The position numbers and the translations under genes are program-made. Positions 1 to 64,000 of a stretch of DNA of 64,000 nucleotides are shown in pieces. Source of the DNA: Kalmusia sp. IMI 367209 (taxonomy: Eukaryota > Ascomycota > Dothideomycetes > Pleosporales > Didymosphaeriaceae); NCBI GenBank assembly GCA_027946365.1, contig JAPEUQ010000013.1, forward strand, positions 310,001 through 374,000. The letters run 5' to 3'. The notes beneath the pieces are model-generated. The model searched no databases. It had not been told where the DNA came from and was given only the letters and a program-made list of their open reading frames with translations. The first letter of the stretch is position 1; each line of letters opens with the position of its first letter.

Positions 1-18
1 TCAACAACACGCGACAGT

Positions 19-3000
19 ATGCGCCTTTTACGACGCTGCGACATCGGCGGTTACAGTCTGACTCAATTCAATGATGATACAACTCCCTCATATGCAATAC
101 TTTCGCATACGTGGGGAGCAGATGCTGAGGAGGTCACCTTCGACGATATAAACAATGACGTTGATAATGATAAGCCTGGGTACGAGAAGATTCAATTCTG
201 TGGAGAGCAAGCTGCGCGGGACGGCCTAGAATGGTTTTGGATAGATACATGTTGCATCAACAAGTCGAACAAGGCCGAACTCTCACAGGCTATCAAATCC
301 ATGTTTCGCTGGTACCAGAACGCGACAAAATGCTACGTCTACCTATCGGATGTATCGACAGTCAAGCGGAAAACAAGTGGCAAAATCGTTCATTGGGAGT
401 CAGCTCTTCGAGGCAGCCGTTGGTTCACTCGGGGTTGGACTCTCCAGGAGCTTCTTGCACCAAGATCCATCGATTTTTTCTCCAGGGAGCGCAAGTTTCT
501 AGGCAGCAAAATATCGCTGACGCAACAAATCCACGAAATCACGGGTATACCTAAAGCAGCAATCCGAGGAGCGCGTTTGTCCCAATTCACTATTGATGAG
601 CGATTATTATGGATAGAACACCGTCAAACTAAGCTCGCAGAAGATAGAGCGTATTCATTATTAGGCCTTTTCAATGTTTATATTGCACCACTTTATGGTG
701 AGGGGACAGAGGGAGCATTCAGACGACTACTTGACGAAGTTCACAAGCTGAATAGATGTATCCAGGCTATACGTCTCACAGATCCACGAGACGACAAGAG
801 GCGTATTGAAGATACAAAAGGAGGTCTGGTCAATGGCTCATATCGCTGGGTGCTTGATCATCCTAATTTCCATCAGTGGCAATGCGACCTACAAAGCCGA
901 CTGCTATGGATCAAAGGTGACCCAGGCAAGGGGAAGACGATGCTTCTTTGTGGTATCATTAATGAAATGAAAGAATCAAGATCGCACCATCTATCTTTCT
1001 TCTTCTGCCAAGGTACCGACTCGCGTATCAATAACGCCACTGCCGTGTTGCGAGGTCTAATCTACCTGCTTGTCGACCAGCACCCTTCATTGAGCGTGCA
1101 CTTACGAAAGAGGTACGACCAATCAGGAAAATCCATTTTTGAAGATGCAAATGCTTGGGTCGCCGTATCAGATGTTTTTACAAACATGGTCCACGATCCT
1201 CAACTGAAGGCTGCCTGCTTGATCGTCGACGCCCTTGACGAATGCATCGCAGACTTACCAAAACTCTTAGACTTGATCATCTATACCTCATCATCATCTT
1301 CAACCCACGTAAAATGGCTCTTTTCAAGTCGAAACGAGGTTTCCATCGAACAGAAGCTGAAATCTGTTGACACACGCGCGAGACTGAGCCTAGAGCTGAA
1401 GCAGAACGCGGAGCAGGTGTCCCATGCCGTTAACGTGTACATTGATGACAAACTGTCCCATATTGAGTCACTTGAAGACAGCGACTTACGGTACCAACTT
1501 CGAGATACTTTACGCCAGAAAGCAAATGGCACATTCCTTTGGGTCGCACTCGTTGTACAGGAGCTTGAAAAACCCGAGACCTGGGATCCTTTGAAAGTGG
1601 TTGAAGAAGCTCCAACCGGCTTATACGAACTTTACGACCGCATGGTAAATCAGATTCGACAGCTAAGCAAGCGAAACTCTGAGATTTGTCTGCTTTTACT
1701 CTCTATTGTCTCTGTCGCATACCGTCCGCTTCACCTAGCTGAGATAGGCAGTTTATGTGGACTATCGGGCCAGACTACGGTAATGACAGGAGTCTCAAGA
1801 AAGATTGTGGCAATGTGTGGCTCATTTATCACCATTCGAGATGACCAGGTGTACCTCATCCATCAGTCAGCTAAGGACTACTTAAACGAGGATGTACGAG
1901 CTGCAGTGTTACAGACTCAGGGCAAGATTCATTATCACATATTTTCTCAGTCGCTTAAGCTCATGTCCAGTGTATTGAAGCGCGACATGTATGGTCTACA
2001 TGCTCTAGGATTTCCAGCCGAGAAGATCACAGTGCCAGCTCTTGACCCACTAGCGATAACGCGATACTCGTGTACACATTGGGTCGACCATCTCCATGCT
2101 GCAGTCTTTAGCAAGACCTCCACATCCTCCAGATGTGACCAAGACCTGCAGGATAATTGCTCCGTTCACACGTTTCTCAGAGAGCGGTATCTCTACTGGC
2201 TAGAGGCTCTTAGTCTCTGCAGCAACATAACAAAAGGAGTGATATCGATGATCAAACTTGAGTCACTACTCCAGGTAATCCAAGCTGAGAAGGACTTATG
2301 TATTCTGCATGTGCTGACGAAACCAAGGGGAGAGCAGACGCAAGTCAGTTGACGGAATTGGTCCATGACGCATGCCGATTCATTAGGTATCATAAAAAGG
2401 GACTAGAGAGTAGCCCTCTTCAGGCATATGGATCTGCGCTTTTATTCAGCCCAACAAATAGTCTGATTAGAAGACTATTCAAGCATGAGGAGCCTGGATA
2501 TATCACGGTGAGGCCGGCAATGGGTGACCGCTGGAGTGCTTGCGTGTCGACGCTAGAGGAGCATAGCAAAGGTGTCATGTCAGTAGCCTACTCTCATGAC
2601 TCGAAGCAGCTTGCTTCAGCATCAATTGACGGTACGGTCAAGGTTTGGGACGTACACAGTGGTGGATGTATGTTAACGCTCAAGGGCCACACAGATACTG
2701 TCTTATCAGTAGCCTTCTCTCCTGACTCAACCCAGATAGCATCAGGATCGACGGATGAAACAGTCAAGATATGGGATACGCATAGCGGCGAATGTGTGTT
2801 GACGCTTAAGGGCCATAATGACCCTGTCTTATCAGTAGCCTTCTCCCATCACTCGGCCTGGCTGGTGTCAGTATCTGATAAGACGGCCAGAGTATGGAAC
2901 ACAAGCAGCGGCAAGAGTATATCAACGCTTAAGAACTACATTGACTCCGTTTGCTTGTCGGCCTTATCCCACGACGCAACACGGCTGGCGTGGGAGGCAC

Positions 3001-4259
3001 ACCAGATGTTCATGATCTGGGATATCAGCAGCGGCGACCTCACCCGGTCACTCGACAGAGCTGATATGAGAAAAAGTAGATTCACTTCGATGGCTTTCTC
3101 TTGCGACTCTTTATGGTTGGCGACAGGGACAAGTAGCGGGGTGATTGAAATCCTGGACATCAGTAGTGGTGAGCGTTTGCAAACCCTCCACCAGCGTATA
3201 CATTGGATCTCTTCCTTAGCATTTTCCCACGACTCGAAACGACTGGCATCGGCATCGGATGACTGTACCATCTCTATTTGGGATGTGAGCAGCGGTGAGT
3301 GCTTGTCGATGCTCAAAGCCCACACTGCTGCTGTTGTTTCACTAGCCTTCTCTCCCGACTCAACACAGCTAGTGTCAGCGTCAAGAGACGGCACGGTCAA
3401 GACGTGGGATACTAGCATTTGGGAGGGTCTGCAGATGCCCGAGGATAATAGCCGTCCAGTCAAATTTGTAGTGATTTCACCTGACTCGACTCTGCTGGCG
3501 TTAGGATCGTTCGACTGTACAGTTTATATCTGGGATGTAAACAATGCTAAATGTCTATCAATGCTTGAGGGCCATACCGGTCTTATCAACTCAATAGCCT
3601 TCTCCCACGACTCGACTAGGATTGCATCAGCTTCAGGGGACGCAACAATAAAGGTCTGGGATGTCAACAGCAACAAGTGTTTATCAACGCTCAAGGGCCA
3701 TAAAAGGTCTATCGATTCAGTAGCCTTCTCACATGACTCAACCTGGCTTGCATCAGTCTCTTACTTCGAGGAGATCAAGATCTGGGATATCACCAGTGGC
3801 GAATGCCTCCAGACGCTCGCAGGCTACGGCACCCCAAGTCACTCAGTGGTCTCCCATGACTCGCTCTCCGGTTCGATGACTATATTCTGGGATGCGAACA
3901 GCAACCAGTGGTTGTCGATACCTGATATTGAGAAGAAACTGAAGAAGGGTGAAATCGTCATATCATTTGACAGCAGAAAACTATACTTATACACCGATCT
4001 TGGCATTTTCAACATTAGTGCTCTGTCAAATCCGGAAACAGTCTCAACCCAACCAGAGCTTCAGACCTTTCAGCCTCAGACCTTAAGTTTAAGCGAAAAT
4101 GGCGAATGGATTACTCACAATTCCGCAAATTTAGTGTGGATACCTTCAGAGTATCGTCCAAGACGTTCAGCAGTGTCGGGAAACATCATTGCTTTCGGGA
4201 TGAGAACAGGAGGAGTGTGGATATGCGAAGTTCAGCGCAACATGCTGGATGCCCAGTAA
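19..4259 (+). CDS. HET-NACHT-WD40 STAND protein (HNWD/HET-E type), likely two exons
   Basis: This is a NOD-like signalling protein of the fungal heterokaryon-incompatibility family, cytosolic, expected to sense non-self ligands through WD40 repeats and trigger HET-domain cell death. The N-terminal HET domain spans about residues 25-170 (YAILSHTW, then WIDTCCIN). The NACHT NTPase follows, with P-loop GDPGKGKT at residues 300-307 and Walker B LIVDALDE near 401-408. The second half carries about 11 WD40 repeats of ~42 residues, such as SVAFSPDSTQIASGS...VKIWD. The halves are in different frames: the first ends at 2352, and the second is open from before 2298. An intron 2275-2327 (GTAATC donor, GCTGAC branch-like site, AAG acceptor) joins them as LLQ-GRADASQLTELV and gives 1395 aa. 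A 2348 CAG acceptor also restores frame. An indel frameshift remains possible. The family assignment is firm; the junction is inference. The gene starts 18 nt into the window, so an upstream exon cannot be excluded. Confidence 0.85.
2275..2327 (+). other. Proposed short intron joining NACHT and WD40 frames
   Basis: The stretch begins GTAATC and contains CTGAC at about 2313-2317. It ends in AAG at 2327, 11 nt after the branch A. Removing 53 nt links the frame of the first ORF to that of the second at the start of the conserved linker before the WD repeats. Without removal the first frame stops at 2350-2352. The donor is not the best consensus and the acceptor is not YAG, so a genuine indel mutation is the rival explanation. 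Confidence 0.5.
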
Positions 4260-6741
4260 TCTCATAGAATTTACAATGCAGTCCTAAGTATCTTTTAATA
4301 CCATAAGGGAAACTGTAAATCGATCATGACGATCGGATACTTTCTTGATCGACTCCTTCTGTCACTACCCTTCACACGCCTTGTAAGTTATATCAAGCAA
4401 GAACGGGACCGCGGCAGCTTTGACTATCCATACTCCTCAAATTACCTACATCTTTTGCTGCAAATCTTGTACAATCATAGTTTCTGACCTCTCAAAGCAA
4501 CATTGGAAGCTTTGAGTATCGCCTCCTCACATGACTGTGGTCTGGTACGGCATTACTAGTGTCTCCAGAGGTGCATGAACGCACATATTGCACTCGTAAG
4601 CAGACCAACCGACTCACTCCATCCAAGCCATAACAGCGACGCACTGCAGCTATACAGATATCACGTGCACCGCTTATGAACGGGTACAGTGCATCCACGC
4701 CCACGATGAAGCCGGTTTCGCCAGCGATACGGAGAGCGCCGAATGCTCCATCCCCTCGTCGATAACCCACCTTCCCCGGCTCCGTCCGCGTGACGCACCC
4801 TCCTACACGACGCCTCGATGCTCCGCATACGCTCCGCATACACTCTGCATACACTCTGCATACCGTCGCCTGCGCTAAGCAGGTTTGCCCTGCCCTAGCT
4901 GCGAGTCGAAGGACGTCTCGCCACCCCTCCCATGCACCGCGCACACCACCAGCTACGCACAACCCCTCACGCGCTTACACATCGCGCATAGGGGTGTGGC
5001 CGCTTACGATGCCGCGGGACGGGGCGCGCTATTCTGGAATGCGGAGGTATGCTCTAGCGTGGCGCCGTTTCGTGCGGGATATTATATTCGACCGGTGAAC
5101 AACGTGACTTTGAGATATTGAATGGGTGAATTGGGGGGGAGGAGGTCCGCGCTTGTCGAATCGACTGATGCATGGGAGGATAGCTCGGCAACGGGATGCA
5201 GAAGGTCGGTCAGCAATGTTGCTGCAGAGGGGGACGGACGGACGTCTCGCCACGCCATTGCTTGCTGCTCTTTTTGTTGAACGCCGGCTGGATGGTGGGC
5301 TGGCTGGCAGGCTGAGTAGAGCTCCTCATCTCATGTCATCTCATCTCGCGACGCGCCTCACTTCGTTTGTGGTCCGCGCCTTCGCGCGTAGCGTGCACGT
5401 GACGCAGGTGTGTTGTCTGGTGGAGCGCATGTGTTTCAGACATGTTGAGGTGTGCCGCGTGTCGCGAATGAGGTGGGCGCCTGGTGGGCGAGCAGATACG
5501 CGAGGGAGCCGGTGGTGGACGTGTTTGCGATCTGGGCGAGCGAGCGCGAGGCGAGGCGAGACGAGACGACGGGAGCTGGCGGGTGGGGCCGTCGGCGGGT
5601 GGGAGTGGTGAGACATGGATAACCTCGGGAGCGCTGCGCTGCTGGCGGAGATCGTGATGTGTACTGTGGATACAAGAGGGTATTGTGTGGGGATGGGGAG
5701 GTGTTCTAGAAGCGTATGTAGAGCGTGGGCGCGGGTCTGTGTCTCTGGGTCTTCAATTGTTCCCTTGATGGTGTCCAAGGGGTAAAGGGGGAGCTACATG
5801 CTGGACGTGAACAGTAATGCTATAGCGCTGTAGTCAATGCGAAGCAAAGAAACGTTGTAGTCACTTTCACACAGGGCTCAGAGATTGGGAGGTTGAGAAA
5901 GGAATCATGATATTTCTCTCGTAGTACCAAGATCGCATATCCGTCCTATCTGGCAATTTTCCGCCTCTACATAGCAGTCCATCCACCTTTTTTGCAGCCA
6001 TTTACAGCAATCAACAGCGCTGGCTCCTTGGCTATTCCTCATAACATCGTAGCTGTCATCAGCTGCCATACTTCATCATCTCATCGACCACATGCCTGAG
6101 AAATTCAAATCCATCCACCACTACTAGCTAACCCGAAACGAATAAGGAAAACAACGGGTATTAGAATCCACCAAGCTCGCACTATAATGCCTCCCGGAGG
6201 AGCAGGTATTCTGCGAAACGAAAAGATAAAAATGTTCGAGAAAGGTAGAAAAGGTATCGCTGATGATGAGATGGAGGATAACAGGATGTTGCTCGCTCGC
6301 TCAATAGCTTCACTGAAAATGAGAAAGGTAAATCGCATACAGTATGGAAAAGCGACAGTCGTAACCGATCGTACAGTCTCATCCCGTCGTGAGCCTGGGA
6401 AGCCCCACGCATGCAAAACAGATGTGTTGCGCGTGAGCGTCCATGTCTAGCAAACAATACCATGCGTGACCTGCACTGTCGCGGAAGGGGGAATCGTGCG
6501 GGGAAAACAGAAACTCGAGGAACATGCCCAATCAACTTTCCAAGGCGCGGAATGGAATGACGCCTAACTTTTAGACAAAAAAAGCTTTTGGTTTCACTCC
6601 GGCCCGCCCAATGAGAAAGTCGAAAAAGGACACTTACAAGCGGGTATGCGAGGTATAAGGAGATAATATGAAAAAAACCATTGAATGTGAAAAAATGTCA
6701 ATCCGAAGCTTGCAAACGGCCCAGCCTCCTTGAGTAATAGC
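4260..6741. other. Gene-free stretch with small tandem repeats
   Basis: I see no convincing gene. Open frames here are short, overlap on both strands and have Arg/Ser-rich, GC-driven composition. The stretch includes four 11-bp tandem units at 4820-4863, short TCATC repeats near 5330-5345, and a purine-rich block near 5550-5600. The right end would contain the 3' UTR and terminator of the minus-strand gene ending at 6742. Confidence 0.6.
4820..4863. repeat. Four tandem 11-bp units
   Basis: Two copies of GCTCCGCATAC are followed directly by two copies of ACTCTGCATAC. The pair-wise identity (AABB) suggests a two-step duplication. There is no coding frame support around it. Confidence 0.85.
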
Positions 6742-9027
6742 CTAGAAGTACCTGGTCTGGGTTTGGCGTCTGAGGGGCCGAACCTCCTCTCGGTTTCGTT
6801 CGCGGTCTCTGCGGCCTTCTACAATTCGTTCTTGTCGGCTATGGCTACTGCGGCCACTTTTAATTGAGCTTTCTTCCGCATTCCGTCTGGCTGCGCCCGC
6901 AACCATCGATTTCCTGTTACCCGTGATACTGCTTTTCTCACTTCGATAGACATCATCTTCGTAGTCATCATCTTCCCCACGGTGGCCGCCGATAACAATA
7001 TCGGCCATGCCGTCTTCTGCAGGGTCGATGCGGAGAGTACGACCTTCCATGTCACCGTTGAAAGAAAGGCTCAGGGGGGCGGAGGCATCGACACGAAGAC
7101 GAATCTCGCCATTGCCGTTGCCATTCGTCATGGTCGTACGGGCAGACTGGCTGATGCGGGTCTTCCTGTCAGGATCTGAGGGCACGCGTGCGGCACGCTG
7201 CTTGGCAACTTTGTGGACCTGTTCGCTGAGCGGTTCGTAGCTTCCGCGGGTGCGTTGCTGGTAGGCTTCGACATCGTCCATGACTTTGCGCGTTTCTGTG
7301 TACTCGTTACGTTTGATAGAAGCATCGGTTCGTCGACGAGGTGGGCGTTCAGCGACGAGGATGGCATCGTCTCCTTCGTCCCGATATATCCGTGAGTTTC
7401 GTCGGCGGCGGCGTTCCTCTTGGCCGTAATCATAGTCGACGTCTTCGTATGCCTGGTCGTAGGCCTGATAGGACTGGCGACGACTCGTTCTAGGGTTCTC
7501 CACGACGACCCTGGCGCGGGGCGTATCGTAGGACGACTGAGTCACGCGCTTAGGTGGACCCGGACGGCTAATCGATACTGATCGAGAAGGGGGAACAGTG
7601 CTGATGCGAGATGCTCTGTTGTCTTTTTCTCTAGGGCGCTCCGGCAGAGTTGCCGACTGACTCAAGGACTCACGACGGCCACGGTTGTTGTAGACCTGAG
7701 TGACTTGGGTAGTTTTGGCATGGCGTAGCACAGGTCTCGGGTCTTGCTTCGACTTGCTCTTCATCTTGGGTGGAGGCATAAGTTGCTTCGGTGGAGGCGC
7801 ACGAGGTGGCTCTTCCTCAGATGAAGATTCGTAGTCTGAGCTCTCATCGTAGTCGTCGTGCGGCGCCTGTGTAATCGCAGGAAATTGCGCCTGCCTAGCA
7901 CTTTGAGGAGCGTTGCCGTAGCGAGCAGAAGGCATTGGCTGCTCCGGTTGGTTGTCGTGGGTCACTAGAGGTGGGCCGAACCCAGACACGGGCCTGCGTG
8001 TCTGGTAGTTTGAGGAGGTGCGAGCCGAAAGCGGTGGTCGCTGTTGTTCGTAAGGCGGTGAGGTCTGCGACAAGTGCTGGGCCATTGGGTGGCCACCCTG
8101 GTAAAAATGAGAAGGAGGCGTAGCGCCCATCATGAAAGGTGCCATTTGCGGATGGGGTTGGTGTTGAGGCATTGCGTAGTGAGCAGACATGGCCGGTGGA
8201 GGGCCGTACTCTTGGGGTGGGCTTGGGTATGGCGCGGGCATACCCTGCGCCCAGTAATTTGCTCCAGGGTCTCCGTGGTAGCTCATGGGCCGGCGACTAG
8301 TCGACAAGGCCCGTGGTCGTGTCTGAGCGGGCTGCACCACTGTTGAACCCCGCATGTAAGGGGGAGGTTGTCGGCTGTAGGTCGGAGAAGGCGGCGAGGT
8401 GTAGGTCGTTGCAGGATCCGAGCGCTGCGAGCGCACGTCGAAAGGAGGATACGAGATGTCGAGACCCGAGTCCAGCGCTGTGGATGTAGGCCTGCGAGGT
8501 CGAGCGGAGGGGGCGACGACATTGGGCCCGCATTGCTTGCAATTCGGATCGGTACAATCTTCTTCTGTGGTCAAGGTCGGTCTCCGACTGCCGGCTGGTC
8601 GTTTGGAGGCGACGGAGCCGTTGCGCTGCAACGGCTTGCGCGGGCTCTGGCTACTCCTCTTGCGATCCTCGGCCACGACGGTCGGGCGTCTCTTGGAGGC
8701 GGCAGGGCTGGCTGGAGGCACAGAAGCAGCGCTCGAGGGGACAGTGGACGCAGTTTGCGACAGCTTCGCACTTGGGACCGAATCAGCGCTGCTCACGGTC
8801 CCGGCGGTGTGGCTGGAATACCCAGAGTCGCTCTGGAGGTCGATGTGGACCAACTTCTCCTTGTCTGGCGAGGGCTTCTCGGAGCCCAGGTCAGACGGGT
8901 GGGAGCGCTTTGCGGCGACATTGGCGGCAGGCGAGCGGCGGAAGGACTCGAGGACAGGATCCTCACTCTGGTCGGAGTCGTAGTCCTCGACCGTCGGGTT
9001 GAGGTCGCGCTCGCTCGAGGTTGCCAT
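6742..9027 (-). CDS. Long low-complexity protein, 761 aa, function unknown
   Basis: This single-exon reading frame starts with ATG at 9027 in a good context (GTTGCCATGG on the opposite strand). The protein is Ser/Pro/Arg-rich and largely disordered. Visible landmarks are an acidic N-terminus, a Cys cluster DCTDPNCKQCGP near residues 155-170 that could bind a metal, a Pro/Tyr/Gln-rich middle with many PPxY-like stretches, an acidic DDYDESSDYESSSEEE block, and a more ordered C-terminal segment, IRLRVDASAPLSLSFNGDM, that looks like a beta-rich conserved island. The last 100 residues are charged (RRDRERNREE). It resembles uncharacterised proteins conserved in Pezizomycotina, and I assign no function. 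Reality of the gene rests on its length, which is far beyond chance, and its non-random segmental composition. The long antisense frames over it are shadows. Confidence 0.8.
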   Translation of the reverse strand: MATSSERDLNPTVEDYDSDQSEDPVLESFRRSPAANVAAKRSHPSDLGSEKPSPDKEKLVHIDLQSDSGYSSHTAGTVSSADSVPSAKLSQTASTVPSSAASVPPASPAASKRRPTVVAEDRKRSSQSPRKPLQRNGSVASKRPAGSRRPTLTTEEDCTDPNCKQCGPNVVAPSARPRRPTSTALDSGLDISYPPFDVRSQRSDPATTYTSPPSPTYSRQPPPYMRGSTVVQPAQTRPRALSTSRRPMSYHGDPGANYWAQGMPAPYPSPPQEYGPPPAMSAHYAMPQHQPHPQMAPFMMGATPPSHFYQGGHPMAQHLSQTSPPYEQQRPPLSARTSSNYQTRRPVSGFGPPLVTHDNQPEQPMPSARYGNAPQSARQAQFPAITQAPHDDYDESSDYESSSEEEPPRAPPPKQLMPPPKMKSKSKQDPRPVLRHAKTTQVTQVYNNRGRRESLSQSATLPERPREKDNRASRISTVPPSRSVSISRPGPPKRVTQSSYDTPRARVVVENPRTSRRQSYQAYDQAYEDVDYDYGQEERRRRRNSRIYRDEGDDAILVAERPPRRRTDASIKRNEYTETRKVMDDVEAYQQRTRGSYEPLSEQVHKVAKQRAARVPSDPDRKTRISQSARTTMTNGNGNGEIRLRVDASAPLSLSFNGDMEGRTLRIDPAEDGMADIVIGGHRGEDDDYEDDVYRSEKSSITGNRKSMVAGAARRNAEESSIKSGRSSHSRQERIVEGRRDRERNREEVRPLRRQTQTRYF

Positions 9028-12000
9028 GGCGGCGATGGTGTCGTGGGCGGGGTCGGGGTGTGTCGCAGTCGCAGTGCTGATTTATGAGGCAGGCGGCGAG
9101 CGCCCAAGGCTGGGACGGGTCGATATCGATTGCGGGTAAAATGTGGCCCGGGGCGCGGCCGATCACTCACGGGGTCTCGCGTGCGGAGAGAATAGAGGAG
9201 AGAAGCGTGCGTGAGATTGACTCATAGCAGGTGCGATAAGAAGTGTGAGGTTGGGGGAAGGGAGGGGTCGAAGCAGCAGCAGCACGACGAGTTGGCGGGG
9301 AGCGTGGGAATGAAGAGGAGGCGGAGGAGGAGGTAGAATTGCAAAAAACGCTCAGGCTGGAATGACGACGACGCCGGACTGCGAGCACACAGGCGGGCCG
9401 CCGAGTTTACGGAATTTTTCAGAACGGAGGAGCATTGGGCTGAGACCAGGGTGCGCATGAATCTAGTTGTACTCTAACAGCAGAGACGGCTAGCAGCCCG
9501 CCAGAGCGTTGGGCACCACGCAGCAGCAGTCAGCAGCGCGTTTCGAGCGAACGAACGGCCGGCCTGGTGGGCCTGGTCGTTCACACCCGCGCCGCTCCAC
9601 TCGCTGGCTTGCCCGTCGCGAGAGAGCGGTCGTCCATCACGCCGTCCAGCCAGCCTGTCGTTGCTGCTGCGGTTGCGCTGCCGCTGCTGCTGCTGCTGTC
9701 GCCGTTGTGCGGCCAGCTCGCATTCCAGAGGATTCGGCCATGTGGGTGACTCCGCAGCAAACCAATGCACGCCGTGATTGACGCCTGGCGGGCGGACGAG
9801 TGGCAGCCGGCGAGCTTCTGTGGCTGGGTCCTGGACATGCCAATATGGAGGCCCATAGCCAGAGTAATTGCCGGCTCGTGGATGCATGTGCGCGGCACCC
9901 AGCGAAACCCCATGCCACAGCAGTCTGCGCTCCCGTGTCGTAACTCGTCCTGTTTGCCTGTTTCGACTCGAAGCACGCAGATGCCCCCCTTCCTCGGCCT
10001 GGGAGATCCCTCTGGCGCGTCGCAGCAGTGCGACTCCCTGATGGCGATCTGGCTCGAAGCCGCGCCCTCGTTGTGATGTGCGTAATGCTCGTCTGCCGCC
10101 TCGATTGGCTCGCCCGCGGCTGTTTGCAGATGCCATGCACGCCCGCTCCAGTCGCCCAGTCGCCCACGGCCGTCTCGGAGGGAGGGGTGCTGGCGCCCTC
10201 GTATGGCCTCTCTCTGGATGACGCCTGCGCTTAGCCTGGCACCTGAAACCTCGTCGTCTTCGTCGTCGTTCCGGGTCTGCCCGCCGGCGCTCAGTGACGG
10301 AGTGCTGCTGCAGCCGTCTTCTGCTGGAGGGCATGGGCTCACCGCCTCTTGCTTTGAGGCATCTGGACGTCTGCTTCTGGACGCCCGCCTGTGCGCTCCT
10401 CAGACGGCACTAAATTAAGACCGTGGGCGGCCGCTAGCCGCATCGGGCGTCGTCGTGTTTTCGCTGCCCGGCTTAGCTCATCCGCCCCGCACTCACCACC
10501 AGCGACAACTGTTCACGGCGCCTGCGAGCTGCGAATCCGCGTCCCCCATCTGCTCGCTCCATGCCTGCTTGGGGACGCCGTCGTGCAGTCCGGAGAGCGT
10601 CGACTGCCTGTTTCTCTCTCGAGCCAGCCACGTCAAGACGCCGCCGCACCCCGTGCTCCATGCACCTGCAGGACGCAGGCACGACAACTCACCTCTACGA
10701 TCCTCATTAATCTTGCAGGGCTAGCGAAAATTTCTGCTCATGTATTGCCACCAAGCGACACGCTGATGGCAGCACGCTACACGTGGTCTGACTGCAAAGC
10801 CCGCGCACAAATCACCGGCCCTCCATTGTTGCTGTCGCTTCGCTAGCGGGCCTGCCTCCGCCTGCAGTCCAACGATATATAGACACCTGTATCCCGTGTA
10901 ACCCGCCTCCTCTTTGGCCCTCTTCTCTGGTCCGAGCGATTCCTCCAGCTTCCGGTGAAATCCCAGTCGCCATGTCATTCGCGGACTCCCAATCCAGGAA
11001 AAACCGGAGGCGATCTGCATGGCGCGGGACAGTGAGGCGAGTATCAAATCGCCGCAAGCCGACATCCTTACCGGGCGTAGAGGCCTCGCGAGAAACGTTA
11101 TCGTGACCGACCTTCATGACTTGGTGGTCTTCTTGCGGTTTTGGCGAATAGAGTTTGGATCAGGACACAGTGTGCAACGCTGAAAGCATCACCACTTCCT
11201 CTTCAGGCGACGGGCATCCTCCAAGTCTCCGGATCAAGAACGGTTATCGTCGATTATCGGTTTCGGCAAGTGGCGACAAGGATGCGAAATCATGGCCACG
11301 GTCCATGTACCGACGCGTTGCTCGGTGCACTGTTTGGTTTCACAACTTCTCGTCCAGTGTTCCTACATCCTTCGTCCGGAATCGCTATCATGTCGCTCGA
11401 TGGTACCACTGTGGCTTTTCCGGGGTCTGCAAATCCCTGGAAAGGTCCACTACAGACCGTTAGCCTCAAAGGCACGTACTACCCGAGATTCCTGTCAACC
11501 TGCTTGAAAAGCACCTAAAGCGACCCCGCTTCAGTCTAACTGCCCGGCTTTGATACTTGAGGTCGCACGACTTGAGAGATTCATCTCGGCCGACGTTTAG
11601 TCTCGCGATTACCATCCACGATCTTAGCACGGTTGGCAAGGGAGATGCCATCACGGATAGGTGTGCTGATGTCAATGGCTATCATCACTAAGGTCCCATC
11701 GCTTCAAAACAGCGTAACCTTCACATTAGAGTAGGCTTCGATGTCTTACATGCGGTAAGGGATCTGTGGGGTGAGCCTCCTTCAGATCTCACAGCCGTCT
11801 TAAGGCGAGATTAATTTCTTGTACAACGAAGGCGCTCTCTTACATCTTGCTTTTTGAACGTAGGTCGTGACTTCCTCAAATTGGCGGCTTTTCGTTTCGG
11901 AAGTTAAGGAACCATCATAGTCTGATCTTGTCACCACATTGTGTCTCAGAAAAGTCTCTTGGCTGCATCCTGGTTCCATTGCCATCGGGTGAGTGTCGCT

Positions 12001-13313
12001 GGACTGACATACGTTCATCAGGTGACCCCTGGTGCTGGACCGACCAGCCCCGCCCATGGAACGAACAGGTGGGTCCTTCTCGCCTTTTCCCTTCTGACAA
12101 CATCAATCAAATCCCTTTTCGTTCAATTCCTTACTGTGCCAATCCTACAGTCAATACATTGCGTTAGTCTATTCCTACATCCTAACCTCCCAACCTTCCC
12201 TAGCATTTTCCAAAGACCCCGCATCAACACCATGACTCACCTTTGATCGTCTTTCCCCACTTCCAAACGACTCACCCTCGCTGCCCGAACACACGATTGG
12301 GTTCCAAAAAGACGGGATGAGGCTCCGTCGCTGCCCAGCGGGATCCACCCTCGTGCGTTATGTGCGCTGCATTCAGCCCAACGTGGATCCACTCCGGCGC
12401 CTATTTCGGGCACTGCACCATCCTTCCAACCTCAACACCACTTTCTGGCGCGCCACTACGCCATAGCACCAGACATTGAACCGCATCTTCTACGTCTCCC
12501 AGACTTGGATTGGATGTTGGTTGTGTGATGTGCGCCCAGGGGCTGGGCTGATTTTCAGTGAGTACCATGCGGACTCGAGATGTGAGCGCATGCGCGGCCG
12601 GGATTGCTAAGCCGGACTTGCGAAAACGTGGCAACAGTTTGAGATTAACGATGCACATGTTTGAGATGCGGCTGCGTAAACGTGGGCACGCGGCCTGGGG
12701 GTTGGGATGCAGGGTATTTTTCGAGTTCCGAATTTTTGGGTCTTTCTGTAGGTGGGCTTGGCGGTGTGGTAATGACTAACCGTGGACTAGCAACTGAGCA
12801 TATCGAGCAGGATGCTGAGGTGCTTGTCCTGAGTGGGGGACAAGCTGGAGGGGTGCTGGGGTGCGGTGTGGGTACGTGTAAGTCGACGTTAGCTACTTCT
12901 AGATATCTTATTCTAAGATCAGACGTGCTGACGCGTTGGCTCTAGTTAGACCTCTTTAAATCAGAAGATCGTGTGCTTCATATCGATTCATGGAGTCAAA
13001 ATATACAGCATTTTCCAAATTGTCTGAGGATATTTTAAAGCATTTCGTTCTATGAAGTCCCTCTGCTCAGCACTAGGACGATAATTGAAGTACATATCAT
13101 GAGCTGAGTTACTCCAGGATACTCAATACATGAATGATACTCTCCTCGATATTGCCCACTGACTGTACCCCTATAGGGTTCTCCGCCATGATCCAATCCA
13201 TAGAGAGTTCTACGCGATACAACCGTTCTGGGATCTCATTCGGAGCCAACAGTAATACATTAAAAGTAGGGTATAGAAGCGCTAAATCACTTGAAGAGAA
13301 ATAAACCACCGCA
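9028..13313. other. 4.3 kb without a supportable gene
   Basis: The left part is the promoter and 5' leader of the minus-strand gene ending at 9027, with polypurine runs at 9240-9340. From 9474 to 10450 GC is high and open frames occur on both strands because stop codons are rare; their translations are Arg/Ala/Gln repeats (CTG-rich tract near 9660-9705) without domain character. From about 10450 to 13300 composition is more balanced, but only short frames are present. I looked for spliced genes and found no chain of exons that holds frame. A non-coding RNA or fast-evolving small protein cannot be excluded. Confidence 0.5.
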
Positions 13314-14485
13314 TTACTGAAGCTCGTGCCGCTCGTGTTTTACAGGCTGGCCTGCAGGAAACCCTGCCCCCATCTCCGGCGGCTCCGAAGGTGCCTCGAA
13401 CACTGGCTCAGCCGTATGCGCATATTTGACCATGCCCGCTTCATCGTAACCTGGCGGTGGTGCAGCATGTGCCGCTCTTCTTCGCCTGAACAAAAAGAAT
13501 CCAAACGCCAGTCCGAGCAGAACCGCAAGAGGGATGCTGACGCCAATTCCTATTTTCGCGCCATTCGATAGACCTCCTGAGTCTGACGTGGACTGCGCAG
13601 CTGTGTTTGTGGGAGTTGGCGTTCCGACTGAGGAACCCGTCGTATGCCCTGCCGTAGCCGCCGTGGCGGATGCCGATGCTGATGTTGATGTGCTTTCTTT
13701 CGTCGCTGCTTCCAGTACAGATACATCTGTACTTTGCCACATGACTACCACGCCGTTCGCAAACGCCCACGATGGGCTCGGATATGTACCTACGATCCCC
13801 ATGGTCAGCCAACAGTGCCCTCATATGAACATATTTGGAGAGAGAAACTTACTCGTCGACACCTTTCCTTGCTGCAAGTTCCCTCCGAGGTCCGTCGTGG
13901 GGAAGACGTAGGGCACGACTTGGTCGCGCGTGATGGCGGACGTACATACGTGGCCGCCGAATGAATACTCGAAACCGCTGGGATCCTGTCAGGCTCGGAT
14001 TCCTTGCGCATTTAGAGGGCACTACTTACGAAGGACAGCATAGTTGTGCCGTGGTGTCACTCCCCAGCGCCATGGTCGACTCCTCATTCGTCCCGTCAAC
14101 GAAAGACGTGAACTTGGTCACTGCGGCCCATCCGCCTGGGCAAATTGCTGGACTGTCTGTATACCTTCTTGTCAGCTCTCTTTCATTCAAATAATTTTCC
14201 CTTCTGTTCGCAACAAGTGTTCTTGGAGCACTTACAGTAATATAAATCCCATGCTGGCGAGCTAACAAAGTCTTTGTAGTCTTTCGTCCCCCTCGGATAA
14301 CACGCGGTATCTAATATGCCTTGTGCGCCCCAACCATAGTACATATTGATGTCGAGAGAAAGCGTTTTCGAACATGATTCCGCAGGCTCGTAGTACTTCG
14401 TTATGGGTCCTCTGTTCAATTTTGCAATCGAGGCGGCTGCCGTAATGAGCGGGACCGAAGACGAAGTTGCGCTTCCTTCTGCCAT
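13314..14485 (-). CDS. Single-pass membrane protein with Cys-containing ectodomain and Ser/Thr stalk
   Basis: Four exons, complement(13314..13789, 13853..13977, 14030..14156, 14236..14485), give 325 aa. Introns have GTAAGT donors and acceptors CAG, CAG and TAG, and frame is kept through all junctions. The ectodomain (about residues 1-195) carries scattered cysteines (ESCSKT, TACYPRG, PAICPGGW, LCCPSSGFEYS, HVCTSAI). It is followed by a Ser/Thr/Ala-rich stalk likely to be O-mannosylated. One transmembrane helix lies at about 247-268 (IGIGVSIPLAVLLGLAF), followed by an RRRR stop-transfer signal and a Pro-rich cytosolic tail. The layout resembles cell-surface sensors such as Wsc/Mid2 proteins, but I see no WSC domain, so that is analogy only. 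No clear signal peptide precedes the ectodomain, so a first exon may be missing. Confidence 0.75.
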
Positions 14486-15583
14486 GTCGGAATAAGTAAC
14501 ACGGATCCGATTCCTAAGGATGGAGAAACGACAAGGCTATGTCAAGTCCACACCTGAGTTTCCTGGTTTGGAAAACTGAAGGAAGAAAGAGAGGTCAGTT
14601 CAACGCGTCGACCGGAATTCGAGAAAAAAAAAACAAAGAGGCCCTTGGAGAGAAGAGGTCCGACGGGTGGACTATTGGGGAGCACAGAGCATAGGGGGGC
14701 TGTGCTTACGTACAGGGGGCCAAAAAACCGCTGGGCGCAGGGCGTAACGGGGCGTAAATCCGCTGAGCTAAACCAACACGCTTGTGCGGGCGGTTACAAC
14801 GCTGCGACAAAACACTTGCTACCTCATCTCGTAGAATTTCGCTCCGCTTACCTGCCGTGTATGAAGGGTCGTCTTCACCGTCGGAACACCGAGCGCGTGA
14901 ACGCAAGACGGACTCCCACCGTAGAGCTTGTACTCAGATTTCTGTAAGATTCGCATGTGGGTCGAGATGAATGTATGGATTTACGCCCTATCACATTGAG
15001 CAGCCGTTGGTGCTTGCGCCTCAGCCTAACATGTATCATGAAAAGCCTCCCGCGCCTAGCCATCGTGACTTTCCCCTAAAGCGCATGATTCATATTCTCG
15101 CTTAGCAACCTCGCAAGCTATGCTGTCCGAGCTGAGTCGCTCCAAGGCTTAACAGTGGAGCGTTTCAGCCCCATCCCGTTCGGCAATGTCCCAGCAGTGG
15201 CCAATTGCGGTTGGTAGCAGACGCTCGGTCTCGGTCCAAATGCTACAATCTAAAAGAAAAGGAATTCGCTGCGCTAGTACATTTGGGGATACCCATCGTA
15301 GGGCTGATATGGTGGGGGAACGTCTGGTGAAATTGAGCGTTCGGAGCTGGTATATAGGAACGAGTAGGAGTGCAAAGATGGAGAGTGAGTAGGCGGAAAT
15401 GAACTACTAAGACACCCGCAGCGCGTAATCAGACATCCAAAACGAAGCACGGACGATGGGTACATGTCTGGCTTACCATCTTATCATGCTACCTCAGAAG
15501 CCTATATAAATCAGTGGAAATATATTTTTCCACGTCCGCGCCCGTCCGTAGCGATGCTGATGAGTAACATACCAAAGCCCATC
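14486..15583. other. Intergenic, nothing recognised
   Basis: This stretch holds short unrelated frames only. The left 150 nt would be the 5' region of the membrane-protein gene and include a poly-A run at about 14625-14636 of the plus strand. Confidence 0.5.
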
Positions 15584-16453
15584 CTATTCACGACTACCTA
15601 CACCATCCTGCCTCAGCCACCCCTCACCAATCTTCACCATACCTATCTTGGCAAATCTCACCATTTCTCCCGCGATGCCGCTGTGTATCTCACCACTACG
15701 CACCGCCTCCTTGGCATGCTCACAATTCTTCAGTGACTCCTCTTCCTTACCTATATCGCCCGCGCGAGCAGCCTCTTCAGCCCCCTGCTTCCTTCCGCGC
15801 GGCGGATAGTTCTGAACGCCATCTTTGAAGAATTCCTTGATTGGTGTGGCATTCAACCTGTTAAGCTTTTGTTGAAACTCTACGCGTTTGGTGTCAAGTC
15901 TGTAGACAAAGCTTGATCCAAGTTAACAGCTCCCAGCATCCACTCCCATTAGCGCATTAGGATAAGAGCCATCATGCCACTACGCCCTGCCCGGCACCTT
16001 GTCCTTTTCGTTGTACAGCGACTTGCGACCTTGTTCCGCTAGTGATTTCAGCAACCTTTTGTCTGCAATGCGGTATATAGTCGTGGCTCGTGCGGAGTCG
16101 GTCGCCGGCGTGAGCTTCAACAGAAGATCTGTAAAATTCTTAGTCAGCTCGTTTATTTGTTCCACAAAGATCTGTATAATTTGTACACGGAAGAGTTGTC
16201 GATGCTCTCCTTTTTCCAGGAGTGCTGGTGCTGGAGAAGATCAAGCTGGTGTTGCACATGGGTATGCGAGGCGAGACTCATGTGTGGACCAGGAGTGTCT
16301 CTACCACACGGTTAATTAGGCATGGTCTTTGGTCTAGAGTGTACGCTCGACCAATAAAGCAATACAAGCATTTAGAGTATCGCGCAATAGGGCATACTTA
16401 GAAGCCGCCTGCTTCTTCTTCTGGTGCTTTTGTTCACCCGGCGCGCGGAACAT
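15584..16453 (-). CDS. Unrecognised 223-aa protein, three exons
   Basis: The model is complement(15584..15899, 15984..16230, 16345..16453). The start ATG (16453) has an in-frame TGA just upstream. Intron 1 (16344-16231) runs from GTACAC to CCAG, and a second CAG six nt on keeps the same frame. Intron 2 (15983-15900) runs from GTAGTG to CTACAG. Joining the three pieces keeps frame to the stop at 15584, which random sequence would rarely do. The protein starts MFRAPGEQKHQKKKQAASKY and is helical and charged, with amphipathic stretches (FVEQINELTKNFTDLLLKL; DTKRVEFQQKLNRLN) that suggest coiled coils, then an Ala/Glu/Lys-rich tail. I do not recognise a family. It could be a lineage-specific protein or a decayed fragment of a larger gene. 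Confidence 0.5.
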
Positions 16454-16746
16454 ATCAAGTCAATCGGTCATGTAGCTCATCGTTGGTAATGTTGCCTCGG
16501 GTTAATCTGCCGGGAGGTTGAGAGTGCGAGGTACATGTGTTAAGCGGTTAGAGGGGGCGTTGTATACAAGGCTACATTGGTTTTAGTCAGTGAGAGACAG
16601 TCCGATGACATATCCAGAGAGAATATATTATAGATTCGACCAAATTTTCATAATCTAGGAAGACGTAGTGAATCATTGACTTTTCATCTGCTTCCCTCTG
16701 TCTAATCTCACCTTGGCTGAAAACGCTCAGATTCTTCGCTATCTCT

Positions 16747-17893
16747 TCAAGACCTATCTTTCATCTCGCGGAGGGTCTTCATAACTTCGACTGGTTCCGT
16801 CTGGCCAACTAATTGTTGAATGTTGGGATCGCTGACGCGCATGAAGACATTATGTTGCTATACGATGTTAGCGAGCCTTCCATCTGAGGCCCAGTATCAG
16901 AAAAACTGCACTGACCTTCTCATCGCCGATGGTGAATTTGCCCTGGGTCTCTTTGTTCGCTTGGGAGAACTCATCAAGCTTCTGAATGGCATCGTTGTCC
17001 AGCACCTTCTTAGCGAAACGCACGTTGCCCTTAGTGTACTCGTGTCCTGGGTAGACCTTGGTGTCATCAGGAAGCGACGCAAGGACCTCGTTTAGAGCTT
17101 TGTGCATTTCGGTTGCGTTACCCTCAAAGAAGCGGCCGCAACCACCAATGAAGAGCGTGTCGCCCGTGAAGACGGCGCGATCTGAGCCATCCTCGAAATA
17201 AAAGCAGATGCTGTCCTGAGTGTGACATGGTGTATGCAGGGCAGTCACCTTGATGCTCTCGCCAATGGTGAATTGGGACTTATGGGATGGTGTGGTGGTA
17301 ACCTGTTGGCAATCTTTGCCGCCGATAATAGGAAGTTTGAAATGTTTGAGCTGCTATTGTGAGTTCTACTTCTCAAGCATTTATAGCTGACTTACGATAT
17401 CGGGGTTGCCTCCAGCATGATCATGGTGGCTAGTAGATAGATATCAGTGAGCGGGGTAGAAGGATATGCAGTGATACGTACTGGTGAGTGTTTATTATCT
17501 TTGAGAGCTTAATTGCACCGCTTTCGGTCCTCTCTTTGAGGGTAGGAAGAACCCTTGGAGAGTTAGTTTATAGTGACCTGATTTGTATGACATAGAACGT
17601 ACTCGGGTGGATTTGCAGGGTCAATGATGACGGATTCCTTGGACTTATCATCCGTGACGAGGTAGGCATAGTTATTGCCCGTTCCCTTCCCTATTTGTAA
17701 GATTAGCTCTGTGGCATATTTCCATCAGGGTGCTCATACACATTGGAATCGACTGGATATGCATGGCGCGGGCGGCTGGCTGCATGACGTTAGTCTCCAC
17801 CTATATCATTGTGAACGCGCGACTTACTCGTACAATTGATCGAGAAGAGAACCTGAGAGTAGATTGCTTGACGGTATAGGCTAGTAAGCTCAT
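16747..17893 (-). CDS. GLO2: Hydroxyacylglutathione hydrolase (glyoxalase II)
   Basis: Glyoxalase II hydrolyses S-D-lactoylglutathione to D-lactate and glutathione, the second step of methylglyoxal detoxification. Seven exons: complement(16747..16857, 16916..17350, 17396..17429, 17482..17553, 17603..17690, 17740..17779, 17828..17893), giving 281 aa. The metallo-beta-lactamase metal motif THHHHDHAGG is at residues 87-96 (H88, H90, D92, H93). Other hallmarks are TPCHTQDS, FTGDTLFIGGCGRFFEG, YPGHEYTKGN and the C-terminal EKQHNVFMRV. The first exon encodes a Ser/Arg-rich leader (RFSSRSIVRPAARA) typical of a mitochondrial presequence. An internal ATG (17764) starts the 254-aa cytosolic form MHIQSIPMW. 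Two products from one gene are known for GLO2 in other eukaryotes; here that is inference. The intron 17602-17554 uses an AAG acceptor. Confidence 0.93.
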
Positions 17894-18436
17894 AAGGAAA
17901 CAGCTGAGAAGTATCCGTGGTGGAGCAAAAGGCATCGAGTAATTTGTAACCAACACCGGGATGACGTTCGGTCCGCGGCCTATTGGTTATCGATAACATC
18001 ACGTGCGCCCCATCTCGGCCTTTGCTTTAACTCCGATACTTTCTCTAGTATACACCATAGCTCACAATCCATCGTCTTGGATTCAAAATATCTGAGTTTG
18101 AGATTATTTTCACAGTCCGTGATATAGATACGCGTCTCTCATGTTCAAATTTGGCCCATCAGACGTAGAGAAACGAACGATATGGGGTAGACTTTTCACC
18201 CATCAATGAGTCCTCAAACCTGTATCTTGCTACTGGTGCTTGGTGTCTGTCGCAGTGTAATAAACTAATAGTACGCAAGCATTGTCTTCATCTTAAGGCT
18301 CACATGATACGTCAGCATCAGAAATACTCAAGTCAGAACACAAAAAATGATATATAGAGTCCTGAATCCACGACCTCATGATCACTATTTTCCTACGCTA
18401 ACACCGATATAAATGCACGCAGATGTAAAAAAGTGT
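17894..18436. other. Intergenic between GLO2 and RRP5
   Basis: This is the promoter of GLO2 and the 3' region of RRP5, both on the minus strand. The stretch is AT-rich. No gene is seen. Confidence 0.5.
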
Positions 18437-21400
18437 TTACTCGCCACCTTTCTCCTCCTCCTTTCTCTCATTCCATTCCACCTCAGCTGCGTTCACCCTC
18501 TTTGTCCCCTCTCCGCTACCAACACCCGCCTCCCACTCCCTCCACCTCTTGAATACTGCCTCCGCTCTCTTCTTCTTCATCCCCGCCTTACTCATCCTCT
18601 CAAATAGCGCCCTCACATTCTCCTCACTACCATGACTCCTCTCTAGATCAACGTAGACGTCCCAAACATCCCACTTCTTTGGCCATGTGGTGACCAAGCC
18701 TTCAAAAATAGTGCGACCACGTTCGGGGTCACCCGATTTGAATTCGAGAGCAGCGAACTTTTGCGTAAGGTAGCGGTGTTGAGAGGACGGGACAGATTGA
18801 GTTGCACGCGCAAGAGTGCTCGTGCACGTTGGGGAGGAGGGGGCGAGGTGGTGAGGAGGAACGTAGCGTATGAGAGCCAGAGGGTTGGGTCGGGGGTGAA
18901 GGATTTGTTCTTCGCCATCGATTGGTAGAGATTGTCTGCTTTCTGTATACTGGTCAGCGTATGTTCATTGCTAATGACATGCTATGAAACTCACATCAAG
19001 CTTGCCGGACGAGATGTAGATTTTGATCATGCGCTCGTGCACTTCGCGTGAGTCGTTATTCTGGCAAGCCTCCTTGAACGTTTCGTCAATGAGATCATCA
19101 CTGCCAAAGTCATTCTCGAGGTGCAAGAGCGCGGTCCAGACATCTAATCTCTCCTTTTCCTCACGAAGGTTTATGGTGGCCAGGGCGCGGCGAGCAATTT
19201 GCCTTGCCTTTTCAATCTCGTTAAGCTCGCGCTGGAAAACCATGTAGCGCACCCAGAGCTCAGCACTGTTGGGCTGTCCAAGGAGCAGCCGCTCATAGTC
19301 GGCTACGGATTGGGGCCCGAAAGCGTCGAGATCGCCGGTTCGATCCTCCTTAATAGTAGCTTTCTTGTGTTTCTTCTTTTTCTTTGCTCCATCGTCCGAA
19401 TCGTCATCGGAAGCAGCTTTCACTTCGTCAACATCAAGCGTAGCGCCAGTCCAATCAAAGCCAGAAGTGCTCAAGCCTGCAACTGGCTTTGCTGCGATGT
19501 CTTCGTCTTCCTCAGTAGTCTCTGCATCGTCATTGGCATCGGATTCTTCGTCTGCATCAGCGCTTTTCACACTTCGCGTATCATCGGCCTCCTCCTCATC
19601 GGACTCAGCTGCTTCTTCATCAGCCATCTCAAGGTCGCCAACAGATATATCCGATGCATCCTCCATTTCTTCGTCTTCATCCTCCTGCTTGCCCCCAACG
19701 TCCGAGTACTTCAGACTAAACCCAATTCTTCTCTTCTCCACGTTGACTTGTATCACCTTAGCTTTGACAGCATCTCCCTCTTTATACATCTCTTTGACCT
19801 TGTCCCTTGGAACAGCTTTATCGGCCATGTTGGATACATGGCACAACCCACTGACATTTTGTGAGTTATCAACAACAAGATGCACGCCGTATTCTGCAAC
19901 ATGCCGGACAGTGGCAGTGACTATCTGGCCATGCTTCACGTCCTGGAAATTGAGGCGTGCGACATAATCACCTTCAATGACCGATTTTTTCAAGCTCATT
20001 AAAGGATTCCTCTGCTGATCGTCGTTTGAGGTGATTTTTCCTCTTACTAATTGGTCCACCTCAAATTGAGATCGCCAGTCTTTGTTGTACTTATCACTGA
20101 GATGTGATTGTGAGACCATGGCGTCAACATTTGTACCCAAACGAACGTAAATAGCTTTTTCAGCAACCCTTTTAACGAAACCTCGAACAACTTGGCCGAC
20201 CTTGAGATCTTTTCTATCCGTAATCTCCGGATCTGCGACAGGCAGAGAAGAGCTAAGTACTTTAGATGGCCGAGCAGAAAGACTGATCTTCTTGTTTGGA
20301 GGATCGACGTGGGTAACGCATACTCGAATATGTTCCCCAACTTTGAATTCGGACGGTTTCGCTTTCTCGAAATCGTCAGCTAGGTGCTCTAGGAAAATAG
20401 GGCCAGCTATATTCTCATTGATTTGGACAACGATGTGTGAGTCGTGAAGTTTCGTCACCCGAGCAGGTAATATTAACCCGGCCTTCAAGTCTTTCATGGT
20501 GAGCAGCTTTGCAGACGGAGTGGATGTAGCAGTAAGTTCTAATCGGTTCTTGTCGTGGTCAATATCTTTCACGTGCACTCGGAGAGCAGAGCCAACAGGA
20601 AAGTTCTCTTCCACATTGCTTAGAAGCGTGAGATCATCCGTCAGATCATAGAAATCAATGCGACCACGCACAGTAGCGCTAATATTGACCCAGATGAAAC
20701 GATCGCCGATGTTATTCACAAATGCGACAAAAGAGTCTCCTTGCTTGATTTTGTCAAACGTCAGAAGATGTGCCTCATTATCGATGTCATCTTTCAATGT
20801 AAGCTCGTAGATACTGTTCTTGCCTTGACGATGACTTATTGGAAGGAATCGATAATTCTTAGCGTCGTGCATGCCGATAGTTCTAGCCTGCAGCACGTCA
20901 CCTGTCTGGAATTGTCGGTGCGGGTGCTTTTTATCGACAATGTCATCCCAGCTTTTGAATAACTCTGAAATGTGTATACGACCATCGACGTTGTCGGCGA
21001 TTCTGACGTTGAGCTGGGTAGGCTTGGGTGAGCGGACACGCACAGCGAGTTTGGTGCCAAATCCGATATCTGCGGTAGACTTGATGTTCTCATCGACCGG
21101 ATTGATAGCGACTTGGGCTGTCGTAGTCAATTGTTTTTTAGGTTCGTCGGATTCTGGCTTGAGGGAGAGCCAGAATAATCGTTTGCTGATGTCTACTTTG
21201 ATGACCCGGGCTGTAATGGACTGGTCCTTCCGCAATCCGAAATTTTGCGTCAGAAGCATATCGTCTAAGAGCTGTGACTTGAAAATAGCGCCGCTAACAC
21301 CAGCTCCAAACTCTACAAACACCTTATCGGGGAGGATCGCACGGACAAAACCATGCACGGTCGAACCATGTTTGACGTCCTCGATTTTAGTTATGAGTGA

Positions 21401-23904
21401 CCCTGTCTGTGCGTCTTTTCGGAGACTTGGCTTGTTTGAAAGTGTAACAGTCCTCGATTTGCGATGTTTGTCGAGCACGATCAAGTCTTCAAGTGGCCCC
21501 CCAACACGAACTCGGGTCATAGTTGAGTGATCCTTTTTCTCAGATCCATCTGTGAGTTGACCGATTCTGAGGACGCCTTTGACACCGTGTTTCAAGTCAA
21601 CAATGGCGGAATCAGCACCCTTTTCAAGCACAGTACCCTTGACAATATGTCCGGGTGTAAGCGCTTGGAAGGTAGTTTCCTTGTCTGCATCGACCGCCGC
21701 AGGGTCTTTGCAAGACACGATGATTCGTCCTTCGCTTGGATTGAGAGAGATGATACGAACATTGACCACTTGTCCCCTAGTGAAATGACGCGTAGCATCT
21801 TCAATGTAGGCTTCGCTCATCTCGGCGACGGGAAGCCAAGCTCTCAGATTGCCGTAAAAGTGGACCAGAGCTCCAGCAGGTTTGACGTTGACAAGTGTCC
21901 CGGGTCCAGTAGCACCCACAGAGACTTGAGAGTAATCTGACCACGGCTCCACTTCAGAGTTAACCAGAGACTTTTTCAGCGTAAGCCGCACTTTGTGTTG
22001 TTGAACGTCCACGTACAACACTCTAGCTGTGACCGATGCGTTTTCGCGAAATTTTCGCTCGGGATGTTGTAGGTGTGTGTCAGCTAGGTGTATCTCTGAG
22101 ACTGCGGCATTGATGCCTTCTGACAAGTGAACAAGCAGTGCAGTGGACCCATCTTTATCTGCGAACAATTTCTGGACTTTACCCTTGACCACTTGTCCAA
22201 CCTTAACCTCTTCGATGCGGAGGAAGGGCTGTGCGAGAATTTTCGCTTCGAGGGAAAGTCGATATAAGCCATCAAAGGCGTTGAAGCCAAGTATGCGAGC
22301 CTTGTGCGTAGATGCCAGCTGGAAGGGACCTGAACTCTCCGAGGGTGTGTCGACTCTCTCGTCCGCAAGCCTGTTCAAGGGTGCGAATCCCACAATATCC
22401 CGCAGACCGACATTTAGGAAAACACCCAGCATAGGTTCTACTTTTGTCACCTTTGCATCCTCAACAATTGAGGACAGTGGCACGATGTCAAGTGGGCTTC
22501 GCTTCTCTTTCGGTTTTCCGGACATGCGGGTAGAAAAGGTCAGGATATGGTCCAAAAGTGATACTCCGACTCTTTTGACATCAGACTCCTCGCCTGTGAA
22601 TATTATCCTCGCATTTACCTTCATACCAGCATTGTATTTCTCGGTCAGGTCCGTTGCCTTTTCGGCGGCGCCAGAGTGTATGATGTCTGCAGTTGCATCG
22701 ATGAGTCCAAGCAGTTTGCCAACGATCGTGTTTGGAGTCAGATCAGTTATGAGGAGCTCGACAGCGGTTCCAGGAAGAAAGACGTCAATGGTAGGGGCTT
22801 CCGTCAACATGTGTCCCTTCTTCAAATTTCCTGCCTTTTGTTGATCCGCAAGAAGCTTCACTATTCTCCCGTCGGCATTTACGCCAGAGACTAGACACAG
22901 AAACACGGCGCCTTCTTGCACTTTGGCATGATCAATGAGCGCGCCCAGCTCGTTCTTGCCCAGGAATCCTCTCAGCTTCTGCTCCTCCAAACCCAGATCC
23001 ATGACCAAGCCGTGGTCTTCGTTGCTTATCACAGATGCTTGAAGCATACTGTTAGCCACCAGGCTCGACTTTGAAATGCCTCTGTTGACAAGGCTAGGGT
23101 GGATTGATAGTTCAAGCTTGCGCTTCCCTACAAACTCGCCAGGAGCAGAATCTTCGGAAGTCGATGTGACGGTGGCTCGGAGGTATTGTCCAACCGAGAA
23201 CATGTTTCTTAGATCTACATCCTCAAGATCATCATCGTCTTCATCCACTTCTTCTAGCTCTTCGTTCTCCCTGAGCAATTTTTCTATCCTCTCATTGAGC
23301 TTGTCTGAAACCGCTGTGACGGGGACATATCCGACGAGGCCGTTGGGTAGGGCAAGGGCGATGTCTTGCGCGGTGACGTCGATGATCTGTCCTAGAATAA
23401 TGGTGCCAATGGCCAGGTTCTGTTCATGTTAGCAACAACAGCGTGACTGGCCACAAAACGCACCTTGAAAGTCAAGCTCTCCGCCTTTACTTTCTGTACT
23501 TCACCCTCTTCGGCATGGACCGTCTTGCTCTTCTTGGATTTGCGCTTCTTTGTTGTCTTTGGCGCATCCTCCTCGCTCATGTCAGAGCCCCCTTCACTCA
23601 GCCCGGCGTCGCCGCCGCGCTTCTTCAGTCCTGCCTGCTCGAAAAGAACGTCTTGGTTTGCCTTGATCTGAATTTGCTTGTGCTCCAGAGGCGTCAAGAC
23701 ACTGGCTCCGCCTCGGGGGAATGACTTCTCCTCATCCTTGAAAACACTCCTCTGCATCGAGCTCTCAGGCTTTGCTTTGGCGGGCGACGGGTGCTCTGCG
23801 GCGTCGGATTTGCGCTGGCGCTTTGCAGATCGGTCTCGCGGGGTGTCCTTTTCCTTCTTCGCGGGCGCAGACCCTTGGTCTGCTTTCCGTTTTACTGCGC
23901 CCAT
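18437..23904 (-). CDS. RRP5: rRNA biogenesis protein RRP5 (S1 repeats plus HAT/TPR), frameshift in last exon
   Basis: RRP5 is a nucleolar U3/SSU processome factor needed for 18S and 5.8S/25S pre-rRNA cleavage. Exons are complement(18437..18942, 18995..23419, 23464..23904). The N-terminus is Lys-rich and carries the family hallmark SFPRGGASVLTPLEHKQ. It is followed by about a dozen S1 RNA-binding domains across residues 150-1350 (for example HGQIVTATVRHVAEYGVHLV), an acidic linker, then HAT/TPR repeats starting near LLGQPNSAELWVRYMVFQRE. The reading frame breaks near 18810. Upstream of it the protein reads QRARALL; downstream, one frame over, it reads ATQSVPSSQHRYLTQKFAAL and continues to the stop at 18437. 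Adding one base makes the exon 507 nt and the protein about 1790 aa, normal for the family. Intron donors and acceptors are GTGCGT/CAG and GTGAGT/CAG. Confidence 0.95.
18805..18815 (-). other. RRP5: Site of one-base frameshift in RRP5
   Basis: The minus strand reads CTCTTGCGCGTGCAACT. The two conserved frames meet if one G is present before CGCGTG, which would encode L-L-A-R-A-T. The exon length (506) is one short of a multiple of three. No GT-AG pair can bridge the site. It may be an assembly or read error, or a real mutation truncating about 120 C-terminal residues of an essential protein; the former is more likely. Confidence 0.85.
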
Positions 23905-24231
23905 TGTGGGTGGTCGCTACAGTTTGTGTCGTCCCAAATTTTCTGGGAGCTCTGCGCAGTACAAAGTTCCTCTGAGAAATTTAGCGGGGCGGCAGATGGA
24001 GATTTTCCGAGCACCGACCACGGCCTACCGCGCCCGCGCCCACAGCCACTTAACGCGCCAGTCGCGACCGGACGCGTGCCTGCCGGGCCGTGCGCAGAGT
24101 CCAACCTCTCCTCCCCTCGACGTGGTATATTCGTCCCGTCTCCGCCACTCTCTACAGAACAGTCTTTATCCCACCATTCGGTTTCGTCCTTGGGCCAATT
24201 GCTCGTGTAATTTATATGTACTAGTCAAAAC
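23905..24231. promoter_or_regulatory. Divergent promoter region RRP5 / CDT2
   Basis: The 327 bp between the two start codons must hold both promoters. It is GC-rich on the RRP5 side and more AT-rich near CDT2. No TATA box stands out. Confidence 0.6.
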
Positions 24232-26390
24232 ATGTCCTCCCCATGTGCCTCTCGCATGTCCGAGCTGCCCAGTTCGCCTCCAGTGCACGTCGCGAACGCG
24301 GGCAGTCGCAAGCTCAAGAAGCCGCCGCCCATCACACCCAAACGCTTCCAGAAGTTTTTCACTCCGCGTACCTCAACCCATGGCTCCTCCAGGCTCTCCA
24401 AGTCCGGCCGCCAGCTGCAAGACATAACGCGGTCTGCCATTAATCGTAGCAATGCCACGCACCGAACAACGCCCCGCAAGACTGTGAACTTCGCCGACAT
24501 TATGGTCGAGAGCTGTGTTCACACGCCTCAGCTTCATTCCCGCAAGCGTAAGACGCCGTATCTATCTCCAGAGAGCTCTCCGGCTCAGTCATCGCCATCG
24601 AAACGTCATAAATGCACCACACCGCCGCCATTCACCATTCTTGAAGATCCGCCTGTATTCGAAGAACCAGAACCACCTATATTTCAGGCGCCAATTCGAC
24701 GGCTCAAGAGCTTAGGGAGTACCTCGCGTATGCTGGAAAGATCATTTGGAGGACTACTAGGCGTTGGACGCGGTTCACGGCGCGATCATTGTGCATCCTG
24801 GCAGGACTACACCGCCAATTTCTACAGTGCCTCTGATGACTACCACGAGCTTCCTCAGGGTGCTCCACCGTTCTGCACCGCTACTTGCAACGGTTAGTAC
24901 TCTTGTTCCCCCCAACTCTTGGTCAAAGGTGTGGATACTATATTGTGTACCTAGGGGTGACTCGGTCCACAATGAGTTTCCAAACTTTGTACTAGTATCG
25001 TAGTACTCGTACTAATAGCATTGCAGTCAATTCGCTAGTAGCTGTCGGCGACGAAGATGGATGGGTCCACCTTATCGACGATGACACATCATCCAGCTTT
25101 TCAAAAGCTCACGTATCTTGGCGAGCCCACAGCAACGCTGTCATGGATGTGCAATTTTCTTCCGATGATACGTACATCGCCACCGGTTCCGGGGATCAGA
25201 CAGGCCAGATCATCGACGCTCGAACTCAGCAGACTGTGAATGTGTTAGCCAAACATAAGTCTTCCGTGAAGCAGATTCGATTCCAGCCAGGGGACGACAA
25301 AATAGTAGCGACATCCAGCCGTGACGGAGCTGTTCAGATCTGGGATCTGAGGTGTAAAGGTGGACAGATCAACATTCATTCTGCATGGGGTGAAGACGCA
25401 CCGTATGCCAGCACGATTAAATCTCTCGCAGCTGCGCATGCCGATATTGGGCCGATCGGCAACACCTTAAACGGCACAAAGGTTGCCGCAAATGGAAAAA
25501 GTGAGGCACTCAATCGGCGCAACGACGTATCGGTCACTGCGCTGTCCTTTTTGCCTACAGGTCGTCAGCATCTGTTGCTAACAGCTTCCGACGCTTCGAC
25601 CAGTATAAAATTATGGGATATACGAGGTCGATACTCACTACGAGGACCTGCTTTACCGATTTCGACCACCAGACACCCAGAATCACACACTCGCCATCGT
25701 CACTTTGCGATTAACTCACTTACTCTAAGTGGCGATGCTGCCCGTCTGTATGCACTAAGCAAGGACAACACTGTCTATGCCTACTCCACAAGCCATTTGA
25801 TACTGGGTGTCGCACCTGAACTATCCACAACATCGGCGAAGCAGCGATTCCAACAAGAAGGCCTTGGACCCATCTATGGGTTCCGGCATCGTAATTTCCA
25901 TGCGGGATCTTTCTACGTCAAAGCATCGCTACGCAAAGCTTCAGGAGACCGGCCAGAGCTCCTGGCTGTTGGGAGCACGGATGGATGTCCGGTCCTATTC
26001 CCCACCGATGAAAACCTCCTCAAGCGACAGCAGCAACGCGAAGAAGACTACACCGAACTGCCCGAGCTACGAAGATCAAGTCGCTCGTCGCTACCCCGCA
26101 GTGTTTCGTCCCGTTCATCTACAGCAGGAAGCAAATTTCCGAGTATGCTAGCAGATACAATTCCTATATACGAGCATGGAACCCCCCTGATCCGAGGGCA
26201 CGATGCGGAGGTCACCAGTGTGTCGTGGTCGAGAAGTGGCTCGTTAATAAGCGTTGGTGACGATTTCCGCGTCCGCAGGTGGAAAGAAGGCCCTAGGGCA
26301 AGAGAGCTGAGGTTGCACGGCGAGGCGGAGGGTCGGCGGTGGCAATGTGGCTGGGCTATTACGAGTGATGGCTTCGATGAAGATGAATAA
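24232..26390 (+). CDS. CDT2: Cdt2-like WD40 substrate receptor of CRL4 ubiquitin ligase
   Basis: Cdt2 recruits substrates such as Cdt1 and the ribonucleotide-reductase inhibitor Spd1 to Cul4-Ddb1 during S phase. Exons 24232..24892 and 25027..26390 give 674 aa; the intron has a GTTAGT donor, CTAAT branch and CAG acceptor. The N-terminal 200 residues are basic and disordered (SSPSKRHK, TPPPFTILEDPP). WD40 repeats begin near residue 210: VAVGDEDGWVHLID, DVQFSSDDTYIATGSGDQTG, QIRFQPGDDKIVATSSRDG followed by VQIWDLR, then ALSFLPTGRQHLLLTASD followed by IKLWDIRG, and a last repeat VTSVSWSRSGSLISVGDD. VQIWDLR fits a DDB1-binding WDXR-like motif. Residues 36-43 (PKRFQKFF) resemble a PIP box lacking its Gln. 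The alternative start at 24256 is possible. WD40 proteins are easily confused, so family confidence is good rather than certain. Confidence 0.8.
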
Positions 26391-26755
26391 AGACTTTGTA
26401 TGTCATCAGATTTTTCCAGCGCGGCGTTGGGGCACAGGAGGATTCGTCTATTACGTTTGTAGCACTATCATCAGTTCTGTGCACTATGATCACCCAAGAT
26501 TCACAATACAGTGGCACATGTCCCCATGTTTGTCATCTCTTGTGATCTTTACTGTTTACTGTGTAGTGGCAATGACTGCGCCCCCGGCTGTCGTAGTCAG
26601 TATACCCAGTCTTCGCCAAGACGCTAAGACTATTGAATATGAGGCAACCACCTGCATGCGCCCTCCATCCTCGTTCAACTAGGGAACCATTTCTCTTATT
26701 AATCACCAAGACTTTACGGTAGAAAAAACGAGTAGCGACTATCTGCAGTGTTGAA
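26391..26755. other. Intergenic between CDT2 and F-box gene
   Basis: These 365 bp hold the CDT2 3' UTR and the promoter of the next plus-strand gene. Nothing else is seen. Confidence 0.5.
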
Positions 26756-28063
26756 ATGATGTCACGTCCTCCCAATCCGTCATTAGGCTTGAATTTTCCG
26801 GGGAGTTTCTTCCTCGTCAGCCCTGAAGCTGACATGTACCAATGTCCAGTTCCGAGGAATGCAGGCCTACTCCAACTGTTCTCAAGGGAAAGCCCTAATT
26901 GGATCGGTCCTGCACCGTGGCTTTGGACAACATTTGCGAGACCTGTGTCGGATGCACATTATGAGCCATCGTACTTTCCGAAACGGGGCACTGCTCTTAC
27001 GGCGATGGAGCGCCTCCCGAACGAGTTGCTCGACCAGATTTTCGACTATCTTTTGCAAGAAGAGAAGGACGTACTGGCTTGGGGGTTATCTTCATCGGTA
27101 ATCTGGTCGTTCATTTTGCGGCACGTGCATCTAGAGCATGAACGGACGGTGGGTATGTTAGCGGGAAAAGAGGTGGGGTTCTATAACTACATTGCTGCAT
27201 CAGATGATGTGTTCGTTTGTCGAGCAGTGTGGAAGGAAATCTCGCCGACTATGAATCCCGCAATTCATACAGACCAAAGGCATTTGTCTGCAGTTACCAG
27301 GACGCCTGCTCAACGATGGATAGAGGCGTTGCATGCTGCTAGGAACCGCGATGGATCTTTTCAGACTAAAGGCTGGATAGAGTTCACTGCAGCAGACTGG
27401 AAGAACATCGAACGCGATCTTTCACCATACATGTACCCCCAAGATCGTGTTTGGGTCCTCCGCAACCTCACGACTTCCGAATTCGTTCGATCTGACAAGC
27501 TACAGCCTTCTGCGCGCAAGTCTTCGGGTGACGCTAGCCGAAGATCTGCCTCTGGGCCTTCCATGCTGTCCAGGATATTGAAGCCTTTCACATCGGGGAC
27601 GACGACTGGAGGAGCGTCTACACACCAATCCCATATTGACAGGCGTCCTGACAGGCCTTTCGACACCACCCCATTGACATTCGCCCAAATTTTTCTAATC
27701 CTAGCTTGCCACTCGGATGTGCCCTCCTATCACGAAACCATCTTTGGGTTTCACAATGGACGTTGGTGCGGACACCGTTTCGACATCATCCCACTCAACA
27801 CGCACTTAGCAGAGACAACCGAAGTCGAGTGGGCAGACGTGAGTGAGCTCGCAGTCGACGATGTTGCGAATCTACGCTACTGGGTGCAGCAACTGGACGG
27901 AAAGGGCAGTTCCTGTCCGAAGACTCTCAGGCCACACGTTGAGGCTGATAGAAGCATGTATCACAACTGGGAGGGCCTGGATGCTCCGTTATCAGTTAAT
28001 CGACCGAAAGGCAAATGGATGTTGAAGAAACCAATGGAGACAGGATTCCTGCTGAGAGCATAA
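26756..28063 (+). CDS. F-box protein, 435 aa
   Basis: This intronless reading frame has an F-box-like segment at about residues 84-115 (MERLPNELLDQIFDYLL...), the Skp1-binding module of SCF ubiquitin ligases. No leucine-rich or WD40 substrate domain follows. The rest is a fungal-type region with a DRVWVLRNLTTSEFVR motif, a Ser/Thr-rich linker, and a C-terminal part with TFAQIFLILACHSD and WCGHRFDI that looks folded. The target is unknown. Translation could also start at Met84, but the open upstream segment has normal codon use, and ATGATG at 26756 is the first start after stops. It lies tandem and downstream of CDT2. Confidence 0.8.
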   Translation: MMSRPPNPSLGLNFPGSFFLVSPEADMYQCPVPRNAGLLQLFSRESPNWIGPAPWLWTTFARPVSDAHYEPSYFPKRGTALTAMERLPNELLDQIFDYLLQEEKDVLAWGLSSSVIWSFILRHVHLEHERTVGMLAGKEVGFYNYIAASDDVFVCRAVWKEISPTMNPAIHTDQRHLSAVTRTPAQRWIEALHAARNRDGSFQTKGWIEFTAADWKNIERDLSPYMYPQDRVWVLRNLTTSEFVRSDKLQPSARKSSGDASRRSASGPSMLSRILKPFTSGTTTGGASTHQSHIDRRPDRPFDTTPLTFAQIFLILACHSDVPSYHETIFGFHNGRWCGHRFDIIPLNTHLAETTEVEWADVSELAVDDVANLRYWVQQLDGKGSSCPKTLRPHVEADRSMYHNWEGLDAPLSVNRPKGKWMLKKPMETGFLLRA

Positions 28064-28880
28064 CAGGAAAACAGGTCCTATGGTTGAGATTCGGAGACGG
28101 CATGGATTAATCAATGAGGAGATATTTGTGGATGGACGATTACTCAATATCATTAACGCCAGGTCCTCACGAAGCCTTTTTTACATCGACTACCAGCCAT
28201 CCTAGTCGCTGTCGCAATTACGCTAACCTAACCTAATTCCCATACGTCATACGGTAGAAGACAATCCCACACAACTTTGGTACACTATTACGGATCCAGG
28301 TACAACGAGACAATCGCTAGGCTTGATCAAGTTTGCCCTTGATTCTCTAGTCTCACACTCCATGACGAGGCTGATCTTTCATCTTTTCTTCCTTTCTTGT
28401 AGCAAATGTACCTAGGTCGTAGTTTACGGTTATTCTTCATTTTATGATCTTTTAAGATTATTTGAAGTAAGATAGTTAAAGGACAGATATGAGAGATATA
28501 GCAGGCTTGGCTCTTGATGAGGCCTTGTACAAATTGCTCTACTACTATTCAAGTCCAATTGTCTGGACCAACTCGTCATAAAGCTCATATCATTGTTCCT
28601 GTTTTCATAGACACTTCTTACGCAAATAGCGAACCAGACACAGTGCAGTTCCATATGTAACAGTTTACCTTATTAAGTTTATATCTACCTACAACAAGTC
28701 TATCTCGGAAAGAGATGTCAAGTTGGGGAACAAGTAAAAGAAGCAAGCGCCCATGTTTCGATCCCTGCATGCTAGGCTTACCGAGGATCATTCGATTCCA
28801 CAGTCATATCTATACAAACTACAAGGGGTATAATGCAAAATCCCGAATCTCGGCAAGTTCTTGTTTTCCAATCCCCATTA
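28064..28880. other. Intergenic between convergent genes
   Basis: This is AT-rich, with 3' UTRs from both sides. No gene is recognised. Confidence 0.5.
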
Positions 28881-29465
28881 CTACTTCCTGTCTTCATCCA
28901 TAGCAATCTCAAATATCTCTGCCGCCAATTTTGCGACCTCACCGCCCAACTCTGCCAAACCAGCCTTGATAGCTTCCACCGTCTCCACCTTCAACACCCC
29001 CTTCCTCGAATACACGTCCACCCCAGCAGGCGTGAACAGCGTCTTTGCGAAGAACGTAACGACATATGCATTTCCCGTCCCCTCCTCATCACCGTACGCC
29101 AATATTTCCCACTTCGAGCTCGCGATCTTAAGCCAACCCTTTCCTCTCCAATTATACGCCAGACTCGCGCGCTCACCATCTCCTCCCTCTGCAGTGTTTG
29201 GGACAGAGAACGGTTTATCCACGCCTCGCACTGTCTTCGTAGAGCTAGAAGATATAGGTTGGTATGTGACGAGGTCATCGATCTGCGGCGGAGAGGTCGA
29301 GTCGATGGGCGAGTATGTGATCACCACGTTGCGGTTTTTACGCCACATCGGGAGCGTGGAGTGAGTTACGTTCCAAGGGCCGGAGAGCCATTGCAGGGTT
29401 GGCGGTGAGATGGATGGAGAGGGTTCGGTCGTGGGGAGGCTGGAGGGTGCGCGGAGGGTCACCAT
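28881..29465 (-). CDS. Calycin/lipocalin-like conserved fungal protein, 194 aa
   Basis: This single exon runs from ATG at 29465. The sequence has a lipocalin-like start, LQWLSGPWNVTHSTLPMWR, with the Trp expected on the first strand, followed by alternating beta-type segments (NVVITYSPID, LVTYQPI, LAYNWRGKGWLKIASSKWEI, NAYVVTFFAKTLF, GVDVYSRKG) and a C-terminal helix. I recognise this pattern from fungal proteins described as calycin-like; the ligand is unknown. There is no signal peptide, so it is probably cytosolic. The domain call rests on pattern recall and needs a profile search (lipocalin/calycin HMM) to be firm. Confidence 0.75.
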   Translation of the reverse strand: MVTLRAPSSLPTTEPSPSISPPTLQWLSGPWNVTHSTLPMWRKNRNVVITYSPIDSTSPPQIDDLVTYQPISSSSTKTVRGVDKPFSVPNTAEGGDGERASLAYNWRGKGWLKIASSKWEILAYGDEEGTGNAYVVTFFAKTLFTPAGVDVYSRKGVLKVETVEAIKAGLAELGGEVAKLAAEIFEIAMDEDRK

Positions 29466-30315
29466 GTTGGCTGGGCAGCTGCGGGGCGTACTGTGGATAA
29501 GCCTGTGTACGGGGGAACTCGTACGTGTACGTGCGGAAGCTGAGGGCGCGAAGTGGGTAGGCGGTGGCTGGATGGGCTAGCTGAGTGAGCGAGCTGGTGC
29601 GCGATGGCCTGGGAACCTATTCAAACTTCGCAGAAACATGCGAGTTATCCGATACTACAGGAAAGAATTGTTTTATTATAGTGGAGATGAAAATAACAAC
29701 GCATCGCCACAGACTCGATAACCTGATTGAGTTATGCCCTTGCATCATAGGGCTGAGGATCGCCACGGCAGCGCGCATGGCCGAGGGTCGCTCCGCTCCA
29801 GGGTCTTCATCCTTCCGGGTTGACATCACACACGCCCTCACACAACGCGTCTCGCTCCACACACCCGCGCCATCGCCTCACGTCGCCCACGAAACACCCG
29901 TCCCAATGGCGTGTCGTCGTCACCCCGCCTATTCTTAGGGCATGAAAGCTTGCTCGCTACGAGTTTCAGCGGCGGCTGGGTGTGCGCGCTGACGACGCCT
30001 GAGACTGGCTCGTGTCTCGGGGGGCGGTGCAAAGGCGTCTCGCATGCGGCTCCACAGTTTTTGTGCAGGACCAGCCACAATGGCTGGATGAGTGTTTGCC
30101 GCTGACAGACGGCTCAGCCTTTAAGATTGTGCCGTGCTGCTGTTTGGTTTGGAGCATTTTCTGGTGGTGTTTGCTTTCAATTGTGTCCTACGGGGTTTCC
30201 TTGTCACGATCGCTTTAGTGCTTGATATAAAGCCTCATTCAATATAGCAAATACCACTGCTTCGACGTCTTTAGTTTGAGTCGAACCAGAGCCGGTAGGA
30301 TTTCACATCTCCAGC
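29466..30315. other. Divergent intergenic region with promoter of the PLC-like gene
   Basis: The two flanking genes point away from each other. A GATATAAAG box at 30224-30232 lies about 85 nt before the PLC-like start and is a fair TATA candidate. The rest contains no gene. Confidence 0.6.
30224..30232 (+). promoter_or_regulatory. Candidate TATA box of PLC-like gene
   Basis: GATATAAAG sits in otherwise GC-balanced sequence, 84-92 nt before the ATG at 30316. It fits a transcription start about 50 nt before the ATG. Confidence 0.45.
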
Positions 30316-31392
30316 ATGTTCTTCAGAAGTCTACTCCAGGCTTCAGCCCTCCTGGCCGCATCCGCCTCAGCACAAACAGCATGCAATAACTCGCCCTCAT
30401 TATGTAGCAAAGCCTACAACAACATAACCCACCTCGGAGCCCACGACTCGCCCTTCCTCCGTGACAAGTCAACTTCCTTCTCCACATCCGGCAACCAATA
30501 CTACAACTCCACCGTCCAGCTTGACGCTGGTGTGCGCCTACTGTCCGCCCAAGTACACAAGAACGATTCCGGAAGTGGAGCAGATAAATGGCGTCTTTGC
30601 CATAGCACTTGCGACCTGCTTGATGCAGGCTCGTTAGAAAACTGGTTGAGCGAGATCAAGACATGGATGGACAACAACGAAAACGAAGTCGTCACCGTCC
30701 TCATCGTCAACAGCGACGACGCCAGCGCCTCAGACCTCGGCGCACAATTCGAATCCTCAGGCATTGACTCGTACGCCTACACGCCCCCCAGCGCATCGAC
30801 TATCCCGCAGAATTGGCCCACACTCCAATCCCTCATCTCCAACGGCACCCGCCTGATGACCTTCGTCGCCTCCCTTTCCGAAGCCAGTACCACGTACCCC
30901 TACCTGATGGATGAATTCACATTCATCTTCGAGAACGAGTTCGAAAACGAGTCCCCTTCAAACTACTCCTGCACACCCGACCGCCCGACGTCCCTCACCA
31001 CCTCCGAAGCTGCCTCCGGCGGCCGCATGTTCCTCATGAACCACTTCCTCTACAGCACCGCCCTCTTCGGCATCCAGCAGCCCAACGACACCTACGTCAA
31101 CGTTACCAATGCTCAGACCGGGCTCGGCTCGCTGGGTTCTAGGATCACGAACTGCACGAGCGTATACAGCAAGGCGCCCACATTTGTGCTCACTGATTTC
31201 TTCAACGTCGGGCCGGCGATTGCGAGTGTGGACAAAGCGAACGGTGTGAGCAGCGCAGTAGGAAGAAAGAGCGTTAGTACAGCGCAGCCAAGTGAGGATG
31301 CGGAGGGTGACGGAAATGCTGCCGTGAGGAGAGGAGGAAGTCTAGGCGCGGTGGTGGTTGCGGTCGTTGTGGCAATCGCGTTTGGGATGTAA
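30316..31392 (+). CDS. Secreted PLC-like phosphodiesterase, probably GPI-anchored
   Basis: This intronless gene encodes 358 aa. The signal peptide is at residues 1-19 (LLQASALLAASASA). The body matches the PLC-like phosphodiesterase TIM-barrel family: NITHLGAHDSPFLRD places the first catalytic-type His at 43. It is followed by LDAGVRLLSAQVHK (His81), LCHSTC, LSEIKTWMDNNENEVVTVLI, and a late LTDFFNVG strand. Many NxS/T sites indicate glycosylation. The C-terminal 15-20 residues are hydrophobic (GAVVVAVVVAIAFG) after a small-residue stretch, as for a GPI-anchor signal or short membrane tail. The calcium ligands of eukaryotic PLC are not evident. Fungal members are uncharacterised and their substrate is unknown. 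Confidence 0.87.
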   Translation: MFFRSLLQASALLAASASAQTACNNSPSLCSKAYNNITHLGAHDSPFLRDKSTSFSTSGNQYYNSTVQLDAGVRLLSAQVHKNDSGSGADKWRLCHSTCDLLDAGSLENWLSEIKTWMDNNENEVVTVLIVNSDDASASDLGAQFESSGIDSYAYTPPSASTIPQNWPTLQSLISNGTRLMTFVASLSEASTTYPYLMDEFTFIFENEFENESPSNYSCTPDRPTSLTTSEAASGGRMFLMNHFLYSTALFGIQQPNDTYVNVTNAQTGLGSLGSRITNCTSVYSKAPTFVLTDFFNVGPAIASVDKANGVSSAVGRKSVSTAQPSEDAEGDGNAAVRRGGSLGAVVVAVVVAIAFGM

Positions 31393-32089
31393 CATCACTG
31401 TCTGATTATGAGTGGTGAAAAAATTATTCATTGCATAGCGACGGCGTTATTTCAGGGCTATTTTTAGGATGGCATGTTTGGGTTGGGACGGTATTGGGAT
31501 CATGGAATGGCAGCGCAATGAGATAGTCTTGCGGCCTACAGATTAGCTATATGATAGCATAATATATGCGTCAGCGTCATGAATTATTAAAATCGTGGAT
31601 TTGCAGAAGACTCAATGTGCAAAGGAATGACTCAAGTTAATTTCTTCTAGTACCTAAATAAAGCTAGTAAGCTTATATCCCAAACGAGCGTCCTATATCA
31701 ATCAAACGACTCAACTATGTATTTCCAAGTAAAGAAACAGTAGGAGACCTTTAATCTGTAGAGACCGACTTCAACTATCAAAAGGAAACAACAACAGGAT
31801 ATTAAGAAAAGGAAATGACAGTTCTAGGTTCGAAAACCTGCATTGGGCTGTAGAGACTGAATGTGATGGAACGAAGAAATCTGATCCTAAAAGAGTGGCA
31901 GAAACGAACGCATCCAAACAAGCAAATATCATTCGGAAAAGGAAATCCTCCAGGACAATTTTAAGCCATAGCGCAATAAGCTTACGCCTTGAAGACAACA
32001 CCGGTTGATGGTCTAGGTGGACGATTCCAGGTGCTGAATGGGTTTCAAACTATTGTCTTTCCACCAAACTACTGGAAACCTCTCTGTAT
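31393..32089. other. Intergenic between convergent genes
   Basis: This is AT-rich and holds the 3' UTRs of the PLC-like and C2H2 genes. No gene is seen. Confidence 0.5.
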
Positions 32090-33602
32090 CTATGCCGAAG
32101 GCATGTATTCATCGAACAAGGGATGCAAGGCAAATGCGGGCCAGAGCCTGAGTATAGCGAATCGATGCGGAGCATATTCGTTATGAGGCTTGAGAAACTG
32201 GATGTAAAAGGTCGGATCACGTTCGAGCTCCTCCGCAGTCCAGCTATCCAGCGGTAGTCCTCGCCATATACAATAATGCTCATCAAGCAATGATACGCTT
32301 CGTGGTTCAGAACTTCTAGTCATTTTTCGAAGCCTCTGCATTTCGCCTTTGTGTGTAAACATGTGCTCGTCTTGAACATGTATTTTGAAGTCCGTCTCAG
32401 CCTGCAACATAGCTCCACACACCGGGCATATGAGCTCTATGTTGGCACTGTATCCTGCAGCTGATACAGCCTCACGATTGGCGTTGCGCTCGCTTGGCTC
32501 GTGGTTTCGTAGATGTTCTTGCATCTCGCTCGCCGGAAGCTTCTGTATATTGCATTTGCATGATGTGATTGGGCAGCTTCGCAAATTCATAACCGACTCA
32601 TGATTGACTGCCTTAACAGTAATCCTCTTGGAGCGGTAGATATAATGTCCTGATATATGGCTGTACAAAAGCATGGAGGGCAAAGATGCATTGCATTCTG
32701 GGATCGGACATATAGCATCCTCGGTGTCTACATGCGCTATTCTGAGATGATGTCGAAGCTTATCGTATCTGTGGAAGTACCGGTCGCAGAATTTGATGGG
32801 GCATCGTTCTTTCGCAGTGTTTCCGTGTTTGGCCATATGGCGCTTAAGGTCGTATTCTCGGTTAAACGAGCCACGATAAGTACAACCCGGGTGTTCACAT
32901 TTGATGCCGGTGTCAGGTTTACTGGAACTAATGGAAGTCAACGAGCATTCAAGGAATATATAACCGCGAACATACCTCGCTTTCTTTGGGCCTCCTGGTC
33001 TGTCCTGTAGGACCACCGCTCCACTTCGGAATCGAAATTTAGTAGAGCCGTCAAGATTGGAATGAACATCGGGGCCAGGTTCCTGGAAGGATGCGGCAGT
33101 CGCATCGGGACCAACAGTACAGTCATCGAGATTGTAGCTGTCGACCGTGCCGACACTTGAATTCAGGGACAATGGAAACGCAGGGCCGGCATCGATTGGA
33201 GTGTTGATGTCCAGAGTATTATGATTCGTTTCCCCAAAGCCTAGCGCGTTATCGTAATATTTGCCTCTGTTCAATGGCAGTGTGTCATCGAAATAAGGCG
33301 AACCCTCTAGAAATATTGTACTATTAAGACGTGAAAGACTCTGGAGCTGATGCTTGCTGAGCATACAAGTCGGTTGCTGCAATTGCGGCTGTGGAAATTC
33401 CCGAGACGCACGTTCGTCGCGTTCCCTTTTGCCCTCTGTTAGCCCCTGTCTTTTTTTTTACTCACCGGTCGTCAGGTGCGACCTGATTGGCGCCTGGAGT
33501 CGATGCGTTGGCCCCGTTCGGATAGAGCTGACAGAATAGACTGATCCCTTCATCGATGTCGTATTCGAAAGGGTAGTCGGAGAGATCTGGTTGGTCCATC
33601 AT
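32090..33602 (-). CDS. C2H2 zinc-finger protein with five fingers
   Basis: The model is complement(32090..32927, 32976..33425, 33466..33602), 474 aa. The protein begins MMDQPDLSDYPFEYDIDEG, an acidic region that could activate transcription. Finger 1 is IKCEHPGCTYRGSF...LKRHMAKH. Fingers 2-5 start at CPIKFC, CPIPEC, CPITSC and CPVCG, each ending in an H-x(3-5)-H pair. The 48-nt intron 32975-32928 (GTATGT donor, TTGAC branch, TTAG acceptor) preserves frame if retained. The first intron (33465-33426, only 40 nt) needs an AAG acceptor; if it is wrong, translation would start at the ATG at 33364 and the protein would be 408 aa. The role is probably DNA-binding regulation; targets are unknown. Confidence 0.8.
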
Positions 33603-35585
33603 GCAGGCTTCGCGAGGGGCAACCGCAGGGGATGCAGAAGGGCAAAAGGTCGACGCAAGGCTGAGTTTGCCAAGAGGTATGACAAGAAGATTTGATTGGA
33701 CAAGGAGGGTACGAGAAGGTCAAGATAGAGAGTGGACAGGCGGATATTCTTATGTTGCGACGAAGAAGGAGGCTGCTGGCCTGGCGGGTAGGCGTCCGAA
33801 GCCAAGCCACTCGATAAGATTAAATGCATAAGGTGTACAGGGTAAGGGCTCCTTGGGCTTCGATATGGATCTTTTGAGTGGTACATGTGCTGTGGAGCTT
33901 TAAGGTCGTATGGACGCTTCGAACGTTGACCGAGGAGCGTGGTCTCGTTCTACAGGACACTGTGCCTACAAACAGTAAATAGTGTGCTTCTAAATAGTAA
34001 GTAAGGCTCATCTCTTTATTCTTATCATGGTTCCACATGCGGTGCGGCTATTGGTTGCAAAGTAGTTCACTTGAATGCCATGTTTGCTGTACACTGTTAA
34101 ATGAGGAGGATATTACTACTCGTTGAAACGAGTTGGGTAAGCCACGAACTAAGCTTTAGACCAACGATAAAGGTCGAATCAAGATGCATATGTAAATTTT
34201 GGCTTTGGTAGCTATAGTGAGCCGTAATAGCAGCAGTTCAGCTCGTTAAAAGCATAGGCCCGTAATTCAGTACCTTAGTACGCAATGAGACCTGGTGTAC
34301 ACTATCTTGTTCTGGAATTCTGTTAAGGTGGCATGTTTCATGTGGGCATCATCCGAAAATATGGCGTGATCGAAGACGCAATGCCATACTTGAATAGACC
34401 TACTTCGCAAAGCTGCTACAGCCCCGAGCGAAACCCATGATAGTGACGGATAGCTTAGCAGGTAGTTTTCCAAAGCACGGCTCAATGCCACAACTTCATT
34501 AACGCCCAATCGACGGCATCTGTACCGCTGCGGGCCCCATACCCGCCCTTTGAACTCCACCGTCAATAGCTCCCTGCCTAGCATCACTTCTGCCCCGCGT
34601 CTAGTCTGATGTTAACAATTTACTGAACTAGACATCATTAAATAGATCGGTCAAGCGCCTCGTTCTCCAGATCCCACTCGCACCGTTCACCTACGCCTCC
34701 AACCGGAGGCCATCGCCGCGATACCGTCTATATCTACCAAGTCCGTCTTAACAATTCCGCCTAGCTCATAAGTGGCCGCCGTCACAAAATCATGATGATC
34801 GCCTTTCCCAACGTCATCATCACCACGCTTCTCGTTGGCCTCGATATTTATGACAATGCCCGTGGCAGCACCCATTGCAGCTTACCGCTATAAGAGTGCA
34901 TATGAGCGCGCTCTGCTCGACAACTAGCGCCACTTCAACAAGGTTTATGTTCGGGGTACCGAGCCGCTCGACGACGACGGGAGGTAATCAACAATAACGC
35001 CATGTATGCCAGCATGAATTCCAAACAGGACGGGCTCTAGTCGGCAAAGTATGCTGCATACGACTTCATCGAGGATGCGGGCGAGGCTCGAGGTAGTTAG
35101 CACTGTTGACATATATCAAGCTGTATACTGATGGTGGGATAGAAGCCTAGCCTCTTCTCATTTACGTTCACTCGGAGGACGGCTGGATGATATAGGATGA
35201 GGTAGTGGAAGTTAACATGGGCTCTATCAATCTACACTAAGCATCGTCTGTCGTCGACACGAAAAGCATCTGAAGGGGCAACTATTACTACGATCAAGTT
35301 GTTGATTGGCATTGATTTGCTGCACATGCGGAACGTATAGGTATGGTGAATATATGGCGATTCGGTACATGGCAGTCCATGTAGAATCTTGGGTCTTCGA
35401 TTATCTGATAATACATACCACTGTATGAAGTGGGCCTTATCACACCATTCCTCTTCTGAGTTTATGGCATGAACTATCTCTGTGCTCATGGAGAAACCCA
35501 CGCGCCAGCTCTCCTACCGCTATCTAGTCGAATGTCCCCGCGGCATCGCTATAATCCCGATTGTCTAGCACGCGCGCGTTTCTGC
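33603..35585. other. Gene-poor stretch with a possible relic
   Basis: Apart from the relic noted at 34660-35100, only short frames occur. The part near 33880-34300 is AT-rich. Confidence 0.45.
34660..35100 (+). pseudogene. Possible decayed gene fragment
   Basis: Plus-strand translation gives protein-like blocks broken by stops and a frame change: DTVYIYQVRLNNSA then stop; KIMMIAFPNVIITTLLVGL (a membrane-like helix); then in the next frame APIAAYRYKSAYERALLDN, stop, RHFNKVYVRGTEPLDDDGR, stop, NNNAMYASMNSKQDGL, stop, SAKYAAYDFIEDAGEARGS, stop. Two of the stops are TAG where CAG would fit, as expected from C-to-T change. I cannot name the parent family, and the blocks may be chance. Confidence 0.3.
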
Positions 35586-36168
35586 TTATATCTTCGTAAA
35601 TATTGTGTGTGCTGCATCACTCATTTCTTGCCCTTCTTTTTCTTCTTCCGCCCCCACCGCCCGCCTTCGGCTCCGCTGGTACCCGCCCATCTTCACATCC
35701 TCGTCCTCCTTAAGCTTCGGTGTCGAAACGCCCGTTCCCTCAACAGGTGCACTGAGGTCCTCGTCCGCCTCCGGTAATGCCGCCATGTGCCTCCCTAACC
35801 GCCCCAAGCTGCCAATAAGTCTGCCAACTTCTGCCGCCTTCGTTGTCTCATACTGCAAGCATGTGCCCGACTTCGCGTCGTACGTCTTAAGCGTGAACGT
35901 TGCCGTTGGCTCCTCAGCATTCGGAAGCTCCGAGGATGGCCGTGAAGGATCGGCGGGTCTAGCGGCTCTCTTCTCGAGGTATTTTTGGTGCTTCTTAATC
36001 TTGCGCGCGTTTGGCTTAAGCACAGTGTATTTGGAGGTTATGTGTGTCTATGAATAGTTAATAATGGCTCGTAAATTTGCTACTTTGGTGGCATACTGTA
36101 GTCGGTCGGGCTTTGAGCAGCAAGGTCGATTGTTCGTACCATTCTGCACTTGTCTTGAGGTACGGCAT
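35586..36168 (-). CDS. SRP21: Signal recognition particle subunit SRP21 (SRP9 homologue)
   Basis: SRP21 is the fungal counterpart of SRP9 and binds the Alu domain of SRP RNA in co-translational targeting. Exons are complement(35586..36047, 36097..36168), 177 aa, with a 49-nt intron (GTATGC/TAG). The N-terminus MPYLKTSAEWYEQSTLLLKA and the joined RPTTTHITSKYTVLKP are characteristic. A charged insert follows (KIKKHQKYLEK), then TFTLKTYDAKSGTCLQYETT, which is the second half of the SRP9 fold, ending KAAEVGRLIGSLGRLGRHMA. The C-terminal tail is Arg/Glu-rich and disordered, as usual in fungi. It is divergent to the DUF1308 gene. Confidence 0.88.
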
Positions 36169-36623
36169 CGTCAATCGCTGGGGTATCGCAACGTTGGTGT
36201 ACAGCCGGCAGTGTGGAGTAACTTTCGGCGGGGTGCCGGAAGATTGGTCGGCCCGGTCACGCCCTTCTGCTCTTGGTATTTCACCGGGTTTTAATCAGCT
36301 TGAAGGTGCAGCATTTTGACGATTTGTTATTCGTAGCATTGCATCGGCGTTTGCAGGGATTAGGCAGTCGCACTTGGTAGAAGTTTCCAGGCATCTAAAG
36401 CAAGCAGGCGTGGACGAACGACCTCCTGTAACTTTCTCCTCTCTGACTCAAGCTTGAAAAAGAAACACGGAAGTCTTCATAAGATCTTGAAGCACATCCT
36501 GAAAATACATTCATTCACAACAAGACTATAACGGCATATCTTTGAAGTTTCGTCTGGCGACTAGAGACCGTCGTGGGTATTGTCACTCCAGCTGTCCTTC
36601 GAGGGCAAAACTCCCAGAACAAC
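36169..36623. promoter_or_regulatory. Divergent promoter region SRP21 / DUF1308
   Basis: There are 455 bp between two divergent starts. No distinctive motif is seen. Confidence 0.5.
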
Positions 36624-38405
36624 ATGGCCGAATCATTATCTGCCGGTATTCATGGGATGAATCTCGATGGACCAGATATCGATGACCTGATCGAAAGGTG
36701 CAAGACTCTAAATGGAGAAGTTGAGCAGTATCGCTCCGCTGTAGACGTTAGCCAACAGCAGGCCAAAATACCCTGTCCAGTGGAATGTAAGTAGAACCCT
36801 GGTACATCATGGGTATCTCAGCCAATCCGTCTTGGACCTACTGTAGATACATCATGCATGAAGTTACCACAACATAAATTACGGAAGCGTCTTGTCTCCG
36901 AAATTCTATCTTAGAATTATAGACGAGGCACTCACGTATCTCTCTTCTTTCTAAGGAACTACACTGACTGTTTTCGGATTTAGATCGCACCTTACGGAAC
37001 GACTTTAGAAATGAGCTCTCTTTCCTTCTCAAACTCAAAAGCTCAAATCACTCGCCAGAGAAAGCACGTCATTACGCCGTATCTTCGAATCTCCTATACT
37101 ACGAGGCACTATGGGCAGCAGCCAAACGATCCTCAGGCCTCCTCGCTTTCCGAAAGTACTTCTTCTGGAACCGACAGAAAGAAGGCAACAGCACGAAGGG
37201 CATCAGTCTTTCGAAAGGGGCTCAGACCAAGGGAAAGAGCTCTGCCCTAGTAGACATCGTGGCTGCAGATGGTCTGGAGTGGATACGCGTCTCTACCACC
37301 TCCGAGAAACGTTTACTGTTTGACCTCGCAAAGCTGGGTTGGCAAAACGACTCCGACTCCGATGAAGATATGGCCGATGAGGCTCCGACTAATTGGGAAG
37401 ACGAGGATGATGATGATCAAGTTGATATTGTCAAAAATGCCCGCGAACTTGCTCGTGCGGCGCGGGCGAATCCCATGCGAGGCCATGCACCCAAGGTGCG
37501 GTTCATACTCACTCGAATAATATCGGGGAAGCTCAAAGAGGTGGATATGGTCTTGGACAAGATGAGGGCAGTCGGCGTGATAGTACAGTGCGCCAACGAG
37601 ATACCGGACACTCCATCGTTGGCAGACGCACTGCCAAATCTCCTGGTGGATCGCTCTAGGACGCTCTCCGATACACTCAACATCGACTGTACCATCCTCC
37701 TCGCCCTGATATCCGATATTTCGCATACGGAGTGTCCTATCCTGGACTGGTATCCTGGAGAGGTACGTAACAAATGTCCAGTGCACCAGCAACACCTCCT
37801 CCCTATCCAGTGATTCGACAGTACACCATGATTCTATTCAAATCCAGCTGACCCATCCCCCCCAGGTCCGAGCCCAAATCCTCGAAGAGCAAAAAGAAAA
37901 GCTCCTCCCAACGCACCTCTACCCAGCCATCTCCTCGCACCCGATGATCTGCACTTCCGAAGCCGCCGCACAAATGAACCTCATCGTCGACACGCTCGCC
38001 ACCGACACGGAGAAAACGCGCGCAAACCTCCTCCTCGCGCAGCGCACCCACCAAGACGTCGCCCCCGCCGCCCTCCTCGCAGAATGGCACTCGCTCTCCG
38101 ACCACGCGGCCCCGCCCGCCTTCCGCCTCCCCATCCGCGTCGAGCCCAGCGACGTCGAGCACCGCGTGCACGAGCTGCCTGCCGTCGCGCAGAAGATGAT
38201 GGGCGAGCTGGGTCCGCTGAACAGCGCCATCTTCTTCTACGGGTGGGCGACGGGGTTGACGACGTTGAGCTCGAATCGCGCGAGGGCGCGGCAGATTGAG
38301 CGGTTTATCAATGAGAGTGGGCTGGAGGATGGGGAGGCTGGGCCGCATGTTTGGCTTTGTGGCGAGAGTCGCAGTTTGATTGCGAAGCATGGGCGGCGGA
38401 AGTAA
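36624..38405 (+). CDS. DUF1308 (C7orf25-like) protein, 493 aa
   Basis: Exons 36624..36786, 36984..37762 and 37866..38405 hold frame throughout. Introns are 197 and 103 nt, long for this window, with GTAAGT and GTACGT donors. The N-terminal helical part contains YRTLRNDFRNELSFLLKLK. The middle contains HYAVSSNLLYYEALWAAAKR, DIVAADGLEWIRVST and an acidic stretch DSDSDEDMADEAP. The C-terminal DUF1308 region includes LNIDCTILLALISDISHTEC, HPMICTSEAAAQMNLIVDTL and NSAIFFYGWATGLTTLSSN. The family is conserved from fungi to animals; its function is not established. GC rises sharply in the last exon compared with the first two. Confidence 0.87.
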
Positions 38406-40009
38406 GGGGGTTTGGCGTGTACTGTGCTGGATTGGGAATTTGTGCATTGTTCTGGCAGGAGGCACTGTGGGATACACGATTCAATGCATACGATGTGGTT
38501 CGAATCACTTCTGGGTACATGATATACATGATCGACTGGTTCTGTACATGAGCGTTCATCCTGTGAGCGTAGACTATGAGAACATCCAGGCACACCGGAC
38601 GCGAGCCATGTCTCAAGCTCCAAACTGAAGTTTATGGTCAACATGAGAAATGATGGGGACCTGCGTTTCTACCTAGTCCAACGGCTTAAACCACATTGTA
38701 CGTAAACGAGAGACAATTGACGCGGCCGCCTCCGGCCACCAACGATCCCAGCCGTTGATAGAAAGGATATTCTAGATCTCTTTCTCTGTATCTCATTCCC
38801 GCTCTTCAAATGCCTATGCTATGCCAAATCGGGCATGTGTAAACATACAGTCTATGCACTCTAGTTCTCTGGAGCTTGTGCCCGATGCGGAAGGAGATGT
38901 AGCGATGTAATGATCATTGGAATATTCCTTGTTATCACTTAGTTGGTTGAAACGATGGGAGGGAGCAAGAATGGAAATTGCTATCCCACACACAGGTGAG
39001 CAGTTTGATCTATATCGACCGATATGCATGTACACTCGCGTTGAGCTCTTCTTCTATCCCATCCTCCGACCCTCCTCGCACCCAAATTAAAGAAACCAAC
39101 ATTTCATGCCGTGACACGGTGGTACTCCTATCCCAAATGCAAATGCCCAGATCCCAAAAGTGCACCGATCGCTCGCTAAACGAACACAAATGAGAAAAAT
39201 ACATGCGCGATATGCATGCCCTATGCAAGTATGACTGTTTCCCCGCACAGCAATGCAATATGCGCGCCCCTTGACAACAAAAGAAAAAAAATCTGCAGCG
39301 TGCGATGGAAAAACACCGATCAGCTCTTGACCGACATTTGGAGTATGACTCCCCGCGAAATTCTACACCGTCTTTCTGCGCCCTCCCCCCCACCTTCTCT
39401 ACCCCAAATTCCAAAAACCTGCTCGCCCCGTACTCGGATCAGAAATGCCTCTCTTTCTCTAGTCTCTTCTCTATCCACCTTCTAGAATGGTACCCACGAT
39501 TACGATAGTGCGGAATAGTATCCGAGCGACTGGTTTTACTCGATAAGATTGTGTTAGCGGAGCCTTCGGCCGACGCGACGCCGGGGCTTCCCGCGCTGGC
39601 GAAACGCATGCAGCCAAGCGCGATGCAGGAACAAGCAAGTCGGAAATGTGCGATGCCATCGCCATCTGGCGTTTCGGAAGTCGGAACTTGGGTGGCAGGG
39701 TATCGCTGCGCTGGCACCCGTCCTGCGAAAATATTTCTTTGCAGCCGGAGAACGATAGGCCGTTCCAAGGTCATCTGGGTCATGGTAATTCGCTGCGCTA
39801 GTGGAGACAAAGAGAAGCGCCGAAATCAGGTATTCCGAGGAGGTGGTGGTCGCATGATCGCCTTCAGGGTACGCGCTAGAAGTGACGTTGATGGCTCCCC
39901 ATGCTTGAACGCATTGTGATGTGGTCCCGCGTCAGTTGCGAAAACAAGGCTTCCCCCACCAACGGCTTCGCTTCGGCGGAAAAGCTGCACGTCTGCCCAA
40001 CTCTTTGCA
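38406..40009. other. Intergenic between convergent genes, nothing recognised
   Basis: This holds the 3' UTRs from both sides and short frames of no clear character. A GGTTCGAATC element near 38500 looks like a tRNA T-loop but has no tRNA around it. Confidence 0.5.
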
Positions 40010-41509
40010 CTACATTTCCTCTGCGAGAACCGCAACCCACCTGTCCGGCACGCGGCTTTCGTTGTCGTTTCCCGGATTGGAAGGTAATTTGCTGGAACCA
40101 AATTTCCTTGGCGGAAGCCAGATACGCGCCTTGCCGACGGCCTTCGCATCGAGCTTGCCGACCCGCCGCATGTTCATCTCGAGGACGATGACACGGAGGA
40201 AATCGCTGTTCTCTCTGGGCTCGCGCTGGCGGACGCTCGAGGGAGGAGACTGGGCGCGGCCGGCTTCTGAGAGGGGGTCACCTGTCTTTCGTCGGCGGTT
40301 GGAGGATCGATTTCGGCGCTCGTACGTCTGCATCTGGATCATGGGTGCCGAGTCGTCTTCTTCCACGTCCATCATGAGAGCTTCGTGAAGTTGCATTGAT
40401 AATTCTGTTGGAGAGACTGGTGTAGGTGGCGGATTTAGATAGCGGCGTAGTTCTGCTGACGGTAGTCCTTGCATGCTTTTCGGTCGCATCTCGCTGGTGA
40501 ATCGTGGTGATAATAGTGATCTTGTGAGTAAGTCGTCTGGCGGAACGCTAGGTGCTGTGAAGTTGGAGAAGGATTTGGCTGCCGATTTGAGTGCTTGCAA
40601 GGACGCGGTGAGATTCGATTTGAACGACTTGAACCTCTCAGAAGATACGGCGGGCGGCGTGATGATGTCCGGAATCTCGAGGTTCGCAATGTCTTCGCAG
40701 TCGTCGGGACTGAAATGCAGTAACGGGTGATCCAGGATGCAGTCTTCCTTTGGTGGTGATGATACAATCTTCTCGCGGCGGTCCGGTGACGGTCTTCGAT
40801 ACGACTCTGGGGTACTCAGATCGTCCCAATTTGAGGCAAACGAGGGAGTATCGTGATCCAGAGACGGTGGTATCGTAGATAATAGCGAGTCGCTTGAAAT
40901 GGACCGAGATGTGATAGACGACCGTGCGAAATCCTTCTCCTGCTCCATGCTCGCCAGGCTGCCATACTCCTCCTCCGACTCATCCACACGTCCCAAAAGC
41001 AGATCCAACGGCGACCCGATGACTGATGCGGGCAACTCGGAGTCGTCTTGCTTCCACTCCTGGATCAGCTCGTCCATGGATATCCTCCTGTCCCTCGTGG
41101 AGCCCTTGCGGCGGCGCGGCGGCATCTTGGGGATGGCGGTGACAGCAAGCAGCGCGGCAACGGCTGGCGGGATGGCATCAGGGTTGTGTTTCTTTGGGGC
41201 GTGGTGCGGCCTGCCACCATTGTGGCCTCTGACTTTCACGGTCTGCGTCGCGGTGGCCGTTCCTGTGCGGGCAGGTGTACGAGGCGGGATGACAACCGGC
41301 TTCGAGTGCATGGGCGCGGCAGGCGTCACTCGTTTGGATTCCGGGCTGCGCGCACGCTCATCCCTTACTTCTACACTCTTGACGCGCATCGGTTTGGGAG
41401 ACATGGATGCTGTCCTGTGTGGTGACCGGGCTCCCATCTTCTCTGATCTCCGTTGCGGCGACGGCGGCGGCGACTGGAGGAGAAAAGGGTACGACCTTGG
41501 CACCATCAT
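40010..41509 (-). CDS. Disordered conserved fungal protein, 499 aa
   Basis: This intronless frame runs from ATGATG at 41509. It is rich in Ser, Pro and Arg. Notable pieces are an N-terminal basic region with many SP/TP sites (candidate CDK or MAPK targets), AAVAALLAVTAIPKMPPRRRK, an RRISMDELIQEWKQDD helix, an acidic DESEEEYGS stretch, and a C-terminal block SDFLRVIVLEMNMRRVGKLD, then AVGKARIWLPPRK, that looks conserved and folded. I recognise no domain. The length with a structured C-terminus supports a real gene. A very similar protein in related species would confirm it. Confidence 0.72.
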   Translation of the reverse strand: MMVPRSYPFLLQSPPPSPQRRSEKMGARSPHRTASMSPKPMRVKSVEVRDERARSPESKRVTPAAPMHSKPVVIPPRTPARTGTATATQTVKVRGHNGGRPHHAPKKHNPDAIPPAVAALLAVTAIPKMPPRRRKGSTRDRRISMDELIQEWKQDDSELPASVIGSPLDLLLGRVDESEEEYGSLASMEQEKDFARSSITSRSISSDSLLSTIPPSLDHDTPSFASNWDDLSTPESYRRPSPDRREKIVSSPPKEDCILDHPLLHFSPDDCEDIANLEIPDIITPPAVSSERFKSFKSNLTASLQALKSAAKSFSNFTAPSVPPDDLLTRSLLSPRFTSEMRPKSMQGLPSAELRRYLNPPPTPVSPTELSMQLHEALMMDVEEDDSAPMIQMQTYERRNRSSNRRRKTGDPLSEAGRAQSPPSSVRQREPRENSDFLRVIVLEMNMRRVGKLDAKAVGKARIWLPPRKFGSSKLPSNPGNDNESRVPDRWVAVLAEEM

Positions 41510-44500
41510 TGCGGCCGAGGGTGTCTTTTTGACAAGCGGAAGCGGCCTGGCCAGAAATGGAGTCGCGGATCCGGCGTGACGTTGGTCGGCTGCGAGGCCG
41601 AACGTTTTACGTTATTGCTAAGGCGGGATTGGACAGCAGGCGTAGGGGCACGTTGTCGAGTTAACATGGAGCTGCAGGGAGCTGGCTCGCCGAGACCCGC
41701 CGTGCCTGAATGGAAGTATGTTTTTGATTATAGGAAGTAGTTGCGCAGCGAAAGGTGTGAGCGGTGTTGTGAGGATAAGGTTGCAAGGGCGTGTAGGGTG
41801 GGTGCAAGTGTGAGTGAACAGGTAGGCGGCGATAAGGACTGATGACCTCAAGGGTTGCCGTCGGAGGGCTTCCGCTGATAAAGGTTTGAGACGGCCACAC
41901 CCGCGCACACTGTCGCGTGGGCGGCCGGTCTGGCACACACGACCAACCCTCCTGCGAGCCGTGACACTGCGCCTGCGCCGAGTCGAAGCCCAGGCACACC
42001 GACAGATCCCAGCTGAAAGCGCGCGAGATGACTGCCTGGCCGTGAAACGTCCACGTTGCCTGCTCGCTCGCCGCCGCCGCCGCCGCCCGCCCGCCGGCTT
42101 CTTCGTTAGACAGACACACCCATGTCGCCGCTCAGTGCGCATCATCATCATCATCCTCTCCGTCGGCACGCAGCGACGCTCCTAATCGGGCTTCGATCTG
42201 GCAGCTGTGCCGATTGGCCTCCCGCCACCTCCGCGATTCAGCTCGCAGGGCTGAAGAGCCCCCACGGTGCGACTAATTCGCTATCGCCCGTTACAAACCA
42301 AAAATCAGCTTCCACAAGCATGCGGCTGTCCAACACCCCCTCGGTCCAGATGCCATGGCCATGAGACAGAGTGTCCGGTCCCCGCGTTTGCTCATTAATA
42401 ACACACGGAGCTGCAGTCGTGCGAATCCCCAGGAGCTGGCATCGGCCTGTGAAAGCACAGAAGCTTATCGCGACCAACTGCATGCATGCACTGCTGTCGT
42501 GCAGCGCCACACCACCAATCTTGCCCTTGCCCTGCATATCCGCGAGTACCCCACAGCAAGCTTGTACGTGTTGGGCCTCTGAGTCCGCACTGTCTCATGG
42601 CCCCCCGTCCAGGGAACAACCGCCATAGCCGTGCGCGCTTCCTTTGTGGAGTCCCCACACAAACTATAATGAATGAACAGGAACTGATAAGCATTGTCAC
42701 GTTGATGATTTGTTCGGACCTCGCCAGCTTGTCGAACACGTGTCCACGATTGCACAAAGGATCCTACGCGCTAACACATATTGTGTTTTTAAGCCATCGA
42801 AAATGCTAAGCATGAGCCTTCTTATCCTAAAGCAACTATTTAGATTTATTCGTGGCAAATCAATTACCTCAAGAGTCACTCTCACCGGCCTCGGGCTGGA
42901 ATATATCCACCTCTCGTCGATGATCGACTTTTTTGGAGAGTTGCACTCGATACGCGACGTCACCCATCCGTTCAATAAGCATCAGACTAAGAGTAAACCG
43001 ATGAGTCTTTCAGAGCAGTGAATTCCAACTCGCGTGGCTTGCCCCTTCTCCAGCTCCGATCGAGCGGCAACTTGCACACCTCGCCGATAGTATTCCACAC
43101 AGTGAAGATGTGTTTCATTCCACCATGTTACTCGTGAATAACGATTACGGGTTCCTTGTCAACAGCCATAAAAGCAGACCTCGTCCAAAGGATAATGTAT
43201 TGATCGTATGTGTCCTGCAAGGCAGCCTAGCTCGTCGTGTCGGTGCGGCTGCTAGCCAACCAACCCTGGTCATACGCATTCATCCACCCATCATATGCTC
43301 CGAGGAAGGACTGGCCGATGCCCTCGAGAGTGCCTTGATTTGGTGAAGGCACCGACAACCTCGTCTTGGTCACGTAGCGAGACAAAACCATCGAAATTGA
43401 ACACCGACTGCTTCAGTGATACTGGCTGCTTGATGCCTCTCTAGCCCTGCCCACGACCGCGAGGGACATCTCGTTCGCCGTGGTAGCGGGAAACAGTCTT
43501 CGGAGTGCCAGCTCAGCGCCCTTAGAAAGCAGGATACCGGGAGGCCCCATCGGAACGGACCGAGCTGCTTGGGAGAGGAAGCCACAACGTGGTATGCTTT
43601 GAGAGGGACAAGAGGCCGTGATAAACCTTTATGCAGTATCAAGTTCGCAAAGCGTATGCGAAAGAACATTGGACTATGGTCTCCCTGCTTGCGTAGTTTG
43701 CATGCAGATGGTGTCTGTCATCAGGCTGAGGATCTCCCTTCCACATGAAGCACTGTGATGATACCGTAAGATAGCTACGATTCTAAGCACCCGAATTGCG
43801 CCACACATCTCAGCCTGGCGGTTGGCCACACAGGAAAGACAATCACGAAGAGTAATGCATATGCAGTAATGAATCTTTCCATTCAGTCCGTCCTAGACTT
43901 CATCAGTCCTAGTAGTACAGCCGCTCGCGCAGTCGTCTTTCCGCCCACCAATACCAAAATGGTAGAGCAACACCAACACAAGTCCGCCGTCTGAGTTGCA
44001 ATCACAAAAACCAATATGACTACCCCCGCCATACGCCTGATTAACGCCAGTCCACAAAAGGATGTTTTAGAGAAGATGTAAAGTTGTTCTGTAGAAGGAG
44101 AAAGAAGCAGGACCTGCTGCCGCTCCCGCAGACCGGCGGTCAAAGAGATGATGGCACCCGCGAAGCCATATAAGATATGACTGGCCGATAACATGTACAT
44201 TGGCGCTCAAAAGCTAAGCCCTTGCCGCTTCTGTCCATGCGCGTGGCGAATCTCCCGACCAGTCGTGCAGGGGGGATGAATGAAATTTTTCTTGAATGAC
44301 GCGCCCGCCCGATGTCTTTACAATGAATTACAGAGAAGCAAATCAAGGAACAAGGTAAAGTTGAAAGCCTTTCACAGATGCGTGGAAAGATGACATGTGG
44401 CCGTGAGTCGTCAATGCAGAATCCTGGAAGACATTCCGGCGTATCCAAAAAGGGAGACAAGGAACATCGTTCAAGACGTGGCACATCAAACGTGACAAGA

Positions 44501-44575
44501 CTATGACGACGTGAATCGAAGCCGCTAGTAGTAGTTCGGGATCTCTGGAGTAGCTTCAGAGGGTTCACGCTTCTC
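41510..44575. other. 3 kb gene-poor stretch
   Basis: The left part is the 5' region of the minus-strand gene at 41509, including a CATCATCATCATCATC run near 42138. From 42650 to 44200 there are only short frames. One (43110-43346) ends in TLVIRIHPPIICSEEGLADA and faintly resembles the end of a class III aminotransferase; I do not call it. Confidence 0.45.
43883..44200 (-). CDS. Possible small membrane protein, 105 aa
   Basis: This ATG-initiated frame has two or three hydrophobic stretches (ILYGFAGAIISLTAGL; GVVILVFVIATQ; STILVLVGG). It lies directly beyond the 3' end of ASE1 on the same strand. It shows no family motif and could be chance or a relic. Confidence 0.25.
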   Translation of the reverse strand: MYMLSASHILYGFAGAIISLTAGLRERQQVLLLSPSTEQLYIFSKTSFCGLALIRRMAGVVILVFVIATQTADLCWCCSTILVLVGGKTTARAAVLLGLMKSRTD

Positions 44576-46921
44576 CTAGTAGACGTCTCCGTCGTCGGTC
44601 CACCCACACTCGCTGCCCTCCATTGCACGCACCATCTGGCCGCCTTCTTCGACCATATAGTCACCGTCCACAGCGCGGACACTCCTCAGCTTCTTGCCGT
44701 GCACCCCACGGGGCGACGCGGCGTGTCCGCCCTCCGGTGTGAATCGTTTGTTCCGAGCAGCCGCCTGTCGATACTTATACAAGTCGATATCGCGCTCCGG
44801 TGGATCATCTGATTGCTCGCTAAACGTTTCCCAGTTCTCAGATCCAGACTGCATCGTCACTCCAGTTCCAGTCGACGATGTTTGTGATATTTGTCTGCTA
44901 CCTGCCGGTGGCGGTACATACTGAGGTGTATATGCTGAGCGCATAGTCTGTGACATAAATGTGCGGTCGTCGTATGGATCCTCGGGGGGTACGTGACGCA
45001 CAATGCTCTCGCTCCGGTCGCCGCGGCTGAATTCAAAGCGGTTTGAAGGTGTCGCCATTGTATCTGGAGGAACGAACAAGTCCTTCATTCTTGGAGGAGG
45101 CGCCATCGGCGGAGGCATCTTTCGAATTGTTGAGTCTTCACCTCGCGGTGGAGGAGCTTTCCGCTCGGGGGAGTTGCCGCCGTGTGGCATTGTCTTCAAA
45201 GGAGCACGTGCTGGGATCTTTGACGGACTCTTCGGTCCTGCGGATGCGGACATGACTGAACTATTAAGAGGATTGCGCCCCATGGTACTGGCACTGAAAT
45301 TGGATGCGGGGGTTTTTGCTCGGCTGGGAGGTGGTCCGCGTACTGTACCAGGTCGAGTAGGTGGCGCGGACTTGGGTGCTTGCTTCATGGGCATCGGTGC
45401 TGCAGATGGGGTTTTTGCTCGTGGCGGTGGAGCTTTAGAGGCACAAGCATACAGCTCGTCCAGGTACCGCTCTCCAAGAACCAGGAAAGGCCGGCCATAC
45501 TCATCCTCCCATCTCTCGAGCGTCTGCTTCAGCTCAGCCTCAATCTTAGGCAGTTCCTTTGCGATACGTTTCCGCATCTTCTCTTCTCGTAGAAGTTTTC
45601 CTGGATCACGCCGCTCGCCCTTCTGTCCCCTCGCCATCAAACGAGACGCATCCTGACTTGATGCTTGGAGATCGTCACGCTCCTTAACAAGCTCACGGTG
45701 TCGGTCAATCTTTTGAAGGATTGGTAATCGTTGTTCCTTCAGTGCTTCTAGACGGGTAATCTCAGCTTCGTGCGCTGACAGAAGAGCATCAGTGCAGACT
45801 TCGGAGAAAGCAGGGGTGAAGTCGAGCATCTCTTCCTCGGAGAAGTATAGCGAGTCCCAAAGATCTTGAAGTCTAACTCGTGCTTCCTCGACGAACACGT
45901 GTAGGTTTTGGCGTTTCAGCTCGTTCAACCTAGCCAGCTCGTCCTCGAATTCGTTAATAGTGCGTAAGCCACAGCCGCGGTTGTTAGCCAAAAACTGCTT
46001 GCGCTCATGCTGCTCGATGCCAAGTCGATCCCACAGATCCTCGATGGTGGAACGCAATTGCCCTAATCGTCGCTCGCGTCCACGTTTCTCCTCAACTAGT
46101 CGCTCCTTCTTCGCTTTGAGCTCAGCAATGTCCTCCTTGTGCAGACCAAGCTGCTCCGGCGCCTCACGATAGTACTTGACGACAGACGTGTCCGTCTGGG
46201 CTTGCGGCGTGCCTAGCTCTGCCCATAATTGGATCATTTCCTGGCATACCACTTGAACGGTGTTCAAGCGCCGATTGTATTCTTCGTATACGCGAGAGAA
46301 CTCGGCGTCGAGCGAGGCAACGTACGATGGTGAGATGTCGAAGGACGGTGATATGGTAGCGTTCGGCGCGGTGGGCGGTAGCTTGATCTGGACAAAGTCT
46401 CCGTCCAGGTGTGATGCGTATGATTCAAGGGCTTCTGCGAGTTCTTGTGGCGGGTCAGTACAAATCGATGGAAGAGCATTCGGATACCATACTTCTCACT
46501 TGCTCGAAGCGCTCTCGATGCAATTTGCTGACCGTGCTGTACCGCTCCTTCAGCTCCTTCAAGCAACGCGTCAAAGGGTAGGCGACTTCTAGGCCGTCCT
46601 CCACCTCGTAGTTTGGGTTAGGCTTGTTGTCATCCAGCGAGGCCTGCATTTGCCGGATAGTCTTGATCAGACGATGCGCCTCCTCTGTCATTTCGTGCTT
46701 CTCGTTCGTCGTCTGCTTAAGCTGACTGTGGAGCGTGTCCGACAAGGCGGAGAACAGCTGTAAACCATATGAGCATTTCTATCTATTGTCACTGTACTTT
46801 GTTGGCTTACCTCGGCCTCGCGAGTGTCGCGCTCATGGCTTGCGACACCGATCTCATCATACAGGCCGTGGAGCTGCCCGATGATGGTGGTGACTTGCTG
46901 GGCCAGGTAGCTCGTGTCCAT
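44576..46921 (-). CDS. ASE1: Microtubule bundling protein Ase1/PRC1/MAP65
   Basis: Ase1 cross-links antiparallel microtubules at the spindle midzone. Exons are complement(44576..46443, 46493..46757, 46811..46921), 747 aa. The N-terminal dimerisation rod begins MDTSYLAQQVTTIIGQLHGL and contains long heptad-rich helices (DTLHSQLKQTTNEKHEMTEE; ERYSTVSKLHRERFEQVRK). The conserved spectrin-like microtubule-binding region follows (EDLWDRLGIEQHERKQFL, LQDLWDSLYFSEEEMLDF, ELVKERDDLQ, EKMRKRIAKELPKIEAELKQ, WEDEYGRPFLVLGERYLDEL). The C-terminal 280 residues are Pro/Arg/Ser-rich with many TP/SP sites, as expected for CDK control. The second intron ends in AAG at 46444. A CAG nine nt later also keeps frame but deletes LAE from a normally conserved LxEALESY. 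Confidence 0.93.
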
Positions 46922-47552
46922 AGTGACTGATGAGCCTCCCGGCAGCCTATCTCACGATGTCAAGGCGCATGCACGAATGATCTGCGTGCAGGTGGGGGAG
47001 CAGCTCAAGCGAGGAATGTATGCGTGGTGTCGTGGCAGGCGCGGGCTTGCGGGTCGCAGGATGCAAGCAAAAGAGCGGAGCCGCGCACCTCGAGTCTCGT
47101 AATGGAGGAAATGAGAAGTCGAGTGTTTGTGCGGAGGCGGAGGGTGATGCAATGTTGGAGATGGCTTGAGGTCTTGATGGCGGCCGGGCCTAGTATCAGC
47201 CGTTTATTTTGGGATGCTGGTTGCTGGGGTGACAGCCGCGTCAACACCAACGCCGGATCACGAGAACGCTTGTTTCACGTCAATTATCGCCCGATCGCTC
47301 AACGGCCTATTAATTCCCCTCCATCTGCAACCAAGCAAGGAAATGCAGTTGCACGGCGCGGCAGGCGGCAATTTGTTTGCGGCTCCCCACGTGTGCATAT
47401 GCAAGGTATCGTTTACTGTCTCAACAACATACACAAATCGTCAAGCAGTACCCAACGGCGCACGCAGCACACATTGGACACAGACATGGAGTGCACAAAC
47501 CTTGATCGACTAGACTACGATCTACTGTAAGACATCTGTGCTAGTAGTGGAG
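46922..47552. other. Promoter of ASE1 and 3' region of the esterase
   Basis: This is a 631 bp tandem intergenic region. No gene is seen. Confidence 0.5.
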
Positions 47553-48724
47553 TCATGTTCGAGGCGGCATTCTCCACTTTTCGAACCACTCCAAAATCAC
47601 CTCCGTCGCATTCCAAGTCGTAGGCCCAAGCCTCAACGTCTCGAATGGCTCGCCTTGCCTAAGACGAGTAGGTCAGCGTAGCTCGAACAGATGATGTAGG
47701 ATCGATCTTAGACAGAAAATCATATACGTACCATTCCGTCGATGGCCACCCGTGCCCAAACTTGTCGATCCTATAGTGAACAAACACATCCCTCCATCCT
47801 CCACAACCCCAACTACTCCTCGTAACATTCCCACCATCAAGAATATCAATCCTCGGTTCTTTTCCCTCGCACCCTTCCCGCTTCACCCACGCACCAACCC
47901 ACTCTGACAGAGGAATAGTATCTGGGGCAGGGCTATTATTCCCATCATACGCGATAACACTATCATTGAGCCCATGCATCTCCATGATCGGAATCCTTCG
48001 CCCGTACTCCAGCTCAGGCTCGCATCCAGCACCAAACAGAGGCTCCGTCAAAGACTGATCCGTGTAGAACGCAGCCGCCACCCCCGCAAAAGCCGCAATC
48101 CTCCTGTTCAGCGCGGGCGTGCAAGCCAGAAGACCAGTCAGACCGCCACCGTTGGACAGGCCCGTTGCATAGATACGGGACTCATCGATGCACAAAGTTG
48201 AGGTCAGATGATCTAGCAGCTCAGTGACGAATATGCGATCGTCGACTATAGAAGAGGGAGGCGCTTCAGGGTCGCCGAGCCATTGTTGCTTGAAGTCGTC
48301 AGTGATATAGTAGGTGACGTGATAGAGGAGGAGAGGGGCAACGTACGCCTGGAGACTTGTAGTTCAGGCCCTCAGGATACACGACGACGTAATCTTCATT
48401 GAAGTGGGGTGTTGACAACTTGGTGATAGATTCCATTGACCACGCCGGTTGCGTCTGCCCATGGAAAGCTAAGATCAGGGGCGCAGCCTTGTTATTCTCG
48501 GATGAGAATCGGTGAGGCAGGTAGGTCAGGAAACTACGTGTTCCGGTCGTTCCGATTTGCGATTTAGACTCTAAAGTGAGGTTTCTTGATGGGCCGCCCG
48601 GTGTCAGACCGTCTGGCAATGATCTGCCGCATCCTGGACTTCTCGTATTGTAGGCTGATGAGAACGAGAGGAATATTAGGGCAAAGAGAATTATTATCCT
48701 CATATTGGAAGCTTTTGGCTTCAT
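47553..48724 (-). CDS. Secreted CE1-like (PHB depolymerase/feruloyl) esterase
   Basis: The model is complement(47553..47658, 47732..48288, 48347..48724), 346 aa. The signal peptide lies behind the second Met (MRIIILFALIFLSFSSA); the start could be 48724 or 48703. The alpha/beta-hydrolase core shows RSFLTYLPHRF, PLILAFHGQTQ (oxyanion region), VVVYPEGLN, and YATGLSNGGGL with nucleophile Ser171. Candidate Asp235 lies in MEMHGLNDS, and catalytic His305 in KFGHGWPSTEW. The pattern matches the esterase_phb/feruloyl esterase group that releases ferulate or acetyl groups from plant cell-wall polysaccharide; the exact substrate is inference. The last exon (WQGEPFETLRLGPTTW...) fits the frame precisely and replaces an otherwise premature end. 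Intron 48346-48289 ends in AAG 11 nt after a CTGAC branch. Confidence 0.9.
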
Positions 48725-50645
48725 CTGTTTGGAGATTCGATGAGCTCTGTATGTTTCTTTCTGCGATGTGATGCCAAGTAACGTGATTTCGCAAGCTTCT
48801 CCTTTTTCGTGCATGCTCGGGTTACCTCCCTTCTATAGAAGAATTCGAATTTCGTATTAATGTGCTCTATCGGCACATGTCGGAGCCACTTTTGTGTATA
48901 GCTTAATCTAACCACTGTAAAGCTGTAGATAATACCTTAGCGGATATTATACTTGACAGGTGCTGATGTAGCAGATGTAATGTTATATTGCGGTGCTTGT
49001 AGCATGCGAAGAGTCATAACAAAATGAAAGACAAACAAAACGGTTCTCAAAAAAGGCAAACATTACGTTATGCATGAGTGGTGGGCGATACCCGGGAACT
49101 CGTAGACACCATTCAGACAGCGTTGCTTAGCTGAGCTGCCCAACTTTAGGTCAAAAGTCCTATTACACATCGCAGGCCTTGTCACCCTAATATATAGGAT
49201 GTATACGAGATCTAACTCAAAATCTTCGGCTTCGAATTATAGTAGCGGTCTTGATGCTCGTGGTGGCGGAGTGTACTTGAGCTTCAATTGAAACATCATC
49301 TTCCATCGGACGCTAATGAGAATATTATCACACAAACGTAGATCGATATCGAATTAGATATGCCATAGTCATGTCAATTCCAACCGTGAATATAGTAAAC
49401 AAAACACTTTAAAATTCTATCTCATTATTTCGGCTTTTTTACAGTGGTTTAAGATAGAGGTGTCGCGAATACGTTCATTGACATGTCTACAATTACAGTT
49501 TTGGTTCATTCTCTACTCTCTTGGGATTTGAAGTGACTGCAACTGTTGTTTAGCAATATTGGTTGCTTGTGTTTGGTCCATTGAAATATGCTGCATGCCT
49601 GACTGCACCATGACAATCCAAGTGTATTTTGGTACCTTGCCGTCAATTGTTTAAGATTGAGTTGCGAATGACGGTGTTACTAAGCGCACAAGAATACCTG
49701 AACGCTATGTCAAGTCAACAAATCGTACGGGCCTGGAATGTGGTGCGTCCGATGGCTGGGGGTCGTTCGAAGGTTAAGCTTTGGAACAAGAGCCTAAGGC
49801 AGCTAATATTGGCTACCCAGCTAGGGTTGTGCGCAGGCACTCTGCTATTGGTCTAGACAAGCTCCAAACAAACTGACAACCGGTTTTGTTGCACGCTCGC
49901 GATCTGTATGATGCGCACTGCGCACGGTAGGTTCTTGTTCACGGGGAGAGAAGCGTGGAGCAGTCAGTGGTGGTCCATTGCGCAAGAGCCCCCTAAGCGC
50001 CAGAGCCTAGCTGACTAGGTCAGGGTGCAGTCACTGCTGTGTTGAGGAACGTGCTCATGTGTGAATAATTCCAGTTTCGGATGGCAACAATGCGCCACGG
50101 ACCTCAGCCGGCTTATGTCCAGTCGCCCTTCGTCGGATACCGCGAAGCTGGCTGGCTAAGTCATCCGGTGGCGTTTCCGACGCAGCCTCGCAACGGAACG
50201 GCAGCTCGTGTCCAGGAGACTTTGCGGCTCCGTGGCAGGCGTGGGAGAACAGCGGTTGACACGGTCAGGGTCCTCGCAACGTGCGACTTGGTGTCCTGGC
50301 GTTGGTTCAGCGCGGTGGGGATGAGGGGTGCCGACGAGTGGCCGTGTTTCTGGGAAGCAAGTGGGAGGGCTGCGAGGGGGGGCTAGGCTGCATCGAGGCG
50401 CCGGATCAGCGCTATCCAGCCAGCCGACGCACATGGTGTTCCAGCAGCACGCCCCTCACAGCAGCCCCAAGAGACGCCAAGTTCACTCAAGCCTTCCTGC
50501 CTGTGTCTTGCCGCTGCCGTAGACACTACACACCATCGACGCCGCCCGACCACCCCTCCCGCGCACGACCATGACGCCCGTTTGATTTGATATGGGAGCA
50601 CTCGCACTCTCGCCCACTGCTGCTGGACCAGTATAGTCGCCGAGG
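48725..50645. other. Divergent intergenic region with AT-rich block
   Basis: The interval 48900-49620 is clearly more AT-rich than its surroundings and holds no open frame of note. The right half is GC-rich and forms the upstream region of palH. Nothing else is recognised. Confidence 0.5.
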
Positions 50646-53028
50646 ATGCAGGCCCCCGGGGCGTGGTGGAAAAGGGCGCAGCCGACCAACAACGAAGCCT
50701 TTCGCGTACGTATCGCGACCGCTCTGAGCGTGTACCCCTACTAACAGCGCGCGACAGCACTGCGCACCCTTCAAACTTCCCTCGCTGGGAACCATTCAGC
50801 TGTCGGCCGACCACACCATCACCCTCGAGGCCGACGCCGTCTTCACACCGCAATGCCCGCCGACCGAGCAGTCCCAGGTGAACGAAGGGGGAGGAAACGA
50901 CAGCGACATCACGAGCGTCGCCGACCTACGCGACCCTTTTCACGCTTCCATCACCCCGCAAGCCTATGCGACTGGCGCCGCGACCGTCATCGCCTGGATG
51001 CTTGTCATCATGTTGATTATCACGCCACGAACCTTTTTCGTTGGAGGCCCGTCGGGACGCTCAGGGCTGATGGGCAGACGCGGCATGATCAGCGGCGCCT
51101 CGGGAGGAGGATCCATCATAGGAGTCGGAACGCGTCCCTGGCTGCAGAAGGTCGCTGCTCTCACTGTCGCCGTGTCGTTGACGCTTGCCACCGCCGACAC
51201 GTTCGAGATCGCGGAGCGACAGTATAATGAGGGGTTCATGGACGCGATGAAGCTGCGGAACGAAGTCGTCGCAGGTACAGAGATCAAGGTCTCGCGCATC
51301 ATCTCCGACATCTTCCTATGGCTCGCTCAGGTCCAGACCCTGATACGTCTGTTCCCGCGTCACAAAGAGAAGGTCATCATCAAGTGGATCGGATTCGCTC
51401 TTATTCTACTCGACATCACTTTTAATTCGCTCAACAGCTTTGGCCCGTATAACAAGGGCCACAGCCCGCGACATTTCGAAACCGCAATTCCCGCATTGAG
51501 TTACCTCTTCCAACTCTCTCTCAGTATGCTCTACGCCGCTTGGGTCATCTATTACGCCATCACGAAGCGACGATATGCCTTCTACCATCCAATGATGTGG
51601 AACATGTCCCTTGTCGCCTTACTCTCCATTGTCGCCATTCTTACTCCTGTTGTGTTCTTTATCACCGACATATCTAATTATACTATTGCTGGATGGGGAG
51701 ATTACTTCAGATGGGTGGGAGCCGCAGCTGCCAGTGTAATTGTTTGGGAATGGGTGGAACGGATCGAGGCATTAGAAAGAGAAGAGAGAAAGGACGGGAT
51801 CTTGGGAAGAGAGATCTACGATGGCGATGAAATGCTCGACACCACACCATCACAAGAGATGAATTGGCCTCGAAACAAACGCGAAAGCTCTACTTTTGAT
51901 GACTTGAAAAAACCAGGAGACGGTGGAAATGGAGGCGCCTTTACATCTGGTCACTTTGGCCGTTTGACTAACGTTGCGCAAAGATTGAATCGTAGCAGGA
52001 AACCAGCACCAACGACAGAAGCACTCAAGAAAAGAACCATACATATACCCGCGCCACCTCCCGCGGCTCGTCGATCTGGGACGGGTCAGCGTAGTAACCG
52101 TAATACGTATGTCCCGCTGCAGAGTCCAACAGACCCACCACCAAACGTCGCATCGCCTGTCAGCAGGACCGATACTGCAAGCGCGGATAGCACAGTTTAC
52201 ACAGTGAGGTACCATCCCATCGATACCCCACCTGTACTTCACCATCATACTGCAATTGATGAGCGTTTGCATAACGGAAATGCCGGGGAAGCACAGCCTG
52301 CGCCACAGCTGCGTTCCGAAACCCCCATCGAAGATCCCGAGAAAGGCACTATCTCCGTCCCGGCTGATGATGCAAACGATGGCCGCGGTCGGGGCCAATG
52401 GAATTGGCAGGCTGTTGCTAGCATGAACCCTTTCAGAAGAAGAGGCCGATCACCGCCACCGGAAGTGCAACGGGGACGCGTCATTGAACCTCTAGTCGTA
52501 GAGGATGTTCCCTTGAACATTCCTCAAAGAAACTACACCGGACTGGCACTAAAAGATCGACTCGGTACTTTTGCTGCCCATCAAGGGGAAAGATTCCGAA
52601 GTAAGAAGAATTCTGGTCAGCAGGCAGATGTAAGTCTGCCTGTCACCATTATCCCCGCTCAACCGCGCGGAAGGACGTGGTCTCCTGAAATACTGCAGCA
52701 ACAATCGCAAAGTTCAGAAGGCGCTGGTGGCCAGATTCCAAGTGACTCGTCACATACTGTACCACCAATTTCGCGGGACACTGACACTCCATCATCACCG
52801 CTGACCGAGTCCCCTGAACGCACTTCTCGAATACGATTCACACCCGAGACTTTCATACCGCCGAGCGCCAGGCCACAGGCACGCACCGATCCACATCCAT
52901 CCTCTGCCGTTCTAGGTAATGAGGTTTCGGCGGATAGTCTAGAGACGACTGCCACGCAAGAACAAGACGTGCAACCGGGACGGAGTAGAACGTCGACACC
53001 TCCACAGCCGACAAATCACGACAGATAG
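50646..53028 (+). CDS. palH: pH-sensing receptor PalH (Rim21)
   Basis: PalH is the plasma-membrane sensor that starts the Pal/Rim alkaline-pH pathway and leads to PacC/Rim101 processing. Exons 50646..50705 and 50758..53028 give 776 aa; the intron has a GTACGT donor, a perfect TACTAAC branch and a CAG acceptor. The short first exon MQAPGAWWKRAQPTNNEAFR joins to CAPFKLPSLGTIQLS, the usual extracellular N-terminus with a Cys. Seven hydrophobic helices follow, from ATVIAWMLVIMLII (about residues 88-110) to YFRWVGAAAASVIVWEWV. Then comes a long Pro/Ser-rich cytosolic tail, where arrestin-like PalF binds in Aspergillus. Length is normal for the family. It lies upstream of MVP1, another membrane-trafficking gene; no functional link is claimed. 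Confidence 0.93.
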
Positions 53029-53781
53029 CCTACGAGGTTCATCAAACTTTAATATCACATTTCGTACATATTCGACGGGTTCGAGGCGGTGCAATGGAGT
53101 AGCTATGGGATTTCAGCGAAAAAGTGCTAAAGCACTACATTATCTGCATGGGTTGGGCGAATGATGCTTTTGGGATGGGGTCTGTTTGACATAGGATTGC
53201 GAAAACCAATCCCTGGATACCCGCTGATTGACGAGATTCAGCTTCATTTGGGATGGGCATGGTTCGATTTGCTTTGTTTTGGGACGTTAAGCGGAAAGGC
53301 GCATTGCGGGAGCGCCACTAGCATATGAAGTGAGAAGATGGAATCACTTGCATCGTATTGGAACAATCCAAGAATTCTTAAATCAACATGCGTACCCTTG
53401 ATGTGTGCATATCTGGGTGTGAGCAGCATTCTCGTTACACATCTTAGAGGCGATACGCTGTACGTAGATATCCACAACCAACAAAGCCGTCGTCGTGGAG
53501 AATCCAAAAAGCTTTTAGACGAAGATAGTGCCAATGAACAGAGTTGTGGATCGATTCCTGCGCCAGTTGCCAAGGCCAATCCCACCTTGATCACGAAGCT
53601 TGGGCCAACCATGTACGGGTAGCTCCCTGTTCCTTGGTCGCATCGCGCCGTGAGTGACGCCGGCTGTGTTATCGTCGCCTCGGACCTCTCGTCCGACTAC
53701 GAAGCTGTTGGACACTCGCACCGCATTTGATGCGCGGAACCGCCAGGGCCTAGTTCTGTTTGCTTTTGTTTTCGAGCCGCC
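53029..53781. other. Intergenic between palH and MVP1
   Basis: These 753 bp hold the palH 3' UTR and the MVP1 promoter. No gene is seen. Confidence 0.5.
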
Positions 53782-56314
53782 ATGTCTCTCTTCGGTGACG
53801 ACGACCTGCGCCCGCGACCCAAACAGCAGTCGTCATCACTCTTCGACGACGATCCAAAACCCACGGGCAACAGCTTGTTCGCAGACGACTTCCAGGGCGA
53901 CGAATCACCTTGGAGCTTCCCTACGCCGAAGAAAGCTGGAAGGGGATCCTTGCTCAAGTCGCTGCTTCCCGCTTCCGTCGTGCCCGACTCTTACGTTGAT
54001 GCGTTCGATAGGGTGCTCGAGTCTGGCGAGCGCACCGGGAGTGGTGTCAGTGTAGCAGAGGTCAAGAAACTCTTGGGCAGCGCTGGGTTGTCGAGCGACA
54101 GGGAATCAAAGATTTGGGAGATCGTGTCGCAGCCGGAACAGGAAAGCGCGGGCTTGGGAAGGAACGAATTCAACGTGCTGTATGCGCTGGTTGGGCTCGC
54201 GCAGGAAGGATACGACGTCACCGAGCTAGGGCTTGATTCGGTCGACGAGAGGAAGAAGAGTAAGTTGACAGCTCGTCTCATCTGAAGCTTACATTGACCG
54301 CATGGTTCTATCAGATCTCCCTGTGCCGTCCGTGTCGCTTCCGCAGCCGCCCCAGCCAGAATCCAAGGCAGACGAAACCCAAACTGCAGCGCAGGAACCG
54401 CCGCCACCGACACCGCCTCAGCAGGAACCTGCTCCGCAAGCAGAGTCGACGCCGAATAGGTCGCGTGCCCCGATGCGCAAACAGTCATTTGGCGATCCCG
54501 AAGCGGACCCTTGGGGAAGCCCGGACCTGCACAGAGGTCACAACCATTCGAGCTATACTACTGTGCCTACTCAGACGAACGGCATGAACGTGCCTGCCGC
54601 AACGAGAACAACGAGCCAGTTCACCACCAACTCCTTGACCACCAACACCAATTCTCCTTCCGAACAGACTCCCCAACGTCCGAGCTCGTACGGTAGCGAA
54701 GGCGGCTGGGGGGGCTTCAATCCAAGCGCCGAGCAGAACTTCTCCAATCCCGTCATTGGAGGTGGCGGCGACGGCTTTGGGCAGCCCTCCAGCGGAGAGG
54801 GCGGGTCCAATGCGCCCCCAAACCTAGGGCGATCCCTCGGTGGAGGACGTATCGCAGGGACTGGACCAGAGGAAGTGATTACCGTCACCACTTTGGCTGA
54901 GAAAGAGGGTGTTTTCATGTTCCAGCACCGGAACTACGAAGTCACCAGCGCGCGCCGGAACAGCAAGGTCGTCCGCCGGTACAGCGATTTTGTTTGGCTC
55001 CTAGACTGTCTCCATAAGAGGTATCCATTCAGGCAGTTACCTTTGTTACCCCCCAAAAGGGTCGCGAGTAAGTAGTCCTTTGATGGGTGCGCTTGAAAGT
55101 TAATTGAGATTTGACAGTAAATGGTAATTATATAGCTACGGATGCGAGTTTTGTTGAGAAGAGGAGGAGAGGGCTGGCAAGATTTGCGAATGCGCTTGTC
55201 CGGCATCCTGTGCTCGGGCAGGAGCAGCTTGTTATTATGTTCTTGACTGTACCGACTGTAAGTGTATCCAACCAGCACCTACGCTTTAGCATAATTGGGG
55301 CTAGGCATTCATTCTTCGGCCACTAACTGACTCATTAGGAACTTGCTGTATGGCGAAAACAAGCCAATCTCTCCGTCCAAGAAGAGTTCACTGGGAAGAC
55401 TCTTCCGCCGGAGCTTGAAGATTCCCTTCCGAAGACCCTACCCGACCTGTTTGACACTGTACGAGCTGGAGTTCGCCGATCGGCTGAAACTTACATTAAT
55501 CTCTGCAACATGATGGAACGCCTCGCCAAGCGCAATGAGGGTATGGCTGTAGAACATCTCCGCTTTGCAACCGCCTTACAAGCCGTCACTGAAGCCTCCC
55601 GGGACACATACGCCGTAGACACCAACGATGTGCCCATGCTTAATGAAGGCTTAAACTCGACCGCGAAGCACCTAGAACAATCGCGGTCGTTGCTAGAAGA
55701 CGAGGCCAAAGGTTGGGAAGAAGGCGTGTTGGAGGATTTGAAGCGTCAACGAGACACGCTAGTGAGTATGAGGGACTTGTTCGACCGGAGAGACAAGTAC
55801 GCGAAAGATAATATCCCCTACTTGGAAAAAAGGATATCGAACAATGAAGGGAGGTTGCAGGCTATTCGAAGTAAGCCCCCGGATTTGATCAAACCGGGGG
55901 AGGCGGAGAAGGTGGAGGATGCGATTTTCAGGGTAAGTCGACGTTTTTCTTTTTCTTTTTCTTTTTCTTTTTTTTGGCAGTATCAGGTCAAAAGTCTGGA
56001 CGGGTCGAGTAACGCCACGACACTTGATACGTGCGAGGGTATCTCCAGACGTTTGTACAGTGACTGTATGCTGCCAGAAACACTTCATGCTAATGGATAT
56101 GCAGGACAAGGAAAGCATTGTCCAGCAACACGCACGTGGAGTCTTCATCAAAGAGTGCGTCCGCGACGAGCTCTTGTACTTCCAGCAGAGCCAGTACCAC
56201 GTCAGCCGGTTGCATCAAGACTGGAGCCAGGAGCGCGTCAAGTACGCGGAGCTTCAAGCTGAGAATTGGCGGGCGCTGAGCGAGGAGGTGGAAGGGATGC
56301 CTACGGGCGAATAG
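53782..56314 (+). CDS. MVP1: Sorting nexin Mvp1 (SNX8-like)
   Basis: Mvp1 binds PI3P on endosomes and drives retrograde sorting of vacuolar receptors. Exons 53782..54259, 54315..55067, 55118..55257, 55339..55932 and 56105..56314 give 724 aa and keep frame at all four junctions. The N-terminus MSLFGDDDLRPRP, then SLFADDFQ, and an EH-like helical part (residues 50-155) is followed by a disordered Pro/Ser/Gly-rich linker. The PX domain (about 345-460) shows VRRYSDFVWLLDCL, the PI3P-binding signature, and FVEKRRRGLARFANALVRHP. A BAR-type helical region follows (WRKQANLSVQEEFTGKTLPP; MVERLAKRNEG-like; DLFDRRDKYAKDNIPYLEKR), ending with FIKECVRDELLYFQQSQYHV. The last intron (172 nt) has a CTTTTT repeat. 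Confidence 0.94.
55945..55979 (+). repeat. Pyrimidine repeat (CTTTTT)n in last MVP1 intron
   Basis: About four CTTTTT-like units lead into a T-run and GGCAG. That CAG is early; the acceptor that fits the protein is at 56104, after a CTAAT branch. The tract could attract the splicing machinery to the wrong site. Confidence 0.7.
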
Positions 56315-57297
56315 ACGTGGGGTGGTCGAGACGCAGTATATGCATATCGACGCGAGTTGGAGCATGATGTAATGTTTTATTTCGCATGGCCAGGCTGTAA
56401 CTTGTACATTCACATACTCACTTTGCGGGCGGCATACAATTTGAGCGAGCAGAGAGCGCAATTCATGTTTCGTCTATTGATCTGGCGACCCGGGCTTGTG
56501 GGCCCACGTGTAAAGGTTTGGTGACTGCCTGGCACAACAATCAGGTTCTCCAGTAGTATCTTGCTCAAAACCCAGAAGCTTCGGCCACTATAGACCACAA
56601 GCCTCGCGCAGACAGTCCGCGCTCGCCCTTTCCGCACCCACGCAGCTGCCCGCCGCCACACCCCGCGAACAGCTCAGCTTCACCCACTGGAGCCCTTGCC
56701 TTGATCACTCTTCTGCACGGTTTTCCACGCGCCGGCCTATGCGCAGACATCTCCTATTTACACTACTAGACGAAGCAGAGGCCGCCTACTGCATGCTTAA
56801 GAAACTATTCTCTCCCCTGCTCTGCCTCAAAACATCAACCGCACCCATGCCGAAGCGACCACGCCCCAAGAGTCCGGAGACGGCACCCGCAGCTGCTCTT
56901 GCAAAGAAGACGAAGACTACCAAGGCTGCCAAAGGCACGCGTGGCAAGAAGACCGACGACGATGGTGAGTCTTGTCATCTGTTTGCCGGCGGAGGTTGTA
57001 GTTGAGGCGGAGAGCTTGGGCCTCGGAGGTGAGGGGCGGCCTGGCTTTTCAGGCACTTCCCGATGGAGGGGTCGGTCCTCGACCGGAGTGCTGGTTGCCT
57101 GCCGCCACGATTGATGCGTCAGGTATACCTTGCACGACAACCATCTCTTCCTCCAGCTTCTCGAAGCTTCCCTCCGCTTCGACTCACCCTCCCACCTCCT
57201 TCCCCGAATCTTCCCGCACCTTCAGCTCCCCGCCTCAAGCTCCCCGCACCGCAGCAAACGCGGCGTTCAGAAGACAAAGGGCGTAGTCTGATTCACG
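56315..57297. other. Intergenic between MVP1 and DCN1
   Basis: This holds the MVP1 3' UTR, a possible short first exon (56847-56964) and the DCN1 promoter. The 57130-57290 part is pyrimidine-rich with all three plus frames open, so open frames there carry little weight. Confidence 0.5.
56847..56964 (+). CDS. Possible basic first exon of an unplaced small gene
   Basis: The frame starts MPKRPRPKSPETAPAAALAK and continues as a Lys/Ala-rich nuclear-like sequence, ending TRGKKTDDD before a good GTGAGT donor at 56965. I could not find a following exon that both fits the phase and looks conserved. It may instead be part of the DCN1 leader. Confidence 0.3.
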
Positions 57298-60248
57298 ATG
57301 CCTCCAGGATACAATGCGCAGCAGAAGGCATCCATTAGCCAGTTTATGACCTTTGCTTCGACCGATCGTAACACGGCGGTCAAGGTGAGTTCTTCGGGCG
57401 ATCAAACGGCGTCACAGAACTAATGTAGTTTGCAGTATCTCAAGAGTGCGGGATGGGATTCTACCACGGCTGTGAACGCGTAAGTGTCAATTTTTAATAT
57501 GTGCTACTGACATTTCTACTTTCCTGTGCATGTCTCCCGTCTTGCCTCCGGATGCACAAGAAAAACGCGACCGTTATCGAAATCGATCAATACGCTACCC
57601 GAGGACCCGAAAGCTTGCCGGATACTCGTAGCCGTAACGAAAATGAAGGCACAAGGCACATCGGTACAATAAAAACATGGAGTCGTGAGAGAGATTTGGA
57701 TGTGAGCTATGGCTCTTGATAGAAGCGGCAGGTGCTGCTTTACATTTGGGCATCTTCAAGGCAATGAATGTCTGTGCAGGATGCATGCCCGCAGCTACTT
57801 CCACAACTGCATGCAAACAAGTTCACGGCTCTTGCTTGGGCTGTCGCTACGGCCTACCTACAATAAACAGACCACCTCCAGCTTCCTCACCGTCATACCT
57901 CTTCGCACCACCTCCTCCGTTGGGCTTCGGTTCTCTGACTGCATCTTTGGTACAATCCTCTTTGCTATCACCGCCAAAGATGTTTGGGTCCTCCGAGGAC
58001 AGAGCCAGACAGCTTGCAGGACGCCATCGAAAAGACCGCAAGGCTTCAGGTAGCTCCTGTACGAGCTGCCGCTCAGTCAGTTCATCGACACAATCATCAA
58101 CTCAGCCTCAGACGACGTATACTTCCGCAATTCGCGATATGCGTCATAGCAGCCATCATAGTCAATACAAGAGCCGAGAAACCTCTCCCGATTCACAAAA
58201 CCCCACGCCACATGCACACGAGCTTCCGATTCAGCTCGCTGCCAGCGAGGAGAAGTGTTTCCAACATGGCAATGACTTGCTCAATGGAAATTCCACAATC
58301 CACGATATTTCAGGCTTGTTCAAAGATCTTTCCACGCATTCTCCCATTGCTTCAGTCCTCCACGAGTCGGCGGATCAGTTTGCAGCACGCCTGCGGGTTT
58401 TATTGATCCAAGAACGGTATCAATCCGAGCATATGAGCACCGTTCTTTACGGAAATCCCTCCGTACCGAATTTGACATCAAGACCTCCGAATAGATCTGC
58501 TACCAGCCATTCTTCCGGGCCGTATCTTCCATCACGACGAACAACATCTCAGCCACCAAACACGATGGCATCGAATCACATCGCGCTGGCTGCGAACCTC
58601 AGCAATAGGTTCAATGACACTCCTCCACCAGACGTAAGTGAACATTTGGCGTTCGATTTTGCCGCCAAAATCTACTGAGCACAAGCTAATGCTTTGTGCA
58701 GGATGTCCTCGTCGCGGGTCACGTTAGCAGTGCGTCAACGGAGAACAGCTACGCTGTAGTTCTACCCCAGCTTCCCTATATGAACGATTTGCACACTCAG
58801 CCTGCTCTATCGGGTCCGCTGAATGCTCTAACCGAAGAAAAAATGCCACGACTTTTCGCTTGGAAGCGAATTGCACCGGCTCTCAGCTACTTCCAATGGG
58901 ATGAGTGGGTTCATACGACTAAAGACTATCCGCTGTGGAACGAGCCAATTACACCGCTGAATAGTCCTGGATTCGGTGCTTTTCTTAACAATCTGCCTAC
59001 TGCAGAGAAGACCCGTTTCCAAGAGGTCTTTCAAGGAAACCCTTGGGGTCCACTTAGTGACTCTTTGTCGGCTAGAAAGAAGCGGGACTGGTATCATTCG
59101 CTGTCCTTGGTGCAAAAGCAAATATTCAAGCGTATCATCCGGTATAGACAGACCGCAATCGAACAGACTGGGCCCTATGCAGTCGTCGATGTGTCCCATC
59201 GATCCGACCTACCAGCAATGATGCTCCACGAGGCCCTAGAAGCTGCCGAAACACGCTACGATTCCTATATTACGTATCACTACCCGAGCGGCATTCGCAC
59301 TCAGATTCCTTTGCCGAGATCAAGCAGTGCTCCAAATGTCAGGAAGCAACCAGTGTTGGATCACTGGAGCAAGACGGGACATAATGCTCATGATTTAGAT
59401 CCTTTTACAACGTACTAATTGCGTTATTGTTCTTTATTTCACTAACTTTTCTGATCGCGTACTCCTTTACAATGGCAATTGTTAACGTGTCAATACAGAT
59501 ACTTCAGTGGTGGCGGAGGCTCAGTCGTATCGAGTGCGACGAAGAACAATCTCAACAAGATATTCGACAGTTACCGAGATGACGCCGCTAATTCACCAGA
59601 CGTTATCGGCCCCGATGGTTCCATGGCCTACTTCGAGAAGCTTGGCGTAGATGTTGAAGGATTGGAGGTCCTAGCCGTGCTGGAGGTTATCCAAGCGCCA
59701 ACGATGGGTGAGATCAGCCGAGATGGGTTCGTTGATGGATGGTCAACGATCAAGTAAGTTGTGTACTCATGTCGACTTGTCTTGTTCAAAGCTAACATGC
59801 ACGCAGCGCCGACACGCTCGACAAGCAAAAGGCGCACATCAAGTCCTTGAAAAAAGACTTACCGTCTAGCAAGGAGGCGTTTGATAAGGTCTACAAGTAC
59901 ACATTCTTGCTAGGCAAGGCCGGAGGCGCGAAGGCCGTCCCTCTTGAGGCCGCCATCACGTATTGGGAGCTCCTCTTCACCTCGCCGTTGTCCGCTGTGA
60001 GATGGGCGAGCCCGACCTCTCCGTGGTTCAACTGGTGGACCGAATTCCTGAATTCTGTTTGGAAGAAGAGTGTCAACCGGGACATGTGGAACGAGACTCT
60101 CAAGTTCGCAAAGTTGACGCTAGAGGACGAGGCGCTGAGCTTCTGGAATGAGGAATCATCTTGGCCGTCCGTCATCGATGACTTCGTCGACTGGGTCAAA
60201 AAGGAAAAGCGACCTAGCGATGACCATGTCGATGAGATGGAGGAGTAA
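57298..60248 (+). CDS. DCN1: Dcn1, cullin NEDD8 E3 (UBA plus DCUN1/PONY domain)
   Basis: Dcn1 binds Ubc12 and cullins and promotes neddylation of cullin-RING ligases. Exons 57298..57384, 57436..57479, 59499..59753 and 59807..60248 give 275 aa, a normal length. The first two exons encode the UBA-like domain (AQQKASISQFMTFASTDRNT; YLKSAGWDSTTAVNA). The split codon gc/a continues as YFSGGGGSVVSS, the usual text after the UBA. The PONY domain follows: NKIFDSYRDD, IGPDGSMAYFEKLGVDVEGL, EISRDGFVDGWSTINADT, YKYTFLLGKAGGAKAVPLEA, and WWTEFLNSVWKKSVNRDMWN with the DEALSFWNEESSWPSVIDDF tail. Intron 2 (57480-59498) is 2019 nt, some 40 times the local norm, and contains another complete gene on the same strand. 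Confidence 0.93.
57980..59418 (+). CDS. Unknown 456-aa protein nested in DCN1 intron 2
   Basis: Two exons, 57980..58633 and 58702..59418, are joined by a 68-nt intron (GTAAGT donor, GCTAAT branch, GTGCAG acceptor), and both sides keep frame. The protein starts MFGSSEDRARQLAGRHRKDR. Its first half is Ser-rich and disordered, with a helical patch IHDISGLFKDLSTHSPIASV, then ESADQFAARLRVLLIQERYQ. The second half looks folded: ALTEEKMPRLFAWKRIAPAL, then SYFQWDEWVHTTKDYPLWNE, PGFGAFLNNLPTAEKTRFQE, and SLVQKQIFKRIIRYRQTAIE. I recognise no family. The whole reading frame lies between exons 2 and 3 of DCN1, on the same strand, so DCN1 transcripts must read through and splice it out. An upstream in-frame extension without ATG reaches 57716. 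Confidence 0.75.
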
Positions 60249-60854
60249 GCTAGCCTGTGGGTGCGTCTACAAATCGCACGCACAATGGCATCAGCGTAGC
60301 TCAGTGGGGTTCATCTTAGGGCATTGATTGGGATTCTCTTCTATGGCAGATCGATTCTTCGGGTAGAACGATTACGGGCGCACAACTTATATTCGTGGAC
60401 ATGAACATACCCTCCATCCACTTGGATGGAATATTGCGTTTTTACGACGAGCATTCTCTGCAAATAGTTTATGCCCAGCATTTGAATAGCGGTACGAAGC
60501 CGTTTCATGATTGATCTATTGCCTACGATGCATGTGAAACACCTGTGTAATTTTAAAATGTACATAGCGCCTGACCAATTAATGCAGTTCCGCATTTTTG
60601 AGCTCCGTCGTGGTGAGGTTGGCGTCCAAGTGTCGCGGCGGTCCGTGCGTTCTTTCTCGCTCGCACTAGTGCTCGTTTTCTCTCGTTCATTAGCGTCTTG
60701 GCCCACAGAGCCATTCTCGCTAAGCGAGCACCCTCCCACATTGACTTTGGAAAACTTCAACGTCAACCTTTAGACGACTAACCCAACAGGCCGACAAAGT
60801 ACGTACAACCTGGACATGGAATTGCTCTTAATTTGCTAATGAGCTGCTCTGTAG
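60249..60854. promoter_or_regulatory. RPL32 promoter and 5' leader
   Basis: The region includes a pyrimidine-rich stretch at about 60649-60690, common in fungal ribosomal-protein promoters, and the 5' UTR intron listed separately. No gene is seen. Confidence 0.5.
60799..60854 (+). other. RPL32: 5' UTR intron of RPL32 ending at the start codon
   Basis: GTACGT at 60799, a GCTAAT branch-like site and CTGTAG at 60854 are followed immediately by ATG. The placement of the acceptor against the start codon is inference from motifs. Confidence 0.65.
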
Positions 60855-61571
60855 ATGGTTGCCGCAAAGAAGCACGTCCCGATCGTCAAGAAGCGTACGC
60901 CCATCCGCCCACCGAAGCCTTCGAAAATATCGCGACTGACAGTCCACAGACACCAAGCGCTTCAACCGCCACCAGTCCGACCGCTTCAAATGTGAGAGAT
61001 ACCGTACCGGCAGTTGAGGAGGAGAGAGGTTCTAATATTGGATAGGCGTCGACCCGTCATGGAGGAAGCCCAAGGGTATTGATAACCGCGTCCGAAGGCG
61101 GTTCAAGGGCCAGGCTGCCATGCCCAAGGTACGATTTCTCGCTACAATGCGAATCACGGAAGGACGCTGTTCGCATCGAAAGAGCGGTTAGTGTGGGATG
61201 GCAAGGACTTTGGCTGACGGGATTGCGACAATAGATCGGCTACGGCTCGAACAAGAAGACCCGTCACCTCATGCCCAGCGGCCACAAGGCTTTCGTTGTC
61301 AACAACGGTACGCAATGGACGAGCTTATGTGCGGAAGAGACGTAGCTAACAAGAAGCAGCCCGTGACGTCGACCTTCTCCTCATGCACAACCAGACCTTC
61401 GCCGCAGAGTACGCTTCCATGTTCACCTCCTCACCACCTTGTCTCGACTAACGTAAACACAGGATCTCGCACTCCGTCTCGGCACGAAAGCGCATCGAGA
61501 TCATCGCCAAGGCAAAGCAATTGGGCGTGAAGGTGACGAACAGCAAGGCTAGGGTCAAGACTGAGTCGTAG
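60855..61571 (+). CDS. RPL32: 60S ribosomal protein L32 (eL32)
   Basis: This is a structural protein of the large ribosomal subunit. Six exons, 60855..60894, 60950..60991, 61046..61128, 61235..61307, 61360..61408 and 61463..61571, give 131 aa, the normal length. The product reads [86 protein letters not shown] and [19 protein letters not shown]. All are signature stretches of eL32. Five coding introns of 52-106 nt plus a leader intron make it the most intron-dense gene here, as is common for fungal ribosomal proteins. Confidence 0.96.
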
Positions 61572-62185
61572 AGGGGATGATTTCTTAGGCGGGGGCATAC
61601 ACGGCGTCTCTCTGACTTCAGGCACGGCAAATGAATGGGGGAAGTGGCTTTTCCGTCAGCCCTGATATCCTACTCGAGGAGGGCATGTATGAAACATGAT
61701 CGAAACAAAATTCATTCACACACATTTACAAACGGGCTGATGGATTCATGGACGGCTCGGCTGTGTGGGAGTGAGCGATAGGGCAATGCGAAATGAGCAC
61801 TTCCTACTTCTGTCGCTGCGTGCTGCTGGTGACGTTGCTTGCTGTCGAACATATGACCATGTTGCAGCTGTGATAATGTTACTATGTGTCAAACGGAGTA
61901 CGACCACATTTCCGAGGCGGAATAACCACTTGATGACACACGTTCACATGTCGTCACCAGAGCATTCCGTGCATACATTCATTCAAGGCAAGCGCAAGCA
62001 CACCATATGCCGCGAACCCCTCCATTCGCCCGTGCAATCCCCGATATCAGATCGAGGCTCGGAGCCCATTCAGCCGACCCGTTACACAAACGTCAAAACA
62101 TGCATGAAAAGCCAACCGCCCCATCCTGCTCTACCTACACTACCCGCATATATGATGCACGCGTACATGCGTGACCAGAGGGGTA

Positions 62186-62215
62186 GGGCAGGGCAGGGCA
62201 GGGCAGGGCAAGGCA
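62186..62215 (+). repeat. GGGCA pentamer repeat, G-quadruplex pattern
   Basis: Five tandem GGGCA units are followed by AGGCA. Five G-triplets spaced by CA match the standard intramolecular G-quadruplex pattern. Confidence 0.85.
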
Positions 62216-62241
62216 GGCGTGCATGCGTGCGCAGCGCAGGC

Positions 62242-62244
<3 letters not shown>

Positions 62245-62274
<30 letters not shown>
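62245..62274 (+). repeat. CAG trinucleotide repeat, 10 units
   Basis: There are ten perfect CAG copies, 30 nt after the GGGCA repeat. No real gene spans it, so it is not a polyglutamine tract as far as I can see. Confidence 0.9.
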
Positions 62275-62276
<2 letters not shown>

Positions 62277-64000
62277 GTCGGCGAGATAGATTAGCGAGGA
62301 AGGAGAAAAAGAGTGGTGGTGTGCTGGCTGCAGTTCCGATGAGCATATACAATGTCCTAATACGGCTTACAGGCACACACCACACGGCGTCACGGGACGG
62401 AAGACGGGAACGGAGGGGGGCTGTGGTGTGGTCGCGCAGACGGCGGAAGAAGATACATGCTGTGACGTTCACATGTGAATGTGCCGGGTTTACTTTTGCA
62501 CAAGGGCGGGCTGAATGCGTGGTGGACGGGTGTGGTGAGTGAGGGCTGTGTGTGTGTGCTGCTTGGGTCCTTGCTGATGCTTTGTCTGTGGTGGATTGGG
62601 ATGAGCGCGTCTGCTTGTTCGAGATGCGCTGCGGAGTATACCGTGTACTCGCTTGCCCTAGGGCGCAGAGTGATGTTTCCGTTGATACATTATGGAACGG
62701 ATTGACTTCAGATGATCAATAGACACGCGGAGTCGCGTGCGCTGTTGCACCTCTACATGGTTGTGGCGGCCCAAGATCAGCATCTGGAATCATCTGTCAT
62801 CTACCTAGCAGCTCCTACGCAGGCAGCCTGACTGTGTAAGTGCGAATTTGCGCCGCGTAAGAGCTACGATGGGTCATCCTGAGCAAGCTCGTCTAGGATG
62901 AGAACAGAGAGTGGAGCCCAGAGGTGTTGTTATGGCCCGACTGCCTGTGGCGCACGCATATCACGCCCGCAGCTCAACACCACAAACCAACCTGCGTACA
63001 CCGCTCTGGATGAAACGGCCTGGGCGACTGCTTGGCCCAGGGAAACGGCTTGCTTCGGCAGCTCAGCCGCATCCCCTAGCACCTGTCAGAGCCAACAATA
63101 CACTCTCACCGACATCGCTTCCTGGCCTGCGAGCAGCCAGGGCAACCGCATTGCGCGACGAAGGAGCACAATCTCTCGCCGTCGCACATCAGCCGCTTTA
63201 TCTTGCATGCGAGTCTACCCGATGCACGAGGGCATTCCTGGGCCATCCATTGGCTGAGGAGGGTTGAACTGATAGAGAATGCGAGGTAGGGACGAGGCAG
63301 CGCTGCTGTGGGTGTCGCGAAGGGGGAATGCTGTGGTGAGCTTGGGGAGGGACCGAGGAAAGAACCGGGAAGGGCTCGCTGGGGAGGATGATGCAACTGG
63401 GAGCACAATAGATAACAGGATGACGAATTTGCGCGCTTCCTGCTGCCGGTGCTGGTCCCAAAGACAAGGCAAAGGCAGCACGGTTGCCGACGCGCACGTC
63501 GGTGGATAAGCGCAGGGGCATGTATCCTGCACAGAGCACGACCTTACCCCCTTCCCTCAATCAACCTCTGCCCAGGTGCGGCACCACCCACGTTTTCCAG
63601 GTCGCTTTATCTATGGATGCAATGGTGTGTGCTGTGCTCATGGACGGGCCCACGGTCCAGGTACCGCGTCGAGCAGTGGCGCACCGTAATCTTCCATAAT
63701 AATTTGCTTTGCTATTTTTTTCTCACCGCAACGGTCGAGCCGCTGTGGTGGTTGTCAGACCTTTTGTCACTACTTTAGCTCTCCCGCTGCCCGCCGCTAC
63801 TGGAAAAGGACTTACCATTCTGCCCCTGGGAGCTGTTTTTCTCATCTTCTCCCTCACGCGACTTTGAGTGATTTTTCGGACGGGATTCTCTTTCAAGCCG
63901 TCGTCGGCTTTTTGTCGTGCGTCTGCGCGGTCCGCGGGCGCCTGTCGGCTACCTCGCTTTGTGAAGGGAGATCGTCGTCGTATATTGTCGTGTGATCCGG

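Follow-up and report, generated by a model that had tools for sequence, protein, structure and literature searches.

The PONY domain of DCN1 binds cullin and the NEDD8 E2 and promotes neddylation, and the five mammalian DCNL proteins that carry it are encoded by separate genes. In genes with alternative promoters or first exons, common 3′ exons are joined to mutually exclusive 5′ exons. Among the mammalian proteins, the passages cited here describe a UBA domain in DCNL1 and DCNL2, a nuclear localisation signal (NLS) in DCNL4 and DCNL5 and a myristoylation site in DCNL3; localisation is held to depend on these N-termini, and what variable N-termini do in DCN proteins is termed ‘largely unclear’ (PMC4886823). 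A locus in Parastagonospora nodorum, SNOG_16073, has been reported as an open reading frame (ORF) within another gene’s intron, at one of several loci found by large changes in RNA-seq depth, and splicing across the ORF was checked there with the help of BLAST and domain results (Syme et al. 2016, PMC4739733). The passages of that paper considered here are silent on which of the two, ORF or surrounding gene, the revised name denotes.

The window, by which we mean the whole 64,000-nucleotide stretch of Kalmusia sp. IMI 367209 analysed (contig JAPEUQ010000013.1, positions 310,001 to 374,000 of the forward strand), contains a DCN1 gene on the + strand. Exon 1 (57298..57384, with its ATG at 57298) and exon 2 (57436..57479) encode the first and second parts of the UBA domain, exon 3 (59499..59753) the YFSGGGG linker and the start of PONY, and exon 4 (59807..60248, stop at 60246-60248) further PONY sequence. 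As the earlier note had it, exon 2 ends in phase 2 at 57479 before GTAAGT, and exon 3, entered at 59499 after AATACAG, rebuilds the UBA-to-PONY text; the join (...TTAVNA-YFSGGGG...) gives a protein of 275 aa. The same note called the gap between them far longer than any other intron here, and the sizes agree: intron 2 (57480..59498, + strand, GTAAGT...AATACAG) spans 2019 nt, whereas the other two introns of DCN1 have 51 and 53 nt and that of the coding unit lying inside it 68 nt. Translation of RNA retaining intron 2 would halt immediately (GC|GTAA). The protein contains UBA_4 (PF14555, E 7.8e-12) and Cullin_binding/PONY (PF03556, E 1e-32) domains, that is, the PONY domain and the UBA-like domain of yeast/DCNL1-2 type that mark the DCN1/DCNL family, and it matches by sequence the solved structure 3bq3 (E 2.8e-18), which we take to be budding yeast Dcn1.

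The 57479/59499 junction is independently backed by P0022, a 275-aa protein identical to DCN1 here at 274 of 275 residues (the one change is S149T), whose coding text runs uninterrupted on a 1248-nt contig. Because such a contig is too short to hold a 2-kb intron, the junction has been used, and we regard P0022 as a transcript from this species or one very close to it. At least 20 UBA-PONY frames on contigs of 981-1508 nt, picked among the 120 listed of 163 DCN1 matches and some of them without their first residues, also look like transcripts. The nearest named relatives among the matches listed belong to Karstenula rhodostoma (79%) and Paraphaeosphaeria minitans (75%), the latter a member of the Pleosporales, Didymosphaeriaceae. 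Upstream of the UBA exons, a candidate exon 0 (56847..56964, + strand, donor GTGAGT, with a CCTCCAG acceptor before 57308) would supply a basic, NLS-like N-terminus, MPKRPRPKSPETAPAAALAKKTKTTKAAKGTRGKKTDDDG; its join to the UBA text at 57308 is in frame with a single, terminal stop, and similar basic N-termini occur in the annotated DCN1 proteins P0038, P0040, P0057, P0059 and P0096. Counting this exon, three 5′ ends are possible for the locus. The gene upstream of DCN1 is presumably, by resemblance, a PX-domain sorting nexin, and the one downstream we read as eL32; two public gene models, P0038 and P0160, fuse DCN1 with the adjacent eL32 and are probably annotation errors.

Intron 2 houses a second coding unit on the same strand, which we call the module. 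Its first exon (57980..58633, + strand) comprises 218 codons, starts with MFGSSEDRARQLAGR and ends at a GTAAGT donor. The 68-nt intron that follows (58634..58701, + strand) is placed from the coding text on either side, and P0001 reads through the stretch that matches it. The second exon (58702..59411, + strand) carries the conserved SYFQWDEW...EALEAAETRY, and a C-terminal DPFTT, and runs up to a proposed phase-2 donor. When the RNA is left unspliced at 59412, the TAA at 59416-59418 closes the frame, and the resulting 456 codons (57980-58633 plus 58702-59418) lie wholly within the single DCN1 intron (57980-59418 in 57480-59498). The best relative, P0001, is 62% identical over the whole length (E 4.4e-172), and the module frame is therefore not a product of chance.

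Two module searches, each scoring the 7997 candidates with the most words in common, gave 21 and 57 matches, or 60 distinct proteins, and the pattern MFG.[ST][EQ]DRARQLA is present in 54 of these 60 listed matches. When gene models found through the DCN1 search are counted with the module matches listed, module text occurs in eight named genera (Paraphaeosphaeria, Pseudopithomyces, Pyrenophora, Decorospora, Ascochyta, Didymella, Nothophoma and Parastagonospora), which fall in four Pleosporales families; among the matches listed, no relative is detectable outside these fungi. A conserved basic N-terminus is followed by a variable middle and a conserved C-terminal block (SYFQWDEW...EALEA in members of the type found in the window), and the module evolves faster than PONY (49% versus 75% identity in P. 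minitans, P0002). Searching the organism’s own genome (42.8 Mb, 30 contigs) returned a single copy each of DCN1 and of the module, with no second DCN1 and no free-standing paralogue, and Rfam gave no structured RNA at gathering threshold in 56000-61500. Six peptide patterns, sensitive to close relatives only, found no module relative in viral or prokaryote contigs. We note that an LRGG or MRGG motif lies in the linker (about residues 170-300) of 36 of the 49 non-window-type matches (P0012-P0014, P0017-P0019 and others) and in none of the 11 window-type matches; it is likewise absent from the module of the Kalmusia sp. IMI 367209 stretch. Motifs of the LRGG type form the tail of ubiquitin and NEDD8. 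Their presence is striking in a neddylation locus, yet short motifs can be common by descent without meaning.

The 3′ end of the module can be read in two ways. Its last codons are TTT ACA ACG TAC TAA, and as the end of an exon the same letters read ...TTT ACA AC|GTAC. The donor at 59412 is in phase 2 and matches exon 3, which opens at 59499 with A TAC TTC. Between them, 59412..59498 (+ strand, GTACTA...AATACAG) is an intron of ordinary size (87 nt), whose removal joins the module exons in frame to DCN1 exons 3-4 and gives a 686-aa module-PONY protein with no internal stop. Nine window-type relatives (P0001, P0003, P0005, P0007-P0011 and P0169) keep the residues [FYI][ST][TA]Y at this point and then diverge, and none of the nine stops where the frame here stops, so that the module has no conserved stop of its own. 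A conserved TAY that comes behind a codon able to end in G and is followed by unrelated text fits AC|GTAY, a donor at the exon end. The hydrophobic tails that follow [ST][TA]Y in these relatives at one time seemed to be membrane segments of a tail-anchored protein. That reading was dropped because the tails differ (save in close pairs such as P0010/P0011), the frame here ends immediately and P0169 runs on into exon 3; we read the tails as pyrimidine-rich intron.

Two relatives carry the frame through to exon 3. In P0169, which lies on a contig of 60,508 nt, FTTY is followed by 27 residues and then, without a stop, by YFSGGGGGPG of exon 3. P0157 behaves alike, passing in the right frame and without a stop from SGY...SCR to YYSGGN of exon 3; a module gene of this kind cannot come to an end in its own frame ahead of exon 3. 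In another frame, exon 3 is matched by the tails of P0005, P0011 and P0010 (ILxWRR...), with 0, 2 and 15 of 200 shuffles, respectively, scoring as high, a match that appears clear for P0005, fair for P0011 and weak alone for P0010, which is nevertheless much like P0011. The ORFs of the other branch do stop, and a pattern emerges there after 24 of the 60 matches are set aside, namely the nine window-type relatives, seven joined or annotated models (P0002, P0015, P0057, P0079, P0143, P0146 and P0160), P0157, and seven that cover the first part only (P0004, P0006, P0172, P0174, P0176, P0177 and P0178). Of the 36 remaining ORFs, 29 have R (15), G (8) or K (6) as their final residue, against a background of 15.3%, although these ORFs are mutually related, and hence not 29 independent events, and a few probably overrun their true end (e.g., P0175). 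The final residue of the other seven is H (2), C (2), Y, M or I. Since AG, CG, GG or AA before a GTAA donor gives an R, K or G ending, the stop of these ORFs looks like the TAA of a donor; by our own reading, a GT at the expected place would not agree with P0150 or P0173. An imperfect 18-nt inverted repeat (59426-59443 and 59533-59550, 78%) lies across the alternative intron and exon 3, and could affect splicing or be due to chance.

Published gene models also join the module to exon 3. We picked ten annotated proteins whose text before PONY might be module, and module homology is significant (E <=0.0003) in nine of them (P0143, P0146, P0160, P0069, P0078, P0075, P0057, P0002 and P0079) and not significant in P0073 (E 0.44). 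Three UBA-less proteins (P0063, P0066 and P0081) and five UBA-type controls likewise gave no significant module homology (lowest E 0.10). The text of seven of the nine picks up DCN1 where exon 3 begins, and that of P0002 and P0079 does so within the exon; P0146 and P0160 depart from the module before the expected point. These joined models are annotations, which may or may not rest on RNA. The last 26 residues that Nothophoma quercina P0069 has ahead of exon 3 are identical to the 26 with which P0147 ends at its stop, and in Ascochyta rabiei P0143 the module breaks off at the residue where P0018 ends. P0057 of Didymella heteroderae runs from UBA to a module piece to PONY, an arrangement that is probably an annotation error but whose order places the module in the same intron in that species.

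These observations make it probable that the insert is a second set of DCN1 5′ exons and not a separate gene. We infer that a promoter inside intron 2 (57480-57979) starts the module transcript, from which the 68-nt intron would be removed before the donor at 59412 is spliced to the ordinary exon-3 acceptor (59498/59499). The product would be the module-PONY protein, with a fast-evolving module of about 455 residues in front of a complete PONY domain. From the upstream promoter, the module exons would be skipped within the long intron and UBA-PONY would be made, so that exons 3 and 4 would be common to both forms and the UBA-like domain limited to the upstream-promoter form. The PONY part of the new form would still do what it does in DCN1, binding cullin and the NEDD8 E2 and promoting neddylation, and the module, in place of the UBA domain, may set where or on which complexes PONY acts, by analogy with the N-termini of mammalian DCNL1-5. 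Retention of the 87-nt intron would give the 456-aa module alone, and the weak donor could act as a switch. The wider proposition, that the Pleosporales draw a second NEDD8 E3 from a single DCN1, with a lineage-specific module born in an old intron, a weak, stop-containing donor that picks between module-only and module-PONY, and an N-terminal diversity to match that of the five animal DCNL proteins, is one we hold tentatively, at somewhat less than even chances.

The earlier note saw here a complete 456-aa nested gene. A conserved two-exon frame on the same strand is indeed present, but its completeness was not confirmed. An independent gene, with its own promoter, its stop at 59416-59418 and a 3′ end inside intron 2, would account for the TAA that closes the frame right behind the conserved module end, and many non-window-type ORFs likewise end nearby. 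No transcript with the junction between module and exon 3 came to light: among the 60 distinct matches listed, none has a module-PONY frame uninterrupted by introns on a short contig, while at least 20 UBA-PONY frames of that kind were picked among the DCN1 matches. This counts against the module-PONY form and for an independent gene, as does the weakness of the donor here: GTACTA has no G at +5, in contrast to the nine other listed donors (of DCN1, exon 0, the module and eL32, those of eL32 picked by eye). In the relatives, whose donors are inferred from protein text (the eukaryote DNA examined being that of the present genome), +5 would be T in eight of the nine window-type members (W, C or F after Y) and T or A in the ninth. 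Against an independent gene stand the lack of a stop there in all nine of these relatives, for which we reject it as first choice, the uninterrupted frames of P0169 and P0157 and, seemingly, those of P0005, P0011 and P0010, and the coincidence of the P0147 and P0018 stops with the points at which P0069 and P0143 are spliced to exon 3. Moreover, only 80 nt separate the stop from exon 3, leaving little room for a 3′ untranslated region (UTR), and no AATAAA follows the stop; on the sense strand of intron 2 this hexamer occurs only at 57668 and 57862, upstream of the module ATG. Fungal polyadenylation signals are degenerate. We consider an independent gene unlikely, and the stop and poly(A) signal that the earlier note assigned to it were probably mistaken, given a phase-2 GT that fits exon 3, relatives that run on without a stop and models that join exon 3. 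Its suggestion that the two are coupled is probably right, but the coupling would then lie in common 3′ exons under alternative promoters; for a UBA-only DCN1 product made by premature polyadenylation we saw nothing in favour.

A less probable alternative, to which we give little weight, is that the module is co-transcribed with DCN1 exons 3-4 and spliced poorly or not at all at 59412, so that mainly the 456-aa module is made, the DCN1 exons serve as 3′ UTR, and the fusion is rare or lost in this species. The weak donor and the in-frame TAA directly behind it agree with this, and a module-only protein from unspliced RNA is possible in this species, but P0169 and P0157 could not make one in this way, as neither has a stop before exon 3. 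An intronic (homing) endonuclease or other mobile insertion, the printed reading of SNOG_16073 as one of four ‘intronic endonuclease insertion events’ (Syme et al. 2016, PMC4739733), could draw on an intron position that may predate the insert (P0110, see below), but is rejected here as very improbable: 12 of the 60 members searched against Pfam, NCBIfam and PHROGs gave no significant domain (best E 0.043, 0.023 and 0.065, respectively; 0.02-0.8 over members, none a nuclease), a profile of the 12 had no significant match among PDB sequences, repeats are short, chance-like and absent from the insert ends, there is no second copy, and the module is found with DCN1 in four Pleosporales families.

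The origin of the module may be traced in part from the DCN1 side. In P0110, a distant DCN1 (39% identity), the text at the same site reads NA-YVLSNLEPLPASQRRADFCHS-FF, which we read as a retained 63-nt phase-2 intron, and P0103 and P0109 have extra residues there that do not form a clean intron. On this reading of P0110, the intron may predate the module, and the module would have arisen in, or entered, an ancestor of the Pleosporales, as far as protein text can tell. If the second set of 5′ exons is real, a second form of a widely conserved neddylation factor has gone unrecognised in a large fungal order, published annotation (the endonuclease insertion and several oddly joined models) needs correcting, and the role of variable DCN N-termini becomes open to study within one gene. 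No paper describing a module-PONY form was found in the open-access literature searched.

The closest precedent in print is SNOG_16073 itself, where the nesting was noticed but, in the passages cited, explained by an endonuclease (PMC4739733). The database protein of that name, P0078, has the DCN1 PONY part preceded by a module piece, and the odd BLAST result reported in those passages would be expected from alternative exons of the host gene. The present locus departs from the printed reading in having no endonuclease signature, in its conservation across four families and in its phase-matched junction to exon 3. Three more P. nodorum loci with an ORF in another gene’s intron, SNOG_30297, SNOG_30841 and SNOG_14322, are described in the same passages (PMC4739733), and these ORFs may be alternative 5′ exons too. 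Like budding yeast Dcn1, the gene in the window encodes UBA and PONY; to our knowledge, the yeast protein has no module. As in mammalian DCNL1-5, one PONY domain would stand behind differing N-termini, but a single gene with alternative 5′ exons would give rise to the variants here. Unlike the usual gene with alternative first exons, the alternative N-terminus would be about 455 codons long and would be encoded within an intron of the housekeeping form in a compact fungal genome.
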